Assembly (NCBI RefSeq): GCF_003046475.1
Contig: NZ_PZZZ01000003.1
Location: 62,001 to 126,000, forward strand
Source of the DNA: Mycoplana dimorpha
Lineage (GTDB): Bacteria; Pseudomonadota; Alphaproteobacteria; Rhizobiales; Rhizobiaceae
DNA length: 64,000 nucleotides
Direction of reading: 5' to 3'
Shown: in pieces, positions 1-64,000 of the stretch
Position numbering within the stretch: the stretch's first letter is position 1
Layout of the letters: the number at the start of each line of letters is the position of its first letter
Position numbers and translations under genes: made by a program
Notes under the pieces: generated by a model
Told to the model about the DNA's origin: nothing
What the model saw: only the letters and a program-made list of their open reading frames with translations
Databases searched by the model: none

Positions 1-340
1 TACCGGCAAGCCGCCTGATCGTCTCGGGTGGCAGATCGCGGATTTCGACGGCCAGGCGATTGGCGAAGGCGGTGTATTCCGGCGGCAGCCCGGCGGTATC
101 GACGATGATGCGCGGATCGGAAATGCCTGCAATCCGGAACAACTCCTCAGCCTCGTCCCAGATAACGTTGAAATAGCCGGCGACGCGCTGCAGGAAGTCG
201 AAGCTTGGCGTACCGCGCCGGCCATGCTCCAGCGCCGAAAGATAGGCCGGAGAGACGTTCAACGCCGCTGCCATTTCCTTCTGGGACACGCCCTTCCTTG
301 CCCGCAGGTGGCGCACCGCGACGCCGAACGGTGTCGTCAT
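1..340 (-). CDS. XRE-family helix-turn-helix transcriptional regulator (3' end outside window)
   Basis: About 113 N-terminal residues are visible; the gene runs off the left edge. Residues about 6-65 read as a Cro/CI-type HTH, with the recognition region carrying VSQKEMAAALNVSPAYLSALE. The ATG at 340 overlaps the stop of the upstream Smr gene as ATGA, so translation is probably coupled in one leftward operon with mltA and the Smr gene. After the HTH comes a segment (WDEAEELFRIAGISDPRIIVDTAG is the region, residues about 66-90) that looks like a second small domain. Targets are unknown. The family assignment is firm; the role is not inferable. Confidence 0.85.
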   Translation of the reverse strand, partial: MTTPFGVAVRHLRARKGVSQKEMAAALNVSPAYLSALEHGRRGTPSFDFLQRVAGYFNVIWDEAEELFRIAGISDPRIIVDTAGLPPEYTAFANRLAVEIRDLPPETIRRLAG

Positions 341-906
341 CGCTCGGCCCCTTTCACGCGGGCGAGGCGGACATAGAGCGCGCCCTCGCCGCCGTGATTG
401 CGGGCCGCGGTTTCATAGGAGGAAATCAGCGGCCGGAACTCCGGCAGCGAGAACCAGAGCGGAACCGCCCGTTTCAAAGCGCCGTCGCTGCCGAACGACG
501 TGCCCTTGCCGGTGATGACCAGGACATGCCGAAGTCCGCGGGCATGGGCATTCAGGATAAAGTCGAGCAGAAACCCGTGCGCTTCGCTCTGGACCATCCC
601 GTGAAGATCGATCCGAGCCTCGAGCGCCAGCCGCCCCTTGGCGATCTTGCGCTTGACCGGCCGCTCCAGCGGATTATGCCGCCCATCGCGGGATGGGGCG
701 CCGGCGGTTAGCCGGATTCCTGCATCGCTCGCCGGCTGTCGACCCGATGCGGGTGCGGTTGGCGCCGCTGCCGGCTTCTCGTCCGGCATGGTCAGCGCCT
801 CGGCCGCCTCGAGGTCCTCGAGCCGGCCCGGCAGAGCCCGTGCGCTCCTGGCAACCTTGCCCCAGAGAATGCGATCCTCGACGCTGAGCGGCTTATGCTT
901 TGCCAT
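337..906 (-). CDS. Smr/MutS2-type domain protein
   Basis: A 189-residue protein with a C-terminal Smr domain. The diagnostic IDLHG is at about residue 99 and VITGKG follows about 35 residues later. The N-terminal half is low-complexity, rich in Ala, Pro and Glu, and probably a linker. Smr domains bind or cut nucleic acid (nicking endonuclease or RNA cleavage activity is known in the family), but stand-alone proteobacterial members have no settled role. I chose the ATG at 906 because it overlaps the end of mltA by 14 bases and gives the family's MAKHK-like start; a longer upstream frame lies wholly inside mltA and is unlikely to be translated. Confidence 0.88.
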   Translation of the reverse strand: MAKHKPLSVEDRILWGKVARSARALPGRLEDLEAAEALTMPDEKPAAAPTAPASGRQPASDAGIRLTAGAPSRDGRHNPLERPVKRKIAKGRLALEARIDLHGMVQSEAHGFLLDFILNAHARGLRHVLVITGKGTSFGSDGALKRAVPLWFSLPEFRPLISSYETAARNHGGEGALYVRLARVKGAER

Positions 907-2008
907 GGCCAAGTCTCTGTGCGGCCGTCTTCGGCACGAAGACATAGAAATCAGCGGGGTTGCGGACGTTTCCGGCAAGATCGCCGGCCGCATCGCCGGA
1001 GCCGGTAAAGATATCGCCACGCGCCGGTCCGACGATCGCAGAACCGGTGTCGAGCGCCAGCATGGTCCGGGCGAAGGGTCTTCCGCCGTCAAGATGGGTC
1101 AGGCTCTCGCTGCGGATAAAGAACGGCGTGCCAAAGGTATGGATCAGACGGTCGACGGCCAGCGACCGTCCCGCCACGATCGGCACCTTGGCGGCCGCCA
1201 CCGGTCCGAGTCGATGATCCTCCACCGGTGCATCGCGGAAGAAAATATAGGATCGATTATGCCAGAGCACCTCGTCGACTCGGTCCGGGTGGCGGGCGAG
1301 CCAGTAGCGGATCGAGGCCATGGAGACCGTGGCCGCATCAATCTCCCCGCGGTCGATCAGGAGCCTGCCGATCGGCGAGAAGCGGTGCCCGGTCTTGGCC
1401 GCGTAGGTAATGCGCCGCACCGTGCCGTCCGGATAGAGCAATCGGGCGGCACCCTGGATGTGAATGAAAAACACATCCACCTTGGAGCGCGCGTAGGCGA
1501 TTTCAAGCCCCTGCCCGGCGAGCAGACCACGGTCGATCGCAGCACGGTCGGGATACTCCTCGATCCCGCTTTCCCGTTGTCGCCCGAACGCTAGATAGGG
1601 ATCAAAGCCTTCCGGCCTGTTGGTGTCGTCGATGTCGACGAGATCTTGGGGCCGGCGATGGAAGGGAAAGCGAAACGCGTTGTCCGGCGTCGCCCGAACC
1701 TCGACCTCCGGCTCGTAATAGGCCGTGACGATGCCTTGCCCGCCGTCGGCCGCCGCAATCAGAAAGGGCTGGAACCTGGCCTCGAAGAAGGCCCGCGCCG
1801 CGGCTGTGTCCGACGGCGCGAAAGAACCCGCCGCCGCAAGTTCCGGCAGCAGGTCTTGGGCGGTGATGCCGAGCGATCCGGTGCGGTAGGGCTTGGTGCC
1901 GAGGATATGGTCGCGGCAACGCCGCATCGGCTCCAGCAGTGGCGTCGGGTCGTCTTCCGTCCATCCGGGCAGATCCGAGAAAGCGACCGGGGTCAGGCGG
2001 AAGTCCAT
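893..2008 (-). CDS. mltA: Membrane-bound lytic murein transglycosylase A
   Basis: A 371-residue MltA family protein. It cleaves the beta-1,4 link of peptidoglycan to leave 1,6-anhydro-muropeptides in the periplasm. The MltA domain (YYEPEVEV at about residue 105, then FFIHIQGAARL) is followed by the C-terminal 3D domain, whose Asp-rich signature appears in ALDTGSAI and GDIFTGSG around residues 315-340. No clear lipobox or signal peptide is seen at this start, so export is unexplained from the visible N-terminus. It lies 11 bases after the Tim44-like gene and overlaps the Smr gene, an order common in Hyphomicrobiales. Confidence 0.93.
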   Translation of the reverse strand: MDFRLTPVAFSDLPGWTEDDPTPLLEPMRRCRDHILGTKPYRTGSLGITAQDLLPELAAAGSFAPSDTAAARAFFEARFQPFLIAAADGGQGIVTAYYEPEVEVRATPDNAFRFPFHRRPQDLVDIDDTNRPEGFDPYLAFGRQRESGIEEYPDRAAIDRGLLAGQGLEIAYARSKVDVFFIHIQGAARLLYPDGTVRRITYAAKTGHRFSPIGRLLIDRGEIDAATVSMASIRYWLARHPDRVDEVLWHNRSYIFFRDAPVEDHRLGPVAAAKVPIVAGRSLAVDRLIHTFGTPFFIRSESLTHLDGGRPFARTMLALDTGSAIVGPARGDIFTGSGDAAGDLAGNVRNPADFYVFVPKTAAQRLGHGKA

Positions 2009-2019
2009 GGTTGTTCCGA

Positions 2020-2724
2020 TCAGCCTTCCGATTCGGTGGCGATCAGCTTCCAGTTGGGATCGCGTGAGCGGATATCGCGTGCGAACGTCCAGACGTCGTT
2101 GACTTCCGCGACCGATTCCGCGTCGCCATCGATCAGGCTGCCGGCCTTGTCGTAGGTGGCGGAGATCAGCTGGCTGACGATGCGAATGGTGATGTTGACC
2201 TCATGGTCCTTAACCTCGGCCGAGAGGATGTCTGCCTTCTCGATCCCGACGAAGTTCGACTTGACGACCTCGCCCTTGCTTTCGCGCTCCGAAATGGCCG
2301 CATCGAAGCCTTCATAGACGTCGCGGGACAAAAGGTTCTTCAGGGTCTTGCGGTCACCGTCGGCAAAGGCGACGACGACCATCTCGTAGGCGAGCTTGGC
2401 ACCGTTGATGAACTCCTTCGGGTTGAAGGAAGGATCGGCATCGACGACGCGGCGGAGCGACTGGTTGAGCGGGTTGCCGGCGGTAACGAGCGCATCGACC
2501 TCGGCATACGCGCCTTCCTCCGCCTCCGCGCCGTCGCGGCGCGGCAGGGTGACGACCTTGCTGCCATCGGGCTTCGGAAGCGTTTCGGCAGACTCACGGC
2601 GCGAGTATGGATCGAAGGGCGGCTTCTCATTCCCCGTGCGCCGGCCAAGAACGTTGCGGAGCTGCAGAAAGATCACCACCGCCGCCACAAGGAAGAAAAC
2701 CGTTATAAAGTCGAATGAGCCCAT
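2020..2724 (-). CDS. timA: Tim44/TimA-family putative adaptor protein
   Basis: A 234-residue protein with one N-terminal membrane segment (residues about 5-23), a charged linker, and a Tim44-like domain over residues about 85-230. In mitochondria this domain tethers the import motor to the inner membrane; in alphaproteobacteria the homologue sits in the inner membrane and its partners are poorly known. It begins the leftward run to mltA, smr and the XRE gene, and is divergent from fxsA across 188 bases. The family call is firm; the function in bacteria is inference. Confidence 0.9.
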   Translation of the reverse strand: MGSFDFITVFFLVAAVVIFLQLRNVLGRRTGNEKPPFDPYSRRESAETLPKPDGSKVVTLPRRDGAEAEEGAYAEVDALVTAGNPLNQSLRRVVDADPSFNPKEFINGAKLAYEMVVVAFADGDRKTLKNLLSRDVYEGFDAAISERESKGEVVKSNFVGIEKADILSAEVKDHEVNITIRIVSQLISATYDKAGSLIDGDAESVAEVNDVWTFARDIRSRDPNWKLIATESEG

Positions 2725-2912
2725 ATCGATCCGGAACCACCGTTCACCTTTTCATCTTGATCCCCATATAAGCCGCAAACGTCCATTCTTCAAAGGTCCG
2801 CGGCAGCGTTTGTGCGATTGGGCGCGTTCTCCTTGACCCTGCAGCGGAAAGCAGGACAAGGAGTTGTACTTTTACAGCGCCGCAACGCGCCAAACACGGC
2901 CACCCAGTCCCA

Positions 2913-3371
2913 ATGATGAAATCGATCGTCGCCCTTTTCGCTCTTTCGCTTCCGCTCCTGGAAATCGCCGGGTTCGTCGTGGTGGGACGGCTCATCGGCC
3001 TCGGGCCTACGCTGCTGCTCGTCATCATATCGGCGGTGGTGGGGATGGCGATCCTGCGGAGACAGGGCTTTCAGGCCCTTGCCGGGCTGCGGCGAAGGTC
3101 GTTTTCACGGGAACTGCCTGCCGAGCGCTTTCTCGATACCGCGATGGTACTCCTTGCCGGCCTGCTGCTGATCGTGCCCGGTTTCGTAACCGACGTGCTC
3201 GCCCTGGTCCTGCTGCTGCCGTTCGTCCGTCGGATGCTGGCAGCCCGGCTGGCCAGCCGCTTCGTCGTCGTTGACCTCGATGCCGCCGCGAGACCGGATT
3301 ATCCGCCTCCTTCGACGCCGCGGACCATCGATCTGGACGCCGACGATTTCAGTCGCGATAACCGTCGCTGA
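2913..3371 (+). CDS. fxsA: FxsA family cytoplasmic membrane protein
   Basis: A 152-residue small membrane protein with hydrophobic segments at about residues 4-22, 28-50 and 75-105, plus the FxsA pattern VPGFVTD near residue 91. E. coli FxsA overproduction suppresses F exclusion of phage T7; its normal role is not established. The C-terminal tail is hydrophilic. It stands alone between the divergent timA and the following secB, 97 bases upstream of secB. Confidence 0.9.
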   Translation: MMKSIVALFALSLPLLEIAGFVVVGRLIGLGPTLLLVIISAVVGMAILRRQGFQALAGLRRRSFSRELPAERFLDTAMVLLAGLLLIVPGFVTDVLALVLLLPFVRRMLAARLASRFVVVDLDAAARPDYPPPSTPRTIDLDADDFSRDNRR

Positions 3372-3468
3372 GGCGCGAAGGGGCTGGCCGCCGGAGTGCC
3401 GCAGGGTTGTAAGCCCATTGTCGAAGTGCTAGACCGCTGCCCACCTTTTTACGTCCCGAGGAAAGATC

Positions 3469-3957
3469 ATGGCAACCGACAACCAATCCGCCAACAGCGC
3501 GGCCAGCCCGTCCATCAACATCCTGGCCCAGTATGTGAAGGATCTTTCCTTTGAGAACCCCGGCGCCCCGCGCTCGCTGCAGGCGCGTGACAAGGCCCCG
3601 TCGATCAACATCAATGTCAACGTCAACGCCAACCCGCTGTCGGAAACCGAGTTCGACGTTATTTTGTCGCTGAATGCCGAAGCCAAGGACGACACCAAGG
3701 TCCTGTTCAACGCCGAACTGGCTTACGGCGGGGTCTTCCGCATCTCGGGCTTCCCGCAGGAGCACATGCTGCCGGTGCTGTTCATCGAATGCCCGCGGCT
3801 GCTGTTTCCCTTCGCCCGCCAGATCATCGCCGATGCGACCCGCAACGGCGGCTTCCCGCCGCTGATGATCGACCCGATCGATTTCGCCCACATGTTCCAG
3901 CAGCGGATGGCCGAGGAGCAGTTGAAGGCGAAGGTTGCCACGACCACGCCGAACTGA
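3469..3957 (+). CDS. secB: Protein-export chaperone SecB
   Basis: A 162-residue acidic cytoplasmic chaperone that keeps preproteins unfolded and hands them to SecA. Family signatures seen are [10 protein letters not shown] at about residue 24 and [10 protein letters not shown] at about residue 109. Length and a Gln/Lys-rich C-terminal tail fit alphaproteobacterial SecB. A strong intrinsic terminator follows 30 bases after the stop, so it is probably monocistronic. Confidence 0.97.
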
Positions 3958-3986
3958 TCGGTCTGATCCGTCATCCTGGATCGCCT

Positions 3987-4015
3987 ACGCCCGGCTCCGC
4001 CGGGCGTTTGCATTT
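3987..4015 (+). terminator. Intrinsic terminator after secB
   Basis: A perfect 9-bp stem, ACGCCCGGC / GCCGGGCGT (3987-3995 and 3999-4007), with a TCC loop, is followed by TTTGCATTT. It lies between the convergent ends of secB and dnaQ. Confidence 0.85.
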
Positions 4016-4740
4016 CAGGACGATGCTTCTGCTTCCTGCTGCCGGTATTCGAGCCAGATCGCCTTGGCGCCGATCTTCTCGACCATGGCCGCATGCGCCG
4101 CGAGTTCTGCGGGACTGATCCGGTCCGGCAGCGGTCTTGGGCGACGACCGATCGGCAGCACGATCTCCTCGCCATCGGCCGCTTCAAGCGCATCACGCCG
4201 CTCGGCAATGCCCAGCCCCAGCGCGGCCTGCCGCCCGCCGATCATCTCGATATAGACTTCGGCGAGCAGTTCGGAGTCGAGCAGGGCGCCGTGCTTGGTG
4301 CGATGCGAGTTGTCGATGCCATAGCGGCGGCAGAGCGCATCGAGCGAGTTCGGGCCCATCGGGTGCTTGCGGCGCGCCAGCGCCAGCGTATCCGTAACCC
4401 GCTCGGCCGGAACCGGCGGGATGCCGAGGCGCTCGAACTCCGCGTTGATGAAGCCCATGTCGAAGGTGGCGTTATGCGCGACCCACCGGGCGTCGCCGAA
4501 AAAGACCTGCAATTCCTCAACGATCTCGGCAAAGACCGGCTTGTCCTTCAGGAACTCGTCGGAAATGCCGTGCACCGCAAGGGCGTCCGGATGTACCTTG
4601 CGGTCACCTGGATTGATGTAGACGTGGAAGGTCCGGCCGGTCGGAAAGTGGTTCTCGAGCTCGATGCCGCCGATCTCGATGATCCGGTCGAGCCGGTTGT
4701 CGAGACCGGTCGTTTCCGTGTCGAAGATGATCTCACGCAT
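4015..4740 (-). CDS. dnaQ: DNA polymerase III epsilon subunit (3'-5' proofreading exonuclease)
   Basis: A 241-residue DEDDh exonuclease that proofreads for the replicative polymerase. Exo I is FDTETTGLD at the N-terminus, Exo II lies in HNATFDMGF around residue 80, and Exo III in HGALLDSELLAEVY around residue 145. The ATG at 4740 overlaps coaE's stop by 8 bases. The end of the protein carries a tail that in the family contacts DnaE. It is the last gene of the leftward origin-proximal run. Confidence 0.95.
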   Translation of the reverse strand: MREIIFDTETTGLDNRLDRIIEIGGIELENHFPTGRTFHVYINPGDRKVHPDALAVHGISDEFLKDKPVFAEIVEELQVFFGDARWVAHNATFDMGFINAEFERLGIPPVPAERVTDTLALARRKHPMGPNSLDALCRRYGIDNSHRTKHGALLDSELLAEVYIEMIGGRQAALGLGIAERRDALEAADGEEIVLPIGRRPRPLPDRISPAELAAHAAMVEKIGAKAIWLEYRQQEAEASS

Positions 4741-5332
4741 CGCCGCTGATTTCCTTGTTAAGGGCCTCGACGATCTGTGCCACCTGTTCGCGCGCTTCTT
4801 CAAGCCCACCGTCGGTGTTGACCACAAAATCCGCTCTGGCGCGCTTCTCTGCATCGGGGAGCTGTCGCGACAGCAGCATCGTGAACTTCTCGTCGGTCAT
4901 GCCCGGTCTTGCCAGCACGCGCTGACGCTGGGTTTCCGGCGCGCAGCTGACAACGACGATCTTGTCGACCCGTTTTTCCCCTCCGGTCTCGAACAGCAAG
5001 GGAATGTCGAGGACAACGTAGGGTGCCCCGGCGGCTCGTTGCGCATCGAGGAAAGCGACCTCCCTGCCCCGGACCAGCGGATGAATGATGGCCTCGAGCC
5101 GCGCAAAGCCCTCAGGCCGCGCCGAGAGTTCCGCCGCGAGCGCCTTGCGGTCGACGACACAGTCGATGACAACACCCGGAAATGCCTGCCCGACCGGTTC
5201 GACGGCTTCGGCGCGATAGAGGTCATGGACAGTAGCATCGGCATCGTGCACCGGAACGCCCAACTCGCGGAACATCGCCGCCGTGGTCGACTTGCCGGTC
5301 CCGATCGATCCGGTCAGTCCGACGACGATCAT
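4733..5332 (-). CDS. coaE: Dephospho-CoA kinase
   Basis: A 199-residue P-loop kinase that phosphorylates the 3'-hydroxyl of dephospho-CoA, the last step of coenzyme A synthesis. The Walker A motif GSIGTGKST is at residues 8-16, and DIPLLFETG near residue 110 is typical of CoaE. The ATG at 5332 overlaps the aroE stop as ATGA. Its neighbours aroE and dnaQ match the standard alphaproteobacterial order. Confidence 0.95.
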
Positions 5333-6189
5333 GCGTGGTGCTCCATGTCGTCGATGATGCGCTGACGGAGGGCCGCATCGACCTGCGGCCGCCGGCCAAA
5401 CCATTTTTCGAAACCCGGCACCGCCTGGTGCAGCAGCATGCCGAGCCCGTCGACGGTCGCAAAACCCTGTTGCTCGGCCTGCTGAAGGAAGGGCGTCTTC
5501 AGCGGCACATAGACGATGTCGGTGACGATCGCGCCGCTTGCCAATCCACTGAAGTCCAGTTCCGGCGCCGCCTCGCCGGCCATGCCGAGCGACGTCGTGT
5601 TGACGAAAAGCCCGGCACCCTGCATCACCTCGGCAAGTGCGTCCATGCCGTGGGCGTGGATCCTCGCACCGAACCGGTCCGCCAGTTCGCGGGCGCGGGC
5701 GACGGTGCGGTTCACGACGTGGATCTCGGCAAGGCCGCGATCGCCGAGCGCCTGCAGCACCGCGCGGCTCGCTCCGCCGGCGCCGAGCACGACGGCGCGG
5801 TCGGCCCGCTCCCAGCCCGGCGCATGCTCGTCGAGGTTGGCGACAAAGCCGCGGCCGTCGGTGTTGGTGGCGTGGATCAGACCGTCCTCGACCCAGAGCG
5901 TGTTGGACGCACCGAGTTCCTCGCTAAGCGCATCGGGCCGGTCCGCCAGCCTAAAGGCTGCTTCCTTGTGCGGAATCGTCACGTTGCCGCCGACGAACTT
6001 GGGGTGCTTGTCCCTGAGTGCGGCGATGAACGCAGGAAACGCCTGCGGCGCCACGTCCTGGCGCGTGTAGCTGCCGGCAATGCCAAGCTGGTCTAGCCAG
6101 TAGCCGTGGATCAGCGGCGAGCGCGAATGCCGGATCGGGTGACCGACGACAAACGCATGGTTAACAAATGTTTCACGTGAATCATGCAT
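5329..6189 (-). CDS. aroE: Shikimate dehydrogenase
   Basis: A 286-residue NADP-dependent enzyme that reduces 3-dehydroshikimate in aromatic amino acid synthesis. The substrate site is [11 protein letters not shown] near residue 19, the catalytic Lys/Asp region is [11 protein letters not shown] at about residue 67, and the nucleotide-binding loop is GAGGASRAV at about residue 136. The first codons (MHDSRETF) are written by a parS site on the DNA. The Ser-Arg-Glu-Thr at the start is therefore explained by chromosome segregation rather than catalysis. The start overlaps the maf stop. Confidence 0.95.
6169..6184. promoter_or_regulatory. parS site 1 (in aroE 5' end)
   Basis: The 16-mer TGTTTCACGTGAATCA differs at one base from the ideal palindrome TGTTTCACGTGAAACA bound by ParB. 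It overlaps the first codons of aroE and lies about 1.5 kb left of the origin gap. Confidence 0.88.
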
Positions 6190-6778
6190 CGATCGTACCC
6201 ATGGCGCGCAGTTGGCCGAGAAGGGGGAGCATCGGCAGGCCGATGATGGTGAAGTAGTCGCCCTCAATCCTCTCGAACAACTGGATCCCCTCACCTTCGA
6301 GCTGATAGGCGCCGACGCTGCCGAGGGCCCGCTCGCCGACCCGGGCCAAGTGGCGATCGATGAAGGCGTCCGACAACGACCGCATCGTCAACAGCGCCGT
6401 TGAGACGTGGCGCCATCTGGTTTCGCCGCCATGGCAGATCGCGACCGCGCTGTTGAGCGCATGCGTACGTCCCGACAGGGCGCGCAGGTGCTCGCGCGCG
6501 TCGGCCATGTCGCGCGGCTTGTGGAAAATCCGATCGTCGAGGGAAAGCGTCTGATCGGATCCTATCACAAGGTGTTCGGGATACCGGGCGGCCACCTCCT
6601 GTGCCTTTGCTTCGGCCAGGTGCAGCGCGATCTCCGATGGCGAGGCGGCGTCGTCGAGTTCCTGCTCGATTGCGCGCTCGTCGATGGCGGCGGCGATCGC
6701 CTCGAAGACCAATCCCGCATTCTTCATCAGCATGCGGCGAAACGGACTTTGCGAGGCAAGAATCAGCGGTCGGGTCAT
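6182..6778 (-). CDS. maf: Maf family nucleoside triphosphate pyrophosphatase
   Basis: A 198-residue Maf/YceF-type protein. These enzymes hydrolyse non-canonical or modified nucleoside triphosphates and are linked to septum control in some bacteria. It begins with the [11 protein letters not shown] signature (phosphate-binding Ser/Arg) and carries VIGSDQTL near residue 71. The three residues after the start fit the family. The stop overlaps the aroE start. Which nucleotide it prefers cannot be read from the sequence. Confidence 0.93.
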
Positions 6779-6806
6779 GGATGAATGCCTTCTTCGTCCA
6801 TCGGGC

Positions 6807-7628
6807 TTAGCGGAGCTTCGGTCTCAGGGCAACAATTGCCGCCGCCGTCTCCTCGATCGATCGCCGGGTTACGTCGATGATCGGCCAGTTGTGACGGGCG
6901 CAGACCGAACGGGCATATTTGAGCTCCTCGGCGATCTGCGCCCTGTCGGTGTAGTCCTCGCCGTGGAAATCCTTCGCCGACCCGAGAACCCGGTTTTCCC
7001 GGACTTGAGCGATCCGGTCGGTGGTGGCGATCAGGCCGACAACCAGCGGCCGCGACACCTGCGACAGGCGCTCCGGCAGAGGGACGCCGAGCACGATCGG
7101 GATGTTGGCGGTCTTTATGCCGCGATTGGCGAGATAGATACTGGTCGGCGTCTTCGAGGTACGGCTGATGCCGACCAGGATCACGTCGGCCTCTTCCAGG
7201 TCCGCCGGCAACTGTCCGTCGTCGTGGTCCATGGTGAAATTCAGCGCTTCGATGCGGGCGAAATATTCGGCGTCCATTACGTGCTGGGCACCGACCCGTC
7301 GCCGCGATGTCGCCCCCAGATAGGATTGAAAGACATCGATGATCGGCTCAAGCACCGAAACGCACGGCAGTCCCATCTCGCGGCAGCGCTGGTCGATGGC
7401 GGCGGAGAGTTCCCGGTCGACGATCGTGTAGAGCACGATGCCGGGAGCGGCATCGATCGCATCGAGAACCGGCGCGAGCTGCTTGCGGTTGCGCACGAGC
7501 GGATAGACGTGCTCGAGGGCCTGCGAGGCCTGGAACTGCGCGGCCGCAGCCCGTCCTGCGGCGATTAGCGTTTCGCCGGTCGAATCGGAGATCAGATGCA
7601 GATGGAAGTAGTTTTTGTGGTTCTCCAC
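6807..7628 (-). CDS. Pyruvate, phosphate dikinase/PEP synthase regulatory protein (DUF299 kinase-pyrophosphorylase)
   Basis: A 273-residue bifunctional Ser/Thr kinase and phosphotransferase that switches pyruvate phosphate dikinase or PEP synthase off and on by phosphorylating it and removing the phosphate. The N-terminal [11 protein letters not shown] is typical, and the P-loop-like [11 protein letters not shown] is near residue 150. I chose the GTG at 7628 because a GGAGG sits 6 bases upstream and it gives the family start [11 protein letters not shown]; an in-frame upstream extension would run into the origin region. It is the gene left of oriC in many alphaproteobacteria. Confidence 0.92.
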
Positions 7629-8031
7629 ATGATCCTCCGTGGGCTGTTGATAGAGCGGGACAAAACTGCCGGTCATCAGCCCGGGGGCGGCCGGCCGGGG
7701 AAAACCGCCAGTTTTTCCACAAATCGGATTTCGGCGGACGGCCTTTCGCCGGGGTTGTGGAAAAATGGAAGCGGGCGGCATAGTGTCACGCAGTTTCAGA
7801 ATCTGTCCACAGGCTGTTCAAAACGGGCCATGGCGCAACACACTGAATCGCAATCGTTTTCTTCGTTATTCACAAATTCGGCTGTTTCGGAGCGATCTTC
7901 TGCTCCAGCCTTTGCCGATTCCGGCGGCGGCGGACCAGGTGTGGACGGGATTTAATCCTTGATAGTCACCGACTCTAAGAAATAGAAACCTCTTCAATAT
8001 AGATTTCTTTGTTAGAGGGAGTACCGCACCG
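7629..8031. other. Chromosomal replication origin (oriC)
   Basis: This 403-base gap between the pyrophosphorylase gene and hemE is where the Caulobacter-type origin lies. It holds a consensus DnaA box, TTATTCACA at 7866-7874. A facing pair of one-mismatch boxes, TTTTCCACA, lies at 7713-7721 (+) and 7756-7764 (-). Weaker boxes lie at 7803-7811 and 7940-7948. CcrM sites (GANTC) are at 7799, 7845, 7917 and 7971. The segment 7971-8020 is about 32% GC and is the best candidate for the unwinding element. I saw no convincing paired TTAA CtrA sites. Confidence 0.85.
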
Positions 8032-9066
8032 GTGGCGAGCGGAACGCGAAAGATCGTCGATGTGCTGAACGGCAACACCGTCTTCCCGCCTCCGATCTGG
8101 CTGATGCGGCAGGCAGGACGATATCTGCCGGAATATCGTGAGACCCGGGCAAAAGCCGGCAGCTTTCTGGATCTGTGCTATTCGCCCGAACATGCGGTCG
8201 AGGTCACCCTGCAGCCGATCCGGCGTTACGGTTTCGACGCGGCGATCCTGTTCTCCGACATCCTGGTGATTCCCGATGCCCTGAAGCGGCAGGTTCGCTT
8301 CGATGAGGGGCATGGTCCTCGGATGCAGCCCTTGAGCGTTGACGAGATTCCATCGCTCTCACCCATGCCCGTGATGGAGCATCTGGAGCCGGTGATCGAG
8401 ACCGTTCGCCGTCTGCGCCGCGAACTGCCGTCCGAAACGGCGTTGCTCGGCTTCTGCGGTGCACCCTGGACGGTCGCCACCTACATGATTGCCGGGCATG
8501 GCACGCCGGACCAGGCGCCGACCCGGCTGTTCGCCTACCGGGAGCCGAAGGCATTTGCCGCCCTGCTCGACATCCTGGCCGAGAAATCCGCCGAGTATCT
8601 GGTCGCCCAGATCGATGCCGGTGCCGATGCCGTGCAGATCTTCGATTCCTGGGCGGGTGTGCTCGGTGAGCCCGAGTTCGCGGCCTATGCGGTCAAGCCG
8701 GTCCGCCGCATCATCGATCTCGTCCGGGCGCAGCGGCCGAATGCCAGGATCATCGCCTTTGCCAAGGGTGCTGGAATGCTGCTGAAGGATTACCGGCAGG
8801 GTACGGATGCCGATGCGATCGGACTCGACTGGACTGTTCCGCTGTCGTTTGCAGCCGATCTGCAGAAGGACGGGCCGGTGCAGGGCAACCTCGATCCCCA
8901 GCGCGTCGTCGCCGGCGGGGCAGCGCTCAGGGACGGCGTGGATGCGATCCTGCAGGCGCTTGGTAACGGCCCACTGATCTTCAACCTCGGCCATGGCATC
9001 ACCCCGCAAGCCGACCCCGCAAACGTCGCGGAACTGGTAAACCGGGTCAGGGGATCGTCGCGATGA
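8032..9066 (+). CDS. hemE: Uroporphyrinogen decarboxylase
   Basis: A 344-residue cytoplasmic enzyme that removes four carboxyl groups from uroporphyrinogen III to give coproporphyrinogen III in haem synthesis. The active-site signature [17 protein letters not shown] is at about residue 23, and [13 protein letters not shown] is near residue 141. The start is a GTG with AGAGGGA about 11 bases upstream. The gene is transcribed away from oriC and its stop overlaps hemJ as ATGA, so haem steps are coupled. Confidence 0.96.
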
Positions 9067-9602
9067 GCACCCGCCAGACGGAAGGCGCTGTCGGCCGTCG
9101 CGCCGCGCTGCGCGCCGTCACAGTGCTCGGCTTGTTCGCTCTGATAGCCGCGGCGCTGGTCGCCTTTCCTCCGGAGAGCCTCTATCTCTGGGTCAAGGCG
9201 CTCCACATCGTCGCCGTGATCTCCTGGATGGCCGGGCTGCTCTACCTGCCGCGGCTGTTCATCTATCACACGGACGCCCCCCCCGGATCGCAGATGGATC
9301 AAACTTTCAAGACGATGGAGGGGCGCCTCTACCGCGTGATCATGAATCCGGCGATGATGCTGAGCTGGGCGCTCGGGCTCTATCTCGCCTGGTCGGTCTA
9401 TGGTTTTTCCGGTGGCTGGCTGCACGCAAAGCTCGCTCTCGTGCTGCTTCTGACGGCGGTGCATAGCTTCTTTGGCCGTGCGGTCGCCGCCTTCCAGCGC
9501 GACGACAACCGCATCAGCGCGCGGCGCTGGCGCGCCCTCAATGAACTGCCCGCCCTGCTGATGGTGGCGATCGTCGTGCTTGTCGTGGTGAAGCCATTCT
9601 AG
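9063..9602 (+). CDS. hemJ: Protoporphyrinogen IX oxidase HemJ
   Basis: A 179-residue membrane protein with about four hydrophobic segments, replacing HemG or HemY in most alphaproteobacteria. It oxidises protoporphyrinogen IX to protoporphyrin IX. The conserved His in [19 protein letters not shown] (about residue 48) and the [12 protein letters not shown] region match the family. It overlaps hemE by four bases, which supports a shared role in haem synthesis. Confidence 0.93.
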
Positions 9603-9883
9603 GGCACATCCGTGACAAGCGACCAACCGGACCGTGGTGCTCCTGCCGTGCAAGGTTTGCTCCCAAGCGCTACTCGTTCAGGGATCGCACGTAGCCGATT
9701 GGCAGAAACCTGACTGGAAATTTCGCAAGGGACTTGCGGGGTGTCATATGAACGGCTATTTTCCGCCCATCTCATCTCATCTTTCGTGGCATGTGTATCC
9801 GCTTTGTGAACTGCACCCCTCCGCAGTTCGGTCTCGACCCGCACGCCAGTTTTCCATCCTAAAATCACGCATGGTCCCCCTTC
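9603..9883 (+). promoter_or_regulatory. Leader region upstream of rho
   Basis: This is a 281-base gene-free stretch. It probably contains the rho promoter and 5' leader; rho is autoregulated through its leader in E. coli. A short direct repeat, CATCTCATCTCATCTT, lies at 9768-9783. I could not fix a promoter with confidence and found no open frame with a good ribosome site. Confidence 0.35.
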
Positions 9884-11149
9884 ATGGCTGAAATGAAGCT
9901 ACAAGAACTGAAGAACAAGACGCCGACCGATCTGCTTGCTTTTGCCGAGTCGCTCGAAGTCGAAAACGCCAGCACAATGCGCAAGCAGGAGCTGATGTTC
10001 GCGATCCTGAAGATGCTTGCCGCCCAGGACACCGAAATCATCGGCGAGGGTGTCGTCGAAGTGCTTCAGGACGGCTTCGGCTTCCTGCGTTCGGCGAACG
10101 CCAACTATCTGCCGGGACCCGATGACATCTACATCTCGCCTTCCCAGATCCGGCGCTTCTCGCTGAAGACTGGCGATACGGTCGAGGGACCGATCCGCGG
10201 CCCGAAAGAGGGCGAACGCTATTTCGCGCTGCTGAAGGTCAACACGATCAATTTCGACGACCCGGAGAAGATTCGCCATAAGGTCCACTTCGACAACCTG
10301 ACGCCGCTCTATCCCAACGAGCGGTTCAAGATGGAACTCGAGGTCCCGACCTCCAAGGACCTGTCGCCACGCGTCATCGATCTCGTCGCGCCGCTCGGCA
10401 AGGGACAGCGCGGGCTGATCGTCGCACCGCCGCGTACCGGTAAGACGGTTCTCCTCCAGAACATTGCCCACTCGATCACCGCCAATCACCCGGAATGCTA
10501 TCTCATCGTCCTGCTGATCGATGAGCGGCCGGAGGAAGTGACGGACATGCAGCGCTCCGTGAAGGGCGAAGTTGTCTCGTCTACTTTCGACGAGCCGGCA
10601 ACCCGGCACGTTCAAGTGGCTGAAATGGTCATCGAAAAGGCCAAGCGTCTGGTCGAGCACGGTCGCGACGTGGTGATCCTGCTCGACTCGATCACCCGCC
10701 TCGGCCGCGCCTACAACACCGTCGTTCCCTCCTCCGGCAAGGTCCTTACCGGCGGCGTCGATGCCAACGCGCTGCAGCGGCCGAAGCGCTTCTTCGGCGC
10801 CGCTCGCAACATCGAAGAGGGCGGTTCGCTGACGATCATCGCCACCGCGCTGATCGACACCGGCAGCCGCATGGACGAGGTGATCTTCGAAGAGTTCAAG
10901 GGCACCGGCAACTCCGAAATCGTGCTCGACCGCAAGGTGGCCGACAAGCGCATCTTCCCGGCAATGGACATTCTCAAGTCCGGCACCCGCAAGGAGGATC
11001 TGCTGGTGCCGCGGCAGGACCTGCAGAAGATCTTCGTCCTGCGGCGCATCCTTGCGCCCATGGGCACAACCGATGCGATCGAGTTCCTGATCGACAAGTT
11101 GAAGCAGACGAAGAACAACGGTGATTTCTTCGATTCGATGAATACCTGA
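9884..11149 (+). CDS. rho: Transcription termination factor Rho
   Basis: A 421-residue RNA-dependent ATPase and helicase that ends transcription. The N-terminal RNA-binding domain carries GFGFLRS at about residue 65. The Walker A motif is [12 protein letters not shown] near residue 183, and the Q/R-loop residues follow in [12 protein letters not shown] near residue 267. Length and all motifs fit an intact protein. It is flanked by hemJ and mnmE as in other alphaproteobacteria. Confidence 0.97.
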
Positions 11150-11184
11150 TCCGGATTCATAGCCGGATTCAAATCTGGAAGACT

Positions 11185-11207
11185 GCAGGCGCTTTGCCGG
11201 CGCCTGC
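11185..11207 (+). terminator. GC-rich hairpin after rho
   Basis: A perfect 8-bp stem, GCAGGCGC / GCGCCTGC, with a 7-base loop lies 36 bases after the rho stop. No T tract follows, so it may act as an RNA 3' end stabiliser rather than a classical terminator. Confidence 0.5.
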
Positions 11208-11349
11208 GATACCCCCGCCTCCCGTGCGAGTTAGGGACGCACAATGGCTGGACCTTTCGAGGCACATGGTGTATCGGACCGGCTTGCGAGCGGCGGGTCC
11301 ATCGGGACGCGCCACGCCCTATTGTCCCCCTTGGCATCCGTGATCTCAA

Positions 11350-12675
11350 ATGGTCGGCACTGACACCATTTTCGCGCTATCCAGCGGCGGACTCCCCTCC
11401 GGCGTGGCTGTGATCCGCATCAGTGGGCCGGGCTGCCGCGAGACGCTGGTGACCATGTCCGGTGGCTTGCCGCCGCCGAGGCTCGCAACCCTTCGTTCGA
11501 TTCGAGACCGAAACGGTTCCTTTCTGGATCAGGGATTGGTGATTTTCTTCCCCGGGCCGGCATCGTTCACAGGCGAGGACACGGCGGAACTGCATATCCA
11601 CGGCGGCAGGGCGACGGTCAGGGCGGTTCTGCAGGCACTTGCATCATTGCCAGGTCTGCGGGCGGCGGAGGCCGGCGAGTTCAGCCGCCGCGCATTCCAC
11701 AATGGCAAGCTCGACCTCGTTGAAATTGAAGGATTGGCAGACATTGTGGCTGCCCAGACCGAGATGCAGCGCCGGCTTGCCCTGGAGCACGCCGCCGGCG
11801 GCGTCTCCGAGCTTTACGAGAATTGGACGCGTCGCCTGACCCACGCCCGGGCAATGATCGAAGCCGAGCTGGATTTTGCTGACGAGGAGGACGTGCCGGG
11901 TGCCATCGGCCAGACGATCCGCGCCGACCTCCATGCTGTCATCGACGAGATCGAGTGCCATTTGCAAGGAGCAAGGGCTGGCGAAATCATCCGGGATGGT
12001 CTGACCGTGGTAATTACCGGTCCTCCGAATGTCGGGAAGTCAAGCCTGCTTAACTATTTGGCCAGGCGCGACGTCGCCATCGTCACCGACATACCCGGAA
12101 CGACCAGGGATATCGTTTCGGTGGATCTCGATCTGGATGGATTCGCCGTCCGGATCCTCGATACGGCCGGCATTCGCGACACGGCCGAACTCGTCGAACA
12201 AGAAGGAATCCGGCGCGCCAGAACCGCCGTAGCCAATGCGGATCTCGTCCTGGCACTGCAGGATGGCGCCGAGGTCCGAGTACCGAGCGTGCCAATGCCG
12301 AACGGCGCTGCGCCGGTCATCCGGGTTGTCACCAAAGCAGACCTGCTTGGCGATATTAGCAGCACTCCGGACGCACTCGCGATCTCCACGAAGACGGGTG
12401 CCGGAATGAACGAGCTGCTCGACCGGATCCGGGCACATCTGCCGCAACTGTCGGAGGCGACTGCCTTTGCCGTGCCGTCGCGCGAGCGGCACAATGAGGC
12501 GCTGCGGACGGCGCTCCATGCGATCGACGAAGCGCTTCGGCTGCCCGGGGATGAGTTGGAACTGCAGGCCGAAAGCCTGCGGAGAGCCGCGCACGCCATT
12601 GGCCGGATCACCGGGCAGGTAGACGTCGAGAACTTGCTGGACATCGTCTTTTCGGAGTTCTGCATCGGCAAGTGA
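11350..12675 (+). CDS. mnmE: tRNA uridine-5-carboxymethylaminomethyl modification GTPase MnmE
   Basis: A 441-residue GTPase that works with MnmG to modify wobble U34 of certain tRNAs. It has the N-terminal tetrahydrofolate-binding domain, then an inserted G domain with GPPNVGKSSLLN at about residue 225 and DTAGIRDT at about residue 273, and the C-terminal CIGK whose Cys is essential. The partner gene mnmG follows directly. A parS site begins on its stop codon. Confidence 0.96.
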   Translation: MVGTDTIFALSSGGLPSGVAVIRISGPGCRETLVTMSGGLPPPRLATLRSIRDRNGSFLDQGLVIFFPGPASFTGEDTAELHIHGGRATVRAVLQALASLPGLRAAEAGEFSRRAFHNGKLDLVEIEGLADIVAAQTEMQRRLALEHAAGGVSELYENWTRRLTHARAMIEAELDFADEEDVPGAIGQTIRADLHAVIDEIECHLQGARAGEIIRDGLTVVITGPPNVGKSSLLNYLARRDVAIVTDIPGTTRDIVSVDLDLDGFAVRILDTAGIRDTAELVEQEGIRRARTAVANADLVLALQDGAEVRVPSVPMPNGAAPVIRVVTKADLLGDISSTPDALAISTKTGAGMNELLDRIRAHLPQLSEATAFAVPSRERHNEALRTALHAIDEALRLPGDELELQAESLRRAAHAIGRITGQVDVENLLDIVFSEFCIGK

Positions 12676-12688
12676 TTCACGTGAAACA
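12673..12688. promoter_or_regulatory. parS site 2 (at mnmE stop)
   Basis: TGATTCACGTGAAACA is a one-mismatch parS 16-mer overlapping the mnmE stop codon. Site 3 lies 30 bases further on, so this pair forms the tightest part of the cluster. Confidence 0.88.
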
Positions 12689-12718
12689 GAGACTGCAACG
12701 CAGGCGAGTCTGCGCTAA

Positions 12719-12734
12719 TGTTTCACGTGAAACG
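12719..12734. promoter_or_regulatory. parS site 3 (mnmG leader)
   Basis: TGTTTCACGTGAAACG keeps the whole 14-bp palindromic core. It lies in the short mnmE-mnmG gap, just upstream of the true mnmG start. Confidence 0.9.
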
Positions 12735-12768
12735 ATTCAATCGGCCCCGATCAAGAGGCAGGGTAGAC

Positions 12769-14652
12769 ATGAATTATGATGTAGTGGTGATTGGTGGCGG
12801 ACATGCCGGTTGCGAGGCCGCCGCTGTGGCGGCACGGGCGGGCGCCAGGACCCTGCTCCTCACCCATTCACGGCAGACGGTCGGCGTTATGTCCTGCAAT
12901 CCCGCCATCGGCGGGCTGGGAAAGGGGCATCTGGTCCGGGAGATCGACGCTCTGGACGGACTGATGGGGCGTATTGCCGACCGCGCAGGAATCCAGTTTC
13001 GGCTGCTCAATCGCCGCAAGGGCCCGGCCGTGCGCGGTCCACGCACCCAGGCCGACCGGAAGCTCTATCGCGAGGCGATGCAGGCGGAGATCGCCGCGAT
13101 TGCCGGCCTCGACGTGATCGAGGGCGACGCCTTCGACATCGATGCCGCAGACGGGCAGATCAAGGCGGTCATTACCGCCGACGGGCGTCGCATCGCTTGC
13201 GCAGCCGTCGTTCTGACGACCGGCACGTTCCTGCGCGGGCTGATCCACATTGGCGATGAGACCATGCCGGCCGGCCGGATGGGTGAGCGCCCCTCCGAGG
13301 GCCTGTCGGACACGCTGGGCCGCCTTGGCTTGCGTCTCGGGCGCCTCAAGACCGGCACGCCGGCGCGGCTTTCCAGTAAAAGCATCGACTGGGCGGCAAT
13401 CGGGCGGCAGGCTGCCGATGCCGACCCCGTGCCGTTCTCGTTTCTGACCGACCGCATCACCAATCCGCAAGTCGAGTGTGGTGTCACGCGCACCACCCCA
13501 ACAACCCACCGGATCATTGAGGAGAACATCGGGCAATCGGCCATGTACTCCGGGCAGATCAAAGGGGTTGGACCGCGTTATTGCCCGTCCATCGAGGACA
13601 AGATCGTCCGCTTCGGCGAGCGCGACGGCCACCAGATCTTCCTCGAGCCCGAGGGGCTGGACGATGACATCGTCTACCCGAACGGCATTTCCACCTCCCT
13701 GCCCGCCACAGTCCAGGCGGAGTTCATCCGCACCATTCCCGGGCTGGAGCGTGTCGAGATTCTGCAGCCCGGCTATGCCATCGAGTATGACCATGTCGAT
13801 CCGCGCGAGCTTTCGCCGGCATTGGAGGTAGCGAAGATGCGCGGGCTGTTCCTCGCGGGCCAGATCAACGGCACCACCGGCTATGAGGAAGCGGCGGCGC
13901 AGGGGCTCGTCGCCGGCCTGAACGCCGCGCGCAAAGTGGGTGGCCAGGCGCCGTATCACTTCAGCCGGACCCAAAGCTACATCGGCGTGATGATCGACGA
14001 CCTGACCTCACGCGGGGTCGCCGAACCTTATCGGATGTTCACCTCGCGAGCGGAGTACCGTCTGTCGCTGCGGGCCGACAACGCCGACATGCGCCTCACT
14101 CCCGTTGCGATCGAGCTGGGCATCGCCGGCTGGGAGCGGCGCCAGAAGTTTCAGGATTGGCAGCGCGAGCTCAACCGTCATCGTGAACTGGCCAAAAGCC
14201 TAACGATTACGCCAAGCCAGGCGGCGCAGCACGGATTGCGCCTCAACCAGGATGGCCAGCGGCGGAGCTCCTACGAGCTGCTCTCCTATCCGGAGCACTC
14301 GATCGCGTCCCTCGCCGCCATCTGGCCCGAACTGGAGAACGCATCGCGGCGCAGCCGCGAGGCGCTGGAGATCGAGGCGGCGTACGCGGTCTATATGGAT
14401 CGGCAGGCCGCCGACATAGCCGAGGTTCGCCGTGAGGAGGAACGCGCCATCCCCGCTGATTTTTCATTCGAGGCCTTGCCCGGTCTGTCGAACGAGCTTC
14501 GTCAGAAGCTGACGCGCGATCGGCCGGCCAATGTCGCCCAAGCCGCTCGCATTGACGGAATGACCCCGGCGGCGATCTCGCTGTTGCTCACCGCGTTGCG
14601 CCGAACCGAAATGGAAAGCCAGAACGGCGCCAGACGGAGCGCTGCAGAATGA
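12769..14652 (+). CDS. mnmG: tRNA uridine-5-carboxymethylaminomethyl modification enzyme MnmG (GidA)
   Basis: A 627-residue FAD enzyme, partner of MnmE in wobble uridine modification. The FAD loop [10 protein letters not shown] is at residues 8-17, and the signature [19 protein letters not shown] is near residue 42. I place the start at the ATG at 12769, with AGGG upstream and a length matching the family. An earlier in-frame ATG at 12718 would add 17 residues beginning MFHVK, which is simply parS site 3 read as protein. The stop overlaps rsmG. Confidence 0.95.
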
Positions 14653-15284
14653 GGGCTACGGATCCATCGTTCGATCAGCTGGCTGTTTCACGTGAAACCA
14701 ATGAGCGCCTGCAGCGGTTTGTGGCGCTCTTCGACAAGTGGGCCCGCTCGATCAACCTGGTGGCGCCATCGACGCTCGATGATTTCGGCGAACGCCACAT
14801 CCGCGACAGCGCCCAGATCTTCCAGCTTCATCCCCATCCGGTCCGATGGGTCGATCTCGGCAGCGGTGGTGGCTTTCCCGGCATGATCACCGCCATCCTG
14901 TTGCACGAGACGAGCGGCGGCTGGGTGCATCTCATCGAGAGCAACAATAAGAAGGCCGCCTTTCTGCGGACGGCGATCGGTGAGACCGGCGCCCGGGCAA
15001 GCGTGCATCCGATTCGGATCGAAACGGCGGCGTCCGTCGTGCCGCAGTGCGACGCCATATCGGCGCGGGCGCTGGCGGATCTGCCGACGTTGTTCGGATT
15101 CAGTGAACCCTGGATGAAAAGCAACCCGCACTGCCGGGGCTTCTTCCACAAAGGCCGGGATTACCAGGCTGAAGTGGACAAAGCGATTGGCCGCTGGAGT
15201 TTCGATCTGGTACAACACGACAGTGTCGTAGAGCGCGATTCTGTCGTGCTGGAGATAGCGAATCTTTCCCGGATCAATCAGTGA
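14649..15284 (+). CDS. rsmG: 16S rRNA (guanine527-N7)-methyltransferase RsmG (GidB)
   Basis: A 211-residue SAM-dependent enzyme that methylates G527 of 16S rRNA. The SAM-binding loop is [12 protein letters not shown] near residue 70. The N-terminal VSRET at about residue 13 is encoded by a parS site inside the gene, an arrangement also found in other Hyphomicrobiales. It overlaps mnmG by four bases and its stop overlaps the parA start codon (GTGA), so mnmG-rsmG-parA are likely co-translated. Confidence 0.95.
14684..14699. promoter_or_regulatory. parS site 4 (inside rsmG)
   Basis: TGTTTCACGTGAAACC contains the full 14-bp core palindrome and codes for Val-Ser-Arg-Glu-Thr in rsmG. It is the closest site to parA, about 0.6 kb away. 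Confidence 0.9.
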
Positions 15285-16090
15285 CGGCGGACCCCATGGC
15301 AAGCCTATCCAACCGGATCATCACCATAGCGAACCAGAAAGGCGGGGTTGGCAAGACCACCACAGCCATCAACCTGGCGACGGCCTTGGCGGCGATCGGC
15401 GAGAGCGTTCTAATCGTTGATCTCGATCCGCAGGGAAACGCTAGCACCGGCCTCGGCATCGAGCGCCGCGACCGCAAGCTCTCGTCCTACGATCTTCTGA
15501 TGGGGACACACGGCATTTCCGAGATCGTTCAACCCACAGCGGTGCCGAATCTGGCCATCCTCCCGTCGACCATGGATCTTCTCGGCATCGAGATGGAGAT
15601 CGCCGGCGCAAGTGACCGTGTCTTCCGGCTGCGGCGCGCACTTTTTGCGGATGATGCGGCAGCCTATTCCTACATTCTCGTTGATTGCCCGCCGTCGTTC
15701 AACCTGCTGACGATGAACGCGATGACGGCGGCGCATTCCGTTTTGGTACCGTTGCAATGCGAGTTCTTCGCCCTCGAGGGATTGAGCCAGCTGCTTGAAA
15801 CGGTCGACCAGATCCGCCGGACCGTCAATCCGTCGCTGGATATCCAGGGTATCGTGCTGACGATGTATGATTCGCGCAACAATCTGGCGCTGCAGGTCGT
15901 CAATGACGTCCGGACTCATCTTGGCGAGAAGGTGTACCACACGCTCATTCCTCGAAATGTCCGGGTCTCCGAAGCGCCGTCCTACGGAAAGCCGGCTATC
16001 CTTTACGATCTGAAATGCGCTGGAAGCCAGGCCTATCTGCAGCTCGCTTCGGAGGTGATCCAGCGCGAACGCCAGCGCAAGGCAGCATAA
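15281..16090 (+). CDS. parA: Chromosome partitioning ATPase ParA
   Basis: A Walker-type ATPase of up to 269 residues that moves the ParB-parS complex during origin segregation. The deviant Walker A is [14 protein letters not shown] near residue 20, and [12 protein letters not shown] follows near residue 46. The GTG at 15281 overlaps the rsmG stop; the ATG at 15296 (five residues later) is the alternative start. It lies 7.3 kb from oriC and 20 bases upstream of parB. Confidence 0.96.
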
Positions 16091-16110
16091 GCTAACCGGA
16101 AGTGGTGATC

Positions 16111-17007
16111 ATGAGCGACGACAATTCCAAGCGGCGTCTCGGCCGTGGCCTGGCAGCCCTGATCGGCGAGATGGATCGGCCGATGGTGACCGCGGATACG
16201 CCAGCACCGGCCGCCGTCAATGCCGACCGGCTGGTGCCGATCGAGTTCGTGGGGCGCAACCCGCGCAACCCGCGCCGTTACTTCGACGAAGCCGAGCTGC
16301 AGGACCTGGCCGCTTCCATTCGCCAGCATGGCATCGTCCAGCCGGTTGTCGTGCGCACCATCGCCAATGAGCGCTACGAGATCATCGCCGGCGAGCGGCG
16401 CTGGCGAGCGGCACAGCTCGCCGGCTTCGTGGAGATACCGGTGATTGTCCGCGATGTCGACGACCGCACCGCGCTCGAGATCGCCATCGTCGAGAACGTG
16501 CAACGGTCGGACCTCAATCCGCTTGAAGAGGCGCTGGGCTACGAGCAGCTGATTGCCGAGCACGGCTATACGCAGAACGACCTCGGCGAGATCATCGGCA
16601 AGAGCCGCAGTCATGTTGCAAACAGCCTGCGGCTGCTGAAGCTGCCTGAGCCGGTCCGCGACATGCTGGCTTCGGGGACGCTGTCCGCCGGCCATGCGCG
16701 TGCCCTCGTTCCGACCTCCGATCCCACCAGCTTGGCGAAGACGATCGTCGCCAAGGGACTTTCGGTGCGTGACGCAGAGCGGCTGGCACAGAACGATATC
16801 AAGGCGCAGACCGATCCGGAGCACGGCCGCAAGCCGGTGCACAGGGACGAGAAGGATGCCGATACGCTGGCGCTCGAGCGTACGCTCTCCGACAGCCTTG
16901 GTCTGGATGTGACCGTCAACCACAAATCCGGTGGCGGCTACTTGCGTATCAACTACAAGACGCTCGACCAACTCGAAGAAATATGCCGGCTTCTGGAGCG
17001 GCGTTAA
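16111..17007 (+). CDS. parB: Chromosome partitioning protein ParB
   Basis: A 298-residue CTP-dependent DNA clamp that loads at parS. It opens with LGRGLAALIGEM, has the ParB CTP-binding signature GERRWRAAQLAG at about residue 96, ENVQRSDLNPLEEA at about residue 128, an HTH (SRSHVANSLRLL) at about residue 167, and a C-terminal dimer domain. I prefer the ATG at 16111; a GTG at 16102 is possible. It is the likely reader of the six parS sites in this window. Confidence 0.96.
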   Translation: MSDDNSKRRLGRGLAALIGEMDRPMVTADTPAPAAVNADRLVPIEFVGRNPRNPRRYFDEAELQDLAASIRQHGIVQPVVVRTIANERYEIIAGERRWRAAQLAGFVEIPVIVRDVDDRTALEIAIVENVQRSDLNPLEEALGYEQLIAEHGYTQNDLGEIIGKSRSHVANSLRLLKLPEPVRDMLASGTLSAGHARALVPTSDPTSLAKTIVAKGLSVRDAERLAQNDIKAQTDPEHGRKPVHRDEKDADTLALERTLSDSLGLDVTVNHKSGGGYLRINYKTLDQLEEICRLLERR

Positions 17008-17023
17008 GCGGGACGCCGAGGTA

Positions 17024-17671
17024 ATAGCGCTGCCAGCCGGCAGTCTCGAATCTCCCACGGGCCTTCGTTGCTGACGCAATGTTAGCCGGATTCCATGACT
17101 GCAGCTGCGGTGTCAAGCGGAGTTTGCACGGCAATGGTACCTTCGAGAGCAGGCCGTTCACGGCTTTGCAGGATGCCGAAGCCTGGCCGTTTCGCGGCGG
17201 ATGGCCGGCAGCTGCCGGGTTTTCAGCGCTTGTTCGATGACCGGTCTGCGCCTGAAATGGAGGTGGCGGCCGAGCGTTCCAAAGACCTGACCGGCCCTCG
17301 GCGCTTGTCAGCCATTTCGGTATTGATAGCGCTGCCTGCCTGGCAGCCTCGAATTTGCCACGGTCATTGTCTCAGACCTTGTTGAGATACATGCACCGCT
17401 GCCGGTGGAATCATCGCAGTTGCGGTCGGTCAGCGGCGCGCCGACTGGAGCACCGTGCCAAGCAGGGTCTGCATGGCAATGGTACCTTCGAGAGCAGGCC
17501 GTTCACGGCTTTGCAGGATTGCCGATTGAAGCCTGGCCGTTTCGCGGCGGATGGCCGGCAGCTGCCAGGTTTTCAGCGCTTGTTCGATGACCGGTTTGCG
17601 CCGGAAATGCAGGTGACGGCCGAGCGTTCCTAGCACCTGAGCGGCGGCCATTCGCTTTTCATCCATTTCGG
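17024..17671. repeat. Diverged tandem duplication at the parB-holA junction
   Basis: Unit 1 is 17024-17325 and unit 2 is 17326 to about 17671. Both open with ATAGCGCTGCC, a small hairpin (CTGCC/GGCAG) and CTCGAAT. Both then carry the last quarter of holA on the minus strand. Long blocks are identical (for example 17131-17173 against 17476-17518), while other parts differ by substitutions and indels, with about 43 extra bases in unit 2. Unit 2 contains the working holA end. Confidence 0.85.
17117..17323 (-). pseudogene. Broken copy of the holA 3' end
   Basis: On the minus strand this segment encodes the holA-like string GTLGRHLHFRR, then PVIEQALKT and QLPAIRRETARL, matching the C-terminal part of the intact holA nearby. 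Indels shift the frame on both sides and an early stop follows the RRETARLR region. There is no start signal. It is a decayed fragment left by the tandem duplication, not a gene. Confidence 0.8.
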
Positions 17672-18464
17672 CGCGCATCAAATCCAGCAACTGGAATTGC
17701 CTGAGGCAAGACTGCAGAACGAGAAAGACCGGCGTTTTCGAGCTCATGATCTTCTGCATGGCGTTCAGGAATGCGGCCTGCTCACCCTTCAAGATGGCGT
17801 CCACGGCGTCATCGACAGATATGGCGCTCGCATCGCCGATCGCCGCCAGTACGTCTTCCTCCTCGACCACCACGCGGCCGTTGCAATAGAGGGCCAGCTT
17901 GCGGATCTCGTTGCGCGAGGCAATGCGGTCGCCGCCGATCAGGTCCATCAATCGCTGCCGGGCCGCCGGGACGATGCGAAGACCCGCGGCTTCCAGTTCC
18001 TTGTCGACAAGCGCGCTCAAGGCGCGGCTGTCGTCGGGGTAACAGGGAATCGCGATGGCGCCACGTGCCCCCTCCACCGCCTTGCGCAAGCCGGCGCCCT
18101 TCTTCAGATCGCCAGCCTCGATTAGCAAGGTCACGCCGCGCGGCGGCTCCTTGTCGAGGATCCCAATGGCGTCCAGCAACGGTCGCTCGTTGGCAGCGTC
18201 TTTGATCCAGACCAGACGGTCGCCGCCAAACAGGCCGATCGCATTCATCTCGTCGAGCAGGCGGCCCGGTTGGCCGTTGAGCTCGGTGGCCGCGATCTTC
18301 AGTACAGAGAATGCGTCATCGAGCGGAACTCCCGTCTGACGGGCCAGCTGCGCCGCCCGTTCCGAGACGAGGCCGCGATCCGGCCCGTAGACCAGGAAGA
18401 TGCCACCCGAACGCGGGGCCCTCTGCAGGAAGGCCTCGAACTCGTGTGACTTGATCTCGGCCAT
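17430..18464 (-). CDS. holA: DNA polymerase III delta subunit
   Basis: A 344-residue clamp-loader subunit that opens the beta sliding clamp. The N-terminal part (FLVYGPDRGLVSERA near residue 23) and the later DLIGGDRIASRNEIRKL near residue 168 fit the family. It is the last gene of the leuS-lptE-holA run, a conserved alphaproteobacterial order. Its stop lies inside the second unit of the tandem repeat; the first unit supplies a broken duplicate of its tail downstream. Confidence 0.93.
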   Translation of the reverse strand: MAEIKSHEFEAFLQRAPRSGGIFLVYGPDRGLVSERAAQLARQTGVPLDDAFSVLKIAATELNGQPGRLLDEMNAIGLFGGDRLVWIKDAANERPLLDAIGILDKEPPRGVTLLIEAGDLKKGAGLRKAVEGARGAIAIPCYPDDSRALSALVDKELEAAGLRIVPAARQRLMDLIGGDRIASRNEIRKLALYCNGRVVVEEEDVLAAIGDASAISVDDAVDAILKGEQAAFLNAMQKIMSSKTPVFLVLQSCLRQFQLLDLMRAEMDEKRMAAAQVLGTLGRHLHFRRKPVIEQALKTWQLPAIRRETARLQSAILQSRERPALEGTIAMQTLLGTVLQSARR

Positions 18465-18469
18465 GGAAG

Positions 18470-18970
18470 CTAACGTTGCGCTAGTGCGGCAGCCACGTCG
18501 GCACTGATAAGCTCCGCCAGTTCGCGCGCCGCCCTGTTCTCGGCATCACGGATCGCGCGCAGCTTCGCAAACTCCTGGGTCGGGAAGTCAACGAGGGCCA
18601 CCACCTGCCGCCTGCCGGAGCGGAGTGTTTCGCCGGATTCCGCGAGGGCAAGATTGTAATCGGCCGTCATAACGATCCGGCCGGCGCGGGCCACGTCGTC
18701 CGAGGAGCGGAGCAGAACGCCGGTGGCGCGCGACCGGACATTCATTTCCATGTTGTAAGCTGCGTCGGCCGGTTCGCCGCGGCCACCACCCAACAGGAAG
18801 ACCAGTTCGTTGCGGACCCTTTGCTCGACCCGGCTATCAGCCTCCGAAATCGATACGGAAGCTGCCGCAGACTCGGTGTTGGAACCGGTTGAGTAAAGCG
18901 GGCGAGCCTGACATCCGGCTACAAGTCCCAGAGCAATCATTCCAAATGCCGTTGCGGCCAGCTTCCTCAT
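18470..18970 (-). CDS. lptE: LPS-assembly lipoprotein LptE
   Basis: A 166-residue outer-membrane lipoprotein that plugs LptD and helps insert lipopolysaccharide. The signal peptide MRKLAATAFGMIALGLVAGC ends in a lipobox (LVAGC), giving a lipid-modified Cys at residue 20. The domain is weakly conserved in sequence, so the call rests on the signal, size and position between leuS and holA. I chose the ATG at 18970; an upstream TTG-type start would overlap leuS by 14 bases. Confidence 0.87.
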   Translation of the reverse strand: MRKLAATAFGMIALGLVAGCQARPLYSTGSNTESAAASVSISEADSRVEQRVRNELVFLLGGGRGEPADAAYNMEMNVRSRATGVLLRSSDDVARAGRIVMTADYNLALAESGETLRSGRRQVVALVDFPTQEFAKLRAIRDAENRAARELAELISADVAAALAQR

Positions 18971-18980
18971 GCGCGATCCG

Positions 18981-21611
18981 TCACACAACAACATTCACGA
19001 TCCTCTGCGGAACGACAATGATCTTCCTTGGGGTCTTGCCGGCTAGCGCCGCCTGCACCTGTTCAAGGGCCAGAACGGCCGATTCGATCGCCATCTGATC
19101 CGCGTCGCGCGCAATTGTCAAATCGGCCCGCTTCTTGCCATTGATCTGCACCGGAAGGGTCACCTCATTCTCGGCGACCAAGGTCTCGTCGTAGGCCGGC
19201 CACGCGGTTCGTGCGACGAGATCGCCGCCGCCGATCGCCTGCCAGCACTCCTCGGCCAGGTGCGGCATGATCGGAGCGATCACCGCGACCACGATTTCGA
19301 CAGCGTTGCGCAGGGCCGCGGCCATGTCGGCTTGTATCTTGCCCTCGCCGGCGGCGGCAAGCGGGGCGGCGATCGCGTTGACGAGTTCGTAGATGCGGGC
19401 AACCGCCTTGTTGAAGGCCAGCTTGTCGTAATCGGCCTGAATTGCCTTGAGCGTCCTGTGGGCCGTCCGGGAAATGGCCAGCGCTTCGCCATCGGTGCCG
19501 GGCCGCGACGGTACCGTCTTCAGCACGGCGGCTGCTTCGGAGACGAGACGCCAGATACGCTGGACGAACCGATGCGCCCCCTCCACCCCGGCTTCCGACC
19601 AGATGACGTCACGGTCCGGCGGCGAATCGGAGAGCACGAAGAAGCGTGCCGTGTCGGCCCCATAGGAGGCGATGATGTCGTCCGGGTCGACGACGTTCTT
19701 CTTCGACTTCGACATCTTCTCGATCGAGCCGATCGAGATCTCTTCGCCGGATTCGATGTGTACAGCGTGCCGCTTGCCGTCGACCTCTTCGATGCGGATC
19801 TCCGCCGGCGTCACCCACTCGCGCTTGGCTCCCTCGCCGCGGCTGTAGGTCTCGTGCACGACCATGCCCTGGGTGAACAGCCCCTTGAAGGGCTCCTTCA
19901 CGTCGAGGTGGCCGGCGACCTGCATGGCACGGGTGAAGAAGCGTGAGTAGAGCAGGTGCAGGATGGCGTGCTCGATGCCGCCGATATACTGGTCGACCGG
20001 CAGCCAGGCGTCGGCGGCGGCAGGGTCGGTCGGCCGGCTCTCCCACGGCGCGGTGAAGCGGGCGAAGTACCAGGATGAATCGACGAACGTGTCCATCGTG
20101 TCGGTCTCGCGCCGCGCATCCTTGCCGCATTGCGGGCAAGCGACATGCCGCCAGGTGGGGTGACGGTCCAGCGGGTTGCCGGGACTGTCGAAGGTGACGT
20201 CGTCCGGCAGCTTGACCGGCAGGTCGGCCTTCGGAACCGGAACGACGCCGCAGTCATCGCAATGGATCACCGGTATCGGGCAGCCCCAGTAGCGCTGGCG
20301 GGAAATGCCCCAGTCGCGCAGCCGGAAATTCACCTTGCGCTCACCCTGCGGCGCGTTGCCGAGCATCGTCTGCGTCAACCTGCTCGCCACCGCCTCGAAT
20401 GCGGCTTCGGTGGTCAGGCCGTCCAGAAAACGCGAATTGATCATCACGCCATCGTCGACATAGGCCTCGTCACTGATCGTGAACGTCGAAGCGTCCCCGT
20501 CCTCGGGCATGACGACCGGCACGACCGGCAGGTCGTACTTGCGGGCAAAATCGAGGTCGCGCTGGTCGCCGGATGGGCAGCCGAAGATGGCGCCGGTGCC
20601 GTAGTCCATCAGCACGAAGTTGGCGACATAGACCGGCAGCTCCCAGCTATCGTCGAGCGGGTGGCGGACGCGGATGCCGGTGTCGATGCCCTTCTTCTCG
20701 GCCGTCTCGAGCGCGGCCAGCGAGGTTCCAGCGTGGCGACATTCATCGCAGAAGGCCGCGATGGCGGCGTTCTGCGCCGCCGCATCCCTGGCGATCGGGT
20801 GGTCGGCGGAGATCGCCAAGAACGAGGCGCCAAACAGCGTGTCGGGGCGGGTGGTATAAACGCTGACTTCGCCGGCATCCGTCAGGCCGGCCCGCTCGGT
20901 TATCTCCCAGCGGATTAGCATGCCTTCGGAGCGGCCGATCCAGTTCTTCTGCATGAGCCGAACCTTCTCCGGCCACTGGTCGAGCTCGTCCAGCGCCTTG
21001 AGCAGGTCGTCGGAGAAATCGGTGATCTTGAAGAACCATTGCGTCAGTTCGCGCTGCTCGACGAGCGCGCCGGAGCGCCAGCCGCGGCCGTCGATCACCT
21101 GCTCGTTGGCGAGCACGGTGTTGTCCACCGGGTCCCAGTTGACCTTCGACTGCTTGCGATAGACCAGCCCCTTCTCCAGGAAATCGAGGAACAGGCGCTG
21201 CTGTTGCTGGTAGTAGGCAACGTCACAGGTGGCGAACTCGCGCGACCAGTCGAGCGACAGGCCCATCGCCTTTAGTTGCGCCCGCATGGACGCGATGTTC
21301 TGGTAGGTCCAAGCGGCCGGATGGACGCCACGCTCCATCGCCGCGTTCTCGGCCGGCATGCCAAACGCATCCCAACCCATCGGATGCAGCACGTTGAAGC
21401 CGCGGGCCCGCTTGTAGCGCGCCACCACGTCGCCCATGGCATAGTTGCGGACGTGACCCATGTGGATGCGCCCCGACGGATAGGGAAACATCTCCAGCAC
21501 GTAGTACTTTTCGCGCGGGTCGTCGTTTTTGGTCAGGAAGACGTTCTCGTCGTTCCACCTTGCCTGCCAGCGGGGCTCCGCATCGCGCGGGTTGTAACGT
21601 TCGGTAGCCAT
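18981..21611 (-). CDS. leuS: Leucyl-tRNA synthetase
   Basis: An 876-residue class I synthetase. The HIGH motif appears as [16 protein letters not shown] at about residue 40 and the KMSKS motif as [11 protein letters not shown] at about residue 620; the editing domain lies between. A four-Cys zinc-like site (CDDCG ... CPQCG) is visible around residues 445-500. The start is the ATG at 21611, giving [12 protein letters not shown]; longer frames upstream have no family match. It heads the leftward leuS-lptE-holA operon. Confidence 0.97.
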
Positions 21612-21808
21612 GTCGTCGATGTTTCCGGATAAGCTGATCGGGCAAAGCCCATGCGAATTTGTGGCGAGACCTTCACCATGAAACCGCCATAGCGTCAAGG
21701 TTTCCGCGCTGCCGCGACCGGCGCAAACCGTACGCGGCAGGCCGGCGGACTTGGCAAGCGAGGGCGATTTCGCTACGTCCGGGGCAGGATCAGGCAACGG
21801 AGGTCGGC

Positions 21809-22468
21809 ATGGAACTGGAAGAGCGTCTGCACGAGGTTCGCGACCGGATCGGCGCGGCATCCGTGGCAGCCGGTCGTGCACCGGATGCAGTGGTGCTGGT
21901 GGCGGTGTCCAAGACCTTCGGGGCGGAGGCTATCCGCCCCGCGATCGCCGCGGGCCAGCGCGTCTTCGGCGAGAACCGCGTGCAGGAGGCCCAGGGCAAA
22001 TGGCCGGAACTGCGGGCCGAGACGCCGGGCCTCGAACTGCATCTGATCGGTCCCCTGCAGTCGAACAAGGCGGCCGATGCCGTCGCGCTGTTCGACGTGA
22101 TCGAGACCGTCGATCGCGAGAAGATCGCCAGGGCGATCGCGGCGGAGATGCAGCGGCAAGGACGGCGGCCCCGGCTCTATGTGCAGGTCAACACCGGGCT
22201 TGAGCCGCAAAAGGCGGGGATCGCACCGGATGATACGGCCGCGTTCGTCGATTTCTGCCGCAATCAGCTCGGGCTGGAGATCGAGGGCCTGATGTGCATC
22301 CCGCCAGCAGACGAGAACCCCGGTCCGCATTTCGCCCTTCTTTCGAAGCTCGCCGGAAGGGCCGGGCTCGCGCGCCTGTCTATGGGCATGTCCGGCGATT
22401 ACGAGACTGCCATTGCATTCGGGGCGACGAGCGTGCGCGTCGGATCGGCGATCTTCGGAGCCCGCTGA
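21809..22468 (+). CDS. YggS/PROSC family pyridoxal phosphate homeostasis protein
   Basis: A 219-residue single-domain alanine racemase-like barrel that binds PLP through the Lys in LVAVSKTF near residue 36 and buffers vitamin B6. [13 protein letters not shown] near residue 57 and [10 protein letters not shown] near residue 82 are typical. The end, [25 protein letters not shown], is the family signature region. It is divergent from leuS with about 200 bases between starts, the usual arrangement in the class. Confidence 0.93.
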
Positions 22469-22482
22469 GGCGGCAGCTGGCC

Positions 22483-22514
22483 GCGGACCGGCCGGATCGC
22501 CGCACCCTTTTTTT
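22483..22514 (+). terminator. Possible terminator after the yggS-like gene
   Basis: GC-rich inverted repeats (GCGG ... CCGC, with GGCCG ... CGGCC overlapping) precede a run of seven T residues at 22508-22514. The stem is imperfect, so the call is tentative. Confidence 0.4.
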
Positions 22515-22617
22515 GCCTAGTCCGTTGGTCTGGCTTCCCTGCCGGGACGGCGTTTCCTATTGTTGCTTCCGGAGACGGCCGTCAGCGACGGCCATGGGAA
22601 TTCGGGAGGTACAGATC

Positions 22618-24525
22618 ATGGCAAGCACCTACGCGGCCGTGTACGCGCGATGGAAGTCCGAACCGTCGGTCTTCTGGTCGGAGGCGGCGGCTGCGATCGA
22701 CTGGTTCAAGGCGCCCGATATCGCCTTTGATGGCCAGCGCGGCGTCTACGGGCACTGGTTTCCGGATGGGGAGACCAACACCTGCTACAACTGCCTGGAC
22801 CGCCACGTTGCGGGCGGCCGCGGCGAACAGACAGCCCTCATCTATGATAGCCCGGTCACCGGCCGGAAGCAGCGCTTCACCTACCGGGAGATGCTGACGG
22901 AAGTCGAAGCGGTCGCAGCCGTGCTCGCCGATCTCGGCGTGGGCCGCGGCGATCGGGTGATCATCTATATGCCGATGGTGCCCGAAGCGGTCTTCGCCAT
23001 GCTGGCCTGCGCCCGCCTCGGTGCCGTCCACTCGGTGGTCTTCGGCGGTTTTGCGGCGCACGAGCTGGCGACCCGGATCGAGGACTGCAAGGCGAAGGTG
23101 GTCGTGGCGGCCAGCTGCGGCATCGAGCCCGGCCGCATCGTCGCCTACAAGCCGCTGCTCGATGCCGCGATCGATCTTGCCGTCCACAAGCCCGAGCACT
23201 GCCTGATCCTGCAGCGGCCCGAACTGGAGGCGCCGTTGTCCGGCGAGCGCGACGTCGATTTTGCCCTGTCAGTCGCCGCGGCAAAGCGGGCCGGACGGCC
23301 GGTGTCCTGCGTTCCGCTGCCGGCAACCGACCCGCTCTACATCCTCTACACATCCGGCACGACCGGTCAGCCGAAGGGCGTGCTGCGCGACAATGGCGGG
23401 TACATGGTGGCGCTCGCCTGGAGCATGAAGCACTTCTACGGCGTCGCGCCGGGCGAGGTGTTCTGGACCGCCTCCGACATCGGCTGGGTGGTCGGTCATT
23501 CCTATATCGTCTATGGGCCGCTTCTGAACGGCAGCACCACAGTGCTCTACGAGGGCAAGCCGGTCGGCACGCCGGATGCGGGGGCCTGCTGGCGGGTGGT
23601 TCAGGAGCATGGCGTGCGGGTGATGTTCACGGCCCCGACCGCATTTCGGGCGATCCGGCGGGAAGATCCGGAAGGCGCGCTGGTCGCCGGCTACGACCTG
23701 TCCTCCCTGCGCTGCCTGTTCCTGGCCGGCGAGCGCGCCGATCCCGATACGCTGCAATGGGCCGAGCGGGTGCTCGGGATTCCGGTGATCGATCACTGGT
23801 GGCAGACGGAGACCGGCTGGCCGATGGCCGGCAATCCGCTCGGGCTTGGCCTGCTGCCCGTCAAACACGGGTCACCGTCAGTGCCGCTGCCCGGCTATCA
23901 CATCGATGTGGTCGACGACGCCGGTCATCCGGTCGGCCCCGGCACGCTCGGCAACATTGTCGTCAGGCTCCCCCTCCCCCCAGGTTGCCTGCCAACCTTC
24001 TGGAACGCCGACGAGCGGTTCCACACCACCTGCCTTGCTGAATTCCCGGGCTACTACAAGACCGCCGATGCCGGCTATATCGACGAGGACGGATACGTCT
24101 TCATCATGGCGAGGACCGACGACATCATCAACGTGGCCGGCCATCGCCTTTCGACCGGCGCGATGGAGGAGGTCTGCGCCAGCCATCCCGACGTCGCCGA
24201 ATGTGCGGTGGTGGGCATCGCCGACACCGTGAAGGGCCAGATCCCGGCCGGCTTCCTCGTGCTCAACAGCGGTGTTTCACGTGAATCATCGTTAATCGAG
24301 CAGGAGGTGGTGACGCTCGTCCGGGAGCGGATCGGCCCGGTGGCGGCGTTCAAGACGGTTGTCTGCGTCAAGCGGCTGCCGAAAACCCGTTCCGGAAAGA
24401 TCCTGCGCGGGACGATGCAGAAGATCGCGGACCGCGAGGCGTGGAAAATGCCCGCAACGATCGACGATCCGACGATCCTCGACGAAATCCGCGAGGCGCT
24501 GCAGGCGCGGGGTATTGGCATTTGA
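22618..24525 (+). CDS. prpE: Propionyl-CoA synthetase (AMP-forming, PrpE-like)
   Basis: A 635-residue acyl-CoA synthetase of the ACS family. The AMP-binding motif is YTSGTTGQPKGV near residue 245, WWQTETGW near residue 387, and the C-terminal catalytic Lys lies in KTRSGKILRGTM near residue 593. The NGGYM/ACS-like pocket and GETNTCYNCLDRH at the N-terminus resemble PrpE more than acetyl-CoA synthetase, though substrate is inferred. A GGGAGG lies 9 bases before the ATG at 22618. Parts of its C-terminal sequence (GVSRESS) are dictated by parS site 5. Confidence 0.85.
   Translation: MASTYAAVYARWKSEPSVFWSEAAAAIDWFKAPDIAFDGQRGVYGHWFPDGETNTCYNCLDRHVAGGRGEQTALIYDSPVTGRKQRFTYREMLTEVEAVAAVLADLGVGRGDRVIIYMPMVPEAVFAMLACARLGAVHSVVFGGFAAHELATRIEDCKAKVVVAASCGIEPGRIVAYKPLLDAAIDLAVHKPEHCLILQRPELEAPLSGERDVDFALSVAAAKRAGRPVSCVPLPATDPLYILYTSGTTGQPKGVLRDNGGYMVALAWSMKHFYGVAPGEVFWTASDIGWVVGHSYIVYGPLLNGSTTVLYEGKPVGTPDAGACWRVVQEHGVRVMFTAPTAFRAIRREDPEGALVAGYDLSSLRCLFLAGERADPDTLQWAERVLGIPVIDHWWQTETGWPMAGNPLGLGLLPVKHGSPSVPLPGYHIDVVDDAGHPVGPGTLGNIVVRLPLPPGCLPTFWNADERFHTTCLAEFPGYYKTADAGYIDEDGYVFIMARTDDIINVAGHRLSTGAMEEVCASHPDVAECAVVGIADTVKGQIPAGFLVLNSGVSRESSLIEQEVVTLVRERIGPVAAFKTVVCVKRLPKTRSGKILRGTMQKIADREAWKMPATIDDPTILDEIREALQARGIGI
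24273..24288. promoter_or_regulatory. parS site 5 (inside prpE)
   Basis: TGTTTCACGTGAATCA is identical to parS site 1. It lies within the coding sequence for the C-terminal domain of the PrpE-like enzyme, about 7.3 kb right of parB. Confidence 0.87.
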
Positions 24526-24642
24526 CGCACATCGCCCGGAAGCGGGTGGCGGTTGCAGGAAAAAGAACCTGATTGCGGACCAGGGCCGATCCGGCTTCAG
24601 GGCAAAGCCGCTCTCTGGGTCATCTCAGCGGCGGCAAACAAA

Positions 24643-24673
24643 AAGCCCGGCCGTCGGAGAAACGGCCGGGCTT
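24643..24673 (-). terminator. Strong intrinsic terminator of trcR
   Basis: A perfect 12-bp stem (AAGCCCGGCCGT at 24643-24654 with ACGGCCGGGCTT at 24662-24673) has a 7-base loop. On the minus strand it ends in TTTTTGTTT, a good U tract. It lies 25 bases after the trcR stop, in the gap between prpE and trcR. Confidence 0.9.
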
Positions 24674-24697
24674 GAGTGGCATTGAGGCGCGCGCCGC

Positions 24698-25399
24698 TCA
24701 GAAGTTGTCGTCTTCGTCTTCCTGGCGCGTCGACTTCAGCGACTTGAGTTTGGCGAAGACCGCCTCGGCGTCGATTTCCTTCTCCTCCTCGCGCTCGTGG
24801 CTTTCGTAGGGGAGCTTCTCGGTCTCCTGCGCGGATGCCAGGGTGGCGCCGACCTCGGCTGCGGTCGGCAGCGGCCGCCCCTTGGAAGCGCGCTCGACCT
24901 CGAGGTCGAGGTCGATCTGCGAGCACAGGCCGAGCGTGACCGGGTCCATCGGCGTCAGGTTGGCGGAGTTCCAGTGGGTGCGCTCACGGATCTGCTCGAT
25001 CGTCGACTTGGTCGTGCCGACGAGGCGCGAAATCTGCGCGTCCTTCAGTTCCGGGTGGTTGCGAACCAGCCAGAGAATGGCGTTCGGCCGGTCCTGGCGC
25101 TTGGAGACCGGTGTGTAGCGCGGGCCCTTGCGCTTGGATTCCGGTACGCGCACCTTTGGCTCGGAAAGCTTCAGCTTGTGGTTGGGGTTTGCTTCGGCGC
25201 GGGCGATCTCGTCGCGGGAGAGCTGGCCGGTGGCGATCGGGTCGAGACCCTTGATGCCTTGGGCCGATTCGCCGTCGGCAATCGCCTTGACCTCAAGCGG
25301 GTGCAGCTTGCAGAACTGGGCGATCTGGTCGAACGACAGCGCCGTGTTGTCGACCAGCCAGACGGCAGTCGCCTTTGGCATGAGCAGTTGTTGGGCCAT
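24698..25399 (-). CDS. trcR: Cell cycle transcriptional regulator TrcR (DUF1013)
   Basis: A 233-residue DUF1013 protein. The N-terminal MPKATAVWLVDNTALSF region and a central HTH-like segment (ISRLVGTTKSTIEQI near residue 130) are characteristic. The C-terminus is acidic and probably flexible. TrcR is known from the literature as a regulator of cell-cycle genes in alphaproteobacteria. It is flanked by two acyl-CoA synthetase genes, is monocistronic, and ends at a strong terminator. Confidence 0.9.
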   Translation of the reverse strand: MAQQLLMPKATAVWLVDNTALSFDQIAQFCKLHPLEVKAIADGESAQGIKGLDPIATGQLSRDEIARAEANPNHKLKLSEPKVRVPESKRKGPRYTPVSKRQDRPNAILWLVRNHPELKDAQISRLVGTTKSTIEQIRERTHWNSANLTPMDPVTLGLCSQIDLDLEVERASKGRPLPTAAEVGATLASAQETEKLPYESHEREEEKEIDAEAVFAKLKSLKSTRQEDEDDNF

Positions 25400-25478
25400 G
25401 GATACAATCCTTCTGTGCGTCCGCGCCGGTGTCGCGGGCCGTGGGGTATAACCACTGATTTCCGGGAATTGTGCACCT

Positions 25479-25506
25479 CTATAACGCTGCTGTCGCGGAA
25501 ATGCAA
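25479..25506 (-). promoter_or_regulatory. Candidate sigma-70 promoter of trcR
   Basis: On the minus strand TTGCAT (25506-25501) is followed by a 16-base gap and TTATAG (25484-25479), about 80 bases upstream of the trcR start. The hexamers are imperfect. Confidence 0.4.
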
Positions 25507-25621
25507 TTCTTCAAGTGACAAATGACCTTTGTCTAATTGCCGTAAGGCCTTGACCTGATATGAATGGCGAAATCGACGGGTCGGAGGAGTTGACCCGACC
25601 ATCTGCGCTGAGGAGAATTTC

Positions 25622-27577
<1,956 letters not shown>

Positions 27578-27618
27578 ATGCAAGTTTCGTGGGGCTGACT
27601 TGACCCCTCACCTACCCC

Positions 27619-28104
27619 TCAGGGAGCGTCGCCGCAGCGCGGCGACGTCTTGCGGCCGCCGTCATACGGCAGCGCCAGCCCGGCGGCGATGAGGTCGTGA
27701 GCCGGATTGGAGCCGTCCGGCAACTCGACGTCGGCAACGACGCGACCAAAATATTTGTCGCCCGTTACGTTCGTCAGCAGCAGCGACGTCCCTTCGCCGG
27801 CCAATCGTACCAGCCGGTCCCGCGCCGCAGTGGCGGCCTCACGCTCCTGCCTGCACCTGGCCTTCATTTCCGGCGCGTCGATGCCGCGCAGGCGGACAAA
27901 AACCTCGACAGTCTGTTGCGGCCATGGCCGCGCCGACACCAGCAGCGTGTCGCCGTCGACAATGCGGAGCACTTCCGCGGCCACGGGGCCGAAAACGCGA
28001 TGGCGGTCAGCGGCTTTCGCAACGGCGACCGGAAAGACTACGCCAAGGGCAGCAACAAAGCAGGGAGCGAACATGTGCATGAAAGGAATATATTCCGCAT
28101 TCAT
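27619..28104 (-). CDS. Thermonuclease-family (SNase-like) exported nuclease
   Basis: A 161-residue protein with an N-terminal signal-like hydrophobic segment (residues about 12-30, ending VAVAKAAD) followed by an SNase fold. IVDGDTLLV, the catalytic region VRLRGIDAPE (Arg and Glu) and KYFGRVVADV (second Arg) are all present, so it should be active in the periplasm or outside. An alternative start at 28080 would shorten the n-region. A 9-bp hairpin, CGTCGCCGC / GCGGCGACG, at 27627-27647 overlaps its final codons. Confidence 0.85.
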   Translation of the reverse strand: MNAEYIPFMHMFAPCFVAALGVVFPVAVAKAADRHRVFGPVAAEVLRIVDGDTLLVSARPWPQQTVEVFVRLRGIDAPEMKARCRQEREAATAARDRLVRLAGEGTSLLLTNVTGDKYFGRVVADVELPDGSNPAHDLIAAGLALPYDGGRKTSPRCGDAP

Positions 28105-28128
28105 GCCGCTGGCAATGGGAAACTAATC

Positions 28129-28380
28129 TTAGAAATCGATTGCCCGGCCCTTGATCTCCCAGTCACCGAAGCGCGCCGGGTCGAGTCCTCCCCGCCCGCC
28201 GATCTCACGCGGGAGCGGCTGCTGCGTTTCGGCCGCACGTCGCGCCGCGGCCTCCTCAAGTGCCCGGACCGCAGCCGGGGGAAGGACGCGGCCGCTTCCC
28301 ATCGCGTTGTCGTTGTCGCTCTGCAAGATTTTGTCCAAAGTCTTGTCCATATTGAACTGAGCCTTCGTCTTTCCCATCAT
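28129..28380 (-). CDS. DUF1674 protein (SDHAF4-like succinate dehydrogenase assembly factor)
   Basis: An 83-residue protein ending in the DUF1674 signature REIGGRGGLDPARFGDWEIKGRAIDF region (residues about 58-83; key pattern GGxGGLDPxRFGDWExKGRxxDF). The mitochondrial relative binds flavinylated SdhA and promotes succinate dehydrogenase assembly. It is divergent from htpX with a parS site between them. The function is inferred from the family; the family call is clear. Confidence 0.85.
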   Translation of the reverse strand: MMGKTKAQFNMDKTLDKILQSDNDNAMGSGRVLPPAAVRALEEAAARRAAETQQPLPREIGGRGGLDPARFGDWEIKGRAIDF

Positions 28381-28410
28381 ATAGGCGCAAGATCACCACC
28401 GGCAAAGCGC

Positions 28411-28426
28411 TGATTCACGTGAAACA
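28411..28426. promoter_or_regulatory. parS site 6 (upstream of htpX)
   Basis: TGATTCACGTGAAACA is identical to parS site 2. It lies in the gap between the divergent DUF1674 gene and htpX, and is the rightmost site found, about 11 kb beyond parB. Confidence 0.88.
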
Positions 28427-28456
28427 TCGCCGCACCGGTACAGTTGGAGGCTTCCC

Positions 28457-29416
28457 ATGAATCTCGTCCGAACGGCAATGCTGCTGGCCTTCCTGACAGC
28501 GCTCTTCATGGCCGTCGGTTTTCTGATCGGCGGCAAAAGCGGCATGATGATCGCGCTGTTGATTGCCGCCGCCACCAACCTCTTCTCCTATTGGAATGCC
28601 GACAAGATGGTGCTGTCGATGTATGGCGCCCAGGAGGTCGATGAACGCAGCGCCCCGGAATATTACGGAATCGTTCGCGATCTCGCGCAACGTGCCGGCC
28701 TGCCGATGCCGCGCGTCTTTGTCATCGACAGCGCCCAGCCGAACGCCTTCGCGACGGGACGCAATCCGGAAAATGCCGCCGTTGCCGCCTCGACCGGCCT
28801 CCTGCAAGCGCTTTCCTACGAGGAGGTGGCCGGCGTGATGGCCCACGAACTCGCCCATGTCCAGAACCGTGACACGCTGACGATGACGGTGACGGCGACC
28901 ATTGCCGGCGCCATTTCGATGCTGGCCAACTTTGCCTTATTCTTCGGCGGCAACCGCGAGAACAACAATCCGCTCGGCTTCGTGGGCATGCTGGTCGCCA
29001 TGATCGTCGCGCCTCTCGCCGCCATGCTGGTGCAGATGGCGATCAGCCGGACACGCGAATATTCCGCCGACCGCCGGGGCGCAGAGATCTGCGGCAATCC
29101 GCTGTGGCTCTCTTCGGCGTTGCGGAAGATCGCGATCGCAGCCGGCCGCATTCCCAACGAAGAGGCCGAGCACAACCCGGCGACGGCGCACATGTTCATC
29201 ATCAATCCGCTGTCGGGGGCGCGGATGGACAACCTGTTTTCGACCCATCCGGACACCGAAAACCGGATCGCTGCCCTCGAGGCGATGGCTACGGACATGC
29301 GCCAGACCTCGACGGGCCCGGTCGCGGCTGCTAAGCCGGCACGCAAATCGCGTTCCGTTCCGACAACCGGCTGGGGACGCGGTGGTTCGCAGCCACCGAA
29401 AGGTCCCTGGTCTTGA
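28457..29416 (+). CDS. htpX: Membrane zinc protease HtpX
   Basis: A 319-residue M48 metalloprotease of the inner membrane that degrades damaged membrane proteins. Two N-terminal membrane segments (residues about 5-23 and 27-45) precede the zinc site HELAH at about residue 134; another hydrophobic stretch lies around residues 150-195, and the third ligand Glu lies in [12 protein letters not shown] near residue 200. The Pro/Gly/Ser-rich C-terminal tail is unstructured. The stop overlaps the start of rsmB as TTGA. Confidence 0.93.
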
Positions 29417-30816
29417 CATCCGAGCGCAGCCGAAACGAATCGCATCCGAAACAAAGGCCGGCGCCCCGTGCAAGCGGCTCCAGTGCGGACCCCAGAGCGG
29501 AGAAGCCTGGGCTGCAATCCCGGCAAGCGGCGGCCAAGCTTCTCGCTGCTGTCGTCGATCGGCAGACCCCGCTCGACGGCATGCTCGACGTCGAGCACGG
29601 CAATCCCGCCTATCGGGCGCTCAGCGAGTCGGATCGGGCCCTGGTGCGCGCTGTCCTCAATACGGCCCTGCGCCACCTGCCCCGTATTCAGGCGATCATT
29701 GATTCGCTCGTGGAGACGCCGCTGCCGGAGGGCGCCCGCTCGCTCTATCACGTGCTTACGGTGGCGGCAGCCCAGATTCTCTACCTGGACGTGCCGGACC
29801 ATTCCGCTGTCGATCTCGCAGTGGAACAGGCGCGCGCCGATCCGCGCAGCCGACGCTTCGCCAATCTGGTCAATGCAGTGCTCCGTCGCCTGGCTCGCGA
29901 GAAGGTGGCGCACCTGACCGCGACGCATGCCATCCCGGTCGTCCCATCCTGGTTCTTCAATCGGCTGGTGCAGGTCTACGGCGATGAGCACGCGCGGCGG
30001 ATCGCCGATTCGCTGCTCGAGCCGGCGGCAATTGACCTCACTGTCAGGTCAGACCCGGAGGGCTGGGCCGACCGGCTCGGCGGGCTTGTGCTGCCGACCG
30101 GATCGGTGCGGCTTGCGGCGTTCTCCGGCAGGATCCCGGAACTGGCCGGCTTCGCCGAAGGCGAATGGTGGGTGCAGGATGCCGCGGCCGCGATTCCCGC
30201 AGGTTTGTTTCCCGAGCTTGCCGGGCAGCGGGTCGCCGATCTTTGTGCCGCGCCGGGCGGCAAGACGGCGCAGCTGGCGCTGGCCGGCGCCGACGTCACG
30301 GCGATCGACCAGTCGACAAGCCGCCTGAAGCGGTTGCAGGCAAACCTCGCCCGCCTTTCCCTGCCGGTCCAAACCGTCGAGGCCAACCTTCTGGATTTCC
30401 AGCCCGAGACCCCGTTCGATGCCGTGCTGCTCGACGCCCCCTGCTCCTCGACGGGAACGATCCGCCGCCATCCCGACGTATTGTGGACGAAGGGACCACA
30501 GGACATCGCGAAGCTCGCCGGACTGCAAGAGAGAATGCTCCGTCATGCGATGACACTGGTCCGGCCGGGCGGTCACCTGGTGTTCTCGAACTGCTCGCTG
30601 GACCCGCTGGAGGGCGAGGAGGTCACCGCACGGGTGCTAGCCGACGTTTTCGGCTGGTCGCGGGTCGCGATCGATCCGCAGCGGTGGCCCGGCCTGGGAG
30701 AGGCTGTCTCGCCGCTCGGCGAAATTCGCACGACGCCGGCCATGCTGCCGGGCCACGGTGCCACCGCAGGCGGACTGGACGGCTTTTACGCCGTGCTGCT
30801 GCGGCGGGCGGACTGA
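29413..30816 (+). CDS. rsmB: 16S rRNA (cytosine967-C5)-methyltransferase RsmB
   Basis: A 467-residue protein with an N-terminal NusB-like RNA-binding domain (residues about 35-165) and a C-terminal SAM methyltransferase domain. [12 protein letters not shown] at about residue 280 binds [18 protein letters not shown] at about residue 342 carries the first catalytic Cys, and [11 protein letters not shown] at about residue 394 the second. The start is a TTG inside the htpX stop, which is unusual, but the coupling is exact. A basic N-terminal extension precedes the NusB domain. Confidence 0.92.
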
Positions 30817-30950
30817 TCGGCGCCGCTGCCATCTTGGCCTAAACCGCCTCTTGCGGCCCGCCCTCATCAACAACGTGCATCGGCGGGTGAATTGACGCCA
30901 TTGCATCCTGTGCCTACCAATGGTGCAGGCGGGGAAAGAGTTTGTTAACA

Positions 30951-32630
30951 ATGCGGCTTTCAGACCGGCACAGGCTTGCCTGCCTTTACGCATCCGAGGC
31001 GTGGAGGCGCTTTTCGCAGCGTTTGGCTGTCGGTCGTGTCAGCGCTCTGCGTTTTGCCGGCCGCACGCCAGACCGGCTGGTGGTTGCGCCCACCGATCTG
31101 CGGCCAGCCGACGCCTTCACCGCCGAGGAAATAATCGCCGGCCGGTTTCCGCTGGCGGGGCGGATGCTGGATTGCGAAGGCGAGTCTCCCTTCGCGCTCG
31201 ACCTGCCATCCGAGGAATTCGCGCGTCGGCTCCATTGCTTCGGCTGGCTTCGCCACATGCGCATGGCCGAAAAGGACGTCGCTTCCGCTGTCGTGCGCAC
31301 GGTCATCGACGACTGGATGCAGACGCATGGGCGCGTCATCGCCGGCCTGGCCTGGCACCCGGAGGTCATCGCCCAGCGAATTATCGCCTGGTTGTCGCAC
31401 TCACCGGTCGTGCTGCGCGACGCCGACTACCGCTTCTATCGCCGATTCCTCAAGAGCCTCGCCTTCCAGGTGCGGTACCTGCGCCACATCGCTGATGTCA
31501 TCCGTGACGGCGAGCCGCGCCTGCAGGCGCGCATCGCCCTGGCCATGGCCTCGATCGCCATGCCGCACTCCAATGCGGCCATCAGGCGGGCGGCGCGGCA
31601 CCTCGATCGCGAACTCGACAGGCAGATCCTTGCAGACGGCGGTCACGTCTCCCGCAATCCCCGCGTCGGCCTGGATCTGCTCTTCGACCTGCTGCCGCTG
31701 CGTCAGACCTATGTCAATCTCGGCCACGATGTGCCGCAGCGCCTCATCCCGTGCATCGATCGCATCTACCCTGCCCTGCGCTTCTTCCGCCATCAGGGCG
31801 GGGAACTGGCGCTGTTCAACGGCGCCACCTACACGATGGCGAACGAACTTCTGTCGGTGCTGCGCTACGATGAGACGGCGGGCGCACCGTTCCGCGCCTT
31901 GCCGCAATCCGGCTATGCAAGGCTCGCCGCCGGTGAAACCACGATCATCGTCGATACCGGCAAGCCGCTCTCCACCCCGCTGTCCAACACGGCGGGGGCC
32001 GGCTGCCTGTCGCTTGAGATGTCTTCGGGGCGGCATCGTTATTTCGTCAATTCCGGGATGCCGCGGTTTGCCGGTGAGAAAATCCGGCAGCTGTCCCGCG
32101 CCACGGCCGCCCACTCGGTGGCGACCCTGAACGATACCTCCTCGGCAAGCCTGTCGGCGTCGCGCTTCCTTGGGCCCATTATCTTCGGCGGGGTGTCGGA
32201 GATCGACATCACCCGCCAGGCCGGAGAAACCGGGGCCGAAGACCTGCGGGCGCGGCATGACGGCTACCGCGAAAAGTTCGGTCTGCTTTACGAGCGTGAC
32301 ATCCACCTGAGCGCCAAGGGGACGGAAATTCGCGGGCTGGAACGGTTCGTCAGGCCGGACGGCACCCTGCCCAAGGGGGGACGGGATGTTGCTGTGGTGC
32401 GCTTCCATGTCCATCCGGCGATCCGCATCTTCCCAATGAACCAGCACGAGGTCCGGCTGGCAGCGCCCGACGGCGAAAGCTGGACGTTCTCCTGCCTCGA
32501 CGCCGTTGTCGTCGAGGAGGACGACGTGTTCTTCGCCGATCCCTCCGGTGTGCGCGCGGCCCGCCAGCTGACCCTCACCATGCCGCTCACGGGTATCCCC
32601 GAGGTCCAGTGGCTGATGCGGCGCGACTAA
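30951..32630 (+). CDS. Heparinase II/III family protein
   Basis: A 559-residue protein with the N-terminal alpha-helical region and C-terminal beta-sandwich of heparinase II/III-like proteins. The central [21 protein letters not shown] region (about residue 225) is characteristic. No signal peptide is evident from the ATG at 30951, which has GGGGAAAGAG 10 bases upstream. The gene sits between rsmB and purH in many Hyphomicrobiales. Substrate and role are unknown; it should not be read as a proven glycosaminoglycan lyase. Confidence 0.85.
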
Positions 32631-32734
32631 GGGCGGATTGGCGGTTTCCACGGGGTCGCTCGTGTGTTAACGGGTCCCCATGCATTCCGCCGGCGGCATG
32701 CTCGGACGCCGGCCCCCACCTCCCGGAGAGTACC

Positions 32735-34345
32735 ATGGCCGTCGCCTCGAAGAAAATTCCCGCACCCGATCGCGTGGAGGTCCGCACCGCGCTGCTGTCC
32801 GTCTCCGACAAGACGGGGATCGTCGAGTTCGCGCGCGCCTTGGCAGAGCGCGGTGTGCGGCTTCTTTCCACCGGCGGCACCCACCAGGCGCTGGCGGATG
32901 CCGGCGTTCCCGTCACCGACGTCTCCGAGGTGACCGGCTTTCCCGAGATCATGGACGGTCGCGTCAAGACCCTTCACCCAAATGTTCATGGCGGCCTGCT
33001 GGCGATCCGCGACGATGCCGAGCACGTCGAGGCGATGAAGGCGCACGGCATCGGCCCGATCGATCTCGCCGTCATCAATCTCTATCCGTTCGAAGAGGTG
33101 CGCGCCAAAGGCGGCGACTACCCGACCACCGTCGAAAACATCGACATCGGCGGCCCCGCCATGATCCGTGCCGCCGCCAAGAACCATGCCTATGTGACGA
33201 TCGTCACCGATCCCGCCGACTATTCCGCCCTTCTCGAGGAACTGGCGCACGGCAGCACGACGTACGCCTTTCGCCAGCGCCTGGCTGCGAAGGCCTATGC
33301 CCGCACCGCGGCCTACGACACCGCGATCGCCAACTGGTTTGCCGAGGCCCTCGACATTGCAGTCCCGCAGTACCGCACGGTCGGCGGCGTCCTGAAGGAA
33401 GAGATGCGCTATGGCGAGAACCCGCATCAGAAGGCGGCGTTCTACCTGACCGACGAGAACCGGCCGGGTGTCGCCACCGCGACGCTGCTGCAGGGCAAGC
33501 AGCTGTCCTACAACAACATCAACGACACCGATGCGGCCTTCGAGCTCGTCGCCGAGTTCCGTCCCGAGAATGGCCCGGCTTGCGCCATCATCAAGCACGC
33601 CAATCCGTGCGGGGTGGCGACCGCCCCGACCCTGAAGGAAGCCTACATGCGGGCGCTTGCCTGCGACCCGGTCTCGGCGTTTGGCGGGATCATCGCCCTG
33701 AATTCGACGCTGGACGGTGAGACGGCCGGCGAAATCGTCAAGCTCTTTACCGAGGTCATCATCGCGCCGGACGCCGACGAGGCGGCGCGGGCCGTCATGG
33801 CCGCCAAGCCCAATGTGCGCCTCCTGGTGACCGGGGGCCTGCCGGATCCGCGCACGCCGGGTATCACCGCCAAGACCGTCTCCGGCGGCCTGCTCGTGCA
33901 GACGCGCGACAACGGCATGGTCGAGGATCTGGAGCTGAAGGTGGTGACGAAGCGCGCACCCACGGCGCAGGAACTTCAGGACATGAAGTTCGCCTTCAAA
34001 GTGGCCAAGCACGTCAAGTCGAATGCCGTCGTCTACGCCAAGGACGGGCAGTCGGCGGGCATCGGTGCCGGGCAGATGAGCCGCGTCGATTCGGCGCGGA
34101 TCGCCGGCATGAAGGCCGAGGAGGCCGCCAAGGCGATGGGACTGGCCGAGCCGCTGACCCGCGGTTCAGCGGTTGCGTCGGAAGCGTTCCTGCCGTTCGC
34201 CGACGGCCTGCTGTCGGCGATTGCCGCCGGCGCCACCGCGGTGATCCAGCCGGGCGGCTCGATGCGTGACGCCGAGGTGATCGCCGCGGCCGACGACGCC
34301 GGCGTCGCGATGGTGTTCACCGGCATGCGCCACTTCCGCCACTGA
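32735..34345 (+). CDS. purH: Bifunctional AICAR formyltransferase/IMP cyclohydrolase
   Basis: A 536-residue enzyme for the last two steps of IMP synthesis. The N-terminal cyclohydrolase domain has [11 protein letters not shown] near residue 38 and [14 protein letters not shown] near residue 140. The formyltransferase domain carries the catalytic KHANPCG near residue 287 and ends in QPGGSMRD near residue 508. The ATG at 32735 has CGGAGAG upstream. The leader has GC-rich repeats but no recognisable riboswitch. Confidence 0.96.
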
Positions 34346-34400
34346 GGCTGGGGCAGGTCGCCGAGCGCCGCGGGGCCCCCGGTTGCTGACGCCTTACCCT

Positions 34401-34428
34401 CAACACGCCGTCACTTGCCGGCGTGTTG
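34401..34428. terminator. Hairpin between purH and the DUF4260 gene
   Basis: A perfect 10-bp stem (CAACACGCCG / CGGCGTGTTG) with an 8-base loop straddles the stop codon of the DUF4260 gene, in the convergent gap after purH. Neither side has a good T tract. Confidence 0.5.
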
Positions 34429-34788
34429 TCCGATCCGTCCGAGGTGGGTGAACGTGAATCCCTCCTGCGCCTTCAGTCCGTAGCCGAGCATCCGGTCGAA
34501 GCCGGAATGGGCCATCCACAGAGCGCCGAGCGACCACAAGGTGGGGTTGGACGTCAACAGGCCGGCAGCGAAGAACGCCAGCCCGAACGCGTAGACGTGA
34601 ACGGCATTGTAACAGAAGGCGCCTACCTTCGGCCCGAAGGCGTATCCGGCGAAACTGAGGTCCGGGGCAAAGAAGATCAGCACTGCAGCCCACCAGGGCA
34701 GATCGGTGTTGGCCTGCCGCAACAGCAGAAGTCCAACAACAAATATGATCAGGCCTTCAACCCGCTGCCATTGAACGGCTCGGTGCAT
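34411..34788 (-). CDS. DUF4260 family membrane protein
   Basis: A 125-residue protein with about four hydrophobic segments (residues about 10-25, 33-50, 60-78, 83-95) and the C-terminal DUF4260 signature HSGFDRMLGYGLKAQEGF followed by HLGRIG. The function is unknown for the family. It is convergent with purH and stands alone. Confidence 0.85.
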   Translation of the reverse strand: MHRAVQWQRVEGLIIFVVGLLLLRQANTDLPWWAAVLIFFAPDLSFAGYAFGPKVGAFCYNAVHVYAFGLAFFAAGLLTSNPTLWSLGALWMAHSGFDRMLGYGLKAQEGFTFTHLGRIGQHAGK

Positions 34789-34994
34789 TTCGTTTCCCCC
34801 GAGAATGTAACGTCGCCTTAAAACGGCGCGCCGTCACAAACAAGGGCATGCATTATCTCCGATCCGGATGAACGCCGTTCCCTTTGGTTCACTCTGGCAA
34901 TTCAGTCAGCCGACGGTGCTGTGGAATACAGGGCCCGTCTGCTGAGCAAGGAAACAACGTTTTGCGCGCCCCGAGCAGCGCCGCGGCGGTGTTG

Positions 34995-35228
34995 TCATTC
35001 GGCAGGTTGCGAACGCTGCTGCGCTGCCGGAGGATGAACGTAAACAGGCCGTCCTATCCCGCAGCAAAAGATCGGGACAGGCGGCGCATCTGCGTCCGCT
35101 CTCCCGTCCTCCGTGCTCGCGGCGGCGACCAGCCGAGCAAGGTAATTGACCAGGAGCTTCCAGCGGGCGGTGCTGGCTGAAGCGATTACCTCAGCCGGCG
35201 CCGTCAAGCGCGACATATTGCTGATCAT
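34995..35228 (-). CDS. Small hypothetical protein
   Basis: A 77-residue frame that I do not recognise. Its ATG at 35228 is preceded by GGAGGA with a 4-base spacer, a better start signal than chance frames here show. The first 40 residues (SRLTAPAEVIASASTARWK and onward) could form helices; the C-terminal half is Pro- and Cys-containing and looks non-natural. It may be a truncated or decayed gene. A second ATG four codons in is also possible. Confidence 0.3.
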   Translation of the reverse strand: MISNMSRLTAPAEVIASASTARWKLLVNYLARLVAAASTEDGRADADAPPVPIFCCGIGRPVYVHPPAAQQRSQPAE

Positions 35229-35415
35229 GTGCTCCTCCCAGGCATTGATCCGGCCGTCAGTGTACTGGTGTCACACGCTGCAGCGAAAATTTATTCGCCA
35301 AATGCTTCTATTTGCGGCGCTTTGCGTCGATTGATGCCGCTGCGGGGCGCGCCCGGTGCTGATTTGCAGTCGCTCAAGCCGTGCGATGCCCAGTATAATT
35401 CTTTGAAATGACGAC

Positions 35416-35439
35416 ATCAGGTGAATAAATTTTCCTGAT
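35416..35439 (+). promoter_or_regulatory. Predicted LysR operator 1 (creatinase promoter)
   Basis: ATCAGG and CCTGAT form 6-bp arms around an AT-rich centre that contains GAATAAATTTTCC (35423-35435). The same 13-mer with one change precedes the ABC importer operon. The site lies about 60 bases upstream of the creatinase start. Confidence 0.6.
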
Positions 35440-35496
35440 GCGAGCCGTCCCATTAACGTCAGCGCCATCTAAGGTCCCAGGCAATGGAGGAATGCG

Positions 35497-36711
35497 ATGA
35501 CCGACGACATGCTGCACGTGATGAAATGGCATAATGGCGAGAAGGACTATTCACCCTTCTCCGACGCCGAGATGACGCGCCGCCAGAACGACGTGCGCAA
35601 ATGGATGGCCGAGAACAAGGTCGATGCGGCCCTGTTCACCTCCTATCACTGCATCAACTACTATTCGGGATGGCTGTACTGCTATTTCGGCCGCAAGTAC
35701 GGCATGGTGATCGACCACAACAACGCCACGACGATCTCGGCGGGCATCGACGGTGGTCAGCCGTGGCGCCGCAGCTTCGGCGACAACATCACCTACACCG
35801 ACTGGCGTCGCGACAACTTCTACCAGGCCGTCCGCCAGCTCACCCCGGGCGCCAAGCGGATCGGCATCGAGTTCGACCACGTTACGCTCGATTTCCGCCG
35901 CACGCTCGAGGAGGCGCTGCCCGGCGTCGAGTTCGTCGATGTCGGCCAGCCCTCGATGTGGATGCGCACCATCAAGTCGCTTGAGGAGCAGAAGCTGATC
36001 CGCGAGGGCGCCCGCGTCTGCGACGTCGGCGGTGCCGCCTGCGTGGCCGCCGTCAAGGCCGGCGTGCCCGAGCATGAGGTGGCGATCGCCACCACCAATG
36101 CGATGATCCGCGAGATCGCCAAGTCGCATCCGTTCGTCGAATTGATGGACACCTGGACCTGGTTCCAGTCCGGCATCAACACCGACGGTGCCCACAACCC
36201 GGTGACCAACCGCATCGTCCAGTCGGGCGACATCCTGTCGCTCAACACCTTCCCGATGATCTTCGGCTACTACACCGCGCTGGAGCGGACGCTGTTCTGC
36301 GATCACGTCGACGACGCCAGCCTCGACATCTGGGAGAAGAACGTCGCCGTTCATCGCCGCGGTCTCGAACTCATCAAGCCCGGCGCCCGCTGCAAGGACA
36401 TCGCCATCGAGCTCAACGAGATGTACCGCGAGTGGGATCTCCTGAAGTACCGCTCGTTCGGCTACGGCCACTCCTTCGGCGTGCTCTGCCATTATTACGG
36501 CCGCGAAGCCGGCGTGGAGCTGCGCGAGGACATCGATACGGTGCTGGAGCCCGGCATGGTGGTGTCGATGGAGCCGATGGTGATGCTGCCCGAAGGCATG
36601 CCCGGCGCCGGCGGCTACCGCGAGCACGACATCCTGATCGTCAAGGAGGATGGCGCCGAGAACATCACCGGCTTCCCCTTCGGCCCCGAGCACAACGTCA
36701 TTCGCAACTGA
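35497..36711 (+). CDS. Creatinase (creatine amidinohydrolase)
   Basis: A 404-residue M24-fold enzyme that hydrolyses creatine to sarcosine and urea without a metal. It aligns along its whole length with Pseudomonas creatinase as I remember it: FTSYHCINYYSGWLYC near residue 47, SAGIDGGQPWRR near residue 81, TWFQSGINTDGAHNPVT near residue 221 with the catalytic His at 233, GYGHSFGVLCHYYGREAG near residue 323, and VSMEPMVMLPEG. The metal ligands of true aminopeptidases are absent, which argues against a peptidase. GGAGG lies 8 bases upstream of the ATG. A terminator follows, and creatininase lies convergently beyond it. Confidence 0.93.
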   Translation: MTDDMLHVMKWHNGEKDYSPFSDAEMTRRQNDVRKWMAENKVDAALFTSYHCINYYSGWLYCYFGRKYGMVIDHNNATTISAGIDGGQPWRRSFGDNITYTDWRRDNFYQAVRQLTPGAKRIGIEFDHVTLDFRRTLEEALPGVEFVDVGQPSMWMRTIKSLEEQKLIREGARVCDVGGAACVAAVKAGVPEHEVAIATTNAMIREIAKSHPFVELMDTWTWFQSGINTDGAHNPVTNRIVQSGDILSLNTFPMIFGYYTALERTLFCDHVDDASLDIWEKNVAVHRRGLELIKPGARCKDIAIELNEMYREWDLLKYRSFGYGHSFGVLCHYYGREAGVELREDIDTVLEPGMVVSMEPMVMLPEGMPGAGGYREHDILIVKEDGAENITGFPFGPEHNVIRN

Positions 36712-36732
36712 GCACGGCTCAGGCCGAAAAGG

Positions 36733-36761
36733 AGGGCCGCCCGGTGTCGGCGGCCCTTTTT
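36733..36761. terminator. Intrinsic terminator between creatinase and creatininase
   Basis: A perfect 9-bp stem AGGGCCGCC / GGCGGCCCT (36733-36741 and 36749-36757) is followed by a T tract on the plus strand and preceded by AAAA, so it may stop transcripts from both sides of this convergent gap. Confidence 0.88.
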
Positions 36762-36785
36762 GTCGGCAGTCGGAATGCTGGCTCG

Positions 36786-37565
36786 TCAGCCGGGAAACTC
36801 GGTACGCAGCGCATCGACGATGCCTCGGACGCAGACATCGAGCAGGATCCGTCCTTTTTCCTCGGAAGCCTGTTTGGGCGAGGAAAGCGTGCCGCTCTGC
36901 GGCGTCCATTCGGGCTTCGGCGGATAGACGTCATAAGGCGGGAAACTGGCGGGCGCATGCTCGATGGCACGCTCGAGATGCACCATATGCGGATGCAGCG
37001 CCAGCATCAGCGATGTCTCAAGTACGCCGCCATGTTCGATTTCCCAGCCGGGAAAGCCGTCCGGGTAGAGCTTCGCGATCGTCGCCTTGTCGACGAAATC
37101 CCAATAGGACAACACCACGATCTTCACGTCGTCGATGCCGCCCCAGCGCAGTTCGCGCAGCGCCAGGTCGATGCCCTCGATGATGAACCAGGAATTCTCG
37201 AAATGGCCGTTCACCAGACAGATTCTACGAACCCCATGCCGGGCGAATTCCTTGATCACGTCGCGCAAGGCCGCGACCAGCGTCGCGCCATCGAGGCTGG
37301 TCGTGCCGGGAAGGTGGTTTCCGCCGCCGGATTTCTGGTGCGACTTGTACCCGTAGGTGAAGGGTGGCGCCACCAGAGCGCCGATCGATTCTGCGACCCG
37401 GCGGGCAAATTCGACCGGCAGAAGCACGTCGACATGCATCGGCATATGATGGCCATGCTGCTCCATCGAGCCGATCGGGATCAGGATCGGAACGGTCCCG
37501 TCCCTGACCTTGGCGTCGTAGTCCGGCCAGGGCAATTCCGCGGCAAAAACTGAATCGGCAGGCAT
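36786..37565 (-). CDS. Creatininase (creatinine amidohydrolase)
   Basis: A 259-residue metal-dependent enzyme that interconverts creatinine and creatine. The metal-site residues of the characterised Pseudomonas enzyme are all present, shifted by one: Glu35, His37 and Asp46 in SMEQHGHHMPMHVDVLLP, and His121 and Glu123 in NGHFENS. YGYKSHQKSGGGNHLPGTTSLDGAT (about residue 71; written here only as a landmark) is also typical, as is EIEHGGVLETSLMLAL. The ATG at 37565 has GGAGG 9 bases upstream; 37571 is an alternative. It is divergent from the LysR gene. Confidence 0.93.
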   Translation of the reverse strand: MPADSVFAAELPWPDYDAKVRDGTVPILIPIGSMEQHGHHMPMHVDVLLPVEFARRVAESIGALVAPPFTYGYKSHQKSGGGNHLPGTTSLDGATLVAALRDVIKEFARHGVRRICLVNGHFENSWFIIEGIDLALRELRWGGIDDVKIVVLSYWDFVDKATIAKLYPDGFPGWEIEHGGVLETSLMLALHPHMVHLERAIEHAPASFPPYDVYPPKPEWTPQSGTLSSPKQASEEKGRILLDVCVRGIVDALRTEFPG

Positions 37566-37622
37566 GTCCATTCTCCTCCTTCTCCATGAGAGGAAGAATG
37601 TTTGCGTTTCCCGATTCGATAT

Positions 37623-37637
37623 GTGAAATTTATTATC
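37623..37637 (-). promoter_or_regulatory. Predicted LysR operator 2 (creatininase/LysR gap)
   Basis: On the minus strand this reads GATAATAAATTTCAC, close to the GAATAAATTTTCC motif upstream of creatinase. It lies about 57 bases from the creatininase start and about 25 bases from the LysR start, the usual place for a LysR autoregulatory site. Confidence 0.5.
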
Positions 37638-37661
37638 GTCATTGCTCCATGAGAAATGTAA

Positions 37662-38573
37662 ATGCGCAACTTCGTCAATTTTCAGACTGATCTTTTGCGT
37701 ACCTTTGTCTCGGTCATCGACCTCGGGGCATTCACCAAGGCCGGAGACGCGCTCGGCCGGACCCAGCCGGCCGTCTCCCTGCAGATCCGCCGGCTCGAGG
37801 AACTTGTCGGCGCGCCGATCATCAAGCAGGTCGGCCGGGCGCTCGTTCTGACCGGAGAAGGCGAGATCCTTCTGAGCTATGCCCGGGAAATCCTGCGCCT
37901 CAACGATGAAGCCGGGTCCTACTTCAATCGCTCGAAGATTGCGGGCGTTCTCCGCGTCGGCCTGCCGAACGACTATGCCGTGGCATTCCTCCAGGGACTG
38001 ATCACCGAGTATACCCGGCAGCATTCGGACATCTCGCTCGAACTGCACTGCGGATGGAGCGCCGAGATCCTTGATCGCTTGCGCTCCGATGAACTCGACC
38101 TCGCCGTTGCCATGGTCAATAACGAGCAGTCACAGTATCTGTCGCGCTCCTGGATCGAGAGGCCCATCTGGGCGGCGGCCGAAAACGCCACATTCGACCC
38201 GTTGCTCGGCATTCCGCTGGCCGCGCACCCGGAAGGCTGCGCCTACCGCGCGCGGATGATCCAGGCCCTGGACAATGCCCAGATCCGCTGGCGCGTGGCC
38301 TATACCGGGTCGGGCATCTCCGGCCTCCAGAACGCCGTGATCAACGGGCTCGGCGTCAGTGCGCTGACGCATTATACGATGCTCCCGGGGATGCGGGCGC
38401 TTGACGAGCGGGACGGATTCCCGCCGCTGGCCGAGATCCGGGTCGGCCTGTTCTACAAGCATCCGCGCCTGTCCGATGCCGGTATCGGACTGGTCAATCA
38501 TGTCATCGCACGCTTGGATGAAGCCGGCGTGTCCCCCGTGGCGATGAACCGGGTGGAGCTGGTGCGCCAATAA
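37662..38573 (+). CDS. LysR family transcriptional regulator of the creatinine locus
   Basis: A 303-residue LysR protein with the N-terminal winged HTH (FVSVIDLGAFTKAGDALGRTQPAVS over residues about 15-40; key pattern AxxLGxTQPAVSxQIRRLE) and a periplasmic-binding-like effector domain from about residue 90. It is transcribed away from creatininase and sits between that gene and the ABC importer operon. The effector is not known; creatinine or creatine is the obvious candidate from context. Shared AT-rich motifs upstream of three units support it as the local regulator. Confidence 0.88.
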   Translation: MRNFVNFQTDLLRTFVSVIDLGAFTKAGDALGRTQPAVSLQIRRLEELVGAPIIKQVGRALVLTGEGEILLSYAREILRLNDEAGSYFNRSKIAGVLRVGLPNDYAVAFLQGLITEYTRQHSDISLELHCGWSAEILDRLRSDELDLAVAMVNNEQSQYLSRSWIERPIWAAAENATFDPLLGIPLAAHPEGCAYRARMIQALDNAQIRWRVAYTGSGISGLQNAVINGLGVSALTHYTMLPGMRALDERDGFPPLAEIRVGLFYKHPRLSDAGIGLVNHVIARLDEAGVSPVAMNRVELVRQ

Positions 38574-38586
38574 GCGAGGCTAATGC

Positions 38587-38610
38587 GAAAATTATTAGAA
38601 TTAATTTTCC
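38587..38610 (+). promoter_or_regulatory. Predicted LysR operator 3 (ABC importer promoter)
   Basis: GAAAATTA and TAATTTTC form perfect 8-bp arms with a 7-base spacer (38587-38609). The right part, GAATTAATTTTCC at 38598-38610, matches operator 1 at 12 of 13 bases. It lies 56 bases upstream of the binding-protein start. Confidence 0.65.
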
Positions 38611-38665
38611 AAATGTATTGCCCCTTACTACGATTTCTGGAAACAACAGAACTAGGGGAACTTCA

Positions 38666-39802
38666 ATGTCTATCAAGAAAACACTTTCAGGATGCCATAG
38701 TCGGCGCACAATTCTGAAGGGTGCTGCCGTCCTCGGCGGTAGCGCGCTCGCCACGCCCTTCGTGAGCCGGCTGGCTTTTGCCGCGCCGGTCGAATTGAAC
38801 ATGCTCGCCTGGTACGGTCACGCCGAACCGGACGTCGTGGCCGAGTTCGAGGCCGAGCACAACGTCAAGTTCAAGCCGAAATACTATACCGGCGGCGACA
38901 ACATGCTGGGGCTGATCGCCCAGTCTCCTCCCGGAACCTTCGACATCATCCTGTCGGACGCCGAATACGTACAGCAGCTCAATGCGGCCGGCTATATCGA
39001 GAAGCTCGATCCTGCCGACTATCCGTTCGACGACTTCTTTCCGGAGTTCCAGAAGTTCCCCGGCCACTGGGAGGGTGACGAACTCTATTCGGTGATCACC
39101 CGCTTCGGTTTCCTCGGGGTCGCCTACAACACCGAGGCCATCACCGAGAAAGAGGCCTCTACCTACAAGGTCTACTGGGACGAGAAGCTCAAGGGCAAGG
39201 TCGGCCATTTCGACTGGCACCTGCCCAATCTCGGCCAGATCAGCCTGCTGAACGGCAATGCTTCTCCCTATGACATCGACGAAGCCGGTTGGGAAAAAGT
39301 GCAGGAAGTAACGAAGACGCTGCGCCCGCAGATCGGCGGCTTCTTCGACTACGGCGGCACCTTTTCGTCGCTGCAGAACGGACAGATGCTGGTCATGGCC
39401 GGCATCGGCGACTGGATCACCGGCGCCCTCGAAAAGGGCGGCGCCAAGGTGCGCACCCAAATCCCAGAGGAAGGCGGGCTGCAGTTCACCGAATCCTTCT
39501 CCATCGGCAAGGGCTCGCAGAAGGCCGATCTCGCCAAGAAGTGGATCCAGTACATCACCTCGGCCAAGGGCCAGGTCAAGTCGGCCAACATGGCGGCCTA
39601 TCCCTGCCTGATCCCGAACAAGAAGGGATGGGAGCTGCTGGCCAAGGAAACGCCGGAAGAGGCGAAGCGTCAGGGCATGCTGCTCAACGAGAGCAACGTG
39701 ATGGATCTGATCCGCGCAGGCCGCATCAAGTACCGGCAGCTGCCGGTGCAGCAGAGCCTTGAAGACTGGAACGACTTCTGGTCCGACTACAAGGCAACGT
39801 GA
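38666..39802 (+). CDS. ABC transporter substrate-binding protein, polyamine type (putative creatinine/creatine binding)
   Basis: A 378-residue PotD/PotF-type periplasmic protein. The N-terminus has a twin-arginine signal (SRRTILKG at about residue 12, then a hydrophobic stretch ending AFAA), so it is probably exported folded by Tat. LAWYGHAEPDVVAEFE near residue 43 and VAYNTEAIT near residue 152 fit the family. The gene is first in the importer operon, with AGGGGAA before the ATG at 38666. The cargo is inferred only from the neighbouring creatinase and creatininase genes; polyamines remain possible. Confidence 0.82.
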   Translation: MSIKKTLSGCHSRRTILKGAAVLGGSALATPFVSRLAFAAPVELNMLAWYGHAEPDVVAEFEAEHNVKFKPKYYTGGDNMLGLIAQSPPGTFDIILSDAEYVQQLNAAGYIEKLDPADYPFDDFFPEFQKFPGHWEGDELYSVITRFGFLGVAYNTEAITEKEASTYKVYWDEKLKGKVGHFDWHLPNLGQISLLNGNASPYDIDEAGWEKVQEVTKTLRPQIGGFFDYGGTFSSLQNGQMLVMAGIGDWITGALEKGGAKVRTQIPEEGGLQFTESFSIGKGSQKADLAKKWIQYITSAKGQVKSANMAAYPCLIPNKKGWELLAKETPEEAKRQGMLLNESNVMDLIRAGRIKYRQLPVQQSLEDWNDFWSDYKAT

Positions 39803-39875
39803 TCGCCGGCAGCCATACGGCTACCCCGGACGTCAGCGCGCTGATTCCGGCAAGGTTGCGCGCAGCGCCGTGAGG

Positions 39876-39904
39876 GGGCGGGCATCAGTCCCGCCCTTTC
39901 TCTT
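39876..39904 (+). terminator. Intra-operon hairpin with T-rich tail
   Basis: GGGCGGG and CCCGCCC (39876-39882, 39890-39896) form a 7-bp stem followed by TTTCTCTT, in the 161-base gap between the binding-protein gene and the first permease. It may act as a partial terminator or as protection of the upstream mRNA, giving more binding protein than permease. Confidence 0.7.
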
Positions 39905-39963
39905 GGGATCATTCGCCACCGCCGGGCGATAACAACTCGTCTGCCGTGGCCGGGACATTCGTA

Positions 39964-40809
39964 ATGCGCAAATCGATTACCCTGTATGGGATGACGTTTT
40001 CACTGCCGATGGCGATCTGGCAGGTAATGTTCTTTCTGGCTCCGCTCGTCTTCCTGATCGCCTTGAGCTTCTGGTCCGTCAAGAACTTCCGAATGGAGCC
40101 GGATTTCAATCCGGACAACTGGACGCGCGTCCTGGGACGTGCCGTCTTCTGGCAGGCCTACCTGAGGACGGTCATCCTGTCGGCGGTCGCAGCCATGGTC
40201 GCCAGCGTGCTTGCCTTTCCCTGCTCGTACGGCATTGCCTTCAAGCTGTCGCCGACCGCGCGGCGCTGGGCCATCTTCATGATGGTCATCCCGTTCTTCA
40301 CCAGCTACCTCGTCCGCGTCTATTCCTGGCAGATATTCCTGTCTGACAACGGCATCATCAACGCGGCGCTGGCACGGGTCGGGCTTGGGCCGTTTCCCAT
40401 GCTGAACTCGGACTTCGGCGTGATGGTCGGCTATCTCACCCTGTGCTTTCCGCTGGTGGTGCTGCTGCAGCTCTTCAGCCTGATCTTCGTCGACAGGACC
40501 TTGATCGAGGCGGCGCACAACCTGCAATGCGGCCGGCTGCGCACCGTCTTCGAGGTCGTCATGCCGTCCGCCAAGGTCGGGCTGGTGATCGCCGCGCTCT
40601 TCTGCTTCATCCTCACCTTCGGGGATTTCGTCAGCCCGCTCTATCTCGGCGGCGGTGATCCGCCGACGCTCTCCATCCTGATCACCGACACCACCAAGTC
40701 CGGGCAGCAATGGCCGCGCGCCGCGGTGATCGCCCTGACCATGATCGCAACCCTGCTCTGCGTCGCCTTCGCCGCCGTGAGCTACGCCTACAGGGAGCGC
40801 GGACGATGA
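39964..40809 (+). CDS. ABC transporter permease, PotB/PotH type
   Basis: A 281-residue inner-membrane permease with about six hydrophobic segments, the first at residues about 12-33. The cytoplasmic coupling loop (EAAHNLQCGRLRTVFEVVMP region, about residue 188) is the EAA motif that contacts the ATPase. I chose the ATG at 39964; a GTG at 39946 would add six residues without a ribosome site. Its stop overlaps the second permease start as ATGA. Substrate as for the binding protein. Confidence 0.88.
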   Translation: MRKSITLYGMTFSLPMAIWQVMFFLAPLVFLIALSFWSVKNFRMEPDFNPDNWTRVLGRAVFWQAYLRTVILSAVAAMVASVLAFPCSYGIAFKLSPTARRWAIFMMVIPFFTSYLVRVYSWQIFLSDNGIINAALARVGLGPFPMLNSDFGVMVGYLTLCFPLVVLLQLFSLIFVDRTLIEAAHNLQCGRLRTVFEVVMPSAKVGLVIAALFCFILTFGDFVSPLYLGGGDPPTLSILITDTTKSGQQWPRAAVIALTMIATLLCVAFAAVSYAYRERGR

Positions 40810-41627
40810 GCCCACACAACCGCAATCAATGGATCGACTGGGGATTGAAGCTCTATATCCTACTGTCGTTCGCCTTCATCTTCGCGCCGATCGCCGCGAG
40901 CTTCGTCTTCTCGCTGAACGTCGACCGTTTCCCGTCAATGCCGCTCGGCGGCTTCTCGACCATCTGGTACGAAGCCGTCTATGCCGATCCGCTCGTCTGG
41001 GAGGGCCTGCGCAACACGCTGGTGACCGGCGTTGTCGTCTCCCTGACGGCCACGGCCATCGGCTTCGGCGCCGCCTACACCGACTTCCGCTACCGCTTCT
41101 TCGGAAAGCCCGTTTACCTGGCGCTGGCGTTGCTGCCGCCGACCATTCCGGTCGTCATTCTCGGCCTGGCGATGCTGGCGTTCCTGGCCAACATCAGGCT
41201 TTCCGGCGAGATCTATTCGGTGATCATCGCCCACGTGGTGATGTGCGCCCCGTTCGCCATGGCGATCATTCGCCTGCGGTTGTCGCAGATGGATCCCTCA
41301 CTCGAAGCGGCGGCATGGAACCTCGGCGCGTCCGAGTGGATGGCGATGCGGCACGTGATCGTGCCGTTCTGCCGGCCGGCCATCTTTGCCGCCCTGTTCA
41401 TCACCATGGCCGTGTCCTTCGACGAGTTCGCAGTCGCCTGGTTCGTATCCGGGCTGCACGAGACGCTGCCCGTCAAGGTCCTCGGCTTCCTCCAGGGCCA
41501 GGTGAGCCCACGCATCAACGTCATCGGCACCTTCGTGTTCCTCGTCTCGATGACCCTTGTGGTGCTCGCCCAGCTCCTTCTCATGAAACGCAGTGCCGCG
41601 CCGAAAGCCGCCGGAAAAGTGGAGTAA
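40806..41627 (+). CDS. ABC transporter permease, PotC/PotI type
   Basis: A 273-residue permease, partner of the preceding one. About six membrane segments are visible, starting at residues about 14-36. The EAA loop is LEAAAWNLGASEWMAMRHV at about residue 165. Translational coupling to the first permease (ATGA) and six bases to the ATPase gene show a single operon. Confidence 0.9.
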   Translation: MSPHNRNQWIDWGLKLYILLSFAFIFAPIAASFVFSLNVDRFPSMPLGGFSTIWYEAVYADPLVWEGLRNTLVTGVVVSLTATAIGFGAAYTDFRYRFFGKPVYLALALLPPTIPVVILGLAMLAFLANIRLSGEIYSVIIAHVVMCAPFAMAIIRLRLSQMDPSLEAAAWNLGASEWMAMRHVIVPFCRPAIFAALFITMAVSFDEFAVAWFVSGLHETLPVKVLGFLQGQVSPRINVIGTFVFLVSMTLVVLAQLLLMKRSAAPKAAGKVE

Positions 41628-41633
41628 CCCTGA

Positions 41634-42728
41634 ATGTCAACGGAAGCATTGGTCGTCTTCGACGGCGTCATCAAGAAGTTCGGTCAGTTCCTCGCCGTCG
41701 AGCGCGTCGATTTCGAGATCCGAAAGGGCGAGTTCCTGGCGATCATGGGTTCGAGCGGCTGCGGCAAGACCACGACGCTGCGCATGCTGGCCGGCCTCGA
41801 GGCGCCGACCGAAGGTGAAATTCGGCTTGCTGGAAAACGGATCAACGACCTGCCGACATGGCAGCGCGACACGCCGATGGTATGGCAGAGCCTGGCGCTT
41901 TTCCCGTTCCTCACCGTGCGCGAGAACGTCGAGTTCAGCCTGCGGATGCGCAAGATCGAGAAGGCGGAACGGCAACGCCGGGTCGACGAGTGGCTCGAGC
42001 GGATGCAGATCACAGAATTCGCCGACCGTAACGTCGCCCACCTGTCCGGCGGCCAGCGCCAGCGCGTGGCGCTGGCCCGATCGCTGGTCACCGAGCCGGA
42101 AATCCTGCTGCTCGACGAGCCCCTGTCCGCGCTCGACGCCCATCTGAAGGTGCGGATGCAGACGGTGCTTTCCAATCTGCAGCGCGAACTCGGGATCACT
42201 TTCGTCTATGTGACCCACAGTCAGTCCGAGGCGTTCTCGATGGCCGACCGCGTCGTCATCATGAGCCGCGGCCGGATCGAGCAGATCGGTAACCCGCAGG
42301 AGATCTACCGCGCTCCGCGAACGAAATTCGTGGCCGAGTTCCTCGGTTCCTCCAACATTTTCAGCGGCCAGGTGACGACGGCTGGAAACGGGATGATCCG
42401 GATCGCGACGCCGGCCGGCGAATTCGACGCGGTATCCGGCGCCGCCAAGGCGCTCGGCAAGGGCGACAAGGCGACCTTCGTTGTTTCGGATGACCGGATC
42501 CAACTGAGCAATCAGCGGCCGGAGACCGGCAACGCCCTGCGGGCTTCGGTGGTCGGCGAGGAATTCGTCGGCGCCACCGCTGTCGTTCACCTCGAAAACC
42601 CTGCGGGAGGGCTCGAGCTGAAGGCCCAGAAGAGCCATGAGGAACTGGAGCACCTGGATCTTTCACCCGGTGCCCAGGTGTGGCTGTCCTGGCGCCCCGA
42701 GGCGGCGCACATTCTGCCGGGCGAGTGA
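41634..42728 (+). CDS. ABC transporter ATP-binding protein, PotA type
   Basis: A 364-residue ATPase. Walker A GSSGCGKTT at residues 39-47, the signature LSGGQRQRVALARSL near residue 135 and Walker B ILLLDEPLSALD near residue 155 are intact; the H-loop is in VYVTHSQSEA. The C-terminal part (from about residue 285) is a TOBE regulatory domain. It closes the importer operon, followed by a strong hairpin. Confidence 0.93.
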   Translation: MSTEALVVFDGVIKKFGQFLAVERVDFEIRKGEFLAIMGSSGCGKTTTLRMLAGLEAPTEGEIRLAGKRINDLPTWQRDTPMVWQSLALFPFLTVRENVEFSLRMRKIEKAERQRRVDEWLERMQITEFADRNVAHLSGGQRQRVALARSLVTEPEILLLDEPLSALDAHLKVRMQTVLSNLQRELGITFVYVTHSQSEAFSMADRVVIMSRGRIEQIGNPQEIYRAPRTKFVAEFLGSSNIFSGQVTTAGNGMIRIATPAGEFDAVSGAAKALGKGDKATFVVSDDRIQLSNQRPETGNALRASVVGEEFVGATAVVHLENPAGGLELKAQKSHEELEHLDLSPGAQVWLSWRPEAAHILPGE

Positions 42729-42825
42729 GCCGGGACATTCCGCTCGCTAGTCGGTCGACGGAACCGGTCGATCTTTGGCAAGACCGAACGGTCATCGGCT
42801 GCAAGTCGTCGGTTCATGAGATAAG

Positions 42826-42854
42826 CCGGACGTCGCTGGTGCAGCGACGTCCGG
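42826..42854 (+). terminator. Hairpin ending the ABC importer operon
   Basis: A perfect 13-bp stem, CCGGACGTCGCTG / CAGCGACGTCCGG, with a 3-base loop lies 98 bases after the ATPase stop, in the 228-base convergent gap before paaZ. Only a short TTT follows, so termination may be only partly intrinsic. Confidence 0.7.
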
Positions 42855-42956
42855 GTTTACGCTACGTTCGGGCTCTGTGACCCGGCGGCCCAGGGCGTGT
42901 CCGCCTTTCCCGTCGGGAGGGGCGGCCGCCTGCGACTTCGCGTCAGTCCCCTGGCC

Positions 42957-44975
42957 TCAGACCGTGCGGGCGCTCATCGTCAGGAGGTCATAGCGGGCGA
43001 CCGTCTCGTCGTGCTGGTTGAAGACTTCGGCATCCCAGCGCACCTCTCCGTATTCCGGGCTGCGTGCCGCCCTCTTGTCCTTCACCGTCAGCCGCACGCG
43101 GATCGAATCGCCGGGCGAGACGGGTTTCAGGAAGCGCAGGTTGTCGAGGCCGTAGTTGGCGAGCAGCGGGCCCGGCGCCGGATCGACGAACAGGCCTGCG
43201 GCAAAGGACAGGATCAGGTAGCCGTGCGCCACCCGGCCCGGGAAGAACGGATTGGCGCTCGCCGCCTCCTCGTCCATGTGCGCATAGAACTCGTCGCCGG
43301 TGAAGCGGGCGAAATGCTCGATGTCGTCCAGGCTGATCGTGCGCGACGGCGTTTCCACCGTCTCGCCAACCTTGAGCCCTTCATAGTTGCGCTTGAAGGG
43401 ATGCTCGGGCGTGACCGGTGCGGCCGCACCCTTCGTCCAGCGCCGGGTGATCTGGGCGATCCGTCCGGGCGAGCCCTGCAGGGCTGTGCGCTGCATGTAG
43501 TGAAATACGCCGCGAAGTCCGCCCATCTCCTCGCCGCCGCCGGCCCGGCCCGGGCCGCCGTGCACGAGACCCGGCAGCGGCGAGCCGTGGCCGGTCGATT
43601 CCTTGGCGCAGTCGCGGTCGAGCACCAGCACGCGGCCGTGATAGGGGGTGATGCCGAAGATCAGCGCATCGGCGACATCGGCGTCATAGGTGTAGACGGA
43701 GGCGACGAGGCTGCCCTCGCCCTTCTTCACCAGCTCGACTGCCTCGTCCAGCGTGTCATAGGGCATCAGCGTCGCGACCGGGCCAAACGCCTCCACCGAG
43801 TGGACCTTCTTCGCCTTCAGCGGCTGGTCGCAACGCAAGAGTACCGGCGCAAAGAAAGCGCCTTCGCCTTCGGGAATGTCGACGTGGCCGAAGGCGATCT
43901 CCGCCTCGCTGCGCAATTCCTCGATCGCTTCGACAACCGATGCCCGCTGCGCGCGCGAGGCAAGGGCGCCCATCCGCGTCTCGTCGAGGCGCGGATCGCC
44001 GGGAACAGCCTTGCCAAGTGCCGCCTTCAGCGCTTCGGTCACGGCCTTCTCCTGCGCCCGGGGCACGAGAACGCGGCGGATCGCGGTGCACTTCTGCCCG
44101 GCCTTCACCGTCATCTCGCGCGCCACTTCCCTGACGAAAATCTCGAACTCCGGCGTGCCCGGCACCGCATCCGGTCCGAGTACCGCGGCGTTCAGCGAAT
44201 CGCGCTCGGCGATGAAGCGCACCGCATTGCGCGAGATCGACGGGTGATTGCGCAGCTTTTCGGAGGTGTCGGCCGAGCCGGTGAAGGAGACGACGTCCTG
44301 GCCGGTTAGGTGGTCGAGCAGGTCGCCGGTGGAGCCGGCGATGAACTGCAGGGCGCCCTTCGGCAGGATGCCGCTTTCGACGATCATCCGCACGCAGGCT
44401 TCCGCCACATAGGCGGTCGCCGTCGCCGGCTTGGTGATCACCGGCACGCCGGCGAGGATCGTCGGCGCCAGCTTCTCCAGCATGCCCCAACAGGGGAAGT
44501 TGAAGGCGTTGATATGGACGGCGACGCCGGTCAGCGGCGTCAGGATGTGGCGGGCGACGAAGGTGCCGCCCTTGGACAGAGGCTCGGTCTCGCCCTCGAT
44601 GACGAAGCGCTCGCTCGGCAGCTCCTTCTTGCCGCGCGAGGCATAGGCAAACAGCGTGCCGATGCCGCCGTCAATGTCGATCCAGTTGTCGCGGCGCGTG
44701 GCACCGGTGTCGAAGGCCAACTGGTAGAGCTCTTCCTTGCGCTCGTTAAGATAGACCGCGATGGCCTTCAGCATCCCTGCACGCTCGTGGAAGGTGAGCG
44801 CGCGCAACGCCGGCCCGCCGATCTCGCGGGCATGGCGAAGGGCTGCGGCGAAATCGAGGCCCTTGGTCGAGGCGCGGGCGACGACGCGGCCATCGATCGC
44901 GCTCGGAATGTCGGCAAAGCCGCCTTCCGGGGTGAACCAGCGGTCCTCGACATAGCTCTTCAGGATGGTTGACAT
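42957..44975 (-). CDS. paaZ: PaaZ: oxepin-CoA hydrolase / 3-oxo-5,6-dehydrosuberyl-CoA semialdehyde dehydrogenase
   Basis: A 672-residue fusion. The N-terminal aldehyde dehydrogenase domain (to about residue 520) has FNFPCWGMLEKLAPTILAG near residue 152, the catalytic Cys in KAGQKCTAIRR near residue 290 and the Glu in VRFIAERDSLN near residue 253. The C-terminal MaoC-like hydratase domain has FARFTGDEFYAHMDEEAA near residue 568 and PGRVAHGYLILS. It opens the ring of oxepin-CoA and oxidises the resulting aldehyde in phenylacetate breakdown. The ATG at 44975 has AGGAG 8 bases before it. It is last in the leftward paa operon. Confidence 0.94.
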   Translation of the reverse strand: MSTILKSYVEDRWFTPEGGFADIPSAIDGRVVARASTKGLDFAAALRHAREIGGPALRALTFHERAGMLKAIAVYLNERKEELYQLAFDTGATRRDNWIDIDGGIGTLFAYASRGKKELPSERFVIEGETEPLSKGGTFVARHILTPLTGVAVHINAFNFPCWGMLEKLAPTILAGVPVITKPATATAYVAEACVRMIVESGILPKGALQFIAGSTGDLLDHLTGQDVVSFTGSADTSEKLRNHPSISRNAVRFIAERDSLNAAVLGPDAVPGTPEFEIFVREVAREMTVKAGQKCTAIRRVLVPRAQEKAVTEALKAALGKAVPGDPRLDETRMGALASRAQRASVVEAIEELRSEAEIAFGHVDIPEGEGAFFAPVLLRCDQPLKAKKVHSVEAFGPVATLMPYDTLDEAVELVKKGEGSLVASVYTYDADVADALIFGITPYHGRVLVLDRDCAKESTGHGSPLPGLVHGGPGRAGGGEEMGGLRGVFHYMQRTALQGSPGRIAQITRRWTKGAAAPVTPEHPFKRNYEGLKVGETVETPSRTISLDDIEHFARFTGDEFYAHMDEEAASANPFFPGRVAHGYLILSFAAGLFVDPAPGPLLANYGLDNLRFLKPVSPGDSIRVRLTVKDKRAARSPEYGEVRWDAEVFNQHDETVARYDLLTMSARTV

Positions 44976-45002
44976 GGCATGGTCTCCTGTTTGCGGCACG
45001 CG

Positions 45003-47084
45003 TCAGTGGCGGCGCCACGCGGCAAAGGTCTTGCCCGTGCCGGCGAGTTCAATGAGAAGCGGAGCGGGCTCGGAGCCGACACCGCCGGCCTTGTGCGCCG
45101 CCTCGACCTCTTCGAGGATGTGGGCAAGGCCGATCTGATCGGCCGCCCACATCGGGCCGCCCTTCAGGCGCGGGAAGCCGTAGCCATTGACGAAGGCGAG
45201 ATCGATGTCGGAGGCGCGCAACGCGATCCCCTCGGCAAGCACCTTGGCGCCTTCGTTCGCCATGACGGCGACGAGGCGGCGCTGGATCTCTTCCGGCGTG
45301 AAGGCGCGGGGCGAAATGCCCTTTGCCGCGCGGGCGGCCTCGATCGTCTGCGTCGTCATCGGATCGACCGATTTCTTGCCGGCGGCGTCATAGGCATACC
45401 AGCCGGCGCCCGTCTTGCGGCCGAGCCGGCCGGCCTCCACCAGCGTGTCTGCGATCGTCACATAGCGCTCTCCCGGATCGCGGCCGGCGGCGCGACGCTT
45501 GCGCATCGCATAGGCGATGTCGAGGCCGGACATGTCGGAGACGGAAAAGATGCCCATGGCAAAGCCATAGGCCTCCAGCGCCGCGTCGACCTGTTCCGGC
45601 GAAGCGCCGTCCTCGATCAGGTACTCGGCGTGGCGGCGATAGACGGCGTAGATGCGGTTGCCGACGAAGCCGTCGCAATTGCCGGCGACGACGGGAATCT
45701 TTCCGATTTTCTTCGCCAGCGCCAGCGCGGTTGCAAGTGTTTCACCACTGGTCTTCTCGCCCCGCACCACCTCCAGCAGCTTCATGATGTTGGCCGGCGA
45801 AAAGAAATGCAGGCCAACGACATCTTCGGGCCGCTTCGTCACGGCGGCGATCGCGTCGAGGTCGAGATAGGAAGTGTTCGAAGCAAGGATCGCCCCCGGC
45901 CGGCAAAGCGCGTCCAGCCGCCTGAAGATATCGGTCTTCACCGCCATGTCCTCGAAGGCCGCCTCGATGACGAGGTCCTGCCCGGAGAGCACGTTCCAGT
46001 CGGCGCCGACCGTCAGACGGCCAAGCCGCTCGGCCATGATTTCGCTGCTGATGCGGCCGCTCTTGATCTGCCGCTCATAGAGCCCCTTCACCCTTTCCCG
46101 GCCTGTCGCGGCTGCCGCCTCGTCGCGTTCAAGGACGGTAACCGTCAGTCCGGCATCGGCGAGCGCCACGGCAATGCCGGCGCCCATCGTGCCGGCGCCG
46201 ATGACGGCCACCTTGGCGACCGGTCGGGCGGCAACACCCTGCAGCCCCGGCACCTTCCAGACCTCGCGTTCGGAGAGAAACAGGTGGCGCAAGGATTTCG
46301 CTTCCGCGCTCTCCCGCAACTGCAGGAAGGCGGCGCGCTCGGTGGCTAGCCCGTCGGAGAAGGCCGGATTGCGCGCGGTGCGGATGATCGGGATGACCTC
46401 TGTCACCGCCGGCACGCCCTTGGCGCGGGAGATCGCTGCCGCGGCGGCCGCTTCCTCTTCGGCCTCGTCGCCTTCGGGAACCGGCAATTCGCGCACGCGG
46501 CGCTTGTCCATCGTCTCCGCCGCTGCGATTGCGGCGGCGAGCAGGTCGCCCTCGACGACGCGATCGATGATGCCCTGCTTTTCGGCTTCCGCCGCCTTCA
46601 GGATCTTGCCCTCGGCGATCAGGGTGATGGCTGCCGCCATGCCGGTCAGGCGCGGCAGCCGCTGGGTGCCGCCGGCGCCGGGGATGATGCCGAGCCGCGT
46701 TTCCGTCAGGCCGAGTATCGCCTTCGGACCGGCGATGCGGTAGTCGCAGGCAAGCGCGATCTCGAGGCCGCCGCCGAGGGCAGCCCCGTCGATCGCCGCG
46801 ACCACCGGCTTTTCCAGCGCATCGATCGCCGCCACCACGTCGGGCAGGAACGGCTCGTCCGGCGGCAGCGCCATTTCCTTCAGGTCGGCGCCGGCAATGA
46901 AGCGGCCCGGGCCACCATAGAGGACGGCGGCGGTGACGCTGTCGTCCGAGGCCACCTCCGAAGCGACAAAAAGCAACCCCTCGCGCACCGCCTTGGACAG
47001 CGCGTTGACGGGCGCGTAATCGATGGTGAGGAGTGCGACCCCGCCATGGCGGGTGATGGAAACGGGATGGGCAGGGCTGGTCAT
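45003..47084 (-). CDS. Fused enoyl-CoA hydratase / 3-hydroxyacyl-CoA dehydrogenase
   Basis: A 693-residue two-part enzyme of the FadJ type. The N-terminal crotonase domain has GADLKEMALPP near residue 65, AALGGGLEIALACDYRIAG near residue 100 and the catalytic Glu region. The dehydrogenase domain starts near residue 290 with the NAD loop VIGAGTMGAGIAVALADAG and has GLHFFSPANIMKLLEV near residue 427. In this operon it can supply both the PaaF and PaaH steps of phenylacetate beta-oxidation. The C-terminal dehydrogenase domain is duplicated, as usual. It starts one base after the thiolase stop. Confidence 0.9.
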   Translation of the reverse strand: MTSPAHPVSITRHGGVALLTIDYAPVNALSKAVREGLLFVASEVASDDSVTAAVLYGGPGRFIAGADLKEMALPPDEPFLPDVVAAIDALEKPVVAAIDGAALGGGLEIALACDYRIAGPKAILGLTETRLGIIPGAGGTQRLPRLTGMAAAITLIAEGKILKAAEAEKQGIIDRVVEGDLLAAAIAAAETMDKRRVRELPVPEGDEAEEEAAAAAAISRAKGVPAVTEVIPIIRTARNPAFSDGLATERAAFLQLRESAEAKSLRHLFLSEREVWKVPGLQGVAARPVAKVAVIGAGTMGAGIAVALADAGLTVTVLERDEAAAATGRERVKGLYERQIKSGRISSEIMAERLGRLTVGADWNVLSGQDLVIEAAFEDMAVKTDIFRRLDALCRPGAILASNTSYLDLDAIAAVTKRPEDVVGLHFFSPANIMKLLEVVRGEKTSGETLATALALAKKIGKIPVVAGNCDGFVGNRIYAVYRRHAEYLIEDGASPEQVDAALEAYGFAMGIFSVSDMSGLDIAYAMRKRRAAGRDPGERYVTIADTLVEAGRLGRKTGAGWYAYDAAGKKSVDPMTTQTIEAARAAKGISPRAFTPEEIQRRLVAVMANEGAKVLAEGIALRASDIDLAFVNGYGFPRLKGGPMWAADQIGLAHILEEVEAAHKAGGVGSEPAPLLIELAGTGKTFAAWRRH

Positions 47085-47085
47085 G

Positions 47086-48294
47086 TCACACCCTTTCGAT
47101 CAATCCGGCGATCCCCTGGCCGACGCCGATGCACATGGTGGCGATTGCCCGCTTGCCGCCACGCCCTTCCAGGGCGCTGACGGCCGTCATGGCAAGGCGC
47201 GCACCCGACATGCCGAGCGGATGGCCGAGCGAGATGGCGCCGCCATGCGGGTTGACGTGCTCGGCGTCGTCGGGCAGGCCGAGCTGGCGCAGCACCGCAA
47301 GCCCCTGCGAGGCGAAGGCCTCGTTCAGCTCGATCAGGTCGATGTCGGAGAGCGAGAGCCCGGTCTTTTCAAGCAGCTTCTTGGTCGCCGGGGCCGGACC
47401 GATCCCCATGATGCGCGGAGCGACGCCGGCGCAGACGACCGAGACGACACGGGCGCGCGGCGTCAGGCCGTAGCGCTTGACGGCGGCTTCCGAAGCGATG
47501 ATCAGCGCGCCGGCCCCGTCATTGACGCCCGAGGCGTTGCCGGCCGTCACCGAGCCGCCCTCTTTTCGGAACGGCGCCTTCAGCTTGGCGAGCTGTTCCG
47601 GCGTCGTCTCCGGGCGCGGATGTTCGTCGACGCTGACCGTCGTCACCCCACCCTTCTTGCCGGCGACTTCGATCGGCGAAATCTCGCCGGCGAAGAAGCC
47701 GGCATCCTGCGCGGCCTTGGTCCGCTGCTGAGAGCGGTACGCAAAGAGGTCCTGGTCCTCGCGTGAAATGTTGAACTCGGCGGCGACGTTCTCTGCCGTT
47801 TCCGGCATCGAGTCGACGCCGTACTGCGCCTTCAGCACCGGATTGACGAAACGCCAGCCGATCGTGGTATCGAAGATCTCCGCCTGCCGCGAGAACGCGT
47901 CGGTCGCCTTGCCCATGACGAAGGGCGCGCGGGTCATGCTCTCGACGCCGCCGGCGATCACGAACTCGGCGTCGCCGGCCTTGACCGCGCGGGCCGCCAT
48001 GCCGACGGCATCGAGGCCAGAGCCGCAGAGGCGGTTGATCGTCGTGCCCGGCACGCTCACCGGCAGGCCGGCCAGCAGCACCGCCATGCGCGCCACGTCG
48101 CGATTGTCCTCGCCTGCCTGGTTGGCGCAGCCGAGGATCACGTCGTCCACCGCTTCCCAGTCGATGCCGGGATTGCGCTCCTTCAGCACGCGCAGCGGAT
48201 GGGCGGCAAGGTCGTCGGCGCGGACGTCCTTCAGCGCGCCGCCATAGCGGCCGATCGGCGTGCGGGTGAAGTCGCAGATATAGGCTTCCGACAT
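47086..48294 (-). CDS. paaJ: 3-oxoadipyl-CoA / 3-oxo-5,6-dehydrosuberyl-CoA thiolase
   Basis: A 402-residue thiolase. The N-terminal AYICDFTRTPIGRYGGAL fits PaaJ/PcaF, the nucleophilic Cys lies in NRLCGSGLDAVG near residue 87, and the C-terminal catalytic His and Cys lie in GHPLGMSGARL and CIGVGQGIA. It cleaves 3-oxoadipyl-CoA to succinyl-CoA and acetyl-CoA. AAGGAGG lies 6 bases upstream of the ATG at 48294. PaaJ is favoured over PcaF by the surrounding paa genes. Confidence 0.9.
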   Translation of the reverse strand: MSEAYICDFTRTPIGRYGGALKDVRADDLAAHPLRVLKERNPGIDWEAVDDVILGCANQAGEDNRDVARMAVLLAGLPVSVPGTTINRLCGSGLDAVGMAARAVKAGDAEFVIAGGVESMTRAPFVMGKATDAFSRQAEIFDTTIGWRFVNPVLKAQYGVDSMPETAENVAAEFNISREDQDLFAYRSQQRTKAAQDAGFFAGEISPIEVAGKKGGVTTVSVDEHPRPETTPEQLAKLKAPFRKEGGSVTAGNASGVNDGAGALIIASEAAVKRYGLTPRARVVSVVCAGVAPRIMGIGPAPATKKLLEKTGLSLSDIDLIELNEAFASQGLAVLRQLGLPDDAEHVNPHGGAISLGHPLGMSGARLAMTAVSALEGRGGKRAIATMCIGVGQGIAGLIERV

Positions 48295-48316
48295 GAAATC
48301 CTCCTTGGAATGCGGT

Positions 48317-49972
48317 TCAGGCCGCTGCCGGACGGCGGACGCAGACAACGCGGAAGCGCTGGGCGACATAGGCCGTATCGGTCAGGCAGGCATTGCCGGC
48401 GGGGTTGGCGCCGGTGACATGGAAATCGCTGAAGGCGGCACTCTGGTTGACATAGATGCCGCCGGTCAGGTTGACCGAGAGCGGAGCGCCGGCCTGCGCA
48501 TAAAGCCCGGCCGCCTTGTCGATCAGGTCGCTGTCGCGGCTGTAGAGGGCCGCAGTGATACCGCCCTTCGTGCGGGCCGCGCGCGTGGCGCGATCGATCG
48601 CGTCCGTGACATTTTCGCAGGATACCACGAAGCTGATCGGGCCGAACTGTTCCTTGGGATAAGCCGCCTCATCCGTCGCATCGACTGCCAGGATCAGCGG
48701 GGTCGCGGTGCGCGCACCCTCCTGCCCGGCAACGGGGGCGCTGGGGCGGATGATGCGGCCGAGGCTGCTCGCCTTGTCGATCCGCTCCAGCGTCGCCGGG
48801 TTCTGGATTGCGCCGCAAACTGCTGCGGCACGAGCCGGATCGGCAAGCAATGCGTCGACCGCCGCGGCAATGCCTGAGGCGACCTCGTCAAGGCTCTTGT
48901 GGCCCTCGTTCGTCTCGATGCCGCCGCGCGGGACGAAAATGTCCTGCGGGGTCGTGCACATCTGACCGCTGTAGAGGGACAGCGAAAAGGCGATGTTCTG
49001 GCACATCGCCGCAAAATCGTCGGTGCTGTCGATGACGATGGTGTTGATGCCGGTTTCCTCGGTGAAGACCGGCTTGCCCCGGACATTTTCGCGCAGCCAG
49101 CGGCCGAACTCGGAAGAGCCGGTAAAGTCGACGAGCGCGACGGCCGGATGAACGGCAAGCGTCTGTGCGACGGGTGCCTCGGGGGCGTCAACGGCAAGTT
49201 GAATGACATCCGCGTCAAAGCCGGCCTCGGTCAGCACCTCGCGGGCAATCTTCACCGTGATCGCCAGCGGCAGGATCACCGCCGGATGCGGCTTGACGAT
49301 CACCGGGTTGCCGGTGACGAGATCGGCAAAGAGCGCCGGATAGCTGTTCCAGGTCGGGAAGGTGGCGCAGGCGATGACGAGCCCGATGCCGCGCGGCACG
49401 AGGTGGAATTCCTTCGTAAGCCGGATGACTTTGCGGCCGGCCGGCTTCTCCCAGGCGACGTCGCCCTGCGGAATGTCAGTCATTTCCCGATAGGCGTAAG
49501 CGACGGCCTCGAGAGCGCGGTCATGCGCATGCGGGCCACCGGCCTGGAAGGCCATGGCGAAGGCCTGGCCGGTCGTCTGCTCGACCGCATGCGCGATCAG
49601 GAAGGAGGCGCGGTTCAGCCTGGCGATGATCTCGAGGGCGACCCCGCAACGCGCCTCGACGCTCGCCTGTGCCCATCCGGCGGCAGAGGCCGACGCCCGT
49701 TCGATCAGACGATCGATACCGGTGCGTGGATAGGTGATGCCGAGGGCCGGGCCGAAGGGCGAGACCTCGCCGCCGGCGCGGCCGTCGTCTTCGCTCTGGT
49801 CGAGCGGGAAGGGCTTGCCGAGCAGCGCCTCGAAGGCGGCCTTGCCTTCTTCCGGCAGCGTCTCGCCATAGCTGCGCGGGACTTCGGAGAAGGCGCTCCA
49901 GAAGCCGCGCTCCTCGATGGCCTTTACCGCGTCGGCAAGCAGACCGGCGTGCGTTTCGAACAGCTTGGTCAT
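48317..49972 (-). CDS. paaN: PaaN: phenylacetate-degradation aldehyde dehydrogenase-like protein
   Basis: A 551-residue ALDH-fold protein of the PaaN family. EFHLVPRGIGLVIACATFPTWNS (about residue 190; landmark EFHLVPRG) and the Cys region SLYSGQMCTTPQDIF near residue 345 are characteristic. It resembles the dehydrogenase part of PaaZ without the hydratase domain; its exact step is not established, and overlap with PaaZ is possible. It is first in the leftward operon, with GGAGGAATCG before the ATG at 49972. Confidence 0.88.
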   Translation of the reverse strand: MTKLFETHAGLLADAVKAIEERGFWSAFSEVPRSYGETLPEEGKAAFEALLGKPFPLDQSEDDGRAGGEVSPFGPALGITYPRTGIDRLIERASASAAGWAQASVEARCGVALEIIARLNRASFLIAHAVEQTTGQAFAMAFQAGGPHAHDRALEAVAYAYREMTDIPQGDVAWEKPAGRKVIRLTKEFHLVPRGIGLVIACATFPTWNSYPALFADLVTGNPVIVKPHPAVILPLAITVKIAREVLTEAGFDADVIQLAVDAPEAPVAQTLAVHPAVALVDFTGSSEFGRWLRENVRGKPVFTEETGINTIVIDSTDDFAAMCQNIAFSLSLYSGQMCTTPQDIFVPRGGIETNEGHKSLDEVASGIAAAVDALLADPARAAAVCGAIQNPATLERIDKASSLGRIIRPSAPVAGQEGARTATPLILAVDATDEAAYPKEQFGPISFVVSCENVTDAIDRATRAARTKGGITAALYSRDSDLIDKAAGLYAQAGAPLSVNLTGGIYVNQSAAFSDFHVTGANPAGNACLTDTAYVAQRFRVVCVRRPAAA

Positions 49973-50036
49973 CGATTCCTCCATGTTCGGCGCGATCGTG
50001 CTTGATAGTTGACACCGGCTCGATTTCCGCTAATTA

Positions 50037-50056
50037 TTAACCGAACGATCGGTCAA
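50037..50056. promoter_or_regulatory. Predicted PaaR-type (TetR family) operator
   Basis: The core ACCGAACGATCGGT (50040-50053) is an inverted repeat of the form ACCG-NN-CG-NN-CGGT, and its flanks TTA/CAA extend the dyad. It lies between the divergent paaN and paaG starts, 40 bases from paaG. This form matches what I recall of PaaR operators; no TetR gene is in the window. Confidence 0.7.
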
Positions 50057-50095
50057 TTCAAGTGAAACTTGTGACCCGGCCAACGGAGGTAGACA

Positions 50096-50881
50096 GTGAC
50101 GTCGACGATCAAGGTGGACCTGCGCGACGGCTGGACCAGGATCACGTTGAACCGTCCCGACCGGCTCAACGCCTTCAATGAAGAGATGCACCGCGCACTT
50201 GCCGCAGCACTTGACGAGGCCGCTGATGAAAGCTGTCGCGCCGTGCTGCTGACCGGCGAGGGCCGCGGCTTCTGCGCCGGGCAGGACCTGTCCGACCGGG
50301 TCGGCACGGATGGACCGCCGGACCTCGGCCAAACGATTGAAACCTTCTACAATCCGCTGGTGCGTCGCCTGCGGGCGCTTCGCAAGCCGGTCGTCTGCGC
50401 CGTCAACGGCGTCGCCGCCGGTGCCGGTGCGAACATCGCCCTTGCCTGCGACATCGTACTCGCCGCCCGCTCGGCCCGCTTCATCCAGTCCTTCGCCAAG
50501 ATCGGCCTCGTGCCGGATTCCGGCGGCACCTTCTTCCTGCCCCGCCTGATCGGCGAGGCCCGCGCCCGGGCCCTGGCGCTGACCGCCGAGCCGCTTTCCG
50601 CCGAAAAGGCCGAGGAATGGGGACTGATCTGGAAGGTCATCGACGACGACAGCTTGATGGCCCAGGCTGAAGCTCTCACCGCGCATTTTTCCACCCAGCC
50701 GACGCAAGGCCTTGCCCTGATCAAGGAAGCGATGCAGGCCTCAAGCGCCAACGACCTCGACACCCAGCTCGAACTGGAGCGCGATCTGCAGCGCCAGGCC
50801 GGCCGCACGCCGGATTATGCAGAGGGCGTCAAGGCTTTCATGGAGAAGCGCCCGGCCGCTTTCACGGGAAAAGCGAAATGA
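50096..50881 (+). CDS. paaG: PaaG: 1,2-epoxyphenylacetyl-CoA isomerase
   Basis: A 261-residue crotonase-fold enzyme that turns the ring epoxide of phenylacetyl-CoA into oxepin-CoA. GFCAGQDLSDR near residue 59 and VNGVAAGAGANIALACD near residue 103 form the oxyanion hole, and the catalytic Asp is in LVPDSGGTFFLPR near residue 138, typical of PaaG. The start is GTG at 50096 with ACGGAGGT upstream. Its stop overlaps paaI as ATGA. Confidence 0.93.
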   Translation: MTSTIKVDLRDGWTRITLNRPDRLNAFNEEMHRALAAALDEAADESCRAVLLTGEGRGFCAGQDLSDRVGTDGPPDLGQTIETFYNPLVRRLRALRKPVVCAVNGVAAGAGANIALACDIVLAARSARFIQSFAKIGLVPDSGGTFFLPRLIGEARARALALTAEPLSAEKAEEWGLIWKVIDDDSLMAQAEALTAHFSTQPTQGLALIKEAMQASSANDLDTQLELERDLQRQAGRTPDYAEGVKAFMEKRPAAFTGKAK

Positions 50882-51324
50882 CCACAGGCGCCGAACTCGC
50901 AAGCCTTTCGGCCCAAACGATGTGGGAGAGCGACCGCGCCAGCCAGGGACTCGGCATGGAGATCGTCGCCGTCGAGCCCGGCAAGGCCACGCTTGCAATG
51001 CAGGTCCGTGAGGACATGACCAACGGCCACGGCACGGCGCACGGCGGCTTCATCTTCGCGCTTGCCGACAGTGCCTTTGCCTTCGCCTGCAATTCCTATG
51101 GCGAGACGACTGTCGCCGCCCATTGCAGCATCAGCTACATCCGCCCCGGGCGGTTGGGCGACCTGCTCGTCGCCGAGGCGCGAGAAGTCTCGCGCTCCGG
51201 CCGCTCGGGAATCTACGACGTGACGGTCAGCGCCGACGGCGTGACCATCGCCGAGTTCCGCGGCCACTCGCGCAGTCTCGGCAGCGCTTTCGTTGACCAT
51301 GGCGCAGCCGGCCGGCCCGCCTGA
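50878..51324 (+). CDS. paaI: PaaI: hydroxyphenylacetyl-CoA thioesterase
   Basis: A 148-residue hotdog-fold thioesterase that releases CoA from dead-end hydroxyphenylacetyl-CoA. The motif NGHGTAHGGFIFALADSAFAF near residue 48 carries the catalytic Asp and the conserved HGG. Translationally coupled to paaG and 36 bases upstream of paaK. Confidence 0.93.
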   Translation: MTTGAELASLSAQTMWESDRASQGLGMEIVAVEPGKATLAMQVREDMTNGHGTAHGGFIFALADSAFAFACNSYGETTVAAHCSISYIRPGRLGDLLVAEAREVSRSGRSGIYDVTVSADGVTIAEFRGHSRSLGSAFVDHGAAGRPA

Positions 51325-51360
51325 TTTCGCCTGGACGACAGCCCCGACACGGAGGAGAAT

Positions 51361-52692
51361 ATGAACATGAGGTTCCCCAACATCCAGTCCGGTCGGGACT
51401 TCGTCGGTCTCGACGAGCATGAGCGTGCTTCGCGCGACCGGATCCAGTCGCTGCAGCGCGAGCGCCTGGCCTGGTCACTGCGGCACGCCTACGAGAACGT
51501 ACCCTTCTACCGGCGGAAATTCGACGCGGCCGGCGTTCATCCTGCCGATTTCCGTGATCTTTCCGATCTCGCCAAGTTCCCCTTCACAGTGAAGCAGGAC
51601 CTGCGCGACACCTATCCCTATGGCATGCTCGCCGTGCCGAAGGAAAAGCTCGCCCGCGTGCACGGCTCCTCGGGAACGACCGGCAAGCCGATCGTCGTCG
51701 GCTACACGAAGAACGACATCGACATGTGGGCCGATGTCATGGCCCGGTCGATTCGCGCGGCCGGCGGCAAGCCGGGCATGATGGTGCATGTTGCCTACGG
51801 CTACGGCCTGTTCACCGGCGGTCTCGGCGCCCACTACGGCGCCGAGCGGCTCGGTTGCACCGTCGTGCCGATGTCCGGCGGCATGACCGAGCGGCAGGTG
51901 CAGCTCATCAGCGATTTCCAGCCGGACATCATCATGGTGACGCCGAGCTACATGCTGGCGCTGCTCGACGGCTTCACCAAGGCCGGCATCGACCCGCGGT
52001 CGACCACGCTGAAATACGGCATCTTCGGCGCCGAGCCGTGGACGAATGCCATGCGCCAGGAGATCGAACACGCCTTCGAGATGCAGGCGACCGACATCTA
52101 TGGCCTCTCCGAGGTCATCGGTCCCGGCGTTGCCCAGGAATGCGTCGAGACCAAGGACGGCCTGCACATCTGGGAAGACCATTTCCTGCCGGAGATCATC
52201 AATCCGGAGACCGGCATGCCGGTCGAGGACGGCGAATATGGCGAGCTGGTCTTCACCTCGCTGACGAAGGAAGCCTTCCCGATCATCCGCTATCGAACCC
52301 GCGACCTCACCCGGCTGCTGCCGGGCTCGGCTCGCCCGGGCATGCGCCGCATGGAGAAGGTCACCGGCCGCTCCGACGACATGATCATCCTTCGCGGCGT
52401 CAACGTATTCCCCAGCCAGATCGAGGAAGCGCTGCTCGCCACCGACTGGTGCGCCGGCCATTTCGTCATCGAGCTTTGCCGAGAGGGGCGCATGGACAAG
52501 ATGACCGTGCTCGCCGAGGCCCGCCAGGAACATTGGGACGGCGAAGGGCTGCAGGCGCATGCACAACGCCTGGCAAAGCACATCAAGGACACGATCGGCA
52601 TCTCGACCGCCATCGCCATCCAGGCCCCGAACTCCGTGGCTCGCTCCGAAGGCAAGGCCAAACGGGTCATTGACAAGCGTCCGAAGGATTGA
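51361..52692 (+). CDS. paaK: Phenylacetate-CoA ligase
   Basis: A 443-residue AMP-forming ligase that starts the pathway by making phenylacetyl-CoA. The P-loop is VHGSSGTTGKPIVVGYT near residue 99, YGLSEVIGPGVAQEC near residue 245, and GRSDDMIILRGVNVFPSQIE near residue 340; the C-terminal Lys lies in SEGKAKRVIDKRP. GGAGGA lies just before the ATG at 51361. It ends the rightward paa operon. Confidence 0.95.
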   Translation: MNMRFPNIQSGRDFVGLDEHERASRDRIQSLQRERLAWSLRHAYENVPFYRRKFDAAGVHPADFRDLSDLAKFPFTVKQDLRDTYPYGMLAVPKEKLARVHGSSGTTGKPIVVGYTKNDIDMWADVMARSIRAAGGKPGMMVHVAYGYGLFTGGLGAHYGAERLGCTVVPMSGGMTERQVQLISDFQPDIIMVTPSYMLALLDGFTKAGIDPRSTTLKYGIFGAEPWTNAMRQEIEHAFEMQATDIYGLSEVIGPGVAQECVETKDGLHIWEDHFLPEIINPETGMPVEDGEYGELVFTSLTKEAFPIIRYRTRDLTRLLPGSARPGMRRMEKVTGRSDDMIILRGVNVFPSQIEEALLATDWCAGHFVIELCREGRMDKMTVLAEARQEHWDGEGLQAHAQRLAKHIKDTIGISTAIAIQAPNSVARSEGKAKRVIDKRPKD

Positions 52693-52810
52693 TGCCCACG
52701 GGCTGAAACCGTTCGGGGTTTCGGCACGCCAATGAATCAGGCGGCTATACGCCGCCGCCAGGCGATGCATGGGCGAGGACCTCAACGGCCCCGAACCGGT
52801 GTGTCAGCCT

Positions 52811-53878
52811 TCAGGCTGCAACCGGTTCACTCGAAAGCCGCGACGGCCGGTCACTCGCTCTGCCGGGCTCCGTTTGAGTTTCATACGGCCGGACGTCGTC
52901 GTTCCGGGCGCGCGTCTCATGTGGCGCGCAACCATACATCTCCCGATAGCATTTCGAAAAATGCGAGCTCGCCACGAACCCGCAGGCGATGGCGATGTCG
53001 ACGATCGGAAGGGCCGTCTGGGTCAGCAGCAAGCGGGCGCGCTCCAGCCGAACCTCAAGATAGTAGCGGGCTGGAGAGCGCTTCATCTCCTGGCGGAACA
53101 GCCGCTCGATCTGCCTTCGCGACAGTCCGGCGTGGGCCGCAAGCTCGGACAGGGCGAGCGGCTCGGCCAGGTGTGCCTCCATCTCCTCGACGACCCGCAG
53201 CACGGCCGGATGGCTGCTGCCAAGTCGGGCCGACAATGGCAGCCGTTGGCGGTCGGACGAACAGCGGACCCGGTCCATCAAGGCCTGCTCGGAAACGCTG
53301 GCCACGATCCGGTCACCGAAGTCCTGGCCGATGAGATGCAGCATCATGTCGACCGCTGCCGTTCCGCCGGCGCAGGTGTAGATGTTGTCGTCGATCTCGT
53401 AGATGCGCGTCGTCACGGTGACGTTCGAGAACCGCTCCACAAAGCCTGGAAGATTTTCCCAGTGCATGGTGCAGCGCTTGCCATCGAGCAGGCCGGCCCT
53501 TGCCAGGAGATAGGCGCCCGTGCACAGGCTGCCGATCTTGACCCCACGACGGCCGCATTCGCGAAGCCAGGCTTCCGCGCTGCGATCCATATGCTTCTCG
53601 ACATTCCGGCCGGCCGCGACAATGGCCATCCCGGGGCGCGACAAGGTCGACAGGGCCGAGCGCTCCGCAGCGATCGAACAATCCGGCTCGATCGACAGGC
53701 CGCAGCTCGAACGCACGCGATTGCCGTCGGCGGATGCCACGCGCCAGGCATAGGCATCGTAACCGAGCACGGTATTGGCAAGGCGCAGCGACTCGATCGC
53801 CGAGGTTAGCGCGAGCATCGTGAAGTCCGGAACGAGATAGAAGACAAACAGACGTCTTTGGTGCTGCATTGCGTCCAC
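52811..53878 (-). CDS. GlxA-type AraC transcriptional regulator (first of a divergent pair)
   Basis: A 355-residue protein with an N-terminal DJ-1/PfpI-like glutamine amidotransferase-type domain (nucleophile elbow GSLCTGAYLLARAG near residue 125) and a C-terminal AraC double HTH (LSRRQIERLFRQEM near residue 273 and VDIAIACGFVASSHFSKCYREM). I chose the GTG at 53878, which has GGAGG six bases upstream. Relatives include GbdR- and SouR-type regulators of betaine and sarcosine catabolism, but which signal this one reads is unknown. Confidence 0.88.
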   Translation of the reverse strand: MDAMQHQRRLFVFYLVPDFTMLALTSAIESLRLANTVLGYDAYAWRVASADGNRVRSSCGLSIEPDCSIAAERSALSTLSRPGMAIVAAGRNVEKHMDRSAEAWLRECGRRGVKIGSLCTGAYLLARAGLLDGKRCTMHWENLPGFVERFSNVTVTTRIYEIDDNIYTCAGGTAAVDMMLHLIGQDFGDRIVASVSEQALMDRVRCSSDRQRLPLSARLGSSHPAVLRVVEEMEAHLAEPLALSELAAHAGLSRRQIERLFRQEMKRSPARYYLEVRLERARLLLTQTALPIVDIAIACGFVASSHFSKCYREMYGCAPHETRARNDDVRPYETQTEPGRASDRPSRLSSEPVAA

Positions 53879-54003
53879 GACAAGCCTCCCTGGAGCACGC
53901 CGTAAACCGTTCCCCGCCGGCGCGTGCAGGAGCGAGTATTGACGAGGGATGTCGGAGCGAACAGAGTAAACGCGACATTTCGCCAGAAGGTTTGAGACGT
54001 ATC

Positions 54004-55053
54004 ATGTCCAATGTGAGCCGCGCCGCTCTTCGTTCGCCGATCAGGCTCGGCGGTCGAACCGCATCGCTCTCGGTGGGGGTCATCCTCCTGAAGCGCTTCA
54101 CGCTCTGCGCCTTCGCCAATTTCATCGACGTCTTACGCCTGGCCGCCGACGAAGGAGACCGAAGCCGCCCCATTCACTGCCAGTGGTCGGTCATTTCGGC
54201 CGACATGCAGCCGATCGTGTCGAGTTGCGGCATCTCCATCCAGCCGCAGGCGCGCTTCGGTGATCCGGGCCGCTTCGATTACATCGTGATCGTCGGCGGG
54301 CTCGTGGACGAGATCGCCCAGAAGGACGAGAAGGTGGACGGCTATTTGCGGCAGGCCGCTGCGGCCGGCGTGCCGCTGGTGGGATTGTGCACTGGCGCTT
54401 TCGTTCTCCACCGTGCGGGCCTAATGCAGGGTTACCGGTGCTGCGTCAGCTGGTTTCACCACGCTGACTTCCTGGAACAGTTCGACGGGCTGCGGCCGGT
54501 CTCCGACCAGATATTCGTCGTCGACCGTGACCGGCTGACCTGTTCGGGCGGAGCCAGTGCTGCCCATCTCGCCGCGTTCCTGGTCGAGCGCCACGTCGGC
54601 CGCGCGCAGGCGACGAAAAGCCTGCACATCATGATGATCAGCGAGGCGGCCGTCGGCGAGACGCCGCAGCCGGGCTTTCCAGCCAATTTCGAGACGAACG
54701 ATCCCGTCGTGCGGAGGGCGCTTTTGATCATGCAGCAGAGCCTCGACGTACCATTGCCGATCAAGGTCATCGCTGCGCGGATGCAGAGCGACAAGCGTCG
54801 TCTCGAGCGGCGGTTCCAATCGGCCCTGAACACCTCCCCGCTCAGCGTCTATCTCACGATGAGGCTCGACTACGCCTGCCATCTCATCGAAATGACCGAG
54901 CGTTCCGTCGCGTCGATCGCCGCCGACTGCGGGTTTTGCGATTCCTCCCACTTCGCCCGCATGTACGCCCGGCGATTCGGTTCGACGCCCGGCAAGCATC
55001 GCGAGTTGCTGCGGGCCCGCACTGAAGGCCCGGCCGCGGCCTTGACCGCCTAG
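54004..55053 (+). CDS. GlxA-type AraC transcriptional regulator (second of a divergent pair)
   Basis: A 349-residue relative of the preceding regulator, with the amidotransferase-like domain (VGLCTGAFVLHRAGL near residue 132) and C-terminal AraC domain (MQSDKRRLERRFQ near residue 260 and CGFCDSSHFARMYARRFG). The two proteins are clearly paralogous in layout but diverged in sequence. The ATG at 54004 has AGAAGG about 15 bases upstream. It runs into the convergent MFS gene with a 7-base gap. Confidence 0.87.
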   Translation: MSNVSRAALRSPIRLGGRTASLSVGVILLKRFTLCAFANFIDVLRLAADEGDRSRPIHCQWSVISADMQPIVSSCGISIQPQARFGDPGRFDYIVIVGGLVDEIAQKDEKVDGYLRQAAAAGVPLVGLCTGAFVLHRAGLMQGYRCCVSWFHHADFLEQFDGLRPVSDQIFVVDRDRLTCSGGASAAHLAAFLVERHVGRAQATKSLHIMMISEAAVGETPQPGFPANFETNDPVVRRALLIMQQSLDVPLPIKVIAARMQSDKRRLERRFQSALNTSPLSVYLTMRLDYACHLIEMTERSVASIAADCGFCDSSHFARMYARRFGSTPGKHRELLRARTEGPAAALTA

Positions 55054-55060
55054 CTCGCCG

Positions 55061-56368
55061 TCAACGGATCGCGACGGGTTCGAGCGGCGCGTCAGGAGGA
55101 ACAGGCACCGTGCGGGCCCCCACGTAAAGCGCCCGGCCCGCAAACCAGCCGTTGACCGCCGCGCCGAGGCCGAGCGCGACGAAGAGGGCGGAGGTCCAGG
55201 CAAAACTGCCGGTCCAGTCGCGGATCAGGCCGACAATTAGGGGGCCGACGGCGGCAAGCAGGTAGCCCACGCATTGTGCCATGCCGGACAGATGTGCCGC
55301 GGCATGGGGATCGCGCGTGCGCAGGACGATTACCGTCAGGGCGACGGCGATCAGCCCGCCCTGGCCGATACCCTGCAGGATGGCCCAGAACCAGACCGTC
55401 CAGAGCGGTGCGAAGAGCAGGCCGAGAAGGGCTGTGACGGCAAACACGCACAGCACGACATTGATCAGCCGCTGGTCCTTGCCGCGCACGGCGAGATGGG
55501 GGGCCACCAGGCAGGCGCCGGCCTGCACCATCACCGACACCGAGACGATCGCCCCGGCGGTGACACCGTCAAGGCCGCGTTCGCGCAGGATCGGCACCAG
55601 CCAGCCGAAGATGCAATAGGCAAGCGCGGATTGGAGGCCCATGAACAGCGTGACGTGCCAGGCGAGCCTGTCGCGCCACAGGCCTTCGACGCGAAAGCCG
55701 GTGCGTTTTGCCTGCGAGCGCGAGCCGAGGACCTGCGGAAACCAGAGGAAGGCGACGACGAGCGCCGGGATGGCCCAGGCCGCGAGCGCGCCGCTGACCG
55801 AACCGCCGAGCGCGTGCTCGATCGGCAGGGTGAGGCCGGCCGCCCCGGCTGCCCCGGCGCAGAGCGCCATCGTATAGCATCCGGTCATCAGCGCCGCCCG
55901 GTCGGCGAAGTCGCGCTTGACGAGCCCCGGCAGCAGCACGTTTCCGACCGCGATGCAGGCGCCGGCAAGCGCGGTGCCGACGAACAACAAGGGAACGGCA
56001 GTGAGGCCCCGCAGCGCCGTGCCGAGCGCCAGCAGGAGGACGACGCCGAGCAGGGTGCGCTCGGTGCCGATGCGCTGCGCAAGCCGCGGCGCCAGCGGCG
56101 AAAACAGGCCGAGGCAGACGACCGGCAGCGTCGTCAGCAGGCTGACCCCGAAGGGCGACAGGCCGAACATGCTGCGGATCTCGGGCAGCAGCGCCGAGGC
56201 GCTCGAAAACACCGGCCGCAGGTTGAAGGCGATCAGCACGAGACTGGCGCCCAGCAGCAACCGCGCCATCGCCGTCGGCGGCCGATGCGCCTCGGGCGCC
56301 GGCAGGCTGTCAGCTTCGGCATCGATCAGGTCGATCGCGGCGGGATCGTCCAGGGTAGGGTTCGTCAT
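55061..56368 (-). CDS. MFS transporter, CynX/NimT family
   Basis: A 435-residue membrane protein with twelve likely membrane segments starting at about residue 38. The first-segment pattern ASLVLIAFNLRPVFSSASALLPEI is characteristic of the CynX (cyanate) and NimT (2-nitroimidazole) group. A 30-residue acidic N-terminal extension precedes it. Its start overlaps the GntR gene stop (ATGA), so that regulator probably controls it. The substrate is unknown. Confidence 0.88.
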   Translation of the reverse strand: MTNPTLDDPAAIDLIDAEADSLPAPEAHRPPTAMARLLLGASLVLIAFNLRPVFSSASALLPEIRSMFGLSPFGVSLLTTLPVVCLGLFSPLAPRLAQRIGTERTLLGVVLLLALGTALRGLTAVPLLFVGTALAGACIAVGNVLLPGLVKRDFADRAALMTGCYTMALCAGAAGAAGLTLPIEHALGGSVSGALAAWAIPALVVAFLWFPQVLGSRSQAKRTGFRVEGLWRDRLAWHVTLFMGLQSALAYCIFGWLVPILRERGLDGVTAGAIVSVSVMVQAGACLVAPHLAVRGKDQRLINVVLCVFAVTALLGLLFAPLWTVWFWAILQGIGQGGLIAVALTVIVLRTRDPHAAAHLSGMAQCVGYLLAAVGPLIVGLIRDWTGSFAWTSALFVALGLGAAVNGWFAGRALYVGARTVPVPPDAPLEPVAIR

Positions 56369-57042
56369 GATGTCAGCAATCGGTCGAGGGCGGACAGGAC
56401 CGGCGCCATGAAACGGCGCACGGCCGCCTCCGCCTTTTCCGGATCGCCGGTTTCAATGGCATCGACGATCGCCGCATGAGCCTCCATGTCCGGCTCCGGC
56501 AGGTCCTCACCGAGCGTTGCCTCGATGGTTTCGGCGATCAATGTCGAGAAGAAGTCATACATGCCCACCAGCACCTTGTTTTGCGATGCGGCGATCACGG
56601 CCTGGTGGAAGGCAAGATCGCGCGCGACGAAGGTGGCCCTGTCGCCGCCCTGGTAGTTGCCCCGTTCGGCAAGCAGGCTGCGCAGCCTGGCGATCACCGC
56701 CGGCGTGCGGCGGAGAGCGGCAAGCCGTGCGGCCTCCTTGTCGAGTGCACAGCGCGCCTCGAACTGGTCGCGCAGGCCGGCGCCGCGCGCGATCGTCAGC
56801 GGCCGGCTGGCATCTGCGGTCGAAAGCACATAGGTGCCGGAGCCCTGACGCGTTTCCAAGTAGCCTTGTGCGACGAGGACCCGCACTGCCTCCCGGACCG
56901 TTCCGCGGCTGACGCCGAGCATGGCCGACAGACCCGCCTCGTTCGGCAGCCTGTCGCCAACGGCCCAGCGTCGCCCGAGGATCTCGTTGCGGATCGCCTC
57001 GACGGCATTGTCGGCCAGGTTGATCTTGCTCAGGGATTGCAT
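56365..57042 (-). CDS. FadR-subfamily GntR transcriptional regulator
   Basis: A 225-residue regulator with an N-terminal winged HTH (LPNEAGLSAMLGVSRGTVRE near residue 32) and a C-terminal all-helical FCD ligand domain from about residue 85 (metal-type His in DLAFHQAVI near residue 143). It is first in a two-gene operon with the MFS transporter. A perfect 17-bp palindrome 14 bases upstream of its start is the likely autoregulatory operator. Confidence 0.9.
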   Translation of the reverse strand: MQSLSKINLADNAVEAIRNEILGRRWAVGDRLPNEAGLSAMLGVSRGTVREAVRVLVAQGYLETRQGSGTYVLSTADASRPLTIARGAGLRDQFEARCALDKEAARLAALRRTPAVIARLRSLLAERGNYQGGDRATFVARDLAFHQAVIAASQNKVLVGMYDFFSTLIAETIEATLGEDLPEPDMEAHAAIVDAIETGDPEKAEAAVRRFMAPVLSALDRLLTS

Positions 57043-57055
57043 GACGTCGACTCAA

Positions 57056-57072
57056 AAGTCATCTGATGACTT
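57056..57072. promoter_or_regulatory. Predicted GntR operator
   Basis: AAGTCATC T GATGACTT is a perfect 17-bp palindrome with one central base, the size and GTC...GAC layout of FadR-subfamily sites. It lies 14-30 bases upstream of the GntR start, where binding would block its own transcription. Confidence 0.75.
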
Positions 57073-57174
57073 GGTGGCTAGCGCAAAGCAGCGGGGCGGT
57101 CAACGAGCATCGCTCTCATCGACCTTCTTTGCCGGCTGCGCTTTTCGTCCGTCAGGAACGCCTGCCGTGCTCGA

Positions 57175-58404
57175 TCAATCCGGCCAGCGCTCCAGCGTCT
57201 CCATGAAGCGGGTGAGCCACTGGTTGGTCTGATGGCCGTCGACGGCACGGTGGTCGATCGTCAGCGAGACATAGGCCATTGGACGGATCTGGATGGTGTC
57301 GACACCGTCGACCTCGCGCACGACCACGCGTTTTTCCAGCTTGCCGACGCCGAGGATGGTGGTCTGCGGCCGGTTGATGATGATGGGGGAAGCAAAGAGC
57401 GATCCGGAGACGCCGTGGTTGGAGATCGTGAACGTGCCGCCGCGCATGTCCTCGGGCTTGAGCATGCCGGCGCGGGCGCGGGTGGTGAGGTCCTGCAGGC
57501 GGGCGGCGATGCCGGACAGCGACAGGTGCTGGACCTGGCGGATGACCGGAACGACCAGCCCCTTGTCCTCAAGCGCGGTGCCGATGCCGATATTGACGTC
57601 GTCGAAGATTTCTAGCCGGTCGGCATGCCAGCGGCTGTTGATTTCGGGAACGGCGCGCATAGCGGCGGCCGCAGCGGCGACGATGTAGGCCGTATAGGAG
57701 AGATTGATGCCCTCGGCTGCAAACTGCGCCCGGTGCTTTTTGCGATGCCTCATGATGGCGGAAAAGTCGGCCTCGAACACCGCCGTCACATGCGGTGCGG
57801 CGGTGACCGAGTTCAGCATGTTTTCGGCGATGGCAAGCCGCATGGTCGAGTGCGGAACCGACCGGCTGCTGCCTTCGGTAGCCCTGTCACGTGCGGAGCG
57901 GTCTTCTGCGGGCGGCGAAGCGGGAGAGAAAGGCGTCGCATTGGTGCGGGATGTTCCGGATCGGGCGGCAAAGGCGGCCTCGATGTCGATCCGGGTCACG
58001 CGCCCGTTCTTCCCGGTTCCGGTGACCGTGGCCGGGTCGATGCCGTATTCCAGCGCGGCATGGCGAACCGCCGGCGAATAGCGCATCACCTCGGGAACGG
58101 CTGTCGCCGTTTCATGTGAAACGCCGCTGTCGCTTGCCGCTGTTTGCGGGCGCTTGTCCGCTTCGTCGGCACGGATGCGCCCCAGCACGGCGCCCGGCCC
58201 GGCATCCGCGCCGCTCTGCAGCAGGATCTCCTCGAGGATGCCGGCCGACGGGGCCGGAACCTCCTGCGTGACCTTGTCGGTTTCCAGTTCCACCAGCGGA
58301 TCGTCGACGGCCACGGCCTCGCCCGGCTGCTTCAGCCAGGCGCGCACCACCGCCTTCGTTCCTTCCTGCTCGAGCGGCGTCACGACATCGGTCAGCGTGG
58401 TCAT
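57175..58404 (-). CDS. 2-oxoacid dehydrogenase E2 component (dihydrolipoamide acyltransferase)
   Basis: A 409-residue E2. One N-terminal lipoyl domain (lipoylated Lys44 in LETDKVTQEV), a peripheral-subunit binding domain (RHAALEYGIDPATVTGTGKNG region near residue 115) and a C-terminal catalytic domain with His385 and Asp389 in DHRAVDGHQ. I start it at the ATG at 58404, one base from the E1 stop; a longer open frame upstream lies inside E1 and is not translated. The acyl group is uncertain: branched-chain or acetoin-type are both possible. Confidence 0.9.
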   Translation of the reverse strand: MTTLTDVVTPLEQEGTKAVVRAWLKQPGEAVAVDDPLVELETDKVTQEVPAPSAGILEEILLQSGADAGPGAVLGRIRADEADKRPQTAASDSGVSHETATAVPEVMRYSPAVRHAALEYGIDPATVTGTGKNGRVTRIDIEAAFAARSGTSRTNATPFSPASPPAEDRSARDRATEGSSRSVPHSTMRLAIAENMLNSVTAAPHVTAVFEADFSAIMRHRKKHRAQFAAEGINLSYTAYIVAAAAAAMRAVPEINSRWHADRLEIFDDVNIGIGTALEDKGLVVPVIRQVQHLSLSGIAARLQDLTTRARAGMLKPEDMRGGTFTISNHGVSGSLFASPIIINRPQTTILGVGKLEKRVVVREVDGVDTIQIRPMAYVSLTIDHRAVDGHQTNQWLTRFMETLERWPD

Positions 58405-58406
58405 GC

Positions 58407-60485
58407 TCAGAACTCCACCAGGGACTGGATCTTGTCGCGGATCCGTTCGACCGACGGCACGGCCCAGTCGAGCAGCGCCGGATTGTGCGGGCTCGGGATG
58501 TCGGGCATCGTCAGCCGCGACACCGGCGCGTCGAGGTCCATGAAGGCCTCGTCGGCGATCACGGCGGCGATTTCCGCGCCAAAGCCGGCCGTGCCGAGGT
58601 CCTCGTGCACGATCAGGCAGCGCCGGGTACGGCGAACGGAGGAGAGCACCGCCTGACGATCCCACGGCATCAGCGTGCGCAGATCGATGACGTCGGCGGA
58701 AACGCCCTCGGCTGCTGCCTCGCAGCGCGGCACCATTGCACCCCAGGTGACGACGGTGATCGCCTCGCCCCGCCTTGTGAGGCGCGCCTTGCCGAAGGGC
58801 AGTGCGAAAGCATCGCCGGGATAGGGCCGGCGCGCCCAGGCATGGTCGAGCATGGCGCGGTGCTCGAAGAAGATCACCGGGTCGTTGCCGCGCAGCGCCG
58901 TCCGTAGCAGCCCCACCGCATCCTCGGCATTGGAGGGCACGGCGACCTGCCAGCCGGGCTGGTGCACGAAGGCGACCTCGTTCGTCTGGCTGTGCCAGGG
59001 GTCGCCGCACTTGAAGAAGCCGCCCGGCATCCGCAGAACGATCGGCGCGGCGAAGCGGTTGTTGGTGCGCCAGCGGATCGTGCCGCAATCGTTGATCTGC
59101 TCGGTCGCCGGCTCGGCGTATTTGCGGAACTGGATTTCCGGTACCGGCACGAGGCCGGCCAGCGCCATGCCGACGGCGCGCCCGACGATGCCCTCCTCCG
59201 ACAGCGAGGTGTCGAAGACGCGCTCGCGACCGAATTTCTCCTGCAGGCCGAGGGTGACCGCGTGAACGCCGCCCTTCGGGCCGATGTCCTCGCCGAACAG
59301 CACGACGCGTTCGTTGACGGCAAGCTCATGCTCAAGGGTGCGGCGGATCGCCGTCACCATGTTGATGCGCGTGCCGTCGCCGGCCGGCTGGTCGGTGGTC
59401 TGCGGCGGGCGATAGCCGAGCCGGTGCTGGCCACCCATTTCCTGCATCTCACCTTCGAAGAAGACGTGGCGGGTCACGGTTTGCGGATCGGCGACCGGAC
59501 GCGCCTCGGCGGCCTCGCGGGCGGCCTCGGCGACGGATGCGGCTTCGGTGGCGGCGGCCTGCCAATCCGCCTCGCTCATGGCGGCCGGCACGAGATAGTC
59601 CTTCAGCCGCGGCAACGGGTCGCGCGCCCATTCGGCCCGCACCACGTTCTCGCTCTTGTAGGCTTGCGTGTCCTGGAAACTGTGGCCCTCGAGACGCGGT
59701 ACGGTCAGCCGCAGCAGCGCCGGCGCGCGGTTGTCGCGCACGAAGGCGACCGCCTCGGTCGTCAGCCGCGCCGCCTCGGCCGGATCGCAGCCGTCTCCGT
59801 CGAGCACCATCAGGTTCGGCCAGCCGGACAGGTTGGCAGCGATGTTGCCGGCCGGCGTCTGCAGGGTGGAGGGGACGGAGATGCCGTAGCCGTTGTCCTC
59901 GATGTAGAACAGCATCGGCAGGGCTTGCGTGGTGGCGATCGTCAGCGCCGACCAGAAGCCGTTGGTGGCCACCGAGCCGTCGCCGCCGAGCACCACGGCG
60001 ATGGAGCGGTCGTGGTCCGGGCTCTTCAGCACGGTGCGGTAGTATTCGATCGCCTGCGCCCAGCCGGCCGTGGGGGTGTATTGCGAGCCGACGCCGCCGC
60101 ACATGGGCAGCGCCGAGGCGCCGTCGGGGTTGGGAAAGTTGAAGACGACGCCGATGTCGCGACCGTCCGAATAGCCGCCGGCGCGGCCCATCGCCGAGCC
60201 CAGCGCGTCGACCGGATCGACGCCGAGCGCAAGCAGCAGCGGGCGCGAGCGATAATAGCCGCAAACCCCGTCATGCCGCTCGGTGAGAAGACAGCCGAGC
60301 ATGACCTGCGCCATGTCGTGACCGCGCGCGGAGAACTGGTAGAGCACCTTCTTCTCGGGTGCCAGCCGCGTTTCCTCCATCGCGTCCAATGCTCGGGAAA
60401 GTTGCAGTAGATAGGCGATGCGCTTCCAGTCGACCGTCTCGTCGGGTGCATTGCGGACGAACCGCTTGAGCGCTGCCTGTGCCAT
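58407..60485 (-). CDS. 2-oxoacid dehydrogenase E1 component, alpha and beta fused
   Basis: A 692-residue thiamine-diphosphate enzyme. The alpha half has the ThDP motif GGDGSVATNGFWSA from about residue 168, and the beta half starts near residue 375 (NMVTAIRRTLEHEL) with LFGEDIGPKGGVHAVTLGL and the beta C-terminal transketolase-like domain. Most alphaproteobacterial E1 alpha and beta subunits are separate genes, so the fusion is notable. The E2 gene follows; no E3 gene is present here. Confidence 0.9.
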   Translation of the reverse strand: MAQAALKRFVRNAPDETVDWKRIAYLLQLSRALDAMEETRLAPEKKVLYQFSARGHDMAQVMLGCLLTERHDGVCGYYRSRPLLLALGVDPVDALGSAMGRAGGYSDGRDIGVVFNFPNPDGASALPMCGGVGSQYTPTAGWAQAIEYYRTVLKSPDHDRSIAVVLGGDGSVATNGFWSALTIATTQALPMLFYIEDNGYGISVPSTLQTPAGNIAANLSGWPNLMVLDGDGCDPAEAARLTTEAVAFVRDNRAPALLRLTVPRLEGHSFQDTQAYKSENVVRAEWARDPLPRLKDYLVPAAMSEADWQAAATEAASVAEAAREAAEARPVADPQTVTRHVFFEGEMQEMGGQHRLGYRPPQTTDQPAGDGTRINMVTAIRRTLEHELAVNERVVLFGEDIGPKGGVHAVTLGLQEKFGRERVFDTSLSEEGIVGRAVGMALAGLVPVPEIQFRKYAEPATEQINDCGTIRWRTNNRFAAPIVLRMPGGFFKCGDPWHSQTNEVAFVHQPGWQVAVPSNAEDAVGLLRTALRGNDPVIFFEHRAMLDHAWARRPYPGDAFALPFGKARLTRRGEAITVVTWGAMVPRCEAAAEGVSADVIDLRTLMPWDRQAVLSSVRRTRRCLIVHEDLGTAGFGAEIAAVIADEAFMDLDAPVSRLTMPDIPSPHNPALLDWAVPSVERIRDKIQSLVEF

Positions 60486-60544
60486 CTCGCAACCTCCTCA
60501 CTGCAAGCCGATAAGAAATGATAATACGGACGGCGCGAGATTTC

Positions 60545-60597
60545 GTTTCAGAGTTCCGCCAGAAGGTTGTAGCTTTGAAACGTATGTTTCATGAAAC
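60545..60597. promoter_or_regulatory. Predicted Lrp-type operator array
   Basis: Half-sites GTTTCA (60545-60550) and TGAAAC (60576-60581) and a full palindrome GTTTCATGAAAC (60586-60597) fall in the 120-base gap between the divergent E1 and Lrp genes. Confidence 0.6.
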
Positions 60598-60605
60598 GGG
60601 TGCGA

Positions 60606-61073
60606 ATGAACGATATCGAACTGGATGCGGTCGACCGGCAGATCCTCCGCATGCTGCAACATCGGGCCGACATGAGCCATGCCGCGCTTGCCGAGAAGGT
60701 CGGCGCCTCGAGCGCCTCCTGCTGGCGGCGGATCAAGGCGCTGGAGGCCGCCGGGGTGCTCGGGAAAACCGTCCGCCTGGTCGAACCCGAGGCGATCGGC
60801 CGGGGCCTGATCGTCTTCTGCCAGGTGCGGATGAAGAGCCACGACCCGGTGGCCCGGCGGGATTTCGAGCGCTTCGTCGAGAGCCACGACGAGGTGCTCG
60901 AATGCTATTCCATGTCCGGCGAATGGGACTATCTGCTGCGGGTCGTGGCGGCGGATGTGCGCGACTATGAGCGGCTTTTGATGCACGGCATCCTCACCCA
61001 CGAGGCGGTGGCGAACTCGTCGTCGCATTTCGCGCTGAAGAGCGTGAAATACACGACGGCGTTGCCGGTCTGA
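60606..61073 (+). CDS. Lrp/AsnC family transcriptional regulator
   Basis: A 155-residue feast/famine regulator: an N-terminal HTH (MSHAALAEKVGASSASCWRRIKAL region near residue 22) and a C-terminal RAM domain that binds amino acids. It is divergent from the E1-E2 genes, the position of BkdR-type activators of branched-chain keto acid dehydrogenase. I chose the ATG at 60606; an in-frame ATG at 60591 would place the palindromic operator inside the coding sequence. Confidence 0.9.
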   Translation: MNDIELDAVDRQILRMLQHRADMSHAALAEKVGASSASCWRRIKALEAAGVLGKTVRLVEPEAIGRGLIVFCQVRMKSHDPVARRDFERFVESHDEVLECYSMSGEWDYLLRVVAADVRDYERLLMHGILTHEAVANSSSHFALKSVKYTTALPV

Positions 61074-61215
61074 CAGAACGGCCGGGGTGAGGCCCTCCTC
61101 GACGAATGGGTCGCCTCGCCCGGGCCTTCCGAACGCGCGCGATTTTGTGATCGGCCCCAGCCGCGAGATGGCGCACATTGCCGTTGACTCTTGTCCGGCG
61201 TTCTGGAATCCATAA

Positions 61216-61230
61216 GAACATAACAGGAAC
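61216..61230 (-). promoter_or_regulatory. LexA (SOS) box upstream of imuA
   Basis: GAAC-N7-GAAC is the reverse complement of the alphaproteobacterial LexA box GTTC-N7-GTTC, a direct repeat. It lies 19 bases before the imuA start, right over the expected promoter. Confidence 0.88.
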
Positions 61231-61249
61231 AAAAAGAGGAATGAACGCC

Positions 61250-62692
61250 ATGGCAACCCCTGCCCTGGCGCAGGAGCGGCTTGTTGCCCTGCGTGAGGCC
61301 ATCGCCCGCATCGAGAACGCCGACGGCCCGGCGCTCGCCCGGCGCAAGCGCCGCTGGCAATGGGATGGTCGGGAGTCGGCGGACGGCGCCCCGCCCTTAT
61401 CCGGTTCAGGCGAAACGGCCGATCTTGACACTGTTTTCGACGGCGGCCTTCCGGCCAGCGGGCTGGTGGAGATCCGCAACGCACAGACCCGCGACATGGG
61501 CGCTGCGACGGGCTTTTCGCTCGCCCTTGCCGCGCTCCGGCAGGACTTGGCCGAAGGCGGCGGTGGCGCGACTCTGTGGATCGGCCAGACGCTGGCACTT
61601 TCCGAAGCCGGCACCCCTTATGGGCCAGGGCTGAAGAGGCACGGCCTCGATCCGGCCCGCTTCCTGCTCGCCCGGCCGCGCACCGTTGCCGATGCGCTCT
61701 GGATGGCGGAGGCGGCGCTCGGCGTGCCGGCCTTTTCCGCCGTGATCCTGGAGATCCGCGGCAATCCCCAAGGCTTCGGCCTGACGGAAAGCCGCCGGCT
61801 GCAGATGCGCGCAAGGGCGGGCGGCATCCTGCTTCTGCTTCTGCGCCAGGCCGGCCAAGAGGAGGCGAGCAGCGCCCTCTGCCGCCTGCGCATCGAGCCC
61901 GCCCCGGCCGGCGAGCGCCCGCTGCCGGATGGAACGACGCTTGAGGGCAGTCTCGGCAACCCCGTCTTTCTCGTCACGCCGGAGAAAAGCAAGACCGCCG
62001 ATCCCATCGGCACCTTTCTGGAATGGAACCCCGATGACCGCCGCTTCAACCGCCTCGAGCCCCGCCCTGCCGCTCCTCCGGAAGAGCGGCGACCAGCGGA
62101 TACTCTGCCTCTGGTTTCCCTATCTTCCCGCCGACCGGGTGGCCCGGCAGCGCTGGGGAAGGTCGTGGCTTTCCAGGGGGGCGTCCTGATCATCCGCCGG
62201 TCGTCTTCGCCGGCCGCAGCGACAATGCCATGCGCCTCGTCTTCCTCGATCGCCAGGCCGAACGCATCGGCCTGCGAAAGGGGCAGGGCGTGGCGGAAGC
62301 CCGCGCCATCTGCCCGGACCTGGACGTCCTCCCCGCCGACCCGGCCGCCGACCGGGCCCTGCTCGAGGCGCTGGCCGACTGGTGCGACCGCTACACGCCG
62401 CTGGTGGCGCTGGACGGCGAAGACGGGCTGCACCTCGACATCACCGGCTGCACACACCTGCATGGCGGCGAGCGCGCGCTGCTCGACGGCGTGCTGGCGC
62501 GTCTGTTCGCCCTCGGCATCGAGGCCCGCGGCGCGATTTCCTCCGCCGTCGGCATGTCCTGGGCGGCCGCCCATTTCGGCGACGGCGGCGTCATCGGCGC
62601 GGATGCGGCGCAGGAGACCCTCGCCCCGCTGCCGGCCGCCGCGCTGCGGCTGCCAGACGAGGTGCTCGGGCCGCTCGGCCGGGTCGGGCTGA
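61250..62692 (+). CDS. imuA: ImuA (SulA/RecA-like SOS mutagenesis protein), frame extended by a downstream frameshift
   Basis: ImuA recruits the error-prone polymerase DnaE2 after DNA damage, with ImuB. The RecA-like region is seen in the first 265 residues (GLPASGLVEIRN near residue 65, TLWIGQTLALSEAGTPYGPGL near residue 105, EWNPDDRRF near residue 260). The open frame runs to 480 residues, far beyond the family's usual length, because the same G6 insertion that breaks imuB removes the natural stop: with one G fewer it would end at 62189. The stretch after about residue 310 is out-of-frame imuB and not real protein. An LexA box precedes it. Confidence 0.8.
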   Translation: MATPALAQERLVALREAIARIENADGPALARRKRRWQWDGRESADGAPPLSGSGETADLDTVFDGGLPASGLVEIRNAQTRDMGAATGFSLALAALRQDLAEGGGGATLWIGQTLALSEAGTPYGPGLKRHGLDPARFLLARPRTVADALWMAEAALGVPAFSAVILEIRGNPQGFGLTESRRLQMRARAGGILLLLLRQAGQEEASSALCRLRIEPAPAGERPLPDGTTLEGSLGNPVFLVTPEKSKTADPIGTFLEWNPDDRRFNRLEPRPAAPPEERRPADTLPLVSLSSRRPGGPAALGKVVAFQGGVLIIRRSSSPAAATMPCASSSSIARPNASACERGRAWRKPAPSARTWTSSPPTRPPTGPCSRRWPTGATATRRWWRWTAKTGCTSTSPAAHTCMAASARCSTACWRVCSPSASRPAARFPPPSACPGRPPISATAASSARMRRRRPSPRCRPPRCGCQTRCSGRSAGSG

Positions 62693-63660
62693 AGACGGTC
62701 GGCGATCTCCTGCCCCTTCCCCGCGCGCCGCTCGCCCGCCGCTTCGGTCCGCTGCCGCTCCTCAGGCTCGACCAGGCGCTCGGCCTGGAGGACGAGCCGA
62801 TCTCGCCGCGCCTGGCCGTGCCGATGCTCTCCGCCGAGCGCCGGCTGTTCGACCCCGTCCAGTCGGAGGACGACATCCTTGCCCTCGCCGCTCATCTCGC
62901 CAGAACCCTGAAGGAAGGGCTTGAGCGGCGTGGCGAAGGCGGTCGCCTGTTCGCGCTCTTGCTCTTTCGGGTCGACGGCCGCGTCTTCCGCCTTCACGCC
63001 GCCGCCTCGACGCCGCTCAGGGATCCGGATCGCATCGTCCTGCTCTTCCGCGAGCGGCTTGCGGCCGTGCATGACGACCTCGATGCCGGCTACGGGTTCG
63101 ACCTCATCCGTCTCTGCGTCCTGCGCGGCGAGCCATTCGAGACGGCGCAGGCGGGCTTTTCCGACGATGCCGGCGAGGGCCGGTCGCTCTCGGCCTTTGC
63201 CGACCGGGTCGTGGCCCGCTTCGGCTCCGAGAGCCTGCTCGCCGTCACCCTGCCCGAAAGCCATGTGCCGGAGCGCGCCGCCTTTCTTGCGCCTGTTGCC
63301 GACCGGCAGGAACACGACCGGGCGATCGGCGGTGACAAGCCGGCCCATGTCGCGGCCGCCCCCGTCTCCGACCGCCCCCTTCGTCTGTTCACGCCGCCCG
63401 AGCCGGTCGAAACCGTGGCGGGCGTGCCGGAAGATGCGCCGAAAACCTTCCGCTGGCGGCGCGGCTTTCACCGGATCACCCGCACGGAGGGCCCGGAGAG
63501 GATCGCCGGCGAATGGTGGATCGACGGCGAGGATCATCCGGCCCGCGATTATTTCCGCGTCGAGGACGATGCCGGCCGCCGCTTCTGGCTGTTTCGCGAG
63601 GGCGTCTACGGCACGGAGACCAGGCTTCCGCGCTGGTTCATCCACGGGGTGTTCGCATGA
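62034..63660 (+). pseudogene. imuB: ImuB (inactive Y-family polymerase), interrupted by a +1 frameshift
   Basis: ImuB is a non-catalytic Y-family protein that links ImuA and DnaE2 to the clamp. The frame starts at the ATG at 62034 (MTAASTASSP ... RILCLWFPYLPADRVARQRWG near residue 27) and stops at 62189. The rest, from RPDHPPVVFAGRSDNAMRLVFLDRQ (landmark DNAMRLV) through DGLHLDITGC and VGMSWAAAHFG to the end, continues in another frame to 63660. The switch falls in a run of six G (62176-62181); five would restore one protein of about 541 residues. This may be a real mutation, a sequencing error or a phase-variable tract. Its stop overlaps dnaE2. Confidence 0.85.
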
Positions 63661-64000
63661 GCGGGCCGCCTCCCTTCTTCGAGCTCGGCGCCCGGACCGG
63701 TTTTTCCTTCCTGGAGGGTGCCGCCCTCCCTGAGGCCATGGTGGAGGCGGCCAGGCGGATCGGCCTTTCCGGCCTCGGCATCGCCGACCGCAACACGGTC
63801 GCCGGCGTCGTGCGCGCCCATTCCAAGGCCAAGGTCGAGAATATCCCCTTCCAGCCCGGCGCCCGCCTCGTCTTTGCCGACGGCACGCCCGATGTCCTCG
63901 CCTATCCGCAGAACCGCCAGGGCTGGGCCGGTCTCTGCCGCCTGCTGAGCCTTGGAAACCTGCGGGCCGACGAGAAGGGCAAGTGCACCCTGTTCCTGTC
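63657..64000 (+). CDS. dnaE2: Error-prone DNA polymerase DnaE2 (5' end only)
   Basis: About 114 N-terminal residues are present before the window ends. The opening [17 protein letters not shown] and [20 protein letters not shown] match the PHP domain of DnaE-type polymerases, with the error-prone DnaE2 spacing. The ATG overlaps the imuB stop as ATGA. It completes the LexA-controlled imuA-imuB-dnaE2 cassette that performs mutagenic repair in alphaproteobacteria. Confidence 0.9.

Follow-up and report, generated by a model that had tools for sequence, protein, structure and literature searches.

A PotD-like ABC importer linked to creatinine and creatine breakdown genes and to a predicted LysR operator in Mycoplana dimorpha

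Creatinine and creatine are common nitrogenous compounds, with urine as one source, and are broken down in the order creatininase, creatinase, sarcosine oxidase. Published work also names meat, sponges and algae as sources. In the 64,000-nucleotide stretch of Mycoplana dimorpha DNA analyzed here (the window), genes for the first two enzymes stand in one block with a LysR-type regulator and an ABC importer that is publicly annotated for spermidine and putrescine. We asked whether this importer belongs with the enzymes and, if so, what it is likely to carry.

Genes of the locus and their company in other genomes

Positions 35497-42728 are occupied by the following genes, all of them intact:

35497-36711, + strand: creatinase (creatine amidinohydrolase), 404 aa, full-length match to solved creatinases
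36786-37571, - strand: creatininase (creatinine amidohydrolase), 261 aa, called from TIGR04448 and active-site residues
37662-38573, + strand: LysR-type regulator, divergent to creatininase
38666-39802, + strand: solute-binding protein with PotD-like fold and Tat signal SRRTILK
39964-40809, + strand: ABC permease 1, with ATG 39964 suggested by homologues
40806-41627, + strand: ABC permease 2, overlapping permease 1 by 4 bp
41634-42728, + strand: ABC ATPase with TOBE domain

The frame of permease 1 opens at GTG 39946, and its start at 39964 was chosen from homologues.

The 404-aa frame aligns over its full length with the creatine amidinohydrolases 7yto, 1kp0 and 1chm, differing from 7yto at 18 of 404 positions as counted on the alignment. 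It also keeps, as H233, E263, R336, E359, F64 and R66, all of the residues that we take to be catalytic in Pseudomonas putida creatinase (H232, E262, R335, E358, F62 and R64). By full-length similarity and catalytic residues it is a creatinase, with predicted activity on creatine. The 261-aa protein scored 374.5 bits against NCBIfam TIGR04448 (cut-off, 235) and matched 1j2t at E 6.3e-115. What are presumably the metal ligands of creatininase (E34, H36, D45, H120 and E122), together with W154, W174 and H178, are all retained as E37, H39, D48, H123, E125, W157, W176 and H180. The TIGR04448 cut-off is also passed by two relatives, about 50% identical, in locus L118 (355 and 351 bits). A preliminary description of this DNA had reported full-length creatinase and creatininase with their key active-site residues, which the structure alignments, the TIGR04448 score and the retained residues bear out, as well as a LysR gene and a Tat-signal binding protein with two permeases and an ATPase in the same block, all of which we found present and intact.

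Conserved linkage to creatininase and creatinase, as would be expected of a dedicated importer, was found among related loci, same-family genomes and plasmids. The binding protein has 343 relatives, of which we counted the best 80, close relatives only (70-88% identical, own-genome stretches L001 and L002 left out). In 76 of these 80 loci creatininase lies within 4 kb of the binding-protein gene, and in 72 creatinase is on the retrieved stretch, some stretches being ended by contig ends. Two of the four loci without a nearby creatininase belong to genomes with creatininase on another contig. In 199 genomes of the same family, creatininase (at least 80% identical) and the binding protein (at least 78%) occurred in the identical 7 genomes, always about 3 kb apart or closer (7/7; hypergeometric P 4.5e-13, kinship ignored). 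Seventeen of 22 plasmid records were examined, comprising all 12 with a binding protein at least 70% identical and 5 of the 10 below; creatininase, creatinase and LysR stood alongside it in 12/12 of the former. A class-level sample gave a match at E 1e-60 in 4 of 142 genomes, own genome included; as nearly every family in it was represented by a single genome, it is too sparse for counts. The creatininase-importer linkage is kept in three gene orders, one of which is a common operon, and since it persists through these rearrangements, we rejected chance neighborhood as an explanation. In the beta-proteobacterium Azoarcus KH32C (64%) the genes stand in yet another order, which includes hydantoinase subunits.

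A predicted operator for the LysR regulator

We trained a 48-bp motif on the creatininase/LysR intergenic regions of other genomes only, with the window excluded, and scanned the window with it. The following sites were found:

37619-37666, + strand: predicted LysR operator 1, 47 bp ahead of the creatininase start, overlapping the start of LysR; 49.4 bits, window held out of training
38567-38614, - strand: predicted LysR operator 2, 51 bp ahead of the binding-protein start; 25.6 bits, site type absent from the training set
35392-35439, - strand: predicted LysR operator 3, 57 bp ahead of the creatinase start; 19.1 bits, site type absent from the training set
35280-35327, + strand: possible weaker fourth copy upstream of creatinase; 6.2 bits

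Operators 1 to 3 share the same relative orientation, lie 47-57 bp ahead of start codons and each match the motif core perfectly. From -10.3 downward, the remaining window scores come from these sites read in reverse, and the top score in 60 shuffled windows was 3.0. The core, a pattern written after the three window sites had been seen, matches perfectly at three places in the 4.6-Mb genome, each of them within this locus.

Where further loci encode a LysR at least 42% identical, the motif was found immediately before that gene in 20 of 20, 12 of which were outside the training set; its best score was 0.0 in 30 loci without this LysR. Presence with LysR and absence without it indicate that the motif follows the regulator. 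A chance AT-rich stretch was rejected as an explanation on the basis of the shuffles, the genome core scan and the regulator-less loci.

Placement before the individual genes varies among the 80 loci, of which 79, 75, 75 and 69 remained for the binding protein, creatininase, LysR and creatinase, respectively, after leaving out those with an upstream stretch running off the contig. Scores stayed below 8 bits ahead of creatinase in 31 of 69 and ahead of the binding-protein gene in 51 of 79; of the latter 51 loci, 20 have creatininase as the first gene of the operon and 31 do not. These gaps weigh against the regulon reading, as do the Pseudomonas and Azoarcus loci, which have neither this LysR nor the motif. 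It precedes creatininase in 73 of 75 and LysR in 74 of 75, which are largely training sites and so no test. With three motif-bearing promoters here and no perfect core match elsewhere in the genome, the enzymes and the importer look like one small LysR regulon.

The binding protein and its probable ligand

The importer has been labeled as a spermidine/putrescine system, and its fold favors one: the binding protein has the PotD-like two-lobed fold, and its best solved structural matches are the polyamine binders PotD and PotF. The 50 matches listed by each of Foldseek and VIA-align included no creatinine- or creatine-binding protein, from which absence of such proteins does not follow. The same fold, however, also takes GABA and opines, as in the binding proteins Atu4243, SAR11 PotD with GABA, and MotA, showing that importers with this fold handle other small nitrogen compounds, so the ligand is not named by the fold. 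Compared with PotABCD and PotFGHI (1pot, 1a99 and 8y5i), the protein scores far below the family cut-offs (NCBIfam PotD, 42.6 versus 582 bits; PotF, 38.1 versus 636; YdcS, 21.4 versus 725). Two of the three acids that we take to hold polyamine in PotD, D168 and E171, align with W184 and N188, while the third, D257, is kept as E276. Among 85 creatininase-linked binding proteins, W184 is present in all and N188 in 84, and D98, E100 and E276 are invariant (85/85). A polyamine ligand is further favored by the name "spermidine/putrescine binding protein" in 13 of 17 annotated plasmid records, by GO polyamine transport terms in several of the plasmid records examined, and by arginase/agmatinase-family genes, whose product can be putrescine, near the distant importers L118, L125, L129, L146, L147 and L163. 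Against this stand the linkage, co-occurrence and common motif with the creatinine genes. On family cut-offs, pocket and gene company we therefore rejected a polyamine importer merely adjoining creatinine genes, which we regard as very improbable; the public label is probably wrong.

Our main reading, to which we assign a probability of roughly 0.8, is a self-contained locus for uptake and breakdown of creatinine and/or creatine, with enzymes and importer under one LysR regulator. The PotD-like protein, probably exported folded by the Tat system given its twin-arginine motif SRRTILK, would capture its ligand (creatinine, creatine or both) in the periplasm for import by the two permeases and the ATPase. 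Cytoplasmic creatininase would then convert creatinine to creatine, creatinase would yield sarcosine and urea, and sarcosine oxidase from another contig would turn sarcosine into glycine and a C1 unit. Through the common operator, the locus-encoded LysR would control both enzyme genes and the importer operon as well as its own gene. The genes, their linkage and co-occurrence, and the motif and its placement were computed directly; from these we infer the ligand, the direction of transport, and the binding and effector of LysR. The preliminary description had proposed an importer for creatinine, creatine or a close guanidino compound, and linkage, co-occurrence and the LysR-linked motif support such a role.

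The genome holds 13 SoxB-like matches, none of them on the window's contig, in keeping with the earlier statement that no sarcosine oxidase lies beside the locus; SoxB adjoins the cluster in 15 of the 80 relatives. One own-genome SoxB (C5:208071-209318) is 76% identical to a cluster-linked SoxB and is followed by frames that, read by eye, are soxD- and soxA-like, so that soxB, soxD and soxA of a heterotetrameric sarcosine oxidase occur in this genome. A motif search found no predicted operator before this soxB. A urease gene had also been reported missing beside the locus, and we found no urease alpha subunit anywhere in the genome and no urea carboxylase above the cut-off, so two of the three nitrogens would leave as urea.

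Within the main reading we favor creatinine as the ligand, at somewhat better than even odds, because creatininase, rather than creatinase, directly precedes the binding-protein gene on the same strand in 20 loci, and because genes for enzymes of cyclic amidines are frequent neighbors of distant importers. Genes of the creatininase family and genes for cyclic nitrogen-base deaminases often adjoin these distant importers. Both observations speak against a narrower version, which we consider unlikely and whose odds overlap with those of the main reading, in which the importer carries zwitterionic creatine and not creatinine, and creatininase is explained by spontaneous creatine cyclization or by a separate creatinine carrier. 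That version draws on the linkage of creatinase (72 of 80 retrieved stretches), which has its own motif copy, on the cytosine-permease-type and MFS carriers that Azoarcus has besides the ABC importer, and on Corynebacterium glutamicum, in which CrnT (creatinine) and CreT (linked to creatine) are distinct carriers (PMC8864220). Loci L051 and L063 also argue against it: both retain the importer together with creatininase, yet a search at E 1e-40 gave a single creatinase relative in their genomes, 56% identical and located elsewhere. Since these genomes retain that relative, which may or may not be active, absence of creatinase was dropped as a discriminator between creatine and creatinine; the L021 genome has no creatinase at E 1e-40, though a creatinase fragment stands where its contig ends.

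A broader ligand class, compatible with the main reading and overlapping it in odds, is a tentative alternative, perhaps slightly less doubtful than creatine alone: the importer would serve small cyclic amidines (creatinine and cytosine-like or hydantoin-like bases) and have been recruited to creatinine in this clade. We built a quick tree of 130 rows (80 plus 49 loci and the window, none dropped, long branches flagged). Sister groups carry cytosine/nucleoside-deaminase-like, guanine-deaminase-like, TRZ/ATZ aminohydrolase, adenine-phosphoribosyltransferase-like and creatininase-family genes. One subgroup of the same clade has BtpA, phosphoribosyltransferase or deacetylase-like neighbors instead of creatininase in 13 of its 14 rows, which points to a possibly wider class of ligand; L130 and L078 carry the neighbors of the other subgroup, and both subgroups share the LysR motif. 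Among the best 80 of 343, however, the creatininase link is nearly exclusive (76 of 80), in favor of a narrow ligand in these loci.

Relation to known systems

Creatinine catabolism in Arthrobacter TE1826 and Pseudomonas involves the same enzymes in the same pathway order as here, and we know of no PotD-type importer described for it. Among named carriers, CrnT is presumably a single permease. PMC8864220, which cites the Arthrobacter and Pseudomonas work, describes crnT, codA and creT-crnA of C. glutamicum as being under AmtR and co-regulated for nitrogen use. As in this locus, transporter genes there stand alongside creatinine/creatine enzymes. In contrast, CreT is an MFS protein, CrnT is named as the creatinine transporter and the regulator is TetR-type rather than LysR-type; the passages on these genes describe no ABC importer for either compound. 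CrnT and CreT were the bacterial transporters for these compounds encountered in the literature. Among the papers listed, our search of the open-access literature found no report of a bacterial ABC importer for creatinine or creatine, and to that extent the earlier claim that such a dedicated importer is undescribed held. We lean toward regarding this as the first recognized ABC transporter for creatinine/creatine, in an unnamed PotD-fold family for small cyclic amidines that spans alpha-, beta- and gamma-proteobacteria, is filed in databases under spermidine/putrescine transport and here shares a three-promoter LysR regulon with both enzymes.

The finding would correct the polyamine annotation on 13 of 17 annotated plasmid relatives, and a protein that naturally binds creatinine would offer a ready-made starting point for sensing this kidney marker. 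The locus makes uptake of creatinine and creatine by alpha-proteobacteria testable through single-gene deletions. According to PMC8864220, Roseobacter denitrificans lacks a CreT homologue but grows on creatine, and another entry route may exist; the importer could also explain creatine/creatinine uptake by roseobacters lacking CreT.

Linkage of the importer to creatininase

Using the binding protein as the query in a pattern scan of a genome collection (84,980 species by the collection's description), we recovered 343 relatives, the best 80 of which (70-88% identity) form our 80-locus set. Among these best 80 of 343, 76 loci have a creatininase of 62% identity or more no farther than 4 kb from the binding-protein gene, and in 72 creatinase is present on the fetched stretch, with some copies clipped by a contig end. 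The four loci with no creatininase nearby are L037 and L070 (both short stretches), L055 and L078. The L055 and L070 genomes carry both creatininase and creatinase on a different contig, while a search at E 1e-40 found no creatininase in the L037 and L078 genomes.

Gene order in the creatininase-importer loci is not frozen. As in the window, creatininase is opposite in strand to the importer, with the LysR gene in between, in 54 of 76 loci; the two share a strand in the other 22. Creatininase lies directly 5' of the binding-protein gene in 20 of these 22, with a divergent LysR on its far side in 19 of the 20, followed by creatinase in 17. The remaining two are Pseudomonas loci, in which creatininase sits behind the ATPase gene; next come genes for an amino-acid-permease-like protein and a GlxA-like regulator, then creatinase. 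The order in Azoarcus KH32C is GlxA, an M24 protein (65% to creatinase), creatininase, cytosine permease, importer, MFS carrier, and hydantoinase A and B. Neither the two Pseudomonas loci nor the Azoarcus one has the window-type LysR.

In a sample of 199 same-family genomes, creatininase at 80% identity or above occurs in seven and the binding protein at 78% or above in the identical seven, always within about 3 kb of each other (hypergeometric P 4.5e-13, kinship ignored). Weaker importer relatives in this sample (63-65% in genomes G223 and G325, 49-51% in G307 and G208, 28-32% in the rest) adjoin no creatininase of that class; the G307 relative has a creatininase-family gene on either flank, both about 50% identical. 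All 12 plasmid records whose binding protein is at least 70% identical have creatininase (77-88%), creatinase (78-95%) and LysR (51-86%) next to it; some come from species that the 80-locus set includes too. The annotation reads spermidine/putrescine binding protein in 13 of 17 annotated plasmid records (22 in all). The creatinine cluster resides on large plasmids of Mesorhizobium, Sinorhizobium, Shinella, Paracoccus, Ensifer, Microvirga, Leisingera and Azoarcus (records H1-H13), some predicted to be conjugative or mobilizable, a distribution suggestive of horizontal spread.

A shared predicted LysR operator

The creatininase-LysR intergenic regions of the window and 81 loci have in common a 48-bp element of 47.8 bits in all, in which a consensus of about ATATGGAAAATTTATAGTCGCAATCCTTGCAT precedes a weaker half. 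We scanned the whole 64 kb with a matrix from whose training the window had been held out.

Predicted elements in the window (position, score, location)
37619, 49.4 bits, creatininase/LysR intergenic region
38567, 25.6 bits, upstream of the binding-protein gene
35392, 19.1 bits, upstream of creatinase
35280, 6.2 bits, upstream of creatinase, second place

The next-best window scores (-10.3 to -12.3) were reverse reads of the same sites, and the top score among 60 dinucleotide shuffles of the window was 3.0. Three of the sites share one orientation relative to the gene, lying 47 bp (creatininase), 51 bp (binding protein) and 57 bp (creatinase) upstream of the start codon. For the importer and creatinase promoters, this matrix scan is an independent test. 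A 12-base core has exactly three perfect matches in the 4,592,697-base genome, namely these three window sites, and four further places with one mismatch; the pattern read backwards, as a control, has one match at up to one mismatch. The core was written after the three sites had been seen, and the genome scan therefore shows rarity and is no independent discovery. On these predicted operators, the enzymes and the importer would form one regulon.

Across the 80-locus set, the element scores above 8 bits before creatininase in 73 of 75 loci and before LysR in 74 of 75, counts that are no test because these are largely the training sites. Copies above 8 bits also precede the binding-protein gene in 28 of 79 loci and creatinase in 38 of 69. 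In Sinorhizobium americanum, where creatinase is flipped, the element still precedes it in the same relative orientation (15.3 bits). Among the 51 loci with no element before the binding protein, 20 have creatininase directly 5' of that gene, and the element precedes creatininase in 19 of them (the contig of the twentieth, L058, begins too near to tell). The other 31 of the 80, mostly Paracoccaceae and relatives, have no recognisable copy before the importer; there the importer gene comes after LysR, and the creatininase/LysR region usually has the element. In these 31, the importer's own site may have changed beyond recognition, or transcription of the importer may start at the LysR promoter. 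Extending the scan to 50 further loci (L078, L103 and L116-L163), we found that each of the 20 whose LysR is at least 42% identical carries the element before that gene (12 from outside the training set, 8 from within it) and that the remaining 30 lack it (best score 0.0).

Ligand and importer family

Among the hits listed from an open-access library, which included PMC6742649, PMC11812461, PMC7921472 and PMC12625717, we found no description of an ABC importer that brings creatinine or creatine into bacteria. PMC8864220 describes CrnT and CreT and the growth of R. denitrificans OCh114 on creatine without a CreT homologue; creatinine supports growth of both Roseobacter species, according to PMC3141670.

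The preliminary description proposed creatinine, creatine or a close guanidino compound as cargo of this polyamine-type importer. In profile alignments of the binding protein to PotD, the residues that we take to be the PotD polyamine contacts (W34, S83, Y85, D168, E171, W229, W255 and D257) correspond to W49, D98, E100, W184, N188, G248, F274 and E276, respectively. All 85 creatininase-linked rows share W49, D98, E100, W184 and E276 (N188 is found in 84); the five are also kept by a BtpA-linked subgroup, so that alone they are no mark of creatinine. The binding protein lacks two of the three presumed polyamine acids and has new ones elsewhere, a pattern that could be the one expected for a short planar amidine. 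The ligand may be creatinine, creatine or both, and we give creatinine a probability of about 0.6.

Across the wider family, the evidence on ligand comes from the genes that accompany remoter importers. We placed 130 binding proteins in a quick tree; there the window protein falls into a clade of 102 rows (support 99), together with the creatininase-linked rows, Pseudomonas among them, and the BtpA subgroup of 14 rows (support 100). Of these 14, 13 neighbour genes resembling BtpA, adenine phosphoribosyltransferase or polysaccharide deacetylase, the deacetylase type being also weakly similar to allantoinase PuuE; a nucleoside-deaminase-like gene accompanies them in some. The fourteenth row, L130, has creatininase and creatinase in place of BtpA-type neighbours, while L078 has a creatininase-subgroup binding protein, yet neighbours BtpA and phosphoribosyltransferase; neighbour sets are thus exchanged between the two subgroups. 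Subgroup members (L116 6139-15702; also L117, L125-L129, L131-L136 and L175) vary in which of these genes, or of cytosine or nucleoside deaminase genes, they carry. L116 has an additional frame resembling, by eye, ribose-phosphate pyrophosphokinase, and most members having the LysR share the motif. The substrate in this subgroup could be a phosphoribosylated base, or the genes could form a second route for creatinine.

Outside the clade, a 16-row group (support 89, drawn open) has creatininase-family genes in 10 rows, a guanine-deaminase-like gene close by in 4 others and neither in 2; several members also have TRZ/ATZ-type aminohydrolases. Agmatinase/arginase-family genes near L118, L125, L129, L146, L147 and L163 fit guanidino compounds and also allow a polyamine link there. 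At L118 (3301-15102), an importer relative (about 50%) lies between two creatininase-family genes of about 50% identity, which both clear the creatininase model at 355 and 351 bits; an agmatinase-like gene and two for amidohydrolases are present as well. Either the model may extend beyond true creatininase, or the locus may encode a pathway for guanidino compounds.

Sarcosine and urea

Sarcosine oxidase genes adjoin the cluster in a minority of the 80 loci (SoxB 15, SoxA 15, SoxD 14), as searched with queries from L067, itself one of those loci. Microvirga VF16 has soxA and soxG nearby, plus purU, glyA and an L-serine ammonia-lyase gene. The Mycoplana genome encodes a 76% identical SoxB on another contig (C5:208071), followed by frames reading as soxD and soxA, and also another SoxB-like protein (50%). 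About 13 kb from soxB lies a second creatininase-family gene (C5:194085-194792; L101 6047-6844), adjoining a frame that resembles, by eye, a CobW/COG0523 metal-chaperone GTPase; no element was found around this gene or soxB in the stretches L101 and L102. A 31% identical binding-protein paralogue with its own importer (C6:294816-295928; L103 8766-9938) has on one side a TRZ/ATZ-type aminohydrolase gene and on the other a second cluster resembling sarcosine oxidase, in which one frame resembles glutamine synthetase by eye.

Although the creatinase reaction yields urea, we found in this genome neither a urease alpha subunit (control genomes were positive in 4 of 14) nor a urea carboxylase above the cut-off, with 15 weaker matches to the latter. 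Barring an unrecognised route, urea would therefore be a waste product of creatinine use in Mycoplana dimorpha.
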